Source of the DNA: Diphasiastrum complanatum
Lineage: Eukaryota; Streptophyta; Lycopodiopsida; Lycopodiales; Lycopodiaceae
Assembly (NCBI GenBank): GCA_029204225.1
Contig: CM055099.1
Coordinates: forward strand, 67,759,084 to 67,823,083
Direction: 5' to 3'
DNA: 64,000 bases
Shown piece by piece: positions 1 through 64,000 of the stretch. The stretch's first letter is position 1, and the number at the start of each line of letters is the position of its first letter. The notes under the pieces were generated by a model. It did not search any database. It was not told where the DNA came from and worked only from the letters and a program-made list of their open reading frames with translations. Position numbers and translations under genes: made by a program.

Positions 1-711
1 GGGACACTGTATAGAAAAGATGTGATTAATACTGAGTAAGAGACTGCTAATGTTTATATTGGGTAGTAGGGTAGATCCATGTCATTCTACTCCCTTAGTA
101 TAAACTATGATTCTTACGCATATCCATGTTGTCTAAGATCATATTATTGGAGTCCTTAGTGTTACTTTTGGTGACCAAGTCTTATTTCACGATACTTTTA
201 GTTTGATTTGAGTGTGGTCTTATGTCGTTTCTTTCTTTCAAACAAGGGAAACAAAGAAGTAAAAAAAAATAGAAGAGAAAAGAAAAAGTGATACAATGGT
301 ATACCATAGACTATACGGAACCAAAACTACCATACTTACCGAAGTTGCAAAGAGTTTGTTTAAACTCGAAAAGCATACCTGAATGGTTGTAGACATAGCT
401 TCTTGCCATAGTAGTTCTTATCGAAGGAGTTCTTATTCTTTTAGATCATAAAAAAGCCAAGAAACCGTGGAGTGAGCTTATTGCTACGGAGAGTTACATA
501 GAAAGCACTTACAAGACATCTTTTGACTATGCTAGTTAACTTGCATTGCAAAAAACAAGTAGTGGGTTCAAGAATGAACCAAGCAATATTCTGACGAGGC
601 CGGAGCAATGTAATAAAGCTACAGAATGAGATATTATTAGCTTCGTATTGAATTGGTTCTTCTTCTTGTGCTGGCTCCTGCTAAATATCTTCTTGGTTCT
701 GCTCCTGCTAG
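1..711. repeat. Direct repeat, copy 1 (truncated by window edge)
   Basis: Nearly the same sequence as 863-1572: both open with gggacactgtataga/gaaag and run to the 'cttcttgtgctggctcctgct' stretch, with small indels and an approximate offset of 847-862 bases. No coding region is credible here. Copy 1 begins at the window edge, so the true unit may be longer. It could be a tandemly duplicated non-coding segment or part of an LTR whose element is not recognisable. Confidence 0.85.
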
Positions 712-862
712 CGTAAGGTATGCCATGCACAACTATCCATACTCCTAAGCATATCCATGCTTTCCAGTTGTATCTCACCAAGAGCCTAAGGTAACACTAA
801 CAGAGGTAAGGCAAAGTATTGCCATGAATGTTATATCGGAATGACATAACATCCATGGTATT

Positions 863-1572
863 GGGACACTGTATAGGAAAGATGTGATTAATACTGAGTA
901 AGAGACTGCCAATGTTTATACTGGGTAGTAGGGTAGATCCGTGCCATTCTACTCCCTTAGTATAAACTATGATTCTTACGCATATCCATGTTATCTAAGA
1001 TCATATTATTGGAGTCCTTACTTTTGGTGACCAAGTCTTATTTCACGATACTTTTAGTTTGATTTGAGTGTGGTCTTATGTCGTTTCTTTCTTTTGAACT
1101 AAGAGAAAGGAAAAAGTGAATTTGTGTAGAATAATGGTATACCATAGACTATACGAAACCGAAACTACCATACTTATAGAAGTTGCAAAGAGTTTGTTTA
1201 AACTCGGAAAGCATACCTGAATGGTTGTAGACATAGCTTCTTGAGAAACAGCCATAGTAGTTCTTATGCGAAGGAGTTCCTATTCTTTTAGATCATAAAA
1301 AATCCAAGAAACCGTGGAGTGAGCTTATTGCTATAGAGAGTTACATATAAAGCACTTACAAGACATCTTCCGACTATGCTAGTTAACTTGCATTGCAAAG
1401 AACCAGTTGCAAAAAAACAAGTAGTGGGTTCAAGAATGAACCAAGCAATATTCTGACGAGGCCGGAGCAATGTAATGAAGCTATAGAATGAGATATTATT
1501 AGCTTCGTATTGAAGTGGCTCTTCTTCTTGTGCTGGCTCCTGCTGAATATCTTCTTGGTTCTGCTCCTGCTC
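863..1572. repeat. Direct repeat, copy 2
   Basis: Second copy of the segment at 1-711. It differs by scattered substitutions, an internal insertion near 1398-1412 (a second 'accagttgcaaa'-like stretch) and loss of 'gtgttactt' near 1020. The 712-862 spacer is unique in the window. Beyond 1572 the sequence becomes the tail of a Copia 3' region and LTR. Confidence 0.85.
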
Positions 1573-1724
1573 AGCAACATTTTATGTTTTTTCTTCCGCT
1601 TCTCTGCTCCTTTCTACATTGGAAGGCGGCTTATATTGCGATGACGGAGAGGACATCCTCACCGAGCTCTCTTGGTGCTGGCTTGATGATGATAAAGACA
1701 TCTCGATAGTGGTTGCCTTTGATG

Positions 1725-2588
1725 CTTGCATTCTGGAATCAGCTGAAGAAACAAAACGTTTCTATTACCAAAGCTAGCTTTCAACCCCCTGTCTGACAAA
1801 AATGTTCGCGAACGCGAAAGTCAAGAGACACGAAGCGGAAATGTTCGCGAACACCCTGATGAGAAGACACAAATGCGAAAGATTCGTGAAAGAAAAATTT
1901 TCGCGGTACAACAAGAGAAACTCAGATGACAAGAAAGTCAAACGACTCAAAGCGACACAAAAATAATCGCGACACTTTTTTCGACCCTCACGCTCCAAAA
2001 AGGACCAGCAAGATTATGCAAGTACCCAGAAGTACAGATCTGCCACTCTTGTAATTTCGTGATTAGTTGTAGATGTTTAGTTAATCTAGAAGTTACACAA
2101 GGCAACTATATACTTACTGGATGATACTTGATAGACACACATGAAGTCTGATGCTAGTAAGCAAAAAGACGAACAGACAGAATACTAGTCTGCCTGCGTG
2201 CGAGACAAATTTTGCATAGGATCTATAGATCCATAAGCCCGCTAGTAAGCGAGACATTACTCGTGGGAGAACAATATTTCTCTCATGCCAACGCACTGCG
2301 TGGATCTACATGCAGTGCTTGAAGAATCACTAGATGAATTTTTATTTGGTTTAATCTTGAATGTAAATTAGTCTGCTGTTATTCATGTGTTTGATTCGCT
2401 TGTTGTTTAATTCCGCACCTTGGTTTGAATTTTGTTGAATGCTATATTAATTTGTTAACATAGTACAACAATGTCTGTCTATATTCTAGAGGACTGTAGG
2501 AATGATACAATTGGCAGTGACCAGCGATCATATCTGAAATCCATCCGCATTGTGTTTGCGTTTTGCGAATCACGTTTCATTCGCATCA
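1725..2588 (+). repeat. Copia family A 5' LTR
   Basis: This stretch is homologous to the reverse complement of about 49300-50310: shared runs include 'gctgaagaaacaaaacg', 'ctagctttcaacccc', 'gattagttgtagatgttta', 'ttaattccgcaccttgg' and the tail before the primer site. It ends in CA just before the initiator-tRNA primer site. The U3-like part (1800-1990) is rich in TTCGCGAA and GCGAA words. The left boundary is approximate because the opening TG cannot be fixed without a clean partner LTR. Confidence 0.7.
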
Positions 2589-2589
2589 G

Positions 2590-2601
2590 TGGTATCAGAG
2601 C
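2590..2601 (+). other. Primer binding site (initiator Met tRNA)
   Basis: tggtatcagagc complements the 3' end of plant initiator methionine tRNA, the usual primer for Copia reverse transcription. It lies directly after the LTR and about 100 bases before the gag start, which fixes the element on the plus strand. Confidence 0.9.
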
Positions 2602-2684
2602 TTACCTACCTTAACACAATCTGACATAGCCCAAAGACTATCAGATCCAGGAGGACAAGCACTCAAACGATCAACCATCAACAA

Positions 2685-3137
2685 GTGAACACACTTCAGA
2701 AGCAATGGCTTCAATCAGCAGCATACAGAACAAGATCAGTACAGTTCTGAATTCTTCAGGATCTAACTTTCTAGCTTGGAAAGTTATGACATCATTGATA
2801 CTCAAGGGTGAAGGTTTATTCCCCTGGGTGGATGGCATAGAAGAGATGCCTAGGGTAACCCGAGTGGAGGGAGAAAAATGACAAGGTAGTAGCCTTGCTA
2901 TCTTCATCCATCGAAGATAAGTGAACACAGGCTTCAATCAGCAGCATATAGAACAAGATCAGTACAGTTCTGAATTCTTCAAGATCTAACTTTCTAGCTT
3001 GGAAAGTTAAGACATCATTGATACTCAAGGGTGAAGGCACAAAAGAGATGCCTACGACATCAGGCAAAGAGCTACGCGAGTGGAGGGAGAAAAATGACAA
3101 GGTAGTAGCCTTGCTATCTTCATCCATCGAAGGTAGT
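2685..3137 (+). repeat. Tandem duplication of the gag 5' end
   Basis: The segment from 'gtgaacaca' at 2686 through 'catccatcgaa' at about 2915 is repeated from 2921 to about 3137 (offset about 226-235). Both copies contain 'cttcaatcagcagcata', 'ctagcttggaaagtta' and 'gatactcaagggtgaagg'. Copy 1 lacks part of the middle (2838-2860 differs). The duplication falls inside the gag start, so the gag of this element is broken. Confidence 0.85.
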
Positions 3138-4615
3138 CTCATGCTTGACATGGCTACACTCTCCAAAGCTAAGGAGATGTGGGATGCACTGCTCACGAGA
3201 TTTCAAACGAAATCAAGAAGTCAAATAGTGATGCTGGAAGATCAGTTGACAAATCTATAGTGGGATGGGAAAGACCTCACTTCTTTTGTAAGGAAGATGA
3301 AGGATCTATTTCTATTACTACACAACTCTGGAGCAGCTCACTTACCCGTTGAGAGCCTTATCCAGATCTTTCCAAACAAACAGAACCCTGCTCGCAAAAG
3401 ATCCTACAATGACCCTCGAAAAGGTGATTGTCGAGATTCGAGAGGAAGTCAAGGCTAGAGAAAACCTTGATCACAAGGATGGCTCTGACTAGGCCCTCTA
3501 CGGAAACAAAGAAAAATCCAAGAAACAATTCAAGCCTAAGAGGGAGTCGAATCAAAGACAGAATCGTGATCAGCAAGCAGAGGGGACCAACAAAGGCAAC
3601 TAGAAGAGCAAAGGGAGGTCGAAGCAACAAGGAAAAGAAGACCTGCATGAGATGCGGACGAGATGGGCACATGGTTGATACGTGTTGGCTCAATCCAAAG
3701 ATTGAGTGTATCCACTGCCACAAGAAGGGTCACGCAGCCGTCGATTATCGCTTGAACCCGAGAAATAAATCAGCACAGAACAGACTGGAGAACAATAATA
3801 GTTCATCCTATGTCGAGGAGCCTGAGAGCTCAAAAATGGGCGAAGAGAGATTGAACAAAAATTGTTTGACCGCCTACATTTGTGAAGACGTGTGTGTAGC
3901 ATCAACATCTGACACACATGAGGTGATCCTAGATTCAGGAGCCACCTCAACTTTGTGACATCAAGACGAATAATGTCTGATTTCAGAAGTGCTGATCCTT
4001 CAAGATTTATAGTTCTTGGAGATGGATCCAAACATCAAGTGAACGGTATTGGTTCACTGTGGCTCAACACCAATGACGTTTTGTTCATGCCTACACTGCA
4101 ACAAGACCTGCTTTCTGTGGCAAGAATAGCTGATGCAGGAATGCGTGTGACATTTTTTGATGAAGCATGCAACGTGATTGACGCCAGTAGCAGTACTCTG
4201 ATCACTCAAGGCAGAAGAAAGGGTAATCTATATCACCTGAAGGTACGCCTGCCTACAGATCAGGTGCATCAGACTCGTGATGATTCGCTTGACACTCTGT
4301 GACACAGGAGACTATGCTACATGAACTCAATGGCACTTTATCAAGCAAGCCATCATGGAGTAATAATAGGGGTCAACATCTCGAATACAACCAGTTTGAC
4401 CACCTGTGATGCATGTCTGAAGGGTAAGATGTCACGCACTCCATTTGTCAAAGACTCCTATAGAATGACCAAGATTCTGGAGTTAGTGCATTCTGACATC
4501 TGTGGGCCTTTCAATGTGATCTCAGTAGGACGCTCAAAATATTACATAACCTTCATTGATGATTATAGCAAATTTGCCAGAGTGTACTTTATTCAGAATA
4601 AATCTGAAACACTTG
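2705..4615 (+). pseudogene. Copia family A gag-protease-integrase, truncated
   Basis: The element encodes, in order: gag (start ATG 2705, duplicated; UBN2-type region to about 3410), two zinc knuckles at about 3640-3760 (C-x2-C-x4-H-x4-C forms, MRCGRDGH then CIHCHKKGH, the second ending in Y where C is expected), an aspartic protease motif (LDSGATS, 3928-3950), the protease tail with VNGIGSLWL and LFMPTL, a GAG-pre-integrase block with CDACLKGKMS (about 4408), and the first part of integrase (ELVHSDICGPF, FIDDYSKFARVYF). Several frame changes and stops (for example 3258, 3957) break it. Integrase stops at about 4615, where unrelated intron-bearing coding sequence begins. RT and RNase H are absent. 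Confidence 0.88.
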
Positions 4616-4619
4616 ATAA

Positions 4620-7600
4620 AGATATTCCATTGGAAGATAAGAAAAAATTCATGTACTACTTCACCAAAGGGGTTCAACAACACAAAGCTTTCGGAGCTTT
4701 TTATTCATTTAGCTAAGAAGCGTGGCAGGGGAGACTCACAATTCAAAGTTCAAAGAAGATTGCTTATTGATCAACCAGATGAGGATGAGGAAGAAGGTTT
4801 TGTGAATGTACTTGTAAAGGAGATGGATATGTCTTGTTCTACTTTCATTCTGAATGAGACTATGATAAAGATTAGACCTTGCCAAGATGAGGCCATCAAA
4901 GCCTATTTTGATAAAGCTCTAGTTACACTGGTGTGTAGTTATGAAACATATTTTTATTCGTGTTTGTTTACATTTGTTTCATGCTTAGCATAGTTGTTAC
5001 TAAATATAAAAATTTTTAAACTTTGAGGTAAAAGCCTTTACTCATTATATTTTAAACTTGATTTTTGTTTCTATCCGGAGCATGAAGCAATGGTTCTAGC
5101 TGCTATTGTTGAGGGGAAAGATCCGGTCTATTCATTATGGAGTTCAAAGTCTTCTCCCACTAGACCTAAGTCACGTCCAAAGATCATGGCTACACATTAC
5201 CATAAGTCCATCTCGTCTACTGAAAGCAAAAAAGCCACAACCGAACCATCTATGTCGCTACCTTGTGCATCTATCCGCCCTTTACAAGACAGCTCTGAAC
5301 TTGCCAAATTAGGAGAAGATATTCATAAAACAAAAAAAAAAAACAACTTTGATTTTAGATATAAATCAATGTGATAGGCCACCTGTAGACCCAATCACAG
5401 GAGGCAGGCCAATGGAAGTAAGAGAACCGAATGAAACACATGTACATAATTTAAAAATAAAATTTAAAGATCATACACAGGCCATAGTTACTCTTGTTGT
5501 TTTGGTTGATCCTAACGAATGCAACGATGTTGCAAGTTTTAATTTTTCTTTAATAGATTCATATCATTTTTTTGTTCTTGGGAGAATACACAGTTTACAA
5601 GCCCGGAAACAATTATCTTAAGAGTATTCCCATATTCCAACCTTTTGAACTGTGAGTGCCATTGCATTTGTTGGCGTGACAGTGGAAGACACAAAATTAT
5701 TGGCTTGGGACCACAATATTGATAAGGACTACCAGATGAAGATGACCGTGATAGAAAGAATTCGATTTTTTCACAAAGAATACATGAGAGTCTCCAAAGT
5801 AGGAGATGTGAATCAACTTCAGCTGAAAGCACTCTATGCTCAAGAGACATGCCTGTCTTTTATTCGAAAAATCCTACGCAGAGCCTTACAAAATATGATA
5901 ATTTTTTTCAGCTTGCTTTTCGCAGTGGCCAGGTATTTGTTTTGCTATGCTCGTCATGGAATGCTCTGGTCATAATATATGTTGTAATCCTTTTAAATTG
6001 TTTTTATCAAACTAAAGTTTTGAACTCAATTTTAATACTCCCTAAATTCCTTATCAAATAATTTTTTTTTTTCTTTAGGTGTGGGCCCTTGTTGATAAAT
6101 TTTTTGATAAATGAGAAACTTTTCAAATAAAAGGCCAACCTGCTCAGGGTGCCTCAAAGTCAGAGAAAAAAGTTGTGAGCACTCAAACTCTAAAGCCAAT
6201 TCCTATAGAAATGAGAATATCAGAGTGGAAGAATATACAAGGGATTAGCTCTTTAGAGCTAATAATAAGTCTTCTTTCTAGAGTTGTCGATGGTCAACTT
6301 TCTCTAGTAGAAATGCTGAAAGAATTTCGAAGGTAATAGTCATAATCTAAATATTTATTTTCATGTTACCTTTTGTAATAAAATGATTTTCCTGATTTTG
6401 TTGGATTTTTAACAATTATACTTTTTAAATGCAGGCATAAATTATTTATGAAAGTTGAAGAAGCCCTTGTGACAGGGTTAAATTGTCAAGATTTTGAAGA
6501 GTGCCGGAGGCTTTATCCTCTGAGCAGCTGAAATGAATCTTTGAGTCCATTTTTAATTTTGTTTAGAGACATGGTATTTATTTCATCCATGCTTAGCATA
6601 GGTGCTTATTAATTGTTTCTTTTTTATATTTTATGTCTCCTATGCTAAGCATAGCTTTTCTTTTATATAATTATTTCTTTTTTATACTTTAAGTCTTCTA
6701 TTCTATTTTATATTTTGTGTCTCCCATGCTAAGCATAGCTTTTTCTTTTTCAGTCTCCCGAAGATAAGAAAAACAAAGTCCATTCAGAGCAATTCAAGAG
6801 ACATATTCTGAAAGCAAAAGCAGAGAAAAGGGACAAGGAGAGATTGGCACAGGGTGAGACCATTGCAGAGAAGGATCCATTAGATACCTATCTTCCCAAA
6901 AGTGTCGATGATCAACCATGCTTTTACAGAGAAATTTCAAAAATTTTCAAAAAAAGGCCTTATACACTCTACATCGGCGATATACTATATGGATTTCAGA
7001 TGAAGGAATCATTAAATGATGATTCTCCTTTCAAATTCACTAAAATCCATAGTTTTATGCAGGGTTTTCTTGAAGTCACAACTTCTCCAATTTGGAGAGT
7101 TGTTATTTTTCATTCTTCTTGGCAGTCAGCTTCAGTAAAGAAAGCTCTACTAACTTTCTGTAATGCGGGAATAGAGAATGCTATGTTGTAAGCTTTTAAG
7201 TTCCTGAATTATTAATTCGTATCTTAATTCATATTTTAATTTTAAATTTTCTATTTTCAAGTTAAAATTTTAAACTTATTTTTCTTGTAATGCTCCATGT
7301 CAGGTACAAGCCCAATGTCATGAACTCGGAAGGAGCTCGACTTTGCAATGAAATAGAATACATAACCATCGGTTATTATTCTTTGGATGGCAAACGTTTG
7401 ATGCTTCATTACAACACTTTCAGACTAACAAGTTTTGGAAACTTGTTCCAATATCCAACCGTGACAAAGAAATTAAAGAATCCAATGACGGGTTTCGGGG
7501 CTTGTTCCTACCAAAAGCCACAACAATTAATTAATCATTTAATTGATATTTTTTCTCACCCAGCTGATTGGGTTTTGGATTTATTTAGCGGTAGTGACAC

Positions 7601-7934
7601 TACGAGCGCATGTGCTGTTTAGAAAGGCAGACATGTTGCTGCAGTAGATTTAGATACTAATTCAGTTGATTTTGTAAAAATGAGAATGAAAGATATTTCA
7701 GTTTTGCCAGATGAATTATCTGAGGTGGGAAAGAGTTTAGATAGCGAGAATTCAGTAATTCCCTTGTCCAAGGAACCTCAGTCTCCTGCTAGCGGAAAAG
7801 TAGGCGACACAGGAGAATTTGCTGATGTCTTGGTTCAATATTACAATGTGGTTACGGTAGTCGAGGAAATTGTAGAAGAGGTGTCACTTGAAAGTAAAAT
7901 GGCTACTCAAGAAAAATTAAAAAGATGTAAATGA
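4620..7934 (+). pseudogene. Decayed six-exon gene: ParB-like domain plus DNA N4/N6-methylase domain
   Basis: Predicted exons: ~4620-4930, 5081-5932, 6079-6332, 6435-6573, 6754-7187, 7304-7934. All five introns are GT-AG and their phases agree (0, 0, 2, 0, 2). Exon 2 carries DINQCDRPPVDP, FNFSLIDSYHFFVLG, IHSLQAR and LLAWDHNIDKDYQ, resembling a ParB-type domain (a GGNH-like box here reads GRIH). Exons 5-6 form a beta-order DNA methyltransferase: motif IV position reads GDILYGF where DPPYG is usual, followed later by KPQQLINHL and motif I LDLFSGSDTT (usual DxFxGSGTT), then HVAAVDLD. Breaks: a frameshift at the A-run near 5330-5342, stops at 5619, 5646, 6112, 6529 and 7620, and another frameshift between 5850 and 5930. 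About 840 codons remain. Neighbours are Copia fragments. The methylase call is firm; the ParB call is tentative. Confidence 0.75.
6632..6753 (+). repeat. Duplicated intron 3' end with palindrome
   Basis: Inside the intron 6574-6753, the stretch 'tgtctcctatgctaagcat' plus 'agctttt' (from 6635) is repeated from about 6719 as 'tgtctcccatgctaagcat' plus 'agcttttt', running into the polypyrimidine tract and splice acceptor. Both contain the palindrome ATGCTAAGCAT. Two related copies, ATGCTTAGCAT, sit at 6589 in the same intron and at 4981 in the first intron. Confidence 0.8.
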
Positions 7935-8205
7935 CCTCGCGATTTTTGGGAATAAAAAATTTTCTTTTGTTTTAAAGAATAATTGCGTTTATATTTCTTA
8001 ACGTATTGTGTTTTGAGTTCTTTTTTATTGATTTAATGTTCTTAAGTCTATTTTTTAACGATTTAAAATTAAGAATTTGAAATATTTTAAAAATTTTAAC
8101 ATTGATAATCATTACCAAAAATTTAAAATTGTAACGATTTGTCAAGTTTATAATATTTTAATTAGATGTATTTTTATAATATCTTTTGTAAAAAAAATAT
8201 TGTTA
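7935..8205. other. AT-rich stretch, no gene seen
   Basis: Follows the stop codon of the methylase-type gene. It is strongly AT-rich and may hold that gene's former 3' end. I see no open frame or recognisable element before Copia gag sequence begins on the minus strand. Confidence 0.6.
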
Positions 8206-8905
8206 GAAATTTTACTGGCTTGCTCATGAAATTGTTGAAATGATCCTCGACTTGAGTTTTCTCTTCTCGATTGGTACTTTCCACAGCCAAATCTTCTGCC
8301 TCATCCTCTGATTGCAAGAGCTTGATCATAGCCCCTGTTACGATGATTCAAGTTCTCTTGACGTTGCTCTTTTTGCAAAAGCAATCCACCTAGTTCTTCA
8401 TAGTTGGAAGATTCTCCCGTGTGGCAATGCTTGTCACAAACATCTGATGTGACTCACTCAAGTTGTTCAATGTCAATTGAACAATCTCATGATCCTATAC
8501 TCGCTCTCCAACGATAGCTAGTTGATCACAGATCTCCTTTACCTTCAATAGGTGATGGGCAATGGTTGCACCATCATCCATTCGTAATGTATTGTGCAGC
8601 TTCATCTTCAGAAATAGTATTCGAGATGTGTTTGTCGTTTCAAACAATGCCTTCAATGTATCCCACGTTTCTTTTGGTCCTTTCGAATCTGAAATGTATG
8701 AAATGATAGCATCTCTGACTGACAAGTTGATGACATTCTGTGCTTTCCATTTTCTCTTGTCAAATGCCCGCTGATCTTCTTCAATCATTGGCCTTGACTC
8801 CTCACCTGGCACGATCTCCCATAACTCCTTTTCCATCAAAATGTTCTTCAGTTTGAATTTCCAAACTGCATAGTTGCCGACTCCTTCCAATTTGCTTGAC
8901 TCATT
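8206..8905 (-). pseudogene. Copia gag fragment
   Basis: Read on the minus strand, 8890-8495 encodes a UBN2-type Copia gag: N-terminal YAVWKFKLKNILMEKELW, then ETWDTLKALFETTNTSR and MKLHNTLRMDDG. Lower coordinates continue the gag C-terminus (EELGGLLLQKEQRQENL) with frame changes and a stop. The fragment ends at about 8206, where the methylase-type gene's AT-rich flank starts, so protease and pol are missing. Confidence 0.85.
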
Positions 8906-9396
8906 CCAAAAGTCATCATTATAGAAAATGAGGCTTAAAACTTTTATTTTAGCTACAAGCCTACTTCAAGCAAAAATGCACAAAAAATACAAAAAATTGC
9001 TCAAATCTCCATCAAATGAACTAGGAACGGTTCCAAATTGCTAGTAACAGTATTGATAAACTTTTGACAGCACAAAATATTTTCCACATATTGATTGAAC
9101 AAGTTTTTAATTAAAACTTCTTGAAAACTTGTACTTTTCCACAAAAACTGGAAAGTATTGTTAAAATCTCTCCACTGAACAGTTTTCAATCTGTCTGATG
9201 CTACCCTGGCCTTTCCGATGCCTCCGGGACTGTGTCTTCATTTCCCACTGATGATTCTGAGCTCCAAAATACTCCAAGGAAGGATTTCTTCCAACTTTTG
9301 CCTCTCCAAGCTTTCACCTCTTGTGAAGGACTTTCTCACTTCATTACGGAGTATGTGACAAGCTGTATCCACTTATTAGACACGCAAGACTATCGG

Positions 9397-9408
9397 GCTC
9401 TGATACCA
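9397..9408 (-). other. Primer binding site (initiator Met tRNA), minus
   Basis: gctctgatacca on the plus strand is tggtatcagagc on the minus strand. It adjoins the LTR at 9409 and leads into the minus-strand gag at 8206-8905; the 8906-9396 leader holds no other gene. Confidence 0.88.
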
Positions 9409-9519
9409 TGTCAATAATCTGATGAGCACTATCAATCAGTCACCAAGAGAAAGAGGAAGAACACACCATCACACCATTACACTAACTGAAAATCATGTGT
9501 ACAAAAGTAACCTTGAAAA

Positions 9520-9563
<44 letters not shown>

Positions 9564-9628
9564 CTAGGAGTTGACTACTAAACTAGCCTACAACTAATTA
9601 CAGATGGTAATAGCTGGCAACAGTAACA
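9409..9628 (-). repeat. Short Copia 5' LTR (about 220 bp)
   Basis: On the minus strand this begins TGTTACTG and ends ATTGACA immediately before the primer site, giving TGT...ACA ends. It contains an uninterrupted GA microsatellite at 9521-9558. The outer boundary is inferred from the terminal dinucleotides, as no partner LTR is in the window. Confidence 0.6.
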
Positions 9629-9662
9629 TAGAAAGTAAACCATAAGTTTATCATTTTTTTCT

Positions 9663-11745
9663 AATAGAGAGGCCCTCCTCCAATGATGGTGATGATAAAG
9701 CATTATTTTTCAAGAGCAAAGGCAAAGCAAAGAGCAAGGGAGGAGCATTCAGAAAGGAGCAAGCAAAGGATGGAGATCAAGGAGGATCTACATCATCATC
9801 ATCACAAGTCAAGCCCAAGAAGGACAAATCTAAGATCAAGTGCTACTATTCTAACAAGATGGGGCACTATGCCTCGGAATGCTTCAAGAGAAGCAAGCTC
9901 AAAGTCAAGCCAACATTGGACAAGAGGAGGAAGAGAGTTATCATGAGGACTCACTCATGTTGTCAACTTTTTCATCATCAAATGTCAAAGGTGAAGATTC
10001 TTGGTAGATAGATGGTGGGGCTAGCTCCCACAGGTCGGATAAAAGGGGGTTATTTTTCTCAACTCACACCTTATGTAGGACCTATAAAGTCCATTTTTAC
10101 AGCAAATGATCATGAATGTAAAGTTGAAGGTATGGGATCCATTCCCTTATGCTTATGATCTTCCAAAAAGACTAAGATAGATGGTGTTCTCTTCATTTCT
10201 AGCATCACTAAGAATTTGCTTAGTGTTGGCCAACTTTTAGATCATGGCTTCATTGTGGAGTTCTCTACTATTGTATGCAACATCAAGAAAAGGGGGATGG
10301 TCATAGCAAGGGGAACAAGGTTTGGGAGGTTATTTAAGCTTGATGCTTTTGTAGATCCTAACCAGTTTGTGATTGTAGCCGAGGAGAGCAACATGACCAC
10401 ATTTGATTTGTGGCACAAGAGGCTTGGTCACATCAACACCAAGTCCATGGAAGCCATGTGCAAGGAGGAGCTTGCTCTCGGCCTTCCAAGATCTTTGGCA
10501 AAGGAGGAAAGGGTATGTGAAGCTTGTGCCTTCGCTAAGGCACACAAGTTACCTTTTTCAAGCTCAATCACAAAGACAAGTCATCCTCTCGAGTTAATCC
10601 ACTTGGATGTGCATTTTGCTAGCACAAAGAGCAATGGTGGAGCTACAATGTTTGTCACCTTTATAGATGACTACTCAAGATATGGATGGGTATATCTACT
10701 TTCCTCTAAAGCACATATTTTTGAGAGTTTTGTCAAGTTCAAGACTTTTGTTGAGAAGCATCATGATCACAAGATCAAGTTTTTAAGAAGTGATAATGGA
10801 GGAGAATATATCTCAAATGAATTTAAAGACTGTTGTGATCAAAAAGGAGTTATCTTGCCCTTACACCCCTCAACAAAATGGGGTGGTTGAGGTGAGAAAT
10901 AGGACACTATGTGAATGTTCTAAAGCTCTAAGATTAGATGCATGCCTACCTAAGTCTTATTGGGGAGAAGCTCTCATGTGTGCTAACTTCTTATGTTATA
11001 GAGTTCCATGTAGCTCTATAAATGATGAGTTGTTGTATGAAAAAAAGCCTAATCTCAAAAACTTGAAGGTGTTTGGATGCATTTGCTATGTACATGTCCC
11101 TTTGGACACAAGAACCAAGGATGATCCATCATCCATGAAGGAGATCATGGTAGGTTATGGTAATGCAAGCAAAGGTTACAAAATCTACATTCCCTCTTCT
11201 CAAAAGATTGTCATTTCTAAAGATATCATTTTTGATGAGACTAGAATGCATAAGCTTGAAGATGATTCATCTAACCACTCTATTGGAAGAGAGCTAGCTG
11301 AGATCAAGGAGGAGCTTGATCATGATAAGGATCTAGAGCCAAGAACACCGAGCACACCAAGAAGATCGACAAGGTCAAGGATGGAGCCATTAAGGCTCAC
11401 ATACAAGGACAAGGCTCTAACAACCACAACCAAGGAAGTACTATAGATCAAGAGGTTACTTGAGGAGCTCAAAGTGATCAGATCAAGTGTCATTCCACTC
11501 ATGACAACATCTTAGCCCAACACCTAGCATCCAATCCAATCTACCATGCAAGGAGCAAACACATAAAGATTTCTCACCGCTTTGTAAGAGAAAAGGTCCA
11601 AGCTAAGGAGGCCTCATTGGAGCATGTTACAAGTGCAGAATGCATTGATGATATATTGACAAAGCCTCTTCAAAATAATGCTTTTTTGAAGCTTAGATCA
11701 GCCCTTGGCTTAATTAGTAAAGCTACGTATCATCTAGCTAGATTG
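9663..11745 (+). pseudogene. Copia family B element with RT deleted
   Basis: Domains in order: end of gag with one zinc knuckle (CYYSNKMGHYASEC, about 9840), protease motif IDGGASSH with a stop just before it (about 10005), protease tail (NLLSVGQLLDHGF, 10210), GAG-pre-integrase and integrase (CEACAFAKAHKLPF, LIHLDVHFAS, FIDDYSRYGWVYL, SDNGGEY; 10510-10810), integrase C-terminus (KVFGCICYVHVPLDTR, 11064) and the RRSTRSRMEPLRLTYKDK linker. At about 11405 the frame jumps directly to the end of RNase H (ALTTTTKEVL, then ARSKHIKISHRFVREK and DILTKPLQNNAF). The whole reverse transcriptase is missing. A frame change separates the two integrase parts at about 10850. Confidence 0.9.
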
Positions 11746-12260
11746 TGAGGAATATTGAAATTTCACAATTCTAGCTTGACCAATTTTGGTCACATGCATT
11801 GTAATTGGCAAGATGGCCATGTAAATAGATGTCACATGTGCAAAATCACATAGGATGCTTTCCAAAGACTTCATTACTCATATTACATTGTGATAGCATC
11901 TTTTAAATGAGGCCAAAATGTGTTCTAGATAGGCTAGAGAAATTCTAGGATCTAAAAATAGCATGTTCTACATTGTTTTTGGATCTTGAGATCTTTACCC
12001 CAAGTTAGTGTGGATCCAATGACCTATCAAGTTAGATGTTAAGGTTAGGGTATGATAAGTTCAGAGGTGCCCTAATTTTCTCAGATCCGACCTTGAAATG
12101 TATAAATGTATGATGGGATCTCCATTCAAATATGAAGAAAAATTGAGTTTTTCGACTTCTATCAACATTGTCATTGGGTGGATGTTATGGCTATTGGATG
12201 TGAGTGATTTTATGCATCAATTACTTGATTTGGAAGTTACTGAAGTTGATTACAAGTATG
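11746..12260 (+). repeat. Copia family B 3' LTR
   Basis: Begins tgaggaatattgaaatttc right after the RNase H tail. Part of it (about 11975-12200, with 'acattgtttttggatcttgag' and 'ggatccaatgacctat') matches 31540-31790, so it is a repeated LTR. The right boundary is not defined. 12261-12530 holds nothing recognisable. Confidence 0.65.
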
Positions 12261-12535
12261 AGAAGCTTGCTGCACTTTACTTTTATGTATTTGATTAAAT
12301 CTATATGGCCATTGTGGAGTTAAATGCCAAATTAGCTAGTTTTGATAACTAGTCTTGATTCTAGCTCAACGGTTTGAATCTTGACCTTTGATTTGTGCAT
12401 CCTCCATCACTTTTAGGATTGATTGGGGTTGAATTTGCTATACAATTTTGTCAAATTATTGTCCAGCATATGGTAGAATTCATTTTATAATTGATTTGTC
12501 TGTTCAACATCCGCAAGTAGTTTTTGCACACAACC

Positions 12536-13585
12536 ATGAGTGGAAGTGGCAATGGCAGTGGCAACGGACGTCATCGATCCGGATCTGTATATGAAGATTA
12601 CGCCGCTAGCTTGATTGATACCATGTCACCCAAAAAAAAGGCGGTTGTTAGGCAAATGCTTAACAGAGAAGAAGATGCCACAGAAGGCCCTTCATCTCCA
12701 CCCGCTGCTACAGATGAATCGTCCTCCAATCCTCACTACAATTTAAATGTTGATGGGGATGTAGTGAGGGATGAAAAAGAGACACTTTTTATTGATAAGT
12801 TGCATTTGTTATGTTCCCATTATTTTGGAACAAGACTTTTAAAAAAATGGTGTGATCAACCTGGATAATTAAAATCCAAGATTATGCAGGAGCTATGGGA
12901 AGAATTCCCACAAGAAAATGAGTTCGATCTAGGAGCCATATCAAAAGATATGAGCAAACGGATTCGACATAAGAGAGATGTCGTGCGAGACACACTTAGG
13001 GCAGGCAAGTCAAAACCTGTCTGGTGTTCCAAGCCAGATTGGAAGACTTGCAAGGATGAGGCCAAAGATCCAGATAAATATTGCTTGTAGAAGGAGGCTA
13101 CGTCGAGTAGGATGACCCATGGCATGGGGAATTCTAAGTTAGAATCTAGTGGAAAGGTGGGCCTATAGGCCCAAATGGTATGTAATTCATTTATATTCTA
13201 CAATGCATTCTTTACTATCATCGCATATGAATTAATTCGTGGTTTTAACTTGTCATTCATTTTTGTTCTTTTTTACAGCATCAAAAATTTGGACACTATC
13301 TATCCAAGTCCGAGTATGAAATTGCATTTCGCGATTCATACACCGGTTTGGTGGCAGAGCTAGCTCGTCCAGGCATCCATCCCATAGTGAGGCTATATTC
13401 ATCATTGTGTCCATCAAATTTATTTATATGCATATTTCATCAGTAGATTGATCTATGGTCGAAAACTTACCATTGTCATATTTGTTGTTTGTGTTGATGT
13501 AGGCACATGCAACGCCAGCTCCAGATGCAGAACATTTTGGCATCTATGGGTCATGGTGATGACGACAGTGCCTTTGATGAGTAGT
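12536..13585 (+). pseudogene. Unrecognised three-exon gene remnant, perhaps a transposon accessory protein
   Basis: From ATG 12536 a frame encodes a Ser/Gly-rich start (MSGSGNGSGNGRHRSGS), then RLLKKWCDQPG, a stop at 12866, and in the same frame IMQELWEEFPQENEF, DMSKRIRHKRDVVRDTL and DWKTCKDEAKDP, with a second stop at 13088. After a likely GT-AG intron (13169-13278) comes KFGHYLSKSEYEIAFRD. A last exon from about 13501 could read MQRQLQMQNILASMGHGDD and end at TAG 13585, though its phase does not follow exon 2. The basic, charged middle and acidic end recall plant En/Spm (CACTA) accessory proteins, but I recognise no domain. The dyad repeats downstream fit that idea. Confidence 0.45.
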
Positions 13586-14159
<574 letters not shown>

Positions 14160-14364
14160 AAGGATCAGTTATGCTAGATGAAAGAATATTAATAGATTGG
14201 TAAAAACATGACTCATGATCACTAACCTCATTTTAAAACACCAATTGTATCAAGGAATCAATAGTTGAACTCAATGCAGCATCTCTCCAGCTCCGATCCT
14301 ATTCTCAAAAAAACACGCACATAAATTGTTCGCCAAATACAATTGGAATTTTTTTTTTAATGCT

Positions 14365-14745
14365 TTTTGCAATGTCGGATGCCGACATCCATTTCAACCC
14401 TAAAACAGATGCCGAAGCGGACATTTCCGACATGCATCAAAATGTTCTCTGTGCGTCAGAAATATACAGTGGATGTCGGATTCCGACACTCATAAAAATC
14501 CGTCGAATTTCGACATCATATGTCGGTAATTTCTGATAGATTCAAAATGTCCTCTATTCGATGGAAATCTACAAAGATGTCGGATTTCGAGACTGGGAAA
14601 ATATGTTGGTTTCTAACATCCACGTGGACTGTCATTTTTCACATGGTGTCCCCAAACCACTGCCGCGTGGCGACAACTGTTTGTCGGTTTCTAACATGTG
14701 TTAAGGTGATGGATTCCGACATCTAATTTGAATTACAATCCGGCA
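14365..14745. repeat. Cluster of TGTCGGA/TCCGACA dyads
   Basis: About ten imperfect copies of TGTCGGAt-t/g-CCGACAt or half sites lie in under 400 bases, for example at 14373 (tgtcggatgccgacatcc), 14473 (tgtcggattccgacac), 14520 (tgtcggtaatttctgat) and 14578 (tgtcggatttcgagac). Similar dyads recur at 15380-15460. Dense short direct and inverted motifs of this kind are typical of the subterminal regions of plant CACTA transposons; the terminal CACTA itself was not found. Confidence 0.65.
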
Positions 14746-14934
14746 GTCTACCGGAAGCCGGATGTTAAATATAACTAAAAATTCACCTCTCAGTTTAATG
14801 GTCACTAGTTAACCGTGAGCTCAAATCTATAAGGCCCCCGTTATGAGGAGAAGCCATTATTGAGCACGGTTGTTAGTATGGGGTCTACTGTGAGACCATG
14901 ATGGTTAGGAGATTTCTAGATTGCATAGTAGGAA

Positions 14935-15060
14935 GTTTTGGGGGGTTCGAGTGGCAGAGCCCCCTGAGAAATAGGGGGTCTGGGGGACGATAGCCTCCCG
15001 GCGGGGGGTTTGGGGCCAAGGCCCCCAATGGCAGAGCCCTCGACGGTACAGCCTCTTCAT
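14935..15060. repeat. G/C-rich hairpin-prone segment
   Basis: In an otherwise AT-rich region this stretch has runs such as ggggggttcgag, gagccccctgag, agggggtctgggggac and ggggccaaggcccccaat, with 'ggcagagccc' occurring twice. The G-runs and C-runs can pair as several stem-loops. It may be part of an unidentified LTR or other repeat. 15061-15540 shows no gene. Confidence 0.6.
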
Positions 15061-15541
15061 GATTTGGCCTTCCGACTTCCTATGCGAAAATCACTTTTGG
15101 TGTTTTGCATCCCTTTGGTCCTTTGGTTGTTCGCTCTCTCTGATGGTGGTCGCTACTATATAACTATCACATTGAGAAGCATTCATTAGCAGTTGGAACA
15201 TTCTGTTATTATGTAGATCAGAGTCTATTCTAGATCGCCATTGAAACCCTTCTTCAGGGTGCATGGATTGGATACCACACTCATATGTACTGGCTTTATC
15301 ATTAGAATTTCATATTCATGTTTATTGTCTCTTGTCTATGCTAATTCAGTTGTCAATTGTAGTACCAGATTGGAAGATCTGTCGGATTTCGATGTGTCAA
15401 ATTCCGACAGATTGTTTGTGATAGACTTTTTGACATGGTTTTCGACAGATCCTCCGACATCCCAAAATTTGACAAGATTGTTTTTCGCGAATTTATGTCA
15501 GAATATATGTTCGAAATGACTGATTTTTGTTGTTGTGGGTG

Positions 15542-16160
15542 AAAAGCTATGGAAGACGAGACGGATTCAATCCATAGACACGGTACAGGGGACTTAGTCG
15601 ACCTTCCACTTGGTAGGAAACCCATTGCTAACAAATGGGTGTATAGAACAAAATTTCATGCGGATGGTTCAATTGCACAGCATAAGGCACACTTGGTGGT
15701 GAAAGGTGATGAGTAAAGCAAAGGGATTGACTATGAGAAAACATTTGCTCCAGTGGCAAAGTGGACCACACTACGTCTTATAGTTGCATTGGGATCTTAT
15801 TTTGGGTGGAAAATTTACCAAATGGATGTGAAATCCTCATTTCTAAATGGTGACTTGGAAGATGAGGTATGTATGGTTCAACCACAAGGCTTTGTTGTTA
15901 AAGGACATGAAGATCAGGTGTGTAAGCTGCGAAAAGTGCTTTATGGCCTTAAGCAAGCACCACGAGCGTGGTATGGATGCATCGATAGCTACTATGTTCT
16001 CATAATTGATTAAATCTAAGCAAGCAATTTGAGATGACTGATCTTGATCCCATGCATTACTATTTGGGTGTGAATGTATGAAAAAATGCGAATGACATTA
16101 GGCTTTGTCAAAGCAAGCATGTTCATGAAATCCTAAAAAGGTTTCGTATTACAGACTGAC
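15542..16160 (+). pseudogene. Copia reverse transcriptase fragment
   Basis: Encodes the N-terminal half of Copia RT: PIANKWVYRTKFHADGSI, IDYEKTFAPVAKWTTLR, YQMDVKSSFLNGDLEDEV, QPQGFV and LYGLKQAPRAWY (to about 15970), with a stop at 15715. After a deletion the frame resumes with FEMTDLDPMHYYLG and LCQSKHVHEILKRF (16027-16150). The YVDD-bearing segment lies in the deleted part. No gag, integrase or LTR is attached, so this is an isolated scrap. Confidence 0.85.
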
Positions 16161-17659
16161 TGTAAGCCATCTATCACACCATGTGATAGCAAAAATTCAA
16201 TTTTCCATTCATAAGCTATAAGCAAGAATAATGAGACCGGGTTTATCATTTTAAACATGTGGAAAAAATACAAGGGATGGCAAAATATACTATAAGATAT
16301 CTTAGAACATTCTAATTGTTTCTTCTGAATAAATGGTTGGTCTCTTAGATTCATCAGATGGCTTGTGTTGCATGTTTCATGTGTGTTGGCATATCGCAAG
16401 ATCAAATGTTTTTTACACTAGTTGTCTTGGTGGATATTTATTCAAGCCAAATGTCTCAATCAAATGCATTAGGTGCTATTGACGTTGATTATGATGAGGT
16501 GAAGCTTAAGGATTTGGACTTGGATGACTGCTAGGATATGCACGATTTTTCTCATCCATGATCACAATTGGATTGTCTTTGGGTTTCACATGAGATCAAT
16601 TGCTAAAAGTTAGCTGTTTGTGAACCTATGCGTACATAGGCACCATTTATGTTGGAGGTCATAGATATTGTGGAACCTACATGCATAAACACAAAAAGAC
16701 ATTGCATGTTTGTTGATGACGAGTGTATGGAGTCTCAAGTTGCCATTGAGAAGGCCACAATTTGCAAAACCTCACAAAACTTCGAGAATTTCCTCATGCA
16801 ATAAGAACACAAAGAATTCTCTCAAATCTTTTGAATAAGTGAAGTCAGAATTTATTCTACAATTGAAAAGTTTCCTCCATGTATTTCATCTTCCCAATAA
16901 GCCATAAAAGTCCCCATAAAATTTCCTGATTTGGTGAATGACTAATTTAATGTAGAGAATGATGCTCAAAAATTGCTAGAGTGCAACTTACAATCATATT
17001 CTCTAAGAGTAGGTAAAAATTTTGCTCATCTTTTACATAAGGGAATGTACTTTAATGGTGGTTCGGGTGACTATCAAAATTACATCTCACCATAATTAGC
17101 TCACCGTAACTCATCAAGTGCATATCAACTAATGGGCACATCTAGGGGTAACTTCTAAAACGACCCGTAACACCATGAAAGGTTACTACAAAGACCATTC
17201 CCCACTACTTAAAAAAGATGTATAGATTACATCTCTAAGAAAACTTAGTATAATGAATACTTTGTCATCAAACTTTACATATTTGAGAAATCTAGTACAA
17301 TCAGCACTCTGTCAACATGCATAAAAGATCTATAATTTCTTTGTACATAGGTGGTGAAATTTTTTTAGAAGATAGTAAATTACAAGTACAAACAGTATTA
17401 CAGTTAATAAAACCATATTATACTGGAGAAGTACCATAACCTTTTGCTCTTGAACCTGCAGTCTCAGAAGACTGGATTAGCTGGTGTGTAATAGAAGAAT
17501 CACTAAATATTGTAAGAAAACCACACAATCAAGAGTGTGCCAGTCATTCTCGGATGATGTTGGCATTTATTGATGAGATATTCACATAGTTGCTGCAATG
17601 GAGTTTTGCAGTTGCAGTTGATTTCAGTTTCAGCTGTATCTTTTCTCCTGCTCCTGTTC
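16161..17659. other. No gene recognised
   Basis: AT-rich, with only short open frames and no domain I can name. The part nearest 17659 should include the 3' untranslated region of the minus-strand laccase. Confidence 0.5.
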
Positions 17660-20658
17660 TTAGCATTTTGGCAAATCAGGAGGTGGTGGAGGCAGAGACT
17701 GGCTTGGGCCAACACCATTGGGAACTAGAAACAGACTTGCAAGCCCCCAGCTTATGTGAATCTCCAAGTGACAGTGCACAAGCCAAATACCTTTTCCACC
17801 AATTCCCACAAAATGCATTCCATCAATAAGCTGATATCAAGTAAGGCTTCAACAAAAGAATGTTCCTTGGAGCACAAAAACTGAACAGCCATTTTAATTT
17901 TTCTAGCACGCAAACACCGGCATAGATATATTGTCACCTTTCTTTCTTCAGATGTTATGAGGAAAAGAGATTTGCTTTATGCGTATATATGTCAAGGTGG
18001 GATGAGCTGATACCTGGATTATCTGCTTTGAAACGGATGGCCGCCCATCCTCCAACCGGTACTGCAATCGTATTGCGCTTAGGAGGATCAACCAAGTTGA
18101 AGCTGGAAGCATTGCTGGGGTTGTAGTTTCCAAATCCCTGACCAACTATGTAGAAACTGTAGCCATGGGAGTGGATAGGATGGCTCTCTGTGCCTTGTAT
18201 ACTGGTGTCCTGTAATATAACCTGCACATTTGAATTGAATGGGAGGACTACTGCCTTTGTTCCACGATCTGGAGTTTGATTTGTGGGTGGAAGTCCTGTG
18301 TAGTTGAAGGGAAAGGGTGGATTGTCGGGGAAATCACGAGTAAATACACCAGAAATATTGAAAAAGTAGGCTTGAAGAACTGCGATGTCAGGCATAACAA
18401 AGGAGACATTGTTCATGGATGCAGTGAATTTTGTCCTGTTTGGGCCTTGGCAGATGTGATTCTCACCGCAAGGTTTTACTCCAAGACCTACTGTTATAAG
18501 TAGATTTTTGTCTACTGTCTGAGGCACGCTTGCTTGATGCAGTGAGTCAGCCAAACCGCGTAGGCTTGTAGAAAATTTTGTTACAGAATTGGTGTCATTT
18601 GGAATAGGAAATGCTGACAAAACTGGAGCTGCAGCAGCATTGAATAAGCCTTTGTACTCAAGCAGGGCAAGCGTTTGTGTTTTCTGAAAAGAAACATTCT
18701 GGGCAGATATATAAGGACTTCCCCACATATAATAGCGGCCAGCAGGCTGATCTGTAGAAAGGAGCACATTCGTAGTCTGGCCTGGTGCCAACACAATTTT
18801 GTCTGTAGCATAAGGCTTGATGTAGTCTCCATCGACCTCAACAACGGTCAGATTGTGCTTGGAGACCGAGAAAAACAAGTCAGTGTTCAGGGCAGCGTTG
18901 ATGACACGGAGAAGGTAGGTCTTTTGTGGAAAAACCTTCAAAACATAAACATCTGAGGCATTCACGAATCAGTTGCAATAAGAATAAGGCCATTACATCT
19001 ATCCAAGGTTGACGCATCCCAACTTTCAAGAGGTCACAGAAGTAATCAGATTGCAATGAGAACAAAAAAAATTCGGTCTCTTTCAAAATAAGTTGGATAG
19101 GTAGTAAGACGGGCCTACTTGTAGCAACTCACAACAATAATGCTCTCGAAAAGTTTCAACTAGTTATAACTATATCTGAAAGATCGTGCTTCTCTTCTTG
19201 CGAGAGAAGACATCTCCTAATTCTAGTTCTGTGCTCAAGTTGATTAGCTTTGATTCGGTAGTCAAGTCATATGAATTATATACCGATGATGGCAAAACAG
19301 TATAAAAAATCATGTCAATCCTTTATTTGAAATCATCAGTGCACGAATGCTACCGATGAAGAAAAAGCAGAGGACGTACAGAAGCCGTGTTATAAGAATT
19401 AGCCTTGTCAGACCTTTTTGGGAGCAATTGTAGAGGGGTCCAGGCCAGCCATTGATCGTGTAAGCATCCGGCACTGCCGGGGGACCGCCACTCAATAGCG
19501 CTCGACTTTCCACCTCTTCAACATTGGCATTCCACCACTCCCCTGTGGCATCAATACGTGATGTGCTACCGAGAACAGACAACCAGAAATTCTCATATCC
19601 GCATTCTTATTCAAATGACAGATCAATTAGTACTGCAACGTTCTGAGTAGATCATAGAGTTAGATACTTGCCCAGAATTATAACGTGTTCTTTATAAGGG
19701 AACTTAAAGGGATAGGAAGTTCCGGACTGAGGGAAGATGACAATTGCTCCATAGACTGTTCCTCTTAGCCATGTAGCATGCGCATGCCAGAGTAAAGTCC
19801 CACTCTGCTTTGTTAGCGTAAAGTTGTATACGAACGACTGGCCTGTTTGCAAGGGACATTGTGTCACGTACACAGGTCCATCTGACCATCCGCTTAAGAG
19901 CTGACGAACTCCATGCCTGGATCGTTAACTACATTAGTAAGTAGCTGATATTGACGCTTAAACTAGGACTCCTTGCTCAGAAGGCAATGTACATTGAGAT
20001 TATTAGTGGTTGATTACTAGTAGACTACAAAACTAAAGCATATCTAATGACACATCTCATCTATGAACTCAGGATGAGAAGCCTATATAGATAATATGAT
20101 TCAGATTTGAGGATAAGAGCAAAGCGTGGTACTCACCACCGATTAATTGTTGTACATTGTGCTTTCAAGTCAATGAAAACATCCATAAAGTGCAAAGCGA
20201 AAATAACACGATTTCTCAAAAGCTACTATTAGCTCACCAATGAATGGTGATGTTGTATTCTGCGCTGTTAGTGACGTTCACGAGAATGCGATCGCCTTCA
20301 TTGGCATAGAGTGTTGGTCCGGGATACATCCCATTCACTGAAACAAGAGATTTAGTTTTGCAGACGCGCGTTACCGAGAGTGGTTTAACCTGCACAAATA
20401 AACAAGAGAATCAAACCTCAGCTACTCATGCGCTTTATACAAGAAAAACAAAGAGTGCCAGGATAGCATGATCTTACTTACAGTGAAGTTATACACTCTT
20501 GTTGTACTTGCGTCTAAGCACCCAGCATGGCAGAGCAGGGCGAGAGCAAGAAAAAGGTTTCCAATGGCACGTCTCGACACTACTGCATTTAAACATCCAA
20601 AAAGCACTACCCCTTCCCCGGCTGTCTTTCGGATTTTGGAATGCTTGTAGGGATCCAT
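17660..20658 (-). CDS. LAC: Laccase (multicopper oxidase), six exons, apparently intact
   Basis: Exons on the minus strand: 20658-20482, 20389-20238, 19916-19672, 19542-19414, 18952-18014, 17790-17660. Together they make 1773 bases, 590 codons plus stop, with no stops or frame breaks. The first exon has a hydrophobic signal segment ([17 protein letters not shown]) after an N-terminal extension. All four copper ligand blocks are present: HWHGVRQ...DGP (exon 2/3 junction), [34 protein letters not shown] and [13 protein letters not shown], the last with Leu at the axial type 1 position. It ends [10 protein letters not shown], as plant laccases do. Exon sizes 152/245/129 match the usual plant laccase pattern. 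The enzyme would be secreted to the cell wall, oxidising phenolics or monolignols with reduction of oxygen to water. Several N-x-S/T sites suggest glycosylation. One intron uses a GC donor. Confidence 0.94.
19543..19671 (-). other. GC-AG intron of the laccase gene
   Basis: The intron between exons 3 and 4 starts G|GCAAGTAT and ends CCACAG|GG. Only the GC donor joins ATT CTG G to GG GAG TGG TGG and so restores the conserved ILGEWWN block; the nearby GT (19668-19667 region) would break it. The other four introns start with GT. Confidence 0.82.
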
Positions 20659-20857
20659 AGCTGTCAAACTAGTTTGGCGTTATGTAATTATTTTCCCAAT
20701 TGGGCAGCCTTTTCCTTTTCAGAAACACAAAAAAACTTTAATCAAGGAGGATATCGAAGGAATCACAGCCCAGAAGCTGAGCTTAAAAGAACAATCCACT
20801 GCTGAACTATGCCCATCCTGCTATCTGAATGCTAGATAGAAAGGTTTGCACTCTGGG

Positions 20858-20866
20858 CTTATATAT
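20858..20866 (-). promoter_or_regulatory. TATA box of the laccase gene
   Basis: ATATATAAG on the minus strand lies about 200 bases upstream of the laccase ATG (20658), with room for transcription start near 20830 and a 5' leader of about 170 bases. A 'ccaaccc' word at 20931 resembles lignin-gene AC elements only weakly. Confidence 0.55.
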
Positions 20867-20899
20867 GCTATGGTGGCTTGAGTTTTAAGAGCAATTTGT

Positions 20900-22400
20900 T
20901 TTAGACAGGAAACAGACGATGGAAACAAATCCAACCCAGATTACACACACTCAGCATAAGATAGAGAGATCAAAATGCCATACATTAAAGAATGTCAAGG
21001 CAAGATCAATATAATTGCCATAGAAGCGAGGCTGAGTGCTCGAGAATTGAGAGCCCATATGAGAAATAGGCTGAAGAGGCCAAAGATCAGAGGGGAGAAT
21101 AAGTAGGCTGAAGATTTGCTATAAGTGGAAAACCTTCAAGCTTCTAGTGTCTAATGTAGTAGGTATTTTCTCAAATTAGCCTAAACAGATGTTGAGCTGA
21201 TTTTAAAGATTTAAGTTCCCTTTTCATCCTAATTTGAACATTCTAACATAAAAACAACCTTCCATCAAAAAATATACATCTTAAACAATCTATATAAAGG
21301 TTTTGGTAATCAAAACTAGTATTAATCTCAAACTAGAACTACAAATATACTCTCAAAATTTATCTCAATGCAAAGTCATATTGTCCTTGGATTTGCATAA
21401 TTGGAATTTCATGGGTAGAAAATCTGCAATAAAATCATTCCAAAGTTCAAAAGAATACCTATGCTAGATAAGTAATGAATGATTATAATCACTAAGGATT
21501 GGAAGAATGAAAAAAATTGCATTAGTGTTGTAAATATGATTTTTTGAACATTTATATTTTCAAATAATAATGTCTATGTTTACTTTCTTTGGATATAACA
21601 AAACACATGCACCAAGAAACAATATGCACTTCAAACAAAAGTCATCATAACACAATCAAATTAACAATATCAACAAAGCACATAAGTTAGAAGAACTAAG
21701 CAACATAAAAACAAGAAATGATATGATCGAGCATACAAACTAGGTTAATTTGACTTTGATGTTGATAAAAATGTCGAACCAAGTAATCATCATGGAAGCA
21801 AAGCTAATCATGCATGTCAAATTAGAATCACAAATTACAGTAAATTGGATTTGACATTTTAACATGTCATTTTTGATGATCTTATCATTGGCCATTAAAA
21901 TGGCTTTTTATGAAATTTCAAACATAGTAACAACTATGAATAAACAAGAACCATGTTTAGCACAAGTTTTAATTTCATAAACTAATTTCACCAACATGCA
22001 CTTTGTAGCTATAGATGTGTCTTGTGTTTATTTTGTCATTTTTTCACAACTCAACTCACAAATTTCATCGGTGGACCTTCATTAGATGATTTTATTACTA
22101 ACTTATCTTTTATGCAATTCTTTATGCTAAGCCTTGCTCACAAATGACTACAACATTGCAACCTCAACTAACTCAATCAAATTGTTAAACTTCTGACTCT
22201 ATGTTTCATAACAAATATTATAAGTCCACGTATCTCGTACACTCTTACATCTCCACTCATTTGAAGCTTAAATTTTAAATCGTGCAATTTTTTTTCTGAA
22301 ATGCAAGATTCTTATTTCAGTGGTGGTGGAGTGACCTCTCCACCACGTAAGAAAGAGCCATGTGTTTATCAACAAATAGGAACTTATAAATTCATCTATC
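20900..22400. other. No gene recognised
   Basis: AT-rich stretch upstream of the laccase. I see no coding frame or recognisable element; it may hold distal laccase promoter sequence. Confidence 0.5.
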
Positions 22401-22419
22401 TATATTTAACCAAAATACT

Positions 22420-22696
22420 TACTAGAGTGTAAAACAAAAAATGATTATCAACTTCAATACTTCACTAATATAATCAATAAATAAAACAACATAATCAACA
22501 TCTTGGAATATGTCTTGGAACATCTGGCATGCTACATAGACACAAAAAGAAAAGTATAGATGGGTATTTTCAAAAAAGCTACATCCTCTTAGTGTAGATG
22601 TTGATTTTTCTACATTGGCAAGGTTGGTGATTGCTTGTCTTTCTAACCAAAGATCAAAGAGATATTTTGGATCTTTATAATTTGAAATTCTTTGCA
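22420..22696 (+). repeat. Copia LTR (family D), left edge uncertain
   Basis: Ends in CA directly before the primer site at 22697. The part with 'gttgatttttctacattgg' and 'aaccaaagat' (22590-22680) matches 28485-28585, which shows it is a repeated LTR. The start cannot be fixed. Confidence 0.6.
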
Positions 22697-22708
22697 TGGT
22701 ATCAGAGC
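22697..22708 (+). other. Primer binding site (initiator Met tRNA)
   Basis: tggtatcagagc follows the LTR immediately and precedes the gag ORF by about 600 bases. Confidence 0.9.
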
Positions 22709-23293
22709 TCTTGTGTTTCAGGTTATGAAAGGATCAAGCATATCTATCAAGGATTTGGAGGAGATATCAATGCTAGAGCATGCTAGACTGACTTCTACTC
22801 AAAAATCGAGCTCTTTGCATATGTAGATTGGATCTTTTGTAGATCAAAACTCAAAAGAGGTTCAAATACTTGATCAATTCTGATTTCACACTTCACTTGT
22901 TGGATTTGGCCGATTGATGCATTAGAAAATCCTAAGTGGTGGATACAAGATTGCATATCAAGTTTTTGGCAATTGCATGTAGAATTTGGAATATTCAAAT
23001 TTTTGTGATTTTTTCAAGCAAATTTTGATTGGATCTCTAAATTGTGAGGTTACTGAATCTCATTTGAGTGTGTTTCAATCTTAGGAAGCAGCAAGAGTCA
23101 TTACATTGAGAATATATCATAGGTTGATCAAGATTTCACTATTTTATGTGTTGATTTGCTTGATATAAGTGCTAGAAGAGAATTGAGAGGCTCCATAACT
23201 TTTTTGATTTCTTTCTAGAAACATTTGTTTTATTTCAAAAGAGTGCTTTGTGCATTGGAACAAGTTGGAAGAGAAGGTTCAGGTCATTGCAAC

Positions 23294-24485
23294 ATGGCTA
23301 CATCAAGTGGATACATGTTGGAAGGCAATGATAGGCTTACTTCAAGTAATTATTCATTGTGGAAAGTGATGATGGAATCACTTCTTGAGATAAATAATGT
23401 TTTGGATATTATTGTAGGTTTGGAGGAGAGGCCAGAAACACAACAAGAACAAATGAGATATGACAAGAGGGCCAAAAGAACTCTACATATGATTAAGATG
23501 AATGTTACCAATAAACTTCTCAAGGAAGTTGGTAAGAGTACTTCATCAAAGGACGCTTGGGATTCATTCAAGAAGCTTTATGAATCCAAGTCTACTTCTA
23601 GAGTGTTGACTCTAAGAAGGCAAATCTTTTCTTGTTTGCAAAAGAGTGAAGAAAGTCCAAATGCTTTTATTTTGAGGGTGAAAGCTTTGAATAATGAGTT
23701 AGCTTGCATTTGATGAGAGCATTAAGGAAGGAGAGCTTGTTAAAGTTATTCTTAATGTATCGTTGGATGCTCAGGATAACATTGTTCAAAGTCTTGCCAT
23801 TTGAAAGACTTTGCCAAGTTTGATTGATCTTCAAGAGATCTTGATCAATGAAGAATATAGGCTTCAATCAAGAGGTGGATCTTCATCAACATCTGAAGTT
23901 GGAGAGGAGGCTATGTTTATCAAGGGAAACTTCAAGAGCAAAAGCAAAATTAAGTGATCTAAAGGGCCCGATCAAGGGGAGGCTTCTTCAAATGGCACTT
24001 TGCAAGTGAGTGCTACAAGAAGAAGAGAGATCAAAGGACAAGCAAGATAATCCTACTGTTGATGAGGATGGTTTGGATGTTCAAAATGCAAATGATGATA
24101 CTTTTGTGATGTCTTCATATATGCTTGCTAATGATGGAGATCTAGATCCATGGTGAATTGATAATGGAGCAAGTTCACACATGACTTTTCACAAAGAGTA
24201 CTTCACTTCTTTGTTGGCATATGGAGATGACAAGAGGGTGATCTACACGGCCAAATGATGGTGAGTGTGCAATCAAAGGGATTGCCAAAATTCCTATTTC
24301 TCTCTCTACAAATATGAATGTTCATTTGGAGGATGTTTTGTTCATTCCATCTATTACCAAGAATTTGCTTAGTGTGAGCCAATTGCTAAGTAAAGGCCTC
24401 AAATTTGAGTTTGATGGAGATGCTTGTATGATCAAAAGGAAGGATATCTTGATTGCAAAAGGTAAAAGACAAGGGAAATAGTTCA
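23294..24485 (+). pseudogene. Copia gag-protease fragment (family D)
   Basis: From ATG 23294 an open frame of 139 codons encodes gag: YSLWKVMMESLLEINNVLD, AKRTLHMIKMNVTNKLL, DAWDSFKKLYESKSTSRV and LRRQIFSCLQKSEE. A frameshift at about 23712 leads to ELVKVILNVSLDAQDNIVQS; later stops and shifts precede a protease motif IDNGASSHMTFHKEY with the expected W then a stop (about 24153) and the tail NLLSVSQLLSKGLKF. The recognisable element ends at about 24485 before integrase. It belongs near family B. Confidence 0.88.
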
Positions 24486-24489
24486 ACTA

Positions 24490-26690
24490 GATGCTTGTGT
24501 TATTGCTAACCAAGTAGGATGTGTTGCAAGAGAGCAAATATGTAGATCTACTTAGATAAGGACATATAAATCACACTAACTTTGAGAGAAACTCGACAAA
24601 TTACACCCTCATGTTAAACAAATCATTAGTAAACTCAAGATCCTAAATGAGGAGTGTTATCAAGCTCGTATTCAGGCCTTTTTGGCCATCTTAGCACTTA
24701 TCCATTTACAAATCTTAACCCTAGATTATGGCAACAAAGTTCAAGATGCAACATTGGTAAACGTAAATAATACAATCACTTTACTTATAAACTAAGTAAA
24801 TGAATGTTGTTGGAGGGAAAATTTTGGCCTCTTTCTTCCTAGATTTCACATATATGAGGCCCCAAATATGCCAAGGGATTTTTTCCCATGTTGGCCTCCA
24901 ACTTTGGCCTAAGTTTGTATTTGGATATTTTCATAATATGCCCTAGTTTCATGTGCCATAGTGAGCATGGATCATGCCTTCAGTCAATCATTAAGCAAGA
25001 ACAAAATCTTAATCTGGGGATCTTTCCAAATTGTACAAGGCCGGTCCCTGTCATGTTCCCTGGGCTATTTTTTTTCAATCTAGTGGGCCTTTTGTCCCTT
25101 TCTATTGTAATAGTAGGTGTCACCTTGTAGATTAGTCAATTGTCTTGCTCATATCTTGTTGCCTTTCATCACAATTTTTTTTGGAGTCATTGGCACGTCA
25201 TGTTTTCCAAGGTCACTTCATTGAGGTGGCTACCTAATGTGATGTATGGAGGAAGACCACTAAGAAGGGTGGTGATCAAGTTGCTCTTTAAGAGTGGTGT
25301 CCCATCACTACCAATTGATTAGCCATGATATGAATCTTGCTTGCATGATTTACTATAGCCCTTTACTCATCTTGCTAGTGAAGAATTTCTATGTTGTGAA
25401 AATTCATGATAAGTTAGAGCCTTTGTCTCATAAATAAGCATGATTTGATCCCCAACAATCTTTGTAAGCTCATGTGAGCAAGTTGGGAATCTTTGAAGTT
25501 CAATAGAATGGTTGCCATGGCTCTCTCATTTCTCATTTTAGATTGTCTGAATTTCTTTCTGCCTTCTAGAGGTTTAACCTTATTAGACATCACACATGGA
25601 TAGCTCATGAAAGAAATAGAAGAAGCTCATAAAATTGTGACTTATTCTATTCACATAAATAAGCATCACTTACAAGTACGAATTATAACCTGCAACAATG
25701 GGGTTGCACAGTATAATGTAAACACCAAGAAGACTATTCAAGAGTCCAAGACCAACTAGTTGATCTTTGACAATCCGTAAACATTCCATGCTCACCGAAA
25801 CAGACATTAAAAATAGTAGATCAAGCACCCATACCTACTCAGATTTGCTCATTGTGTCGTCTCAAGATATATTATTTCTTATCAAAGTACTTGTAATGTA
25901 ATATCCAAAGCTTGTGACGTGGGAAGAAGGAATTGACTACCTTTCACATCTTTTCCCATCAACAAATGGTTATTCTGTATTAGTTGGAACGTTGAAAAAC
26001 TTGGAGGTTTGGCTTCTGCAGTGATCTGTTTAACGCACAATTCCTAGCTTACAAAAGAAGAGACTGGTCACTGCTATATGTGAATCTGTCATGTTCTATA
26101 CTTTCGTTATCAATTACTACCGATCATAGAGAAACAGGCATCCTAGAATATGTGTGAAGCTCGTTGCTGCGAGCATGCGCTTGTACTTACATCAATCTTA
26201 AGTCCTAGAATGGTTCTGCTCATCTTGTTTTCGTAGCTTGACGGTAGCACTTTCTGCGGAGCTTCAACTCTAATATTATAGGAAGCTTACTGTGATTTCC
26301 AATCCTGCAGTAAACAGCTACAGCCATCAGTCTCTCTTTTTGTGGATTCTATCCTCTAAGGTAGAGTAGCGGCTATGATTTGGTTGGTGGGCTATTGAGC
26401 GTGATCTCATCCACAGCCTCGTGGTCAGTCCACATTGATCATGCTACTCATAAGGGAGCCTCCCACTCAACCAATTTGCGCTTCACACCGTTAGCGCTGG
26501 GCAGCAAGCATGGCCTCTGGGTCCACCAGAATCTGTCCACGCAATAACATCACACTTTTTAACAGCTTTCATTGCAGATTTTTATGGTCCTACATCTGCT
26601 GCTGCCATTTTCTATAGCAGTCGATTCCCTTACTAAGAATCAACAACTACAATCATAATCTAGCACCCTATCAACACGAGTCTCCAGTCT
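24490..26690. other. No gene recognised
   Basis: Short open frames only (for example 24888-25130), with no domain or motif that I can name. No LTR or primer site is visible. Confidence 0.5.
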
Positions 26691-27222
26691 TCAAGATTTT
26701 CAACAAAAAATGCAAACCTTTAAGGTACGTACAAGAAGCACAAGCCCTAGATTTGCATGGGTCCATGTTCCGGAAACTTTTTTTGGGTTATCTTCAAAGG
26801 ACTTGCATTTTTTGAAGCTTTCCGTTTTTTAAGAACTACTACTGTAAATGCTTTATATGCCTGTGTAAAAAAGAGTCAAAATTTTCATAATGCTAGTTTT
26901 TGAGGATAGATGCAAGTTTCATTCCTATACTTTGCCAGCTTTCCTATCAAAACGATTCTCATGACTTCAAGATTTGCAACAAAAAATGCAAACGTTTAAG
27001 GGTACGACGCAGAAGCCCTGGATTTGCATGGGCCCAAAGGAGTGTTCCGGAAACCTTTTTTGAGTTATCTTCGAACCTGCATTTTTTGAAGCTTCTCGGT
27101 TTATGGACGAATAGTACTAATAAAAGGCTTTACATATCTATGTAAAAAACAATCAAAATTTTCATGATGCCAATTTTTGAGGAAAGATGCCAATTATTCC
27201 TATACTTTGTCGGCTTTCCCGA
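26691..27222. repeat. Tandem direct duplication, unit about 265-272 bp
   Basis: The segment 26691-26947 recurs at 26963-27222. Shared runs include 'aacaaaaaatgcaaac', 'gatttgcatggg', 'tgttccggaaac', 'gcattttttgaagctt' and 'tcctatactttg'. The copies are roughly 80-85 percent alike by eye. No coding content is evident in either copy. Confidence 0.85.
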
Positions 27223-28484
27223 ACACTAGCCCCAAAGGATTCTTGTCCGTGAGGTCAATGGATTAAAATGATATCACCAAGACTCAAACATATAGCCTAT
27301 TACATCCCAACAACACACACTAGTAACTAAATTGGCATATTACACAACCACTATTCTCTTGGCAACATTCCTAGGTGACTTTAGCACTTAGTAACTTGAG
27401 AAGCTCGCAGGTTACGACTCTCGGCTTATAACTTGTTGCCGCATGGCATTGATTACTCTCCAACGATGTTAAGTCCATAAAACATAAATTGTTGATTTTG
27501 CACACTTGTTGTTCATTCCCTATAATCATCTTCATCATCTGATTTATTAAAAACCAAGAATAATAAAATGGCAATTAATTAGGCTGATGAGTCATTATGC
27601 TTAATACAATGTTTGGTTTTGAGAGCTTCCCATTCAAAATGTACATGTATTTATATATCTATCTAAAATTTTGTGAGAACAAAATATCTATTTGACAATT
27701 TTCATTTCTCTTTTTCTAAACTAGGAAAACTTGTGAGTTGCTTGTCTTATTTTTTCTCTCTATATTATGAGCTTGGTATGGTACTAACTCCAATCATGTT
27801 ATCTCTCCCTCTATGATATTATACTTCGTTAGAGTTATATTGATCAAGAGTGAATCGTCACAATGGATTAGAAATTTAAAATCATGCTAAAATATTAAAA
27901 GCCCACATAATCAAATGGAAAAAAGTTTCATAATCTATGTCAATATCCTCTTGTAAGTTATACCACTTACAAACTAATTTAGTTTTGTATAATAAAAATC
28001 AGGCACAACTGAAAGAATCATTTTGATGTACACATTACAAGTAATGAAGGCAGGGTATTAATATTATGATAGACACAAGGTGTATAGAAAAGAAATACTT
28101 GCGATGATGGAAAACTAGGACTTAGAAAAATGTTTAACTCAATTGATTTAATCTTTATTTCAACAAAAAGCTTAGTTGTTGGTACTTGCTTGATAGCTTC
28201 CAAAAAAGAGCAGCAAATTTTTTATATGTTAAATTGGCAGAATTCACCTTAACAAAAAAAAATTGAAACTTATTATTTATTTATTATGATTGAAAGAATA
28301 TTCAAACTCTAGTGACGACAGCAACATTAGAGAAAAAATTAGAACCGTAGCATAATCAAAGCATCACGATAAACAACAACATTTCCTTAGTACTAAAGCT
28401 TACTTAGATTCATATGACAATAGATATATTTTGGCCACTGGATTGCATTTTGTAAAGTATTTATGTTTATAGCATCTCATTTTG
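27223..28484. other. AT-rich, no gene recognised
   Basis: Very AT-rich sequence with short open frames only; nothing recognisable. Confidence 0.5.
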
Positions 28485-28585
28485 TATGTAGATGCTGATT
28501 TTTCTACATTGGTAGGATTGTTGGTTTGCTCCTTTTGTAACCAAAGATTAGGGACATGGATTGGATCTTGAATGATCTAAAATCC
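28485..28585 (+). repeat. Copia family D LTR fragment
   Basis: Matches 22590-22690 (shared 'gatttttctacattgg', 'aaccaaagat', 'ttggatctt') but lacks the primer site that follows at 22697. A solitary piece of LTR. Confidence 0.65.
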
Positions 28586-28734
28586 TTCACAACAACTACA
28601 CAGTAACTACACATTTTCATGACTGTAGATTGTATAGGTTACACTAAACTATTTAGTGTTATCTTGTAGACACTACATCATGTCTAACACATGTTCACAA
28701 AAACAAGTTACAAGTCCATTCTAGAATTGATACA

Positions 28735-29211
28735 TGGTGACCTGTGTGGCCCTATTGTTACAACTCCCATAGATCTTCGATTGCCTTGAAGGTTGACGCA
28801 TGCCCCATACTAGTGATGACGCATCGTATCCACCCATCCGTAGGGTCACAACCGACCCACCCCCATGCACTGGAGCTATCGACATCTAGTCAAGCCTCCT
28901 GCGATAACTGGCAATCCATACCAACACCCATCGCCCTTGGCTCTCCCTAGCACACATCTCTTGGCCTCTGGAGATACATCTTGGCTAATGCACATGCCCT
29001 CCATCTACCAACTCAATGAATGGCAAAAGGGAAGCCCCACCATTATATAAGCATAGCTTTGTGGGTCCCCATCAAGCACAATCCTGCCGACGATATGTGA
29101 CCACCTAGGATGGTGATGTGCATCACTAAAACATGTCGATATAACGCCAGACCTGCATCATTCCCCCTTGAGAGGCCATCACTGAAGGGCATACTATTAT
29201 GGTACATAACA
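28735..29211 (-). repeat. Gypsy chromovirus 3' LTR (minus)
   Basis: On the minus strand the purine tract GGGGAGGGAAT (29222-29212) is followed by TGTTATGTACC, the usual LTR opening after a polypurine tract. The segment is more GC-rich than its surroundings and has a TATA-like 'attatataagc' near 29042 on the plus strand. The distal end near 28735 is a guess. Confidence 0.6.
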
Positions 29212-29224
29212 TTCCCTCCCCAAT

Positions 29225-31505
29225 AAAAACTTCCTTCTATGAGGGAAAACTGGAGAAATCAAGTCTCTGATCGTCTTCCTTCTCCCAAGGGTCCTCATCA
29301 TCTGACTCAACTTTCCAATGAATCATATGTTCAGAAATCAAACGATTTCTTAGCTAATGACATCAGGTATCCATATTCTTGTCTAGTCATGGGGTACAAA
29401 AGCAGTGAAATGCTCCAATAACACTAGATCATCTATGGGAATCAAGTTATTCTTTCAACCAAGTCATTCATTTAAATGACTAATATGGAATTCAAGATGG
29501 ACCCTAGTTCCAATAGGGAGTCCTAGTCGATACGCAGTGCTACCAATCTTGTTAACAATCTTGAAAGGACCGCAATAACGTGGAGATAACTTTGGACATT
29601 TTCCCGTTTGAAGTGTCTAATAGTCCTTTGGGATTCTAAGATACATCCAATCACCGATCTCAAATTCTCAAGGAGAGCAGCTTCAATTAGCATAGAATTG
29701 GGCTCAGTTCTGAGCCGATCTAATGCTTTCCCTAGCCACCTGCAACATTTCCTCCATATCATGCAAGAAATTGGCTGCAGCTTGCACCTTGAGACCTTTG
29801 AGTCCAATGGAGATAGGGGAACAAGGCTGAAAGCCGTACAAGGACATAAAAGGACTAAAAGTAGTGGCAAAATGCTTCATACTATTGTATGCGATCTCAA
29901 CCATTGGGAGGTACTTTTCCTAATCAGATTGTTGCCTGGAAATATATGTGTGAAGCATATCTTCCATCAACCGGTTGACACGTTCGATCTGACCATAAGT
30001 TTTTGGGTGATTTGTAGACAAAAGACTTAAGGTAGTTTCTAGTCTCTCAAAGGCTGCTTGCTAGAACTTGTCAATGAACTTGGAATCACGATCACTAATA
30101 ATATCATTCCAAAAACCATACAATCTGAACAACTTTTCAAAGAGAAATAAGCAAGTTCCGAAGCTTTGACAATAGTTTTTGTTGGAATAAATTGCGCAAT
30201 TTTAATAAGCCTGTCAACTACTACCCAAATGGCATCGTGACCCTTCCTAGACTTGGGAAGTCCGCCCAACCACAAAATCCATGGAAATACTTTCCCACTT
30301 CTTACTGGGAATTTCCAACGGACGTAACAGACTAGCTGCTTTGAGTCTTTCCGCTTTGTTCACTTGTTGGTATTGTTCACACTTTTGAATATATGCCTCG
30401 ACATGAACTTTCATTTTTGGCCACTAAAACTCTCTTTTAACAAGGTCAAGTGTCCTATGTATACCAAGGTGTCCTTCATTGGGGCTATCATGGCACTCAT
30501 GCATGATTTGGGCCCTAATGTCCGCGATATCTGGCACACAAACTTTCCTCTACGGAAAAGTAAACCATTCCTAATGGAATAATCATCAAGTATCTTCTCT
30601 TTGTGATACTTCTTGGAATCATACTTTCCATGATTATTTCTCACAATAGGGCTTCCTGCTAGGACTTCTTGCCAAATTCGCTCGAAACTCATCGGTTCAA
30701 CAAAAGTCTTGTAGAGAAAGATACAACTCGAATCGGAACTCAGCAAAGAATAATTGATTAACCTCTCCAATCCGGCTCAAAGCATCAATGACACAATTTG
30801 ACGTACCATGACGATACTTAATGTCAAATTCGAACTCCTAAATGAGTTCTGACCAATGGGCCTTATGACCCCTAAGGTCCGAGGCATCACATATAAACTT
30901 AAGAGACTTGTGATCATTCATAACCATGAATTTAGATTCGTACAAATAATGTCTCCAGATCTTTAACATGTGGATGACAAAAAAAAGTTCCTTTTCATAA
31001 CTAGAATACCTACTTTGAGCTGGGTTGGTCCACCAATATCCTAGTAAAGGACTGCACCCACCACATAGTCACAAGCATCCATTTCCACCAGGAAAAGTTT
31101 GCTAGGCTCCACTATGTGTGAAATAGGGGCTATAGACACTAACATTTTCAAAGCCTCAAAGCTTTGATTAAGTTCATCGGTCCAAATAACAAGTCGACTG
31201 ATTTTTGAACGCCTTCTGGCTTTCTTCTTATTACCCTTTTTAGTTTTTCTTTTGGCTCTCTTCACTCCCATAAGATTTTTGTTAGAGGCAATTCAATTAA
31301 GGCATAGTCTTTAAATGAATTTATGGAAAAAAAAACTTGCGAAGCCTAAAAAAGATTTTACTTCTCTTATGGTTTTCAAGATAGGCCAATCATGAACTTT
31401 CTGAACCTTATCGTAATCGATCCCAAGACCTTGATCGTAAATGATATGTCCCAAGTATATGAGTATTAATTGTTTGAAAGAGCTCACACTTAGACTCCTT
31501 AGCAT
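29225..31505 (-). pseudogene. Gypsy chromovirus pol remnant (RNase H, integrase, chromodomain)
   Basis: Minus strand, 5' to 3': RT thumb (YLGHIIYDQGLGIDYDKV, KSFLGFASFF, 31450-31320), RNase H (LFLVEMDACDYVVGAVL; YEKELFFVIHMLKIWRHYL; YRHGTSNCVIDALSRI), integrase zinc region, integrase core (GLPKSRKGHDAIWVVVDRL, 30260), the later FATTFSPFMSLYGFQP, the GPF motif block (KLSPRYCGPFKIVNKIGS, about 29560) and a chromodomain piece (HWKVESDDEDPWEKEDDQRL, about 29320-29260). The chromodomain places it among chromoviruses. The catalytic RT and gag are missing, and there are many stops and shifts, for instance at 29620 and 30040. Confidence 0.88.
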
Positions 31506-31529
31506 AGAGCCTTGCTTGCCTTAGAATAA

Positions 31530-31800
31530 CAAATTTTACATTGTTTCTGGATCTCAAGATCTTGACCCCAAATTAGGGTGGATCTTATGACCTATTAGGC
31601 TAGACACTAGGGTTAGGTCATTGATGGATCAGAGGTAACCCTAAATGCTTAGATTCGAGGCATTTATGTATAAATATGTGATGGTTTTGCCATCCAATTA
31701 TGAGTAAATTTGAGATCTTCCTTCATGAGTACTAGTATTGGTCTACAATTTGCTTGATGATTGCTATTGGAATTTGGGCTTTTGTAATGATTAGAAGGAT
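31530..31800 (+). repeat. Copia family B LTR fragment
   Basis: Homologous to part of the 3' LTR at 11975-12200: 'acattgtttctggatctcaagatctt' here against 'acattgtttttggatcttgagatctt' there, plus 'gacctatta/caa' and 'tgtataaat'. No coding sequence is attached. 31801-32371 has nothing I can name. Confidence 0.7.
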
Positions 31801-32371
31801 TGGAGGGTGCTAGTACAATACGCAGGCTGCAGGCCATACATCCACATGTGTAAAGCATTTTGCATGATTGTCATGAAGAGCTTTCTTCCAAACACACCAT
31901 CCTTTGCATGCTTGAAGAAGATCCTTGATCCTAAGGCCTTCTCCTCATTGTTGTGGCTCCTCTTTGGAAAAATCTTAAGGCCTCTGTGCTTCCTTTTGAT
32001 CACAAAGATCATCCATGCCAATATACCTAGTCCACAAATGTTTACTACTAGTATTTTGCATTATTTCTCTAAGCTTGTAATCAACATAACTAAGCTTAGA
32101 TCCAATGAGGCCAAATGTCTTTCTATGGAGATCAGTGTATGTTGGGGGTTATTCACTTATGCTCATACAAAGCTCACAATATTTTTCTATGAATGTGCAG
32201 TTACAACAATCCAACTTATGGATGAAAAAATCATACTTGCTTCTAAAACACACAAGAGCAAGTAGATGGAAGAACCACCATTCATACCAATTATTAAATA
32301 TATAATCAACATTCATTCTTAACTCCAAAGTCACATGCTGGCATAGCAAAATTGAGATAATGTGCCCATCC

Positions 32372-32837
32372 TGTAGGAAAAATAGTAATTATTCTTCCAC
32401 AGAGAACACGATGCAAGTTCGAATAAATCAAACTAATGTCAGTGTCTTCAATCGCGATTTTATCTAATCTATGTACTAATAGAACAGTATTTAGTCTGAC
32501 TGAATATGTGTGCAAAAATTATATTCGGAAGTAAGATACTATTTGGAGAAGTATGAGACAATTCAAGACCATTTAGACAATAAGAAACTATTCATCAAAA
32601 ATGAATTTTTATAACTCTGAATCTGATTGATTAATATATATCTCTTGTTGTCTTATCTCGTTGTTGTGTCTCTAATTGAGTTAGTTACAATGAGTAGTGC
32701 ATATGTATTCTTATTGCTACAGGACAGGTCTTTTGGCCTTTTATTTATAGGTCTTTTGGCCTTTTAATACTATAACAGTAGAAATCTAACCGTTTACGAC
32801 GGTTGATATTCAAATAGACGCTCTATTTCCAGGCTTC
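32372..32837 (-). repeat. Copia family A 3' LTR, truncated
   Basis: About 465 bases matching 35936-36365 with many substitutions; shared runs include 'attcttccacagagaaca', 'tcagtgtcttcaatcgcgattt', 'caggtcttttggcc' and 'gttgatattcaaatag'. It carries an extra 'tcttttggccttttatttatagg' duplication near 32738. It joins RT sequence directly at about 32838, so its outer U3 part and the end of pol were deleted together. Confidence 0.85.
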
Positions 32838-35800
32838 GTCCTTCTTTCTATACCATTGTCTTGCTGCCTGTTTGAGACCATTAATGCTTTTATTCATGTG
32901 ACATCCGTATTTTGGATATTATTGGCTTACAAAACCAAGTGGTTGGTCCATGAATAAGTCTTCTTCCAATTCTGTGTGCAAAAAAGCAGTTTTCTCATCC
33001 ATAATATAGATTTTCAAATCATGAGCCACTGTATACGCGAATAACAAGTGAATTGATGTATATTTGACTACCAGTGAGAAAGTATCAGTGTAGTTGATCC
33101 CATACTTCTATGAAAATCGTTTAGCAACTAACCTTGCCTTGTATCTAATGTTTTCTCCATCAGGACCTATTTTAATCTTGTAGATCCACTTGCACTTGAC
33201 TGGTTTTCTATCATCAGGTATAGGTGCAAGTATCCATATATTGTTCTTATACATGGATGACATTTCGTCCTCCATTGTTTGAATCCAGCGATCTTTATCT
33301 AGTCCATCTATAGCTTCTTCGAATGTTTGAGATTCATCAGATAATCCACAAAATTCGATGGTTGTTTAAAAAACATCCTGACCATACCTTTTTGGTGGTT
33401 TTTGTTGTCTATCAGATCTTCTCACAGGTGGTTTTGAGTTCGATTCTGCAGGTTTCGAGTTCGATTCTAATTAGAGCTTTTCTGCTGAAATCCGAACTGG
33501 CGATTCGAGTCTGTCAGATATTCGATCTTGTCCTCCCTCTGGATCTGATAACTCTCTTTCATCTTCTACTTGTTTTTCTTCTGTTGTCGTTGGTAGCTCA
33601 TAATAATTTTTGAGAATTTTATAATCGACTAGATCATTGTCTGCTATGTATTTCATCTCATCAAATTTAATATCTCAAACGACTTGTATCTTGCCAGTTA
33701 CGGATACATAAACACAGTAGTATGATGAATGTAATTTGAATCCTACCAGAAATCTTGTTCTGTCTTTTCATCGAGTTTCTTTCTCAGCTTATCTGGTATG
33801 TGGATATATACTGCGCATCCAAATGTTCGAACATGTGCAAGATTTGGCCTCAACTTCCACCATATCTCATGAGGAGTTTTATCCGGTATTCAAGATTTCA
33901 GAATATGATTATGAAGATAATTTGATGTAGCCACATCTTCTGGCCACAACTGTTTTGGTGCTTTCACATGAGCCATCATACACCTCGTAGCTTCCATCAG
34001 TGTACGATTCCTTCGTTCAGCTATTCCATTGTGCTGAGGTGTGTAAGATGCAGTCTTTGTGTGCATAATACCATGATCAGTATAGTAAGCTTTGAATTCG
34101 TTGGAAATGTACTCACCTCCATGATCTGTGTGAATTTTCTTTAGCTATTGCATGTTTGCTTCTCAGCCCAATTCGTATACTCAACGAATTTCTCAAAAGC
34201 TTCAAATTTGGTACGAATAAAGTATACTACAGGGAACTTGATGAAGTCACCAATAAACATAATGAAGTACTTTACATCACCAAAAGACAATACTTCAAAT
34301 GGGCCAAAAATATCTGAATGCACAATTTCAAGTACCTTAGTTGCTTATTGAACATCCTTACTGAAAGGTGTTCTAGTCATCTTGCCTTTGAGACAGGATT
34401 CGCAAGTAGTTCGAATATCTCTACTTTTGATTTCGACTCCTTGAATTCTCTGACTTTTATTGGCTTGGTACAAGGCTTCCATGTTCATATGACATAGTCT
34501 TTTTGCCACAATACATCTGCTGATTCCTGAGTTTGATTGACTTTTTCAATTCTTGTTCGAATTTTCAAGTGATACAAATTTCCTTCTCTATTGCCTTTAG
34601 CAACCAGGTTATCAGAATCTTCCTCGAACAATTTACAAGAGTTCTTTGTTAAGGTTACTGACATGTCTGTATCGACTATCTTAGCTATAGATAGAAGATC
34701 TTTATCAAGAGTAGGGACATAGAGAACTTCCTCCAGTTTCTTATCTCCCTGATTCGTGTCTAGCCATAATACACCATTCGTGTCTAGCCATAATACACCA
34801 GTTCCATCAACCGCGTGTTTAGAACGGTTTCCAAGTATAATGAATCTAGAATCGTTCGTCTTCTTATACTCAGACAAAATTTGTTTCGATGAAACAAAAT
34901 GTGAGGTGGCTCCCGAATCAAGTACTACTTCTCCAATTGAATTAGATAAACAACATAGATCAGTACTAACATAAGCTGTTGAGTTCCTTGTTGCCCTGTC
35001 TTTTGCTGCTCTGGAGCATTCTGCTTTGTCTTCAACATAGTTTGAATATGAAGGTTTGCTTCGATTATGCTCCTTTTTATTTTTGGGATTCTGATAACAG
35101 TCTATTGCTGCATGACCCCGTTTATGACAATGAATGCATTCAATCTTTGGATCTAGCCAACACTTTTCTTTTGTGTGACATGATCTTCTGCATCTGTTGT
35201 AGATCTTCTTATCACCAGAATTTTTCTGTTGTTTTCCAAATTGTTGTTCATTAGGCTTAGAATCATTCTTCTTAGATGACTCCCTCTTAGACTTAGACTT
35301 CTTAGAAGATTTATTGAGTTGTGTGGAATGACCTGGGTAGAACTTGAAGAAAATAACTAAGCTTTTTTTCCATAGAAGTTGTATTTTCAACACCAGAATT
35401 CTGCAAGGAAATAAATAGATCTTTAATCTTTCATACGAATGTGTTCAGGTCTTTGCCATCCCACTGTAGGTAAGGTAATTGGTTTTCCAAGAACATGATC
35501 TGATTACGAGATCGAGTCTCATTTCTGGTTTGCAATTCTTCCCATAAATCCTTTGCATTTGAAATTGATGTAAGATCTAGCATTATATTGTCATGCACTG
35601 AAGACCCAATAATTGCTATAGCTTTGTCATTTTTTAAACTCCATTCTTGAAGTTCTTTGCCAGGACTAGCTTTTGGCTTCTCCTCAATTGGTTCTACCCA
35701 TTTCCATAGACCTTCGCCCTTCAACAAGAGTGAAGTCTTTAATTTCCAAATCAAGTAGTTTGAATCTTATGGGTCCAATATTGTAGTGATCTTAGCCTGA

Positions 35801-35850
35801 ATATTGGTGATTGACGACATCTTTTAATTCTGAATAAGCTCTAGATAGTG
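32838..35850 (-). pseudogene. Copia family A gag-protease-integrase-RT, 3' deleted
   Basis: Minus strand: gag (KLKTSLLLKGEGLWKWV, DLWEELQTRNETRSRNQ; 35754-35431), two zinc knuckles (CRRSCHTKEKC and CIHCHKRGHAAIDC; about 35190-35080), protease VVLDSGATSHF (34930), protease tail containing an eight-residue tandem duplication (GVLWLDTN twice, from a 24-base DNA repeat at 34751-34799), GAG-pre-integrase, integrase (SDIFGPFEV and FIGDFIKFPVVYF, with the second Asp block altered), integrase C-terminus, and RT up to MDEKTAFLHTELEEDLFMDQPLGF-like sequence at about 33010-32936. RT catalytic part and RNase H are gone. Frame changes are frequent. Confidence 0.88.
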
Positions 35851-35922
35851 GCTTACTGATGGATGTATGAAGAATGCTAAGAGGGATACGAAGATACCAC
35901 TGTATCACCTTTAATTCTATAT

Positions 35923-35934
35923 GCTCTAATACCA
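35923..35934 (-). other. Primer binding site (initiator Met tRNA), one mismatch
   Basis: Reads tggtattagagc on the minus strand, one change from tggtatcagagc. It abuts the 5' LTR at 35936 and fixes the element on the minus strand. Confidence 0.8.
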
Positions 35935-35935
35935 C

Positions 35936-36850
35936 TATAAGAAAAATAGCAATCATTCTTCCACAGAGAACATGATGCAAGTTCAAATAAATCAAACTAA
36001 TATCAGTGTCTTCAATCGCGATTTAATCTGATCTATGTACTAATAGAGCATTATTTATTCTGACTAAATATGCATGCAAAAATTATATGCGAAAGTAAAA
36101 TACTATATGTGGAAGTATGAGACAACCCAAAACCATTTAGACAATAAGAAACGATTGATCAAAAATGAATTTTTATAAATTTGAATCTGATTCATCAATA
36201 TACATCTCGATGTTGTGTCTCTGATTGAGTTAGTTACAACGAGTAATGGATATGTATTTATATTGCTATAGGACAGGTCTTTTGGCCTTTTAATACTATT
36301 AATCTAGAAATCTAACTGTTTATGATGGTTGATATTCAAATAGATGCTCTATTTTCAGGCTCGAATAAATTCTGTTCGTGAATATTTCACGATAGTCTGT
36401 CTCCTCATTTCAGCTTCGTGTTTTGCAAATTGTTCGCGACACTTGTCTCTTTGTGACATTTTTGTCATTCGCAAATTGTTTGTGACAGATGACAATTCTT
36501 GAGCTTGAAGGAAGCTAGAATATTTTGCGAACTGTTTGAGATAGTTTTGCGATAGGTGAGCTTGAAGAACAATCCAGAAGATTTTGCGAATTGTTCATGA
36601 CATCTGAGGCTTGAACAAGAAACAGAAAATTTCGCGACAAGATTCTATTTGCGAATCTTTCGAACTTCAACAAGAAAGCCACAATCTTCCACAATAGACT
36701 GTTTCACGAATCTTTCACGAATCTTTTGAGTTGACTGCAAGACAAATTTCGCGAATCCTTCACAAAAATTTTTGAGTTGGTAACGAATAGAAAAGTTTCG
36801 AGTTCACGTTCATTTCTTTCTCATCCTTTGTTAAATAAACTATGCTCTTT
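35936..36850 (-). repeat. Copia family A 5' LTR
   Basis: The part 35936-36365 pairs with the truncated 3' LTR at 32372-32837. The rest (36366-36800) is full of gcgaa/ttcgcga/cacgaat words, as in 1800-1990 and 50090-50260, showing that this repeat-rich block lies in the U3 part of family A LTRs. The outer end near 36850 is approximate. Confidence 0.72.
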
Positions 36851-39580
36851 GTTGGTAGAATCAAGATCTGTCTGATCAGTTGTTCTACGCATCCTAGAGC
36901 TATTAATCTCACAATTTATTGAAGAAGTGTTAGACTCACAATCATGCATAAATCAGGAACCCTTAAAATAAATGAAAAACAATGTTTCTCCAACATGAAC
37001 CCAAGAGTGTAAATGCTCCAAAAGCACTTGAGAGTGGATAAAGCACTGTCATGCCTTCCATACCCATCCCTAGCTACTCGCTCTACTTCCTTCTTGCCAT
37101 TGTTGATCAAATCCATCAATGCTTGATTATTACCAAGATCCAAGATGAGGCACACACCAAGATCCTTCCAACACCTTGCAAATGAACACTCAATACTAGA
37201 AGTCACACATGTGATCGAATGCCATCTAAGGCCTCACTTGACAACATACACAATCAATAGCCTCACCAACATAAGACAAATGTACAAACACAAAGCTTGT
37301 TCTACATTTTCTCTCATCCCATCTAAAAGTAATATTGAGATTGGGAGCTAGATTCAAATATGTGCTACACATGTTGAAAAACTTGTTGCAAATCTGATCA
37401 CCATCATTGTTGGATACTTGAGTCTTGATGCTTTGGTCTATGATTCTTTCTTCATAATCACATACCAAAGATGTATTATGACATAACAAGGAAGCTAAAA
37501 TAGATTTGGCAACTTCTTTATGCAACCACAATAGACACAAACCTTCTCTAATGCTAATGGATCTTCCTAATTATAAGGCTGGTTGACATATCAAAATATC
37601 AGAGATAAAATCTTTCTTGACATCTTGATTCATTGCTTACTTGCCTTCTTGTTTGTGCATGGAGTTCTTCTACCTTGCTTGTGTTGCCATGTGTGCTTGA
37701 AGTAGACCCTCCCAAGTCACAATCCTGCTTGGTCAACTTTGAGAAAGCTCAATAAAATTTGCTACAACCTATTCTAGTGCCAACCTGAATTGTTTTTGTG
37801 CCTATTAGAGTTATTCAAACTCACAAAGAATATATTAGACAAGATCTAGAAGATTGAAATCAAACTATATGCTCAACATCAAATTGCAACTCACAAATGC
37901 TAGAATCTTGATCAATAGATAACCAAACTTCCAAGGATTGATATTCCCTCAAATGAAATGTTATAGACACATTTCATAAGATTTCTAAAAACATTTAAAC
38001 ACCTAATGAATAATTGAAATCTTATTCTAAATGATCTAGCTTTGAATATCAATGGAATTACTAGCAACTAAAGGCATGTAGTGAGGAGATGCTAACACTA
38101 CCAATTTCTAACAAACATAAACTTGAATGTTTAGGCCTTTATGTGTATTGAAAAACACACCAAATACACTTTTATGATTTTGGGCACTTGGCCTCAACGA
38201 CTCTTGGGCAATCTCTACCTCCCTCATTATTTTTTAGCCTTTAACTACTAACTATTGCAAATAGTGTCAAAGTCTCTTTTGTTGCTATCTATTTGATAAA
38301 ATAACAATGTGATCATTGGGTTGTACTTACACACATATGGTGCCAGATCTATCACACTTATTTCTTACTCTAGATAAATTCGATCTATATACATGGCAAT
38401 ATACTGCCAACCCCCAACAATAACATCAGCAGCCACCATCATATAAAAAACAATGCTTGTTTTGGCAATACAATGTGACTACTGATACTAAACTTTTTGT
38501 CTTTTTTGTAGCTATTTCCAATTTTGGGAACGTCTTTAAAATGACTTGCACACTTAATTGAAAATTACCTTGGCCTCCTACCAAAGTATTTCCACCTCCA
38601 AGCACACCAAATGCAAAATCTTGCACTTCTAGCGTTAATAATCCTTAAGTCTAGATTCTGGTTTGACTCCTCTTTGAAAAAAATGGAAACTCCTTCAAAA
38701 TGACCTGTATGAAAGTTTAATTTAGCCTTAAGAAAGCTTTGATAACCTGTTAACATTTTTCAACAAGAAGCATAAGCATCAAGCTTGATTCTACTCGAAG
38801 ACTACAAAATTTAATGAGCCACAATATCACATCATAGCTTCATTACATCACCAAAATCTTTAAGGTTATAGTCAAGATTTTCACAAGAGCTCTAGATATG
38901 ATCAACAACATGTTGATAACCTTTATTCATGTGCTCATACACATTACATAAGAAAGATCACAATACTAGCTCATCAAGCAATAAATTCCTCCTCTCTTAC
39001 TTTCCCTCCACAATACAACAAATGAAAAAGGCAATGAAACGAATACTCTCTCTATTCCAATAATGAAAATTAATGGGAAATTGAGTCCTATTTACATGAA
39101 GTATGGAGGGTGATTTTCCTCTATGAAAAGACTGTACTTTAGGACCATAAATGGATCTACAAAAGATCCACAAGAGTGATTGGATGCTTGCTTAACAATC
39201 TACCAAAAAACTAGTCATCAGAAAGTTGACCTAGATTGGCAATTTGACAAACAACAAGCATTAACAATCAAAAGTATTGATCAACATTGAAATCTGAGCC
39301 CACAGTGTGTGCTACAAGCTGTAGTACGACCTTCAAGCTGAGAAACAAGTATAATTTGATTTGGTTGCGTTTGGATCACAAAAACTCAGTGTACATAGTG
39401 GAGTAGCTTGAGATTGCCAATGAGCTCCAAAAATATTCTATCTTCTCACTATGGGAGCTTGGAATACAGAGCAAATTCGACTTCCTTTGTGAATTTGGGT
39501 GGAATTCTAGCATGTAATAAGGAAGTTAACTCAGCCTTTTTGCCCTAAAATAAAACCCTAGTTTATTTCCTAGAGACATG
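36851..39580. other. No recognisable gene; two unassigned minus-strand open frames
   Basis: Minus-strand frames at 37540-37226 and 37206-36916 look protein-like (for example LGNNQALMDLINNGKKEVER) and may be one broken coding region, but I recognise no family. The rest, 37560-39580, has only short frames and is AT-rich. Part of it may belong to the LTR of the Copia element that follows. Confidence 0.4.
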
Positions 39581-39589
39581 CTTGGTAGA

Positions 39590-39818
39590 TAGCTTGTTGG
39601 TCAATTTTTCACCTTAAAACTAGGATTTAGCTCCTATAAACTAGGAATCACTACCAAAATGACATGACCAACCCTATGGACTTGACCTAGCCTACATTAG
39701 GAGTGGATTGCCACATGGAATCTTGTCTCACATGTGTGGAATCCACTATGTACAAAATTTACATTATACTACATGGTTTTTGGTCAAGTTAGATTCGCCA
39801 ATTTTTGGCAATTCTTCA
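39590..39818 (-). repeat. Copia family B 3' LTR (part)
   Basis: On the minus strand the polypurine tract TTTGAGGAGGAGTG (39833-39820) is followed by TGAAGAATTGCC, like the family B LTR openings at 11746 and 42696. The far boundary is not visible. Confidence 0.6.
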
Positions 39819-39834
39819 CACTCCTCCTCAAATT

Positions 39835-41730
39835 TAGCTTGATCTATTTACAACTCTCTTGATGGATGAATGAAAGCTTTTAGAAGTGTCTAAAAAGTCC
39901 AGCTACAAACAAGGAACTTTTGCTCCAATAGAGAATGATATCCATGAAGGATCTTTCACCACCGCTTAGAGGATCCCTTACAAGATGTTCCATTAATGTG
40001 TCTACATACATGTAGCACACTTCAAAACTAAACATCATGCCAAGCCATGGATTCCAAGGCATTTTGTGCACTTGAAGATACATCAATTAAAAAATTAAGT
40101 GCATACACAATGTTGCCAAAGGCAACTTGCCTTGCTTGGGCCACATGATTGAGCCTTGATGGCTCCATCTTGATACTCATGGTTCTTCTTGGAGTCCTCG
40201 GGTCTTGAGCTTGCTCCTCCACTTGACTTGACTCCAAACCATCAATGAACTAAATAAGGTGTTGATCCAAAGGTTCTTCTTCAAGTTTAAAAATCTTCCA
40301 CTCTTGAAAGATCACATTTCCACCATTGACAACTTCTTTGATGGAAAACAAGTAGATTCTACAATCTCTACTTGAAGAGCAATCTTTGGTCCTTACATTG
40401 GAATGATCATGCTCGAAGCATGTGGACCCAAAGATTTCCAATACAAATGATGTCTCATCCTTTATGACAATATTCAAACTATTACAAAAATAGTTATCCA
40501 ATGAAATTGCTTTATCAACAACAAATGGAGATTTGGAAGCATCAATTTTCATTGTCTTGTCATACAAAGGACTACATCATAGATATTAAAGATAAGCAAC
40601 AAGTCACTCCATTTCTACTAATACTATCCAAAAAGTATTCAAAGATAGTAGACTCTCCAATGCTCACCATCCTTGCAAGATGCACACTTGAATGGACAAT
40701 TTGCATGCAATTTGATGACCCGGCCATCGTCATTGAGGACTCCCTTGGAACTCTCATGCTTTGAGGCTGATCCTCAAGACCTTCCTCCTTTTTATGCTCC
40801 TCCTCAATGCAAGCGAGATCACACTTTGCCAAGATCTCCTCCTTTGCCAAGCTCATTCTTTCAAAAGCAACACTAGCTTCTGACTTAAACAATCTTCCAT
40901 GTTTAAATCCCTTTGCAATGCAAACATCATTCTTCAAGATGAAACAAACACCATGCTTAAAGTGGACATCCAAACCACTTTTTAAGATTAGACCAACACT
41001 AAGCATATTCTTGGTGATTCAAGGTACATAAAGGACATTTTCTAGATCCATGCATCTTGAGGATTCTAGACATAGAGAGATGGTGCCAACACCATCTATC
41101 CTACACTCTTAATCATTTGCAATATAGACAAACTTTTTAACATCATTGAGTGAGTCACGGTAAGATTGAGAAAAAGTCCTTTTCACAAGACATGTGGGAG
41201 CTAGCCCCACTGTCGATCCACCAATTGTCTTTTGAATTGCTATTGCTTGTTGGTGAGGATGTAGATGCCATCAAGAATACATCTACTTCATCCTCCTCCT
41301 CCCCCTTTGCAAGGTTTCCTTGTTTGTCCTCCTCCACTTGTGCTCTTAGCCTCTTGTAGCATTCAGATGCATAATGCCCCTTCTTTCCACAAAAGAGGCA
41401 TTTCTGCTTTGACTTGTCTTTTGAGCTTGATGTATCATCCTCTTCTTTGGCCTCCTTTGGATGCTTCTTCTTTCCATTGGTCTTCTTTTTGCCCTTGAAT
41501 GAGAAATTGGCTTTCTCATCCCCATTCTGCAAAGACAAGGAACTCATCCTAGATTTTGCATGGGGCATCCTACACTCTTCAGCCACTAATACACTGTGAA
41601 GTTTTTATATAGTTAGCAAAGTGTCTTGGATGGCAAAACTTTGGACCAAATTTGCAAAGTCATATCCTAGACCATTAAGAACAATTTGAACAAGCTCTCC
41701 ATCATGAATCTTCAAAAGATCCTATAACTG
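39835..41730 (-). pseudogene. Copia family B element, internally deleted
   Basis: Minus strand: end of gag (LVQSFAIQDTLL, 41650), one zinc knuckle CLFCGKKGHYASEC (41400), protease WWIDSGASSHMSCEKDFF (41210), protease tail (MLSVGLILKSGLDVHFKHG, 41000) and a directly joined late fragment; integrase C-terminal part (40567-40250) and its linker with RTMSIKMEPSRLNH (40170); then a piece of late RT (EHLVRDPLSGGERSF, 39990). Integrase core and most RT are deleted. Confidence 0.85.
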
Positions 41731-41839
41731 TATTTGCTTGTTGATTAGGTTGCTTGGCTGCATTCTTTGCTTTGAGAATTCAGCAATCCTGGATCTCATG
41801 GTTATTGCATTTGCAATACCTGCAAAACATCTTCTTCTC

Positions 41840-42560
41840 CTATGAATGTGGATTCAATGATTGTTCTCGACTTTGAGTCTATTTCTGATTCGATGCAGAC
41901 TGCTTGGAGCTTTTTTGCTTTTGTTGTTTTCAGCCCTTCTTGACATATAGATCATGAGAGGGAGGTAGACAAAGTGTCTTGACTTCTTCGATTATCTTCT
42001 TGCAGCAACATAGTGATAACTCTGGTAAGAATTAAATCTGAGTTTGTCGTGATGATCATCACCCAGTTCTCATATATAGAGGGCTGACTTGAAAGCAATG
42101 TCATGATTGCATCTTGATCGTCCATGACTGATCCGACAGCAGCCATCTGTTGCAAGAGATTCTTAAACTAGTTAATATGATTCTAAAGAGAATCATTATT
42201 CGACATCTTGAGTGTGAAGAATTTCCTTCGAAGATGTAACTTAGTAGCTATGTCTCTCACTTCATATAGTGATCTCAGGATGTCCCAGAATTCTTTCAAA
42301 GTTTTAGCTTCAGCTATGTGTCCAATTTGAGTATTTGATATATTGAGGATAAGAAGCGTGAAAGCTTTACCATCCTTTGATTTCCATTTTCAGTCTTATG
42401 TGTCATCTTCAGGTTTCACTTCAATATCTGTAACAACATCTTGACTCATTGGCGATTAGAAGGTCTTCATCTTAAATTTCCATAAATGATAATTGGATCC
42501 ATTCAGCTTGTCTGTGATAAGACTGGCTTTACTTTGAGAACCCAACTAGAACTTTAGTCT
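41840..42560 (-). pseudogene. Copia gag fragment of another family
   Basis: Minus strand: KWKSKDGKAFTLLILNIS, LKEFWDILRSLYEVRD, IATKLHLRRKFFTLKMS and then an open frame 42155-41952 with MAAVGSVMDDQDAIMTLLSSQ and VITMLLQEDNRRSQD. This is a UBN2-type gag distinct from the family B gag that starts just below 41730, so two gag remnants lie head to tail. Stops and shifts occur near 42170 and 42440. Confidence 0.8.
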
Positions 42561-42659
42561 GACGACGTTAAGAGAGATAATGTGTTGTGCTACAATTGGA
42601 AATCAATTCTCTAATATCGAAACAAATTGATTCAAACTAAAGAATAATTTGATATCGCA

Positions 42660-42683
42660 GGGGGGGGGGGGGGGGGGGGGGGG
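42660..42683. repeat. Poly-G run (24 G)
   Basis: Twenty-four consecutive G on the plus strand, directly followed by the family B polypurine tract. It is the longest single-base run in the window and could form quadruplexes or be a site of sequencing-length error. Confidence 0.97.
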
Positions 42684-43130
42684 TTTGAGGAGGAGTGATG
42701 AAATGTCACTTCTAACTTGCAGATTAAACATATTGATCTCATGGTTAATGTTCACATTTTGATCCCACATGTGTGGAGCTTGTTCGCACGTGTGAATGGA
42801 AGCCAAAAAAGTACTTGTATATAGTTGGATCAATCTACACAAGTGTGAACTAGTTTTTTGACTAGAATTTATGAAATCGCCATTTGGCATTATTTTCTTG
42901 TATGTAGCTACCACTTCCATGTGAATGAGTAAATGCTCCCAAATGTGAGATGTTGTTCACATGTGTGAAGCTGGCTATACTAGATAAGATATACATATTC
43001 TCCTAGATTTTATTTTTTAGGGAAGATTCCTATTTCCAAGGAGACTAGCAGTTGGATTCTAGCTAGTAGCATCAACCAACTTTGTTGTTTGGGAATAACT
43101 TGCTCCCATTGGTGGATCTAAATAAAGTGT
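42684..43130 (+). repeat. Polypurine tract and Copia family B 3' LTR (plus)
   Basis: tttgaggaggag (42684-42695) equals the polypurine tract seen on the minus strand at 39833-39820, and is followed by an LTR-like opening tgatgaaatgtc. Several cacatgtg/cacacgtg/acatgtgtg palindromes follow (42767-42972). The body of the element that should precede it is missing. The right end is approximate. Confidence 0.6.
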
Positions 43131-43379
43131 ATTTCTTATCATAAATGCAAGTTGATTGGTGGGTGATTCCCTAGCTACTTTGTATCAACAAGTCATATGG
43201 TCATTCATTACTACACAGATTGAAAAGTCTGACTCTACAAATTTGACATTTGTTTTTGTGCATCTTCTATTGTGCCTAGATCTATATTTAGGATTATTTT
43301 GGATCTTAAATTTTCATAAACACTGCCATCACATTTTGTGAGGGTGCCAAAGAATTCAAATAAGGCAAATTTTATTCAA

Positions 43380-43830
43380 GTCCAATTGGTTTGGGCTCTT
43401 ATATTCAATGGCACTTTGTAGTCTAAAGTGTAATTCAATTATCCAGACTAATGAGTGATTCAATTATCCATACTTATGGTAATGGTCACTTTAATCATCC
43501 AGACTTGTCCATTACCATCATTCATAAAATAATAGCTAAATTTGATAATAGTTTTCTCAAGATTCTCTATTTGCAACTTGATAGTATTGGTCATGAAAAC
43601 AAAAATCAGATTGTGTTGGCATATTTGTCGATGTTGGTTGCTTTGAAAATTTTCAATAAAATCAAAATAGGATTCTTATTAGTGGGTCACACTCATGTTC
43701 ATATTGACCAAATGTTTAGCAACTTTTTCAGAAAGCTAAGATGCAAAAAAGGCTTTTCTTTACCAATATTATAGAGTATTATTGAGGAGTCCTACACCCC
43801 TAAATCAAATGTGTTATTATTATGATGCAC
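43380..43830 (+). pseudogene. Fragment resembling a DUF7869-type transposon-associated protein
   Basis: The open frame 43451-43774 contains ILYLQLDSIGHENKNQIVLA, FNKIKIGFLLVGHTHVHIDQ and MFSNFF. The pattern QLD-x(n)-ENKNxx-VxAxLxxLV-x(n)-FLxVGHTHxxIDQMFS is one I associate with the DUF7869 family found near mobile elements in plants and other eukaryotes; it recalls an RNase H-like fold, but this is from memory. No partner domains are visible. Confidence 0.5.
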
Positions 43831-43999
43831 ATTTGATTTTAGATATTACATCAAAATGTTTGAACAACACTACATACACAATTAACGATGTCAATTTTTA
43901 GCATCAATTCAAAATTAAAACACATTTATTAGATCCAAGCTGGGTATTGTACAGACTATATTGCTCAGACATGTGTGGGATCATCAAACTTTGTTTGGT

Positions 44000-44400
44000 T
44001 GGTTCTGTCTACGCACTAAGTAAATTTTTCTCTAATCCTGGCATGCAACATTGGTAGATGGCGAAACGAATCTTGCAATATCTGAGAGGCACCCACAACT
44101 TGTGTTGATCTACGAAAGCAAATATGATTTTATCCCACAACACTACATCAATGCAAGTTGGGCTAGTTGTAAAGACGACAAGAAGTCGACAACTGGTGGA
44201 TGCTCAATGCTATGTGGAGTTGTGATCAGCTGGACCTGCAATAAGCAAACATTGGTAGCTCAGTCTTCATGTGAAACCGAATATGTGGTAGCTTCAAAGG
44301 TGGCAAATGAGGTAATGTGGTTGAAGATGATGATTGAAGAAATTGGCATACCATATCCAGAACCATGCATCATGAAGATGGATTCTTAGAGTGCTATTTC
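44000..44400 (+). pseudogene. Copia RNase H fragment
   Basis: Starts with ALSKFFSNPGMQHW and, after a stop at 44054, MAKRILQYLRGTHNLC; a frame change leads to NASWASCKDDKKSTTGGCSM, VVISWTCNKQTLVAQSSCE and ANEVMWLKMMIEEIGIPYPE, ending with a stop at 44387. The usual family residues DSDWA...K...SSCEAEY are partly altered. RT is not attached. Confidence 0.85.
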
Positions 44401-44544
44401 TCTGAAATGGGATATGGACAAACGAATCGTTAATTGATTCGAATTATCAAACTCGAAACTTAGCAGTCATGAGGCATAAAACTGTAACGCTCAATCGTAG
44501 GCAACGTTACAAGAGAAGACATGTAGTTAGCTGATAGTTTAATG

Positions 44545-44820
44545 TAAACCTCTCTTGTAATGATTAGCTAAATTATCTTCTAATTTTCCTTAGATGAATT
44601 TAAGTATAGAACAGAAATCAAAAGATAGATAGATTGAATGAGACAAAAATTCTGAGAGATAGAAACTTAAGAGGAGCGTCAAGCCATTATTTTGCGTTGC
44701 ACTGTCAACTCACTCTAAGAGAAGGTCTTTGCGTTGTATATATTCCTGATTTATTGCTGCATTGTAGCATATCTAGTTCCTACAATTGTGCAAAACCAAG
44801 ACACACCACACGATTAGCAT
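44545..44820 (+). repeat. Copia LTR between RNase H and a primer site
   Basis: About 275 bases between the RNase H remnant and tggtatcagagt at 44823. It ends in ...attagca just before that site. The order RNase H, LTR, primer site implies an LTR shared by an upstream and a downstream element. Boundaries are approximate. Confidence 0.55.
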
Positions 44821-44822
44821 CA

Positions 44823-44834
44823 TGGTATCAGAGT
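44823..44834 (+). other. Primer binding site (initiator Met tRNA), one mismatch
   Basis: tggtatcagagt differs from the usual site in its last base. No recognisable gag follows; 44840-45790 is AT-rich with short frames only. Confidence 0.7.
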
Positions 44835-45794
44835 AGGTTCATTAGATACAACATGCCAACTACTGCATATGGAAGTTCAAAATAAAGACACTTCTAAAAG
44901 GCGAGGTGATATGGTCAGTGACCGATCTTACAGAGCCAAAACCTCCAAAGTGAGATCCAAGGAGGGCAGAATGGATAAGGAAGGTTGAGCGCGCAATAAT
45001 GATCATCTTATCCTCCATAACCCTATTGAATGGGTAATTGAAAAGGTTTCTCCTAAGAAGATGGCCTCCAAAAGTTTCAAAAATAACCATATAAAAAATA
45101 AAAGCACATTTTTGAGTAAAATTACTTTTTTAAGGGTGTGATTTTTTACTATTTTTAAAAACTTGAGAATGCACATACCATGTTTTCAAAAGTAAATCAG
45201 TAGAAAACTATATAATTATGTTCATTGCAATTTCGATATAGTTTTAAAAAACCACACAATAAAAAAAATGAACATAAAATGCATATAGCTATTGTACTTT
45301 TCATTGAGAATTTGTTTTATGTACTTGTATAACACATTAAAACCATTTATTTTCATCTAAATATTTCAAGAATGCACTCTGCTAAGAAAAATATATCTTC
45401 AATACTTTATAATGATGCTTTAGCTGTGGGCTAGAACTTTTGTATTAGGCAACTTTCCTATGTTGTTGTTGTCATGTGACAATTTAAATCTTTTCTCAAC
45501 ATTTGTAGAGACATTTTTTGGGTTGGCCTTCTTTTTACCCTTGGAAGTAGTTAAAAATACATCATTTTTACTAAAAAATAATGAAAGATTTTGCATTTTT
45601 TATTCAATTTTAGGTCGCTTAAGAGTTCATAAAATAAGCTTTTCATATTGCATTTTTTGTTATTTAAGATATGTTTTAACATATTTATGCAAGAATAGCA
45701 AGAATAATTTTACATACCAAACCAAAAGTTAAAAAATTGAGGCTAATTTAAATGTTTCCAAGAAATTATAAATATTTTTGGTTTTGGCAGAAAA

Positions 45795-45990
45795 AGTTTG
45801 CACACAAACTTCATACACTGCATCGAGTTTGTGTGCAAATTCGATGCAGTGTATTGAGTTTGTGTACAGATCCGATGCAGTGTATCAGAATGACACACAA
45901 ACGTGATGCCTCGCAACGAAATGACACACAAATTCGATGCAGTGCATCGAGTTTGTGTGCAATTTTGATGCAGTGCATCGTGAGGAAGGA
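45795..45990. repeat. Cluster of GTTTGTGTGCA and CGATGCAGTGCATCG repeats
   Basis: Repeats of 'gtttgtgtgcaaattcgatg' and 'cgatgcagtgtatcgag' alternate, with their reverse complements (gcacacaaact, acacacaaatt) in between. 'cgatgcagtgcatcg' (45946) is itself nearly palindromic. About five units in 195 bases. 45991-46480 shows no gene. Confidence 0.8.
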
Positions 45991-46489
45991 GATGCCTCTT
46001 CCACCACTTCAGGATCATCAATACCTCTAAGTATTGATAGTGATGGGATTGATAATGACTAGCATTTGGAATTGTATGAGTCCAAAGACTTTTAAATATC
46101 GTGTGTGTCATGGAATAGAAGTGATTACTTTCTTTGTTTGTCACTTTTATATCGTAAGAGTATGAGCATTTTAAAAATGTGCTTCTTTTTTAAACTTGGT
46201 TTTCTCTAAATGGAAATGTTCTTGCAAGTGGTTTTGAGAACCCCTAAAAATGGTATAATTGTTATTCTTGTCACAAACAAAAAAAAGTCTCTTCTTTAAT
46301 GTATTTTGAAAAAAACTTTACGCCTGCATAATGATTTTTTGTTGACACCCATGAAAAGAGGTAATTTTTTGAAGTATCTTAGGGAATATTCCAAATGTTT
46401 TCCCTTAGCTGGAAAAATTACCCATTCAATAGGAAACTTCTATTCTAGATCTTCCTCTGTCAAACATTGACACTTGTTTGAATTCAAAT

Positions 46490-47590
46490 GAAACACAGAC
46501 AATTGAACCACAGGCAACCACTTAGATTTATCGAGTCTTCGCACATCTCTCTACATTTGGACAAAAGCATCAAGTGCCAGCACCCCAGCAACTAATGTAC
46601 TTTATGAAATCACTTCCCTCATCTTATCAACCACTGAGAATGCTCATCTTAAGTTTGTCTAAGATGACATTCGAAAGATCAATAAATCTCGTTGTAGACA
46701 AAAGACTGATGAGAGATGAAGGAGAAACAAATGGTGACCATAGAAGGCCGTTTTTGCAAGGTGAAAGAAGAAGTACAAAAACAAGCTCAAGATTTATAAG
46801 ACTCAAATGAAGTCTTCAACGAAGGATAACAACAACAAAGGTACTTCTACCTATAATCAATATCACAAGTCGGAGCATACAGCAGCAGACAAATGTTGGT
46901 TCGATCCAACTATACTTTGCACTCACTACAAGAAAAAAGGACATTCAGCATATGATTGCTACCATAATCCCAATGGAAAGCACAAAGGAAAAAAGGCAAA
47001 TGTCGTAGGAATCATCCAAAGATGGTGAGAAGAACGAAAATGCGATCATAGCTATCGATGAAGAGTCCATGACCTACACGCAGCATGATTATGACACAGT
47101 GATTGATTCAAGAGCCACATCTCATATCACGAATATTCTAGTAAACTACAATGCATTGGACAACACAAGAAGAGTGATACTAGGGGATGGAAACAAACAC
47201 GATGCCGAAGGCATCAAAACTCTTCAATTCTGTACACTGTTGGGACATACAAAGCTACAAGGAGGCCTTTATGTTCCCACATTGAGAAGAGATCTACTCT
47301 TTGTATCAAAAATAGCAGATCTTGGAATACGAGTCCTATTCGATGGCAATGCATGCCGAATGGTCGAGCACAGGTCGAATAAGTTATTTACCAAGGTAAT
47401 CTATGTCAAGAAAAAATAATCAACAACTAAGATAGTATACTAAATGCATCCGAAAGTGAGAACCATCTTTGGCATAAACGCGTGTATCATCTGAATATGA
47501 TTAGTCTCTATGACATGAGCAAGAAAGAACTTGTGAATGGTCTCAAAATTACACGTCCGAGAAGTTCTAGAATGGCTAGAAATAAGTTAG
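46490..47590 (+). pseudogene. Copia family A gag-protease fragment
   Basis: Plus strand: gag C-terminal region (YFMKSLPSSYQPLRMLIL, 46600), zinc knuckle pair (46860-46970: KCWFDPTILCTHYKKKGHSAYDC), protease tail region with VIDSRATSH at 47100 (the catalytic D-S/T-G reads D-S-R), YVPTLRRDLLFVSKIADLG (47270), and GAG-pre-integrase (LWHKRVYHLN, KELVNGLKI; 47468-47540). It stops at about 47590, where a Gypsy LTR begins. Confidence 0.85.
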
Positions 47591-47599
47591 TCCCATAAG

Positions 47600-48176
47600 T
47601 TAGTGGATGCTTATGGAAGACCCTCCTTGCCATAAAAGGAGACGTATTTGCCATGTAAATAGCACTTTTATTATGCTAATTTCTCTCTCTTGAGATTATC
47701 TTGCTATTCCACCTGTGTTCCCTTTGGGAAGGTGTATAGCTTGAGGGAAGGTGCTCAGGCCTCCTCTTGCCTCCTTTTCATCGGTTTCTATATTGTGGCA
47801 TGTTCTTATTTGCTATTTGCTTAGCTAGCCACAATCTATTATTTCTATCTCCCTTTTGGGAGTTAAATCAGAAGTAGTTTAATCTTATTGCTAGTTAGGT
47901 ACCGCCTTAGCAAGGTCTTATTATTTTGTTAATCTTGGTTAGTTGGGAAGCCTTAGCCAAGCTAGTTCTATTTCCATATCGAGCACCAGTTGGCGAGCAC
48001 CAGTTGGGAAAGCCTTGGTGCTCCCATTCTTGTTTGTTGATTTCCATTTTGAAAGCTTTGGTAGGTTCTTAAAAGGTGGACAATCCTCTCTACATTATAA
48101 GATCCTCTCTCCTCACTACAATCCTCTCTACACCCGTGAGATCTAGCCATCACGTAAACTAGAAATACTTCCAACA
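47600..48176 (+). repeat. Gypsy 5' LTR
   Basis: Ends CTTCCAACA at 48176, one base before a tggcgcc primer site. It contains pyrimidine-rich repeats (tcctctct several times at 48086-48130). The left end at about 47600 is where Copia sequence stops. It does not clearly match the 3' LTR at 57622, apart from TGTTGGA/TCCAACA-like ends. Confidence 0.6.
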
Positions 48177-48177
48177 T

Positions 48178-48192
48178 TGGCGCCATTGTCGC
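48178..48192 (+). other. Gypsy primer binding site
   Basis: tggcgccattgtcgc resembles the tggcgccgttgcc-type primer site (tRNA-Asp class) used by plant Tat/Athila Gypsy elements. It fixes the element on the plus strand. Confidence 0.75.
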
Positions 48193-49290
48193 TTTTTAAG
48201 ATTTTTACCTAGCTTTCATTTCATTTCATTTTTTCGCTTCGTATTTGTGTGTATGCTTGCTTGCTTTTTACCTTCACACCACAGCACGAGACTTCTCTCC
48301 AGGTCCTCAATGAGCTGCGAAGCAACCTATCAAGGTGGGGGAAGTAACAAAAGTGTCAACTTGGGCATTTTCTTTGAAATAAGTGACCCAAGTGACAATT
48401 TTTTCAGCCAAACAGCTATATCAAAATTTGTCGGTCTGTCTGCAACCATAATAGACCCTGGTCTTCCATTTTATCACCTCCATGAATTCTGCTCAATTTC
48501 TTGTGAAAACACCCTAATATATTGTCAAAATTCACTATTTTCCAAATATATCTTGGTCTTAGAATTCGCTGGCTTCATTGAGGCTAGATCTATCAAAGAT
48601 CAGTCCTCCAACAGCTCCGCAAATTCTATCTCATAGATTTTGCCTGTTTTCTGTCAGAAAATCATCTTTTTCACTATTTTTCTCATCTATCAACAAAACC
48701 TCATTATCAGAATTCGCCAGTCATACCATGAAATCGCCAACACTGAGAACGAATTTTCTGTACCCTCTGCGAATTCTATAACTAATTTTTTTTTTTTAAA
48801 TATAAAAAATCAATATTTTGACAAAAAGCACTTCTTGTCAAAATTCACGAATAATGTAGTTAGATTTATCCGAATGTCCAGAATTTCTAGACCAGTCCAT
48901 GAATTCTCTTACAACAAAAAATTCCAATTTTTGTCCAAATCTTTCATTCTGTAAGAAAATTGTTCTTTTTGTCTTTTTGCCAAGTACAGTACTACCTTGA
49001 TCATTTGTTTTGTTACTCTACTCCGCACTCTACATGTCTCGAGATTGTGCTGAATCTTTCAATCCAACCCCTCCACAACTAGAACACAGAATTCCACATA
49101 TCGATGCACGAAAATATGATGGAGAATCTGACCCAATCCGATTTCTCCAAGACTTTGATAATGCATGCCGCTTCTATGGAGATACCTTTGAGACTGGAAA
49201 GCCTTGTCTATTTCCCATGGTACTCTATGGAATAGCCAAAGAGTGCTATCTTAACCTCGAAACTCCTGATCTTGCCTTTGATGAGATTTC
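48193..49290 (+). pseudogene. Gypsy leader and start of gag, interrupted by Copia
   Basis: The leader 48193-49000 has no convincing frame. Gag starts at about 49034 and reads RIPHIDARKYDGESDPIRF, LQDFDNACRFYGDTFETGK and AKECYLNLETPDLAFDE, typical of the plant retrotransposon gag domain. It stops at about 49290, where the reverse strand becomes a Copia LTR. The rest of gag is missing. Confidence 0.8.
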
Positions 49291-50597
49291 GTGTATCGCA
49301 ATTTGGATTTCGCAGTCGCAAAGCTTTTGCGAAGGAACCACGATCCTCTGTTCCGATTCGGATGGAGTTTAGATGCGATCGCTAGACACTGCCAGCTGAA
49401 TCACTCCTACAATCCTCCAGAATGTAGTTAGGCTCTGCTGATCTACGTTTATAAAATTAATGCAGCATTCAACATAGTTTCAACCAAGGTGCGGAATTAA
49501 AATAAACAAGAAAACTCAGACACATGATTAACAACAGAAGCATTTGCATTCAAGATCAGACACAATAAGAGAAATTAACTATATTGATCTTTCTCTGCTT
49601 CCTTCAAGCACTGCATGCAAATCCACGCAATGTGTTGGCGTGAGAGAAACACAGTTCTCTCACAAGTAATCGTCTCGCTTTACTAGCAGATAGTTGGATC
49701 TCTATGGATCCTGATCACAGAGCTTGTCTAGCATGCAGCGGACTTGTTGTCTGTGTTTCGTCTTGATTGCTTCCTAGCATAAGACTACTCCATTACATTG
49801 TATGTGTATTCTATTGATTTATATGTCAAGTATCATTCAATAAGTATGGTCGCTGTTTGTGAATATAAGATTAGAGTGATTAAACATCTACAACTAATCA
49901 GGGAATCACAAGAGTGACAGATTAGCCACGACCTAAAATGTATCTACTGACATCATATCATCAGATCATATATCTGTATTTTTGGGTACTTACATGATCT
50001 TGCTGGTACTCTTTGGAGCGTGCAGGCAGGAGAAGGTTTCGTTTCCGACGTTGGTTTTGTTTTGGTTGTTTGCCTTCTCTTGTACTAGACCGCAAAAGAT
50101 TCTCGTTCGTGAATCTTTTGTGTTCGCAAACCGTTCATCTTCATCTGCTTTGACTTTTGTGTTCACGAACCATTCGCCTTCGTTTTCTTTGACTTTCATG
50201 TTCACGAATCTTTTCGTGCTTTGTGTCTCTAGATCTTTGAGTTCATGAATGTCTTCGTCGGGCTGAGGGTTGAAAGCTAGCAAGGCTTCATAATTAGAAA
50301 CGTTTTGTTTCTTCAGCTCCCTCTCAAAGCATGATAGCTTTACGATCCCAAGACTGCTCCTTTGTCTCTCAAAGAGTCCTTTGTCCAGGGCTTTAGTGAA
50401 GATGTCAGCAACCATGTCTCTCGTTCCATGAAGATGATATACAGCATATTCTTCTCAATTAGATCCCTAATCAAGTGGTACTTGATCACAATGTGTTTCG
50501 TTCTGGAATGGAACATGAGATCTTTCGTCAAGTGTATTGCAGAGGTGTTGTCCATTGGACCAGTACCCGATACACCATTGACAATGTCCTAAAGAAG
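49291..50597 (-). mobile_element. Copia family A 3' end (RNase H tail and LTR) nested in Gypsy
   Basis: Minus strand: RNase H end PMDNTSAIHLTKDLMFHSRTKH (50550), then MVADIFTKALDKGLFERQRS (50415), a frame change apart, followed by the family A LTR (to about 49295), homologous to 1725-2588. The repeat-rich block at 50090-50260 encodes RFVNMKVKENEGEWFVNTKV-like text. The rest of the Copia element is absent. Gypsy gag precedes it and Gypsy protease follows, so it lies inside the Gypsy element. Confidence 0.85.
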
Positions 50598-53500
50598 CAG
50601 CCATGATAGATGGAGGTTCAGGAGTTAACCTTATCTACAAAGCTATGTGCAAAATGGGGCCTTACAAAGATTAAGCCTGCTACTTTTGCTATTAAGCTAG
50701 TTGATCAAACAACAGTTCATCCACGAGGAATGGTGGAAGATATACCTATCAGAATTGCAGAAGTACAATTTGTCATTACTTTCGTAGTAATGGACTTACC
50801 AGAAGTGCCAAATGTCTACCAAATTCTATTAGGACGTCCATGTTACGAGTTGCGCAAGTAATTCATAACTGGGGTACCAGAAAAATCACTTTTGAAAATC
50901 GTGAACATGCACTTAAGATTGATCCTACAACTTGGACTATCAAACCAGTGGTTTAAAAAGAGGATGACAACTCATCAACAATAGATCATACTTGTGATCG
51001 ACCAGAGAAAAATTTGGGAGCTCATTATGATTCTCAAATGGATACTGTCAATTGGGAACCAAAAAAGATTGTACAAGTTGGATCACAACTTACTCCTGAA
51101 CAGTATCAAGCACTCCGATTGTTACTTATTAAGTATCAAGATTGCTTTGCATGGACTTATCAAGATTTGAAGGGTATTCCGACATCAGTGATTGAACATA
51201 CCATACCTTTAGTACCTGATGCAGTTCCAAAGGTTACAAAGTTCTATCGTTGTAATCCTAATGTGGCGGACCTGATAAAGAAAGAACCTCAAAGATTTCT
51301 TGATGCCGATCTCATTTATGAGATCGAGCATACCGAATAAATTTCATCGATTGTCATTGTTCCTAAGAAAAATGGATAGTTGTGGATCTGTGTGAATCTC
51401 AAAGCATTGAACAAAATGACGCGAAAGGATCACTTTCAGTTACCTTTTACTGAAAGCATTTTGGATCGCCTTCCTGGAGCGCTTATAGTTTTTTGGATGG
51501 ATTTAGTGGCTACAACCAGGTTAAGATTGCACCTACCGATCGCCATAAAACTGCTTATGCAATAGAATGGGACACCTATGCTTACAAAGTAATGTCGTTT
51601 GGACTTTGTAACGCACCAAGTTCATTCCAAAGAGTAATGCAATTTGCTTTTAAAGATTATCTGCAGAAATTTCTTGAAATTTACTTGGACGACTTGGGAG
51701 TTCATAGTACAGATACAGACCACTTGGATCGATTGGAGAAAGGATTTTGAAAGATGCCGCAAATATCAAATTTTTCTAAATCCGAAAAAATGTCAGATAT
51801 GGGTTTCCCACGGAGTTGTGCTTGGACATGTGATATCAAGCCATGGTATTGCCACGGATTATTCTAAGATCAAAGTTATTGTGGAATTGCCACCGCTAGC
51901 AACAATTCGTGGAGTTTACGTGTTTATGGATCATGCGAACTACTATCGAATCTTTATTTTCCTCTTTGCAGATTTAGCACGACCTATATACAAACTGACT
52001 ATTGTTCCTATTTGGACAGTAGAAGCGTTAGAAGCCTTTGAAAAATTAAAAAAAGCATTAACTTCAGCACCAATACTGCGTTTTCCAGATTGGACGATAG
52101 ATTTTTATGTTCATACGGATGTCTCAAAATATGCCATTGGATCAGTTTTGACGCAGCCAGGCGACTATAAGTTTATCCTATATGATTTGCAAGCAGACAG
52201 CTTACAGAACCAGAAAAGAATTATTCAACAACAGAACGCGAGGCATTAGCCATGATTTTCTCCGTTCAGAAATTTCGTCACTAGCTCATGGAAACGCACT
52301 TTGCATTTTATACGGATCATCAATGTTACTTTACTTGGTAAACAAGACATGCAATACTGGACGTATTGCAAGATGGCTATTGTTATTGACTGAATTTGAC
52401 TTTCGAATTGTGGTTCGAAAGGGCAAGCAACATTCTCTAGCCGATCACATTTTGCGAATTGAATTTGCACCAGTTAATACTGAAGTGGATGATGAACTGT
52501 CAGATGCTGCATTGTTCTATGTTGAAGCAATACCTGAGTGGGCAGTAGATATTGTTGAGTACCTGATGCTAGGACAACCGAATGACTCCTTGACAAAAGT
52601 ACAGAAGAGACAATTGATTCATAAGGCTCAACCTTATCAATTAATTGCAGGACAATTGTATCGTCGTGGATTAGATAATATTTTACGAAGGTGTGTTTTA
52701 CCACATGAAGTACCAGATTTTATCATGTTTTCACATGATGGCATGGGTGGAAGACACTTCTCTACAGATATTATTGTTCGCAAACTTTTACAATCAAGTT
52801 GTTGGTGGCCTACGCTTCACAAGGACACAAAAAATTTTATTCAGACATGTGATGTTTGCCAGTGAGCACAACGACCTACTCGACAGAACTATGAACTCTT
52901 GCATCCGGTTTTATCACAAGCACCATTTGAGAAATGGGGACTGGATTATGTTGGACCTATTCACCCTGCCTTGCAAGGATCTCAGGCCCGATACATTATC
53001 ATCGCAACTGATTATATGACCAAGTGGGTAGAAGCCAAAGCTGTCAAAGTTGCTGATGCAAAATTTACAGCCAAGTTTCTATATGAAAATATTATAGTCA
53101 GATTTGGACGTCCGATCGAGATTGTCAGTGACCGAGGTACACACTTTGTTAATCAAACAATAAAGTGTTTACTGAAAGATTTTTTTGTTATATACAGATT
53201 TAGTACTCCCTACTATCCCAGAGGGAATGGCCAAGCTGAATCTTCTAATAAGATTATTTGCACGATTATGACAAAGACAGTTGAAGCGAGTCGGTCTGAT
53301 TGGGAACATAAACTGTATGCAGCATTATGGGCATTCAGAACCGCTTACAAAAATAGTACAAATCAAACACCTTTCCAACTGGTTTATGGTCAAGATGTTG
53401 TCATGCCGATTGAATTTTTAATCCCATCCTTACGCATAGCAGCAACGAAACGATTAAATGATGATAATCTTTAAAAATCCATCATGAAGCGTTGCACAAA

Positions 53501-53806
53501 TTATGTGAAACCTGATTGATGGCAATTCATGCCTTAGCAGCAGAGAAAGCACGCCGCAAGGCATGGCACGATTGTCGATTACCCAAAAAAGATCTGAAAC
53601 CACGAGATCTGGCATTGATGTACAAAACGAAGCTGATCAAGGGAAAGTTGAAGTTTACCGTTGAAGGCCCGTATAAAGTGAAAGAAATCTTGAACTATGG
53701 CGCAATAATTCTTGAGCACTTGGATGGACAACGATTTGATACTCCGGTAAATGGTAGCCGATTACGCAAGTTTTGGCAGCCTACTCCACCAGTTCAGCAA
53801 GCCTGA
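50598..53806 (+). pseudogene. Gypsy pol: protease, RT, RNase H, integrase
   Basis: Plus strand with several frame changes: protease-like GGSGVNLIYKAM...YQILLGRPC (50605-50850), RT (LDADLIYEIEH, LWICVNLKALNKMTRKDHF; MDGFSGYNQVKIAP; FGLCNAPSSFQRVM; YLDDLGVHS, about 51690), RT thumb and RNase H (VLGHVISSHGIATDYSKI, FYVHTDVSKYAIGSVLTQPG), integrase zinc region to CDVCQ (52860), and integrase core (WGLDYVGPIHPA, SDRGTHFVNQ, GNGQAESSNKI), ending GQRFDTPVNGSRLRKFW (53760). DDE residues look present. There is no chromodomain; with the primer site this suggests the Tat/Athila branch. Stops at 51338, 51379 and 52863 and shifts at about 51500, 51750 and 52240 inactivate it. Confidence 0.92.
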
Positions 53807-54641
53807 TCTCAATACTTTTTTAAAAATTTTAATTTTTTATCAATTTTTTGTTTTCAGTACTTAATTTGCTGAGATTTTTGAAAAAAGATAGTCAAAAAAA
53901 GAAGAAAAAAAAAAAAGTAAAGCAAGAGATAAGAAAAGACTGATGAGCAAAAGTCAAAAAGTCATCAGCATATGAAAAAGGAAGCACAGTAATTTCTTGA
54001 TGGAAAAAGACTTAGAAAATCACTGTTTTGGTCAGATTTGGCCTATACAGTACCAGAAACCTTCGTTGAGCTCTCAGACTGTACATCAACTCTAAATTTA
54101 TCTAATTTAGAGTGGGCAAAGGTTTCTGTCAAGAGAACACCCAGTTTTTGAGTTAGGCGAAGTATCATTGATATGCCATTTTGGGAACCTTCCCCGAGCA
54201 TCTTAACCTCATTATGAACCTTCGTCGACCTACTAGATGATCTTAAAATGTTAAAATTAGGTTGACCATAAGGTCAGATTGTGAAAAAATGCATTTATGA
54301 TAGTACTTGGGCGAAGGACCCTCCTGGGCGAAGGTTCATCCTTTGCCGGACCTGGAAAACATTCGCCTGATAGGTTTAGATCCCCAGAACCCTTCACCAA
54401 AATTTTTATAGCCTATTTTCACAGTACTGTACATGCCTGCAAATTTTTGTTCAGAACTGATCAGCCAAACTAGTATTCAGTGTAATGGACCCACCAAATT
54501 CACCTGTAAGTTGACTGAATTTGATTCATTCCTCACTTGTGCTAGCGAAGCTCTTGCAAATTTTTCTTGTGACCAAAGCCTTCCAAAATTCCTGCATTGC
54601 TTTCTGATATAACGTGTTTTATATTTCCTTTCTGATCATCA
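53807..54641. other. Gypsy spacer after pol
   Basis: No open frame. It includes repeated 'cgaaggttc/accttcg' words at 54055-54335 (caaaggtttctg, gggcgaagga, cgaaggttcatcc) in both orientations. Confidence 0.5.
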
Positions 54642-57570
54642 TGTCTTCTATCGATACTTCTAAGTCTCCATGCTATACTATCCATCGTGATGTCCCATCT
54701 GCAACGGACATCATGATTCTTCCTAGCACAAGCATGGTCACTTAGTGGATGACCTTGCGGATCTGCTACTCACTGCAATGGGTATTCATGAGAGAGCCTT
54801 TTCAGGTCGCATCAATATGGATTCCATCACTCTTGCCTTCAGTACGTGGAAGGAAGAGAAATTCAAATTTTATATCACTTTTCAGGGAGCCACACATAAG
54901 GTATGCGTCACTAAGGCCGCCCTTGCAACTATAGGTATAGCATCTAGCACGCAGGCCTCACCCAATCATAAGCATGCCAAACAGACCATCAAGCCATATA
55001 TTGACTTCACCAACGATCTGCACTGGACCAATGACGGCTACCTTCTGGAAGCCATCACTGAGCCTTCAATCCAAGCTGCTGCCCAGTTACTGAACAACCT
55101 CCTGATGGTTGACAACCTCAGGAAAGATCGCATCACATCACAGATCCTCCATAGGATAGTGGAGTCCCACACCAAGTTAGCCAAAGCCCCTCTTGAACCG
55201 TATAATTGGTTCAAGACTATTTCTGGTGAGTTCAAACGAGCTATTAAGGCCAATACTAGGCAGTAGTTTGCTGCCGACTCTTTATTGTCTCTTTTAGCTG
55301 CTTCTCATTTAGAAAACAGAATTCATGGCTTCCACCTGGATTCTATGCTTTTGGTCTATGAAGAAGCACCGGCCAAGTCATCTCACCAGGCCTCGAGTTC
55401 TCATAGTCATCGTCGTCCATGCAGCAAGATCGTTATTTCTGACTCGGCTTCCGCGTCACGACGTCGCACTAGGCATATCTCGTCAGCTGCTCTTCCACCC
55501 CCTGCTGTTGTTCGCACTGAACTTTCCATTCTCCCAGCCTCTGATGCTTCGCTCATCTCTGCTTCCATTCAAGGACAGTCTGTGACCATTGGGCCTACCA
55601 TTCCCATCACAGCTGCCCAGGTCGCCTCACCCCCACACACCGAAGCCACCTCACCAAACACACAGTTCTTCATGGATATGTTCGATGATTCCGATCCCCT
55701 TGGGGCCACCAAAATTTTTGAAATGCCCCAAAGCCCTATGCCCTTTGAACTCCAATCCCTTGGCAGAGGATTCAAACATATCCATGAATCTATTGTTGGT
55801 GTTGAAGATGTCAGCCAACAACCTCATACGGAAGATAGTCCAGCCGCACTTTGGTCGACAAAGCTATAAAATCACCAAAACAGTTCGACGCCATAGTGCC
55901 TGAAGGGTTTGAAGAGGAAGGCCATTTTGAAGAAAAAGACGTAGTGGCACCTATTCCATGCCAACCAAGGACAGCTCCATCAGGTCCTCCTGCTGCTGCT
56001 GCCTCCATAACCATCGATTCTAGGGATGCTCTAGGTTTGGTTTCAAGCCTTGCGCAAGTGATCCAGTCGATGCTAGATAAAAAGAAAAAAATGGAGTAGA
56101 GAATCTCTGATCTAGAATCCAAAAACACTCTGATCAGCCAGAAACTTGTCCAGCTGGATCGAGAGTTGAAGATTGCCAAACAACACGAAGACAAGGCTAA
56201 AGCCGAAAAGAAGTTGGCCCAGCAACAAGCTGATCGCTTGGAAGAATACATCAGCTCCCTGCAAAATGTCCTGACAACCGCACATGATCAGGTGGATAAG
56301 GCCACGCAGGATGCCAAGCAACAGGTGCAACTGTTGAAGGGGCAATTGCAGATGGCTGAACAAGATCACACACGGCTTCAAGGTGAATTGGATGCGACCA
56401 CCTTTGAGCGTGATGCGTATTTTCAAACGCAAATACCAGATCATCCGGTCACACCGACGGAGATTGCATATTTGTTCAAAAAAGTGGAGACATACAAAGT
56501 GGCCCTTCAAGGATCTCAAGGCCGCTTTGACAGGTTCAAAGGAGCAGCTTCAACCGAGTTGGCAAAGGCTAAAGAGACCCTCACCGCCTATGAAAAAGCA
56601 GTCGTTCGAGTGTTGAAAGCCGGATCACAAATCCTCGTACCGGTCATGCCGCAATTCTCCCCTTCGCGCCAAGAAGCCGTACCAATGGATACAGGGGTTG
56701 ATTCGAGCATGGACCAGGGGAGAGCTCCAGATATAGCAGACCAACCGCCAACCATACCCCAGTACAAGTGGGTCCACCTTCATCAAGGACAACACCTCTA
56801 TTCAGAAGGCCCATCAACGTTGAGGACCAAATCCAGACCTTCTTAAAGCAACATCCGCATGAGTCCTCGCGTGGTGGATGGGTTCTGAAGTTTAAGACCT
56901 CCAAGATCGAGGCCGGCAAAGAGTTGGACAAAATACCTGCATTGGGAGAGCAGCCGGCATGGAGAATCACGGTTTTTTAGAAAACTCCAGAATCAATCAG
57001 GAGTTACGTTGCCAGCCCTTGCCAATTGCGGGTAGATCCCTATTACATGCCAATGTTGCGAATAAATAAATGGAAAGATTTGGGATTGGCTATGGACAAG
57101 GTCACTATCCGTATGCCCAATTGGCCAATCATCCATTAGCCTTACAGCTGGACCATCTCAGTGGATTTCCACTGCGCCTTACAAGCCTATCAACGAGAGA
57201 ATGTCCACTCTCCAGATCCAACGGTGCGACAATCGGCAATGTTTGCTAAAGATCTAACTCTGTTGGCATCAGTGGCAACCAGATGGGATGATTGTCTCCC
57301 TCCTCTAGCATTCGATCCAAATAAGCTGATGGCCTCAGAGAAAATCAAAGATCAGTTGCCGGTTGCTCGTTTATATTTTTGTGCAGCAATTATGGGAGGC
57401 TCCTAGAAATCACGCTTCACATCATGGACAGCCTCCAAGTGGATTGCCGGAGCCCACCGTTGTTTCCTGCCACACAATTTGGATTTTAATACTGCACGTC
57501 TCGATTTTATGGAGAAGGTGCATCATCATTTAATCAAGATTCAGCGCGAAGCCAATAAAAGTCCCCAATA
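54642..57570 (+). pseudogene. Extra Gypsy ORF after pol, coiled-coil protein of unknown function
   Basis: ATG 54642 starts MSSIDTSKSPCYTIHRDVP; after a shift near 54740 a frame runs 54745-55869 with one stop (55264), shifts near 55860, and continues 55851-56846 with a stop at 56097. Further pieces run to about 57570 (VDFHCALQAYQRENVH; stops at 56979, 57137 and 57404). About 950 codons in all. The first 170 residues are compact and globular (ITLAFSTWKEEKFKFYITF), the next 200 Ser/Pro-rich, and 56100-56620 is a long Glu/Gln/Lys coiled coil (KAEKKLAQQQADRLEEYI). No transmembrane segment, so not an envelope-like protein by appearance. It sits in sense between integrase and the polypurine tract, the place where some Tat/Athila elements carry an extra gene. 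I do not recognise it. Confidence 0.75.
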
Positions 57571-57610
57571 ACTACATATTGTAGGTGTCGTGGGACCACC
57601 ACCAGTTTTG

Positions 57611-57618
57611 GTGGGGGA
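57611..57618 (+). other. Gypsy polypurine tract
   Basis: gtgggggat-ac precedes TGTTGGAGGG at 57622, the likely LTR start. It primes plus-strand DNA in retrotransposon replication. Confidence 0.7.
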
Positions 57619-57621
57619 TAC

Positions 57622-58075
57622 TGTTGGAGGGTTTGCGGATCCCAAGGCAACCCTAACCCTAGTTAATAAGTGAGAGGGATTTGGCACCCTACATGTGTAA
57701 GTCCAACTCGATGATCACACAGTTATTTGATTGATTAGTTAAAAGTTAATAAAAGGACTTTAGGCCTTTTTGCGAGACTTTGAATGTCGCAGGGCCTAAA
57801 TGTTAAGTTAGTAAATAAAGTCGGGTTTCCCTCCAATTTTGATGGTTTTCACACTTTTTTAAATTCGAATAAAAAGAGAGACAAGACTGGACCAATAGGA
57901 TTCAGAGGCCAGGGTTCTCCTCTCTACTATAAGAAGGGACCAACTCGAGTTGCTCCTCATGTTCATTTCCTCATTTCAATAAAGCAATTTGGTTCTCTTC
58001 ATAAATGGATTGATGAATGTCCTTGCTCTCTATCACTTTTCCTCCATCTCTCATGCTTATTTGGATTTTGCTAAT
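57622..58075 (+). repeat. Gypsy 3' LTR, right edge uncertain
   Basis: Begins TGTTGGAGGGTTTGC after the polypurine tract. 'ctactataagaagg' (57928) is TATA-like and 'ttcaataaagcaat' (57975) resembles a polyadenylation signal, as expected inside an LTR. The end is not certain; 58076-58331 includes a short GA run at 58133-58153. Confidence 0.65.
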
Positions 58076-58331
58076 TGTTGGATCTGAGTGTTATTGGGAT
58101 TGTATGTTATTATACTTTTTATGAGAGAAGAAGGGAGAGAGAGAGAGAGAAAGAGTAAGCTATCTCTGTTGTGGATGGGTAGTGTTAAGGGATGTGTAGT
58201 GTTAAAGAGTAGGGTTAATGGATGTAGAGATAGATGTGAATCCTCCATTCATGTTGAAATCTGAACTAAACTATCGCTCTCTTGGGAACGAACCTACGCG
58301 TGACCATTAACTCCGTCTCTTTGATGCTAGA

Positions 58332-58987
58332 TTGACTAAACCTTGGATTCAGGTTAGGCAAGGAAAGAAACCCACTACAAACCAGCACATCGCCACCTTG
58401 GAAGAACGATTAAAGACAGCTGCCCAATCAACGTCGTCTGCCCATGCAGAGCACGCCCAGTTCCATGATTCTGGCACCACTTTGATGGATCCGATGGTGG
58501 AGATGGAGCAAGATTCCAACAGCCTTCACCTGATACTCAAGGCTCAACATTTCAAGCCCAACCCCTGGGGCAAGGAGCTCAAGCACCAACCAATCCAGAA
58601 GGCTCTGGTGGTACCGGCCCCCAACACTATCTTTTTCTTTCCTCCACTTCTAACCCCATCGACACCACTAATCTCATTGACACCACTAACCTCCCACTTA
58701 TTCAACGCCAATTTTCTCCTGAATCACAAAGAATTGCTGAAGGTAACCATTCCCCTCCTCTCTCCCCTGAACTTGAACCACAAATTCAACATGTCATTGC
58801 CTCTGAAGCACCAACCATCTGGCACAGAATCACACCTACAAAACCGAGCAAGGAGCTGCGTGCATCTGAAGAATTTGTCAAACAATATCCAACCACAAAG
58901 GAACGCGACGACTACATATTGCCAAATCTGGACCAGTGTAAAACCCATAAAGAAGCAGTCAAACTCCTGGATCCACAACCCCTGTAG
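58332..58987 (+). pseudogene. Unrecognised ORF pair, frameshifted
   Basis: 58332-58490 reads PWIQVRQGKKPTTNQHIATL in one frame. From 58493 to the stop at 58985 another frame is open for 164 codons and looks the more protein-like: GARFQQPSPDTQGS, SNPIDTTNLIDTTNLPLIQR, ELEPQIQHVIASEAPTIW and KERDDYILPNLDQCKTHKEA. A shift near 58480 would join them. It is Pro/Thr/Gln-rich and hydrophilic. It may be a non-LTR retrotransposon ORF1 or a gag linker, but I recognise no domain. Confidence 0.45.
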
Positions 58988-59215
58988 TGCCACCAGCTCT
59001 TCCTACAAAGCAAGACCTCCATGGCACGGTATCTCAAAGCACCCTCCTACATGAGAAAAAAATCTCTATTATTATTCGGTAGCGAGGCGAGAACCATTTC
59101 ATGGCACCAAGGTCAAGAATCGGATATTTTGGCCCAAGCTCACAGGCGTCGGTACCGGCAACTTAGCCAAAGACATGGTCACCAACTGCCGTGTATTCTA
59201 CGCTAAATTCACACG

Positions 59216-59813
59216 TGTGGGACGCCCTACACATGTATTTTTTATCTCCTAAGCACAATAACACCATAAAGATCAGACTAGCATTGGTTGTCAATAGGAA
59301 AGCTGACCATACAAGCAATATTATTGTGTTACAAGCAAGATCTTTCAATAAAACATAAGAAAAAGCATCATAAATGCCTCTACTCGGCTAGAGAGAGAAA
59401 ATAGCAAGTACAAAACTTGCGGAGAGAGAGAGGGCACAAAGAGCTTGTCTCCAAATTTGCATTACACACAAATTTCATCATTTTCTCAATGAGAGTACAT
59501 CACATATATATAGATCCATGAACTCTTCTTCTACTTTGAGTTGAATTGGAGTTGTGGATCCACCTCTCAAGCTATCTAGACTTATCCAAGCTAGCTCACT
59601 ATGTCTAATTGTACCACATAGTCTTTTCATGCATTAAATGTGGCATGTAAAGTACAAATGGCAATTCCTATGGTAGCTCGAGTTTCTACTTCTACCTACC
59701 TTAAATATTTTATTCTAAGATGGGTCTATACTAAGCCAAAAGAGCTCAATTCATCTTTGGCATTTTTAGGACCCATACTCACAACATTAGATAGATTTTT
59801 CAATATTTTGACA
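59216..59813 (-). repeat. Copia family B 3' LTR (minus)
   Basis: On the minus strand TTTTTAGGAGTG is followed by TGTCAAAATATTG at 59813. The lower boundary at 59216 gives ACA as the minus-strand end. 'acatatatatagatcc' (59502) is a TATA-like word. The matching 5' LTR lies outside or at the very edge of the window. Confidence 0.6.
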
Positions 59814-59828
59814 CTCCTAAAAATGTAT

Positions 59829-61997
59829 CTAATGTGGATCAAGCATTGATCTTGAGATAAGACCAAGATTAGACCTATGCTTTGAGAAGGCACTTTTGCA
59901 AAGTGGCTTTGTGAGAAGATCAGCAATACACGAAGATGTGTTGACATGTTTTAAGTTGATTTCTCCAATGAGCTTTTTCCTAACAAAATGGTGTGCCACT
60001 TCTATATGCTTGCTTCTTGCATGAAAAATAGGATTGTTTGCAAGAGCTTGTGCCGAAATGTTGTCACATTTGATCAAGGGAAGATCATCCTCTTTGATGC
60101 CCTTTAGCTCCATGATTAACCTCTTGATCCAAAGCACCTCTTTAGTTGTTGTCGTGAGTGCTTTGTACTTGGCCTCACAAGATGATAGAGATATGGTATC
60201 TTGCTTCTTTGAAAGCCAAGACACAAGATTGCCTCCAAGAGAGATAGTATATGCATTAATGGACTTCCGATCCATTTTATCACTTGCAAAGTCGGAATCT
60301 GAATAGCCAACAATGGTTAGATCTTCATTCTTGTACAATAAACCATAATCTCGAGTAGAAGATACATATCTTAGAACTCTCTTGGCCATCTTCCAATTTT
60401 GGATCTTGGGATCTTGCATAAATTGACTCAATTTGTGCACACAATAGCTCAAATCGGGTCTAGTGATAGTAAGCCAAATTAAAGAGCCTATAAGACTCCT
60501 ACAAAGTGTGATGTCCTCAAAGGATCTTTCATCACTTTTAATAGGATCTTTTACATGTTGCTCCATGGGAGTATCTATGCCTTTACAACTTTGCATATTG
60601 AATTTTCTCAACATAGAAAAGACATATCTAGATTGACAAATAAAAGCATACTCTTCATGAAAATCAATCTCAAGGCCCAAAATGTAATGGATCTCTCCTA
60701 GATCTTGCATTTTAAATTCTTTTCCTAATGCATCTTTGGTTTCTTGAACTAGCATCAAACAACTTCCACTAAGAATAATGGCATCTACAAAGATTAGGAG
60801 AATGACAATATTACTACCATCAAATTTTAAGTACATAGAAGGATCATAGTCACTAAGCACAAATCCTAATGAAAGTAGAAAGTTGTTGAGTCTTGAATAC
60901 CATGATATAGGCGCTTGCTTTAAGCCATAAAGACTTCTAAATAGCAAACACACCTTAGATTTATCCTTGATAAATCCTTGAGGCTGTTCCATGTATATCT
61001 CCTCCTCAAGATAGCCATTCAAAAAAGCGTTGGAGACATCAAGTTGAAACAATTTCCACTTAAAAAATAAGGCAAGAGAGATTATAATTCTTATTGTCAC
61101 CATCTTTGCTACAGGAGCAAAGGTTTCTTCATAGTCAAGGCCATATATTTGTGCAAATCCTTTAGCACATAATCTTGCCTTGTACTTGTTGATGGAGCCA
61201 TCATGATTGTACTTGATCTTGAACACCCACTTGCATCTAATGATATGCATGTAAGGTGGTGGATCCACTAGCTCCCATGTGTGGTTGGTAATCAAGGCAT
61301 CATATTCAATCTTCATGGCCTCATTCCACTCCTTGGTATTCAGGGCTTCTTGAACATCTTTGGGCTCCTCATGAGAAACAAAATAAGCATAAGTGGAATC
61401 AAGATCCACTTGTCTTCCTTTGTCATCATAAGTGAGCCTCTTGGGCTCGGATCTCTCCCTCGTGGATCTTCTAGGAGTGAAAATCCGAGGACTTCCATCT
61501 TCAATTCTTGACTCCTCCATATGTTGATTGTCTTCAATAACAATAGGTGATAGATTTTGAGGTTGCTTTATCTCGGCCCCTCCATGATTGAACTTTTCTT
61601 CTTCATGAAAAACTACATCTCTAATATCAATTACTTTAGAGCTAGAGAGCATGTAGATTCGATAGGATTTCTTGTTGGATGAATATCCAACCATTACTCC
61701 TTTGCTTGTACAAGGATCTTCCTTCTTTCTTGTTTCCAAGGGAATATGGACAAAGCATATGCATCCAAATACTCTAAGGTGTTCAACCTTAGGTTTCTTC
61801 AAATAGAGTGCTTCATATGGTGACTTTCCTCCAAGTGCAACATGAGGGAGTCTATTGCAAAGATAGTTTGAACAATTGATAGCCTCACCCCAAAAGTCTT
61901 TTGACAATGTTGCCTCAATTCTAATGGTTTTGGCACATTCACACAGTGTTCTATTCTTTCTTTCAGCCACCCCATTTGAGATGGTGTATATGCACAA
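59829..61997 (-). pseudogene. Copia integrase C-terminus, RT and RNase H, long open frame, RT active site altered
   Basis: An uninterrupted 722-codon frame: integrase end (NGVAERKNRTLCECAKTI, VFGCICFVHIPLETR), the linker RRSTRERSEPKRLTYDDK, RT (WELVDPPPYMHIIRCKWVFK; YEETFAPVAKM; FQLDVSNAFLNGYLEEEIY; LYGLKQAPISWYS; then LIFVDAIILSGS), the connection region, and RNase H (GYSDSDFASDKMDRKSINA; SLSSCEAKYKAL; ARSKHIEVAHHFVRKKL; IADLLTKPLCKSAFSKHR). In the RT catalytic motif the usual YVDD reads FVDA (codon GCC at 60782-60780), so one catalytic Asp is lost. Confidence 0.92.
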
Positions 61998-61998
61998 G

Positions 61999-63765
61999 AA
62001 AACTCCCTTTTAATGCCTTCAAGCTCACAATAATCATGAAATTTATTAGAAGTGTACTCCCCACCTCCATCACTTTTAAGAATCTTGATTTTGTAAGAGA
62101 ATTGCTTTTCAACTAGAGCTTTGAACTTTAGGAAATAGTCAAACACCATAGATTTTGAAGCTAGAAGATATACCCAAGTAAATCTAGTGAAATCATCAAT
62201 GAAAGTTACAAAGCAAGTAGCACCACCCTTGCTCTTTGAAGATGATAAGTGCACATCCGAGTGTATGAGCTCCAATGGATGTGTAGTCTTGAAAGATGAC
62301 CTTGAAAAAGGCTTCTTATGAGACTCAGATATGGCACAAGCCTCACATGGCTTGAAATTCTTGGAGATAAGATTAGGCAAGCCAATAGCTTTGGATTTCT
62401 TGACCATGGACACCATATAATTATAGTTAGGATGTCCCAACCTTCTATGCCATAGTTCCTCCAAAGACATATGAGTAGCAAAAGCACTATCACAAGAGTT
62501 AGCATACTCTTTGGGATCAAGTTTGTAGATTCCACCATATCTAGAGCCAAATGCAAGGATCTCATCATGCTTCTTGATTGTACATGTATCAACATTAAAA
62601 TTCACATCTAGTCCACTATCAAACAATTGCCCAACACTAATAAGATTTTTTGTTAACTTGGGAACAAAAAGTACATTAGACAGAGAAAGAACTTTTGATG
62701 AAGAAAGCTTTAAGGGAATGGTCCCTATGCCTTCAATAGCACACTCATAATCATTTGCTGTGTAGATGGACTTCTTGGCTCCTTCATAAGGTGACATGGA
62801 TGAAAAAGAATACTTGGAGCTACACATATGTGAGGAAGCTCCACTGTCGATATACCACGAACCATCCTTCTTGAAAGGTGATGAAGAAAAACTCGAGACC
62901 ATAAGAGATCCCTCTCCATCACTTGCATGAGCATCTTCTTTCTCTTCATTAGAAATGTTGGCTTGCTTGAATTGACTCTTCTTCTTGAATCAATTGGTGG
63001 CATAATTTCCCTTCTTGCCACAAAAGAAACACTTGATGCTTTTCTTCTTCTTCTTGGATGTGGAAGCTTGAGAGGACTCATCCTCATCTCCTTTCTCCTT
63101 GGAAATAAGATTGTTCTTTCTTGAAGAGGATTGATGTTGATTTTTACTTCTTGTCTTGTGCTTGTCTTTGTTAAAAAGAGCTTTACCATCAATGTTGAGA
63201 GACAGTCTCTCCATTTTCAAGAGTTTATACTCTTGTCTTGATTCTTCAGAAATGAGCACACTTTGGAGTGCTTCCAAACTTGGTAGCTCCTCCTTAATGG
63301 CATAACTCTGAACAAGGTTGTCATATTCCTCCTTTAACCCATTAAGTATGACTTGAACAAGTTCATTTTGGTTGATGGAGTCTCCTATGCATGACAATTC
63401 TCTATGGAGGTCTTTAACTCTCATTACATAAGATGAAGCACATTCATCACTTCTCTGTACACTTTGAAAAATTTGGTTTCTTAGTGTTAGAAGTCTAGAA
63501 GTATTTTTTGCCTCATAGATAGACTTGAGGGTATCCCAAGCATCTTTGGCATTAGTACAAGCACCAATTTCTCTTAAGATGTCATTTGAGACATTTATCT
63601 TAATATAATACAGAGCCATCCTGGCTCTCTTTTTGTACTTTGGAATTTCTTGAGGAATTTGTGTTTCTTCTTCAATGCCAAGTACAATATCCATCACATC
63701 TTGTAGTATTAAGACAGATTCCATTCTAACCTTCCAAATTGAGTACTTTGAAATTTAGAACATCA
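61999..63765 (-). pseudogene. Copia gag, protease and integrase core of the same element
   Basis: Minus strand: gag from about 63765 (IWKVRMESVLILQDVMDIVL; DAWDTLKSIYEAKNTSRLL; LRNQIFQSVQRSDEC), one zinc knuckle CFFCGKKGNYATN (the last Cys position is N) followed by a stop at about 62989, and in the same frame SWYIDSGASSHMCSSKYSF (protease, 62860), NLISVGQLFDSGLDVNFN, GAG-pre-integrase (CEACAISESHKKPFSRSS) and integrase core (LIHSDVHLSSSKSKG, FIDDFTRFTWVYL, SDGGGEYTSNKF). A single frame change at about 62000 separates it from the 59829-61997 frame. One stop plus one shift in about 3.9 kb makes this the youngest-looking element here. Confidence 0.92.
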
Positions 63766-64000
63766 TTGAAGCAACTTGATTCATCTATCAAAGTAGTCAT
63801 GAAAGTGTAAAAGGTGAATGAGATAGTGTCTTCCCTTTGCATACCTGTGGCTAATGCAACTAATCCTTGATGGCTTCTCCTTAGATCTTGAAGATCTCCT
63901 TGGTGTCCTCGGGTGTGGAGTTGTTGGAGTTAATCTTCACTCCTACTCACCTAAACTTATCCCTGAGCACTACGTTATTCTCTCTCTACAACGATAGTAG
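63766..64000. other. Leader of the Copia element, window edge
   Basis: Upstream of gag on the minus strand. No primer site or LTR start is visible within the window, so the 5' LTR is presumably beyond 64000 or lost. Confidence 0.5.

Follow-up and report, generated by a model that had tools for sequence, protein, structure and literature searches.

Several described systems resemble in part the gene analysed here. The N4CMT of bdelloid rotifers is likewise a eukaryotic, intron-containing PF01555 methylase of bacterial type, and its targets include transposons (PMC8885841); it is a host gene with a chromodomain, whereas in the clubmoss it is the transposon that encodes the enzyme. A 4mC methylase of Marchantia, also a DNA amino-methylase of bacterial type from a land plant and compared here by description only, is portrayed in the same source as recently duplicated, devoid of extra domains and having a role in sperm formation (PMC8885841). 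Fungal TET/JBP DNA transposons also place a DNA-modifying enzyme beside the transposase, although theirs is a dioxygenase and their transposases belong to named superfamilies, whereas the clubmoss element carries a methylase (PMC12730594). In large viruses, mariner elements with an endonuclease and a methyltransferase also join a transposase to a DNA methyltransferase, but differ in having a Tc/mariner transposase, methylases of other families and virus genomes as their residence (PMC3627910). Finally, phage ParB-N6_N4 fusions likewise have an N-terminal domain before an N6_N4 methylase (PMC12704722), whereas for the clubmoss protein a ParB identity is unsupported and no close phage relative was found.

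We document here the anatomy, ends, target duplications, copy number, past selection and plant relatives of a repeated DNA transposon, one copy of which lies in a window of 64,000 nucleotides (the whole stretch of DNA analysed) from the clubmoss Diphasiastrum complanatum. Very probably, positions 4619-8214 of the window are a dead, truncated copy of this transposon, whose methylase is element-borne and would have been retained for its usefulness to the element. As the initial annotation had proposed, the gene is what remains in this plant of a spliced gene for a DNA amino-methylase of beta order. The PF01555 (N6_N4_Mtase) profile matches exon 6 alone at 42.8 bits and exons 5 and 6 joined at 47.8 bits (E 2.3e-12), both above the curated cut-off of 26.7, and the nearest solved relative is CcrM (6pbd, 4.1e-7). 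The blocks follow the beta-class order, with a motif IV-like block (position assigned by eye) followed by YQKPQQLINHL (7509-7541) and then by motif I. The Pfam match, the order of motif IV before motif I and the KPQ block are thus in common with CcrM and other PF01555 methylases, from which the clubmoss gene differs in being spliced, in its extra N-terminal domain and in being transposon-borne. The catalytic motif IV of PF01555 methylases has the pattern D/N/S-P-P-Y/F/W. The copies most often have D-I-P-Y, the Adiantum protein has D-A-P-Y, and most of the plant relatives read have D-I/A-P-Y, so that D, P and Y are retained in the family while the second residue deviates from the canonical D-P-P-Y. 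With D-I-L-Y, the window enzyme itself would be dead.

The window gene is broken by in-frame stops and, within its first two exons, by frame changes (see the table), and a full-length search with its decayed protein gave no match at E 1 among the 7996 candidates scored. Its division into six exons and five introns, as initially annotated, nevertheless appears sound, judging by intron ends that read as described and by the presence of the same introns in other genomic copies. Among 21 aligned rows (the window and 20 genomic copies), GT...AG ends are kept in 6, 9, 16, 18 and 9 for introns 1 to 5, respectively, and the rows lacking them are explained by deletions, truncation or mutated sites. The order of parts is the same as in the Adiantum and Calypogeia gene models. 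Loss of introns through a retrocopy was considered for contiguous exon 5-6 matches and dropped, because in the alignment deletions cross the exon 5-6 junction. The gene end at 7934 stands as initially placed, while the repeat itself begins one base before the annotated 4620 and extends past the stop codon of the methylase gene, to about 8214: DNA similarity starts at 4619 in 6 of the 20 copies aligned to the window and stops at 8209-8214 in 11 of them. Sequence of Copia-type retrotransposons (reading frames, labelled by eye) adjoins both breaks. The window copy is without the outer left part of the element (the DUF7869 gene, the palindrome array and the left end) and without the right end, and these outer parts are known from other genomic copies only.

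Table. Features of the decayed transposon copy in the window (positions counted from the first base of the window).
Feature	Position	Strand	Remarks
Truncated, decayed transposon copy	4619..8214	+	exon 1 (without start) to 3' flank of the methylase gene
Exon 1	4619..4930	+	5' part missing; one frame change; collinear with copy L026
Palindrome CATGCTTAGCATA	4980..4992	.	intron 1
Exon 2	5081..5932	+	part initially called ParB-like; stops at 5619 and 5646; two frame changes
Exon 3	6079..6332	+	stop at 6112; collinear with P0067 and P0009 (by eye)
Exon 4	6435..6573	+	stop at 6529
Palindrome	6588..6600	.	intron 4
Palindrome TATGCTAAGCATA	6641..6653	.	intron 4
Palindrome	6725..6737	.	intron 4
Exon 5	6754..7187	+	first part of methylase domain, including motif IV-like block
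Motif IV-like block GDILYGF	6976..6996	+	mutated in the window; other copies most often ADIPYGF
Exon 6	7304..7934	+	carries the remainder of the methylase domain and a tail; in-frame stop at 7620; PF01555 7.9e-11
Motif I block LDLFSGSDTTS	7575..7607	+	relatives most often DLFSGSGTTS

The initial annotation inferred a bacterial-type enzyme that the genome had acquired long ago. Rather than the remains of a host gene that came once from bacteria, the window holds one truncated member of a repeated DNA transposon family, in which the methylase lies beside a DUF7869 gene. With 150 of 3953 first-look candidates scored, at least 247 matches to the methylase gene were counted in the genome of Diphasiastrum complanatum, and copies align to the window in intronic as well as exonic sequence, at 82-91% for most of the aligned pieces (69% for the copy L023). 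The full element is a DNA transposon of 7-8 kb comprising the DUF7869 gene, a palindrome array and, on the opposite strand, the six-exon gene. Its inverted ends, AACACGATGAC and AACATGATGAC, are 11 bp long and pair at 10 of 11 bases, and independent copies share the same left end and the same right end; of the 40 left ends scored (from 1002 candidates), 19 are identical over 88 nt. The ends are flanked by 4-bp target duplications, perfect in three cases (ATGT, AACT and CCTT) and matching at three of four bases in a fourth (GTAA/ATAA). One end was degraded or not found in the copies C5, C16, C18, E12, E20 and E26, the right end of C18 lying beyond the stretch examined for a target duplication. 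The DUF7869 protein (PF25273, 8.7e-42 inside the element) is probably the transposase; the family goes unnamed in the literature searched (open-licence PMC, preprints excluded).

Linkage of the two genes was counted from 138 methylase places (listed matches, in which exons belonging to a single gene were joined by eye), 150 DUF7869 places (150 of 2953 candidates scored) and the 40 left ends. A DUF7869 gene lies 4.9-6.1 kb upstream on the opposite strand at 6 of the 138 methylase places, two of which, on C17, represent one duplicated insertion, and 4.37 kb downstream on the same strand at 3 of them, while 0.19 pairs at 8 kb or less would be expected by chance (on chromosome sizes that are partly guessed). 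One further opposite-strand pair, 18 kb apart, was excluded from the count. Such linkage in excess of chance, together with the recurring ends and target duplications that flank both genes and the number of genomic matches, makes it very unlikely that the methylase is a single ancient bacterial acquisition serving as a plant host gene, with the window pseudogene multiplied passively inside other repeats. That alternative draws on the relatives that appear as protein annotations in Ceratopteris, Adiantum, Calypogeia (a liverwort), Chara and a set assigned to Ginkgo by its locus prefix, and on a tree of 40 of the 121 proteins found plus three element rows, in which the named plant and alga rows fall within one supported clade; against it, Adiantum nelumboides, a single fern, alone has four matches. 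Marchantia, whose 4mC methylase we take to be the enzyme named DN4MT, is absent by name among the 120 listed of 377 relatives.

The initial annotation also called the domain pairing typical of bacteria and phages. The tie to phages is weak: 557 phage records match, but the matches are partial, with E values up to 1 and identities below 32% in the best 20, and the liverwort protein has no phage match at E 1e-3; a phage origin was rejected on these grounds. Methylases of this kind are frequent in large viruses. They are also frequent in phages (PMC12704722). This might have pointed to a large DNA virus that had integrated and left a remnant, or to a phage-derived stretch. Three IMG/VR scans found no relative of the methylase or of the DUF7869 protein, so a virus origin was rejected too; ten reading frames from the window and its copies held no virus structural family above the cut-off, and transposon ends with 4-bp duplications complete a picture in which such a remnant is extremely improbable.

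The first reading of the N-terminal domain as ParB finds no support at the sequence level. The blocks quoted as ParB-like do occur in exon 2, which has 31-35% similarity to the Adiantum protein P0067, but Pfam, NCBIfam and PDB searches returned no match to ParB (PF02195) there. PHROGs returned unnamed families only (E 0.076 or worse), none of them ParB, and a phage search with a piece of the Adiantum protein gave nothing better than E 0.6 and no record annotated as ParB. The ParB box pattern allows the place of the box-II arginine to be located, and in a hand alignment it holds serine in all eight sequences (seven copies and the Adiantum protein). This arginine is required for NTP binding in the ParB-CTPase fold (PMC12704722). 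Two AlphaFold models of the domain were unusable (pLDDT 36.6 and 36.5). Taken together, these results make it unlikely that the product of exon 2 is a genuine NTP switch of the ParB type, binding the palindromes as ParB binds parS, within a partition-like or clamp system. In favour of that reading are the regular spacing of the palindromic sites between the two genes, the order of blocks around VLGGIHSLQARKQL and LLAWDHNID, and the fusions of ParB with an N6_N4 methylase that have been reported in phages (PMC12704722).

The palindromes, CCTATGCTNAGCATAGG, are arrayed between the DUF7869 and methylase genes, 7-12 in each of the five copies inspected, mostly 40-42 or 53-55 bp apart: among the 60 spacings below 100 bp in the five arrays, 33 are of 40-42 bp, 12 of 53-55 bp and 7 of 83-85 bp. 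The exact 17-mer occurs at 2141 places genome-wide, as against none for the reversed control, and palindromes with at most one mismatch number 110 in 199,820 bp (20 loci), as against 0-2 in five single-base shuffles. The window itself retains four, where 0.13 would be expected. On C1, 10 of the 12 listed palindrome clusters lie away from all listed methylase and DUF7869 places, both lists being partial.

Whether the methylase was used can be approached through the codons. In exons 2b, 3 and 5 pooled, L023 differs from the majority at 99 of 759 first and second codon positions as against 167 of 376 third positions (p 2e-30), whereas private changes fall equally on these positions (570/781 versus 273/388, p 0.74). 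The pool takes in neither exon 2a nor exon 6, and exons 1 and 4 were uncounted. The bias is weaker in exon 2a (42/127 versus 39/63), and exon 6 of L023 is unalignable, its codon positions being patternless (45, 55 and 57 of about 116 each); L026 was excluded from exon 6 and intron columns. Read as a comparison of codon positions, this shows past purifying selection on the protein in one divergent subfamily, represented by the single copy L023. The codon bias between subfamilies and the motifs common to relatives across plants together indicate that the source genes were maintained by selection, which makes it distinctly unlikely that the transposon took up the methylase on a single occasion and has carried it as unused, passive cargo. 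In favour of the cargo reading, plant transposons commonly capture genes, and all 21 copies examined are broken. The expectation of an intact copy elsewhere in the genome is borne out in part: very many further copies exist, and none of the 21, which were picked by similarity to the window and not for intactness, has exons open throughout.

In this element the DUF7869 protein would cut and paste the DNA, and the methylase protein would have been retained through a benefit to the element. The enzyme would most likely put N4-methylcytosine or N6-methyladenine on the element's own DNA, for which the regularly spaced palindromes may serve as binding or modification sites, and self-modification could control the transcription, silencing or transposition of the element. 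More specifically, and only as a tentative proposal, a widespread lineage of plant transposons may write its own non-5mC mark (4mC or 6mA) in or close to the palindromes, which would be helically spaced between the two genes and bound there by the N-terminal domain or by the DUF7869 protein.

Transposon-borne enzymes acting on DNA marks are already known, for 5mC oxidation in the fungal TET/JBP elements and from a few viral mariners; we found no report of a bacterial-type amino-methylase in high-copy plant DNA transposons in open-licence PMC, as searched exclusive of preprints and Repbase. If the enzyme modifies DNA, vascular plants would have in it a natural source of 4mC or 6mA, which would touch the debate on such marks, and the palindromes, with their exact sites in one assembled genome, offer a concrete and testable target. 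If self-marking is true, the DUF7869 elements would form a transposase group as yet unnamed in the literature searched, a selfish epigenetic system would be present in clubmosses, ferns, liverworts, Chara and Ginkgo, and host uses could derive from that system by recruitment.

The methylase gene in the window is a copy of a repeat rather than a gene. A search of the Diphasiastrum genome (1.74 Gb in 5176 contigs) with the protein of exons 5 and 6 gave at least 247 matches, and the 20 copies that were fetched, with upstream stretches for six of them, resemble the window in introns as well as exons, with most aligned pieces at 82-91%; one subfamily, represented by the divergent copy L023, stands at 69%. 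Over the stretch from exon 4 through exon 5, with its intron, 17 copies differ from one another by a median of 9.2%. The match to the window is limited on the left at 4619 in six of the 20 copies and on the right at 8209-8214 in 11 of the 20, and the copies extend past both limits. Their common left end is AACACGATGAC, and the complement of their common right end is AACATGATGAC; where both ends are readable, the flanks contain perfect 4-bp duplications (ATGT, AACT and CCTT) or, once, an imperfect one (GTAA/ATAA, 3 of 4 bases). Two loci on contig C17 are the same insertion and were counted as one, and one end is degraded or was not found at the C5, C16 and C18 loci and in copies E12, E20 and E26. 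Without inserts, the element is about 7.1 to 8.2 kb long.

The window gene consists of six coding pieces split by five GT...AG introns. The initial annotation had read exons 5-6 as a bacterial-type DNA methylase, an identity borne out by PF01555 (N6_N4_Mtase) matches to exon 6 by itself (7.9e-11) and to exons 5 and 6 joined (2.3e-12); the closest solved protein is CcrM (4.1e-7). Five stops (5619, 5646, 6112, 6529 and 7620), together with shifts of frame in exons 1 and 2, mark this gene as dead. Its motif IV reads DILY, vs DIPY in most other copies, and its motif I reads FSGSD, vs FSGSG as the commonest reading. No copy intact over exons 2b to 6 was found among the 21 examined. The stop at 6112, which follows FDK in exon 3, is present in L023 and in total in 9 of the 16 rows that could be aligned there; being common to different lineages, it may reflect recurrent mutation, read-through or trans-complemented copies.

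Positions of the methylase gene and of other features in the window
Feature	Position	Strand	Remarks
Methylase gene, coding pieces	4619-7934	+	
Second DUF7869 piece, decayed	43318-43848	+	PF25273, 4.1e-28
Laccase-like open frame (plant), 337 aa	17958-18968	-	likeness judged by eye
Direct repeats	1-1571		~840-860 bp spacing, 94-98% identical
Direct repeats	32371-32835 and 35935-36361		89-91% identical, ~3.5 kb apart; flank Copia-like frames, likely an LTR pair

Upstream of the methylase gene and on the opposite strand, the element carries a DUF7869 gene (PF25273, 8.7e-42). An opposite-strand DUF7869 match lies 4.9-6.1 kb upstream at six of the 138 methylase places compared, two of which, on C17, are one duplicated insertion; 150 of 2953 DUF7869 candidates were scored. 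The number of pairs within 8 kb expected by chance is 0.19, a figure that uses guessed sizes for some chromosomes. A different arrangement, in which a same-strand DUF7869 match lies a constant 4.37 kb downstream, is seen at methylase places C6:63469126, C6:63678718 and C12:6351820. From its position between the ends and its abundance, we infer that the DUF7869 protein is the element's transposase. The name DUF7869 was not found mentioned in the literature searched. The second DUF7869 piece in the window is of a different DUF7869 family: its aligned pieces are 65-73% identical in DNA to the gene of the element.

Changes private to single copies are spread evenly over codon positions (570 changes at 781 sites of positions 1 and 2 vs 273 at 388 sites of position 3, p 0.74), as expected from decay after insertion. 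Between L023 and the majority, differences in exons 2b, 3 and 5 fall on 99 of 759 first and second positions vs 167 of 376 third positions (p 2e-30), with a weaker bias in exon 2a (42 of 127 vs 39 of 63); exon 6 of L023 is not alignable and its counts (45, 55 and 57, each out of about 116) show no bias. The comparison covers exons 2, 3, 5 and 6. The third-position excess therefore argues, on the basis of one divergent copy, that the element protein, along with its exon 2 domain, was still functional at the time the subfamilies separated.

Exon 2 had initially been read as ParB-like, a reasonable idea since phage ParB-N6_N4 fusions are reported in PMC12704722. This reading gained no support. 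No ParB match for the exon 2 domain was found in Pfam, NCBIfam, PDB or phage searches, a PHROGs search gave unnamed families only (E 0.076 or worse), and in a hand alignment the family carries Ser where box II of ParB has its arginine; given these negative searches and this Ser, we refer to it as an N-terminal domain with no assigned fold. Two AlphaFold models from shallow alignments (pLDDT 36.6 and 36.5) were unusable.

A profile search gave 377 relatives, and the 120 listed include Ceratopteris richardii, Adiantum nelumboides, A. capillus-veneris, the liverwort Calypogeia fissa, Chara braunii and Diphasiastrum, together with Gb_17912, which from its locus prefix we take to be a Ginkgo protein. 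In a midpoint-rooted tree of 43 rows, 23 rows, comprising every named plant in it, the alga and some unnamed rows, group together with support of 100/100, apart from the other 20. The Adiantum gene model P0067 follows the element's order, with the exon 2 domain first, then the exon 3 region and then the methylase, and motif IV is ADIPYGF or ADAPYGF in many of the relatives read, Chara and the Ginkgo-type protein deviating. Within Diphasiastrum, the annotated protein P0059 on chromosome 2 belongs to a second methylase lineage (42% identity over 30% of the query), and P0003, annotated as channel-like (PF07885), ends in ~38 residues that come from the beginning of exon 6 of the element; P0003 is either an annotation chimera or an exonised transposon.

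Palindromes around TATGCTNAGCATA lie between the element's two genes and also in introns 1 and 4. The window has four with at most one mismatch, every one intronic, vs 0.13 expected, and 20 loci (199,820 bases) have 110, where five single-base shuffles gave 0-2 each. Genome-wide, there are 2141 exact matches to the 17-mer CCTATGCTNAGCATAGG and none to its reversed control. L023 retains six at up to two mismatches. Among 60 spacings below 100 bp in five arrays, 33 measure 40-42, 12 measure 53-55 and 7 measure 83-85 bp, near 4, 5 and 8 helix turns, which would suit a protein that binds one face of the helix. However, only two of the 12 clusters listed on contig C1 are close to any of the methylase or DUF7869 places listed, the lists being partial, and this placement counts against a simple picture. 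The array at C1:22799293-22799745 adjoins a DUF7869 match, with no methylase among those listed nearby; several DUF7869 families may carry such arrays.

Fungal transposons carry DNA-modifying enzymes of the TET/JBP kind (PMC12730594), and viral mariners likewise bear DNA-modifying enzymes (PMC3627910); PMC8885841 describes a PF01555 enzyme that bdelloid rotifers retain as a host gene and also mentions a Marchantia 4mC enzyme. The combination seen in the clubmoss element was not found described in the literature searched. Alongside the anatomy, ends, duplications, copy number, palindrome sites and past selection documented here, we propose that the DUF7869 protein would move the element by cut-and-paste, and that the methylase would modify the element's own DNA, perhaps at the palindromes. 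Such self-modification may give the element control over silencing or transposition.
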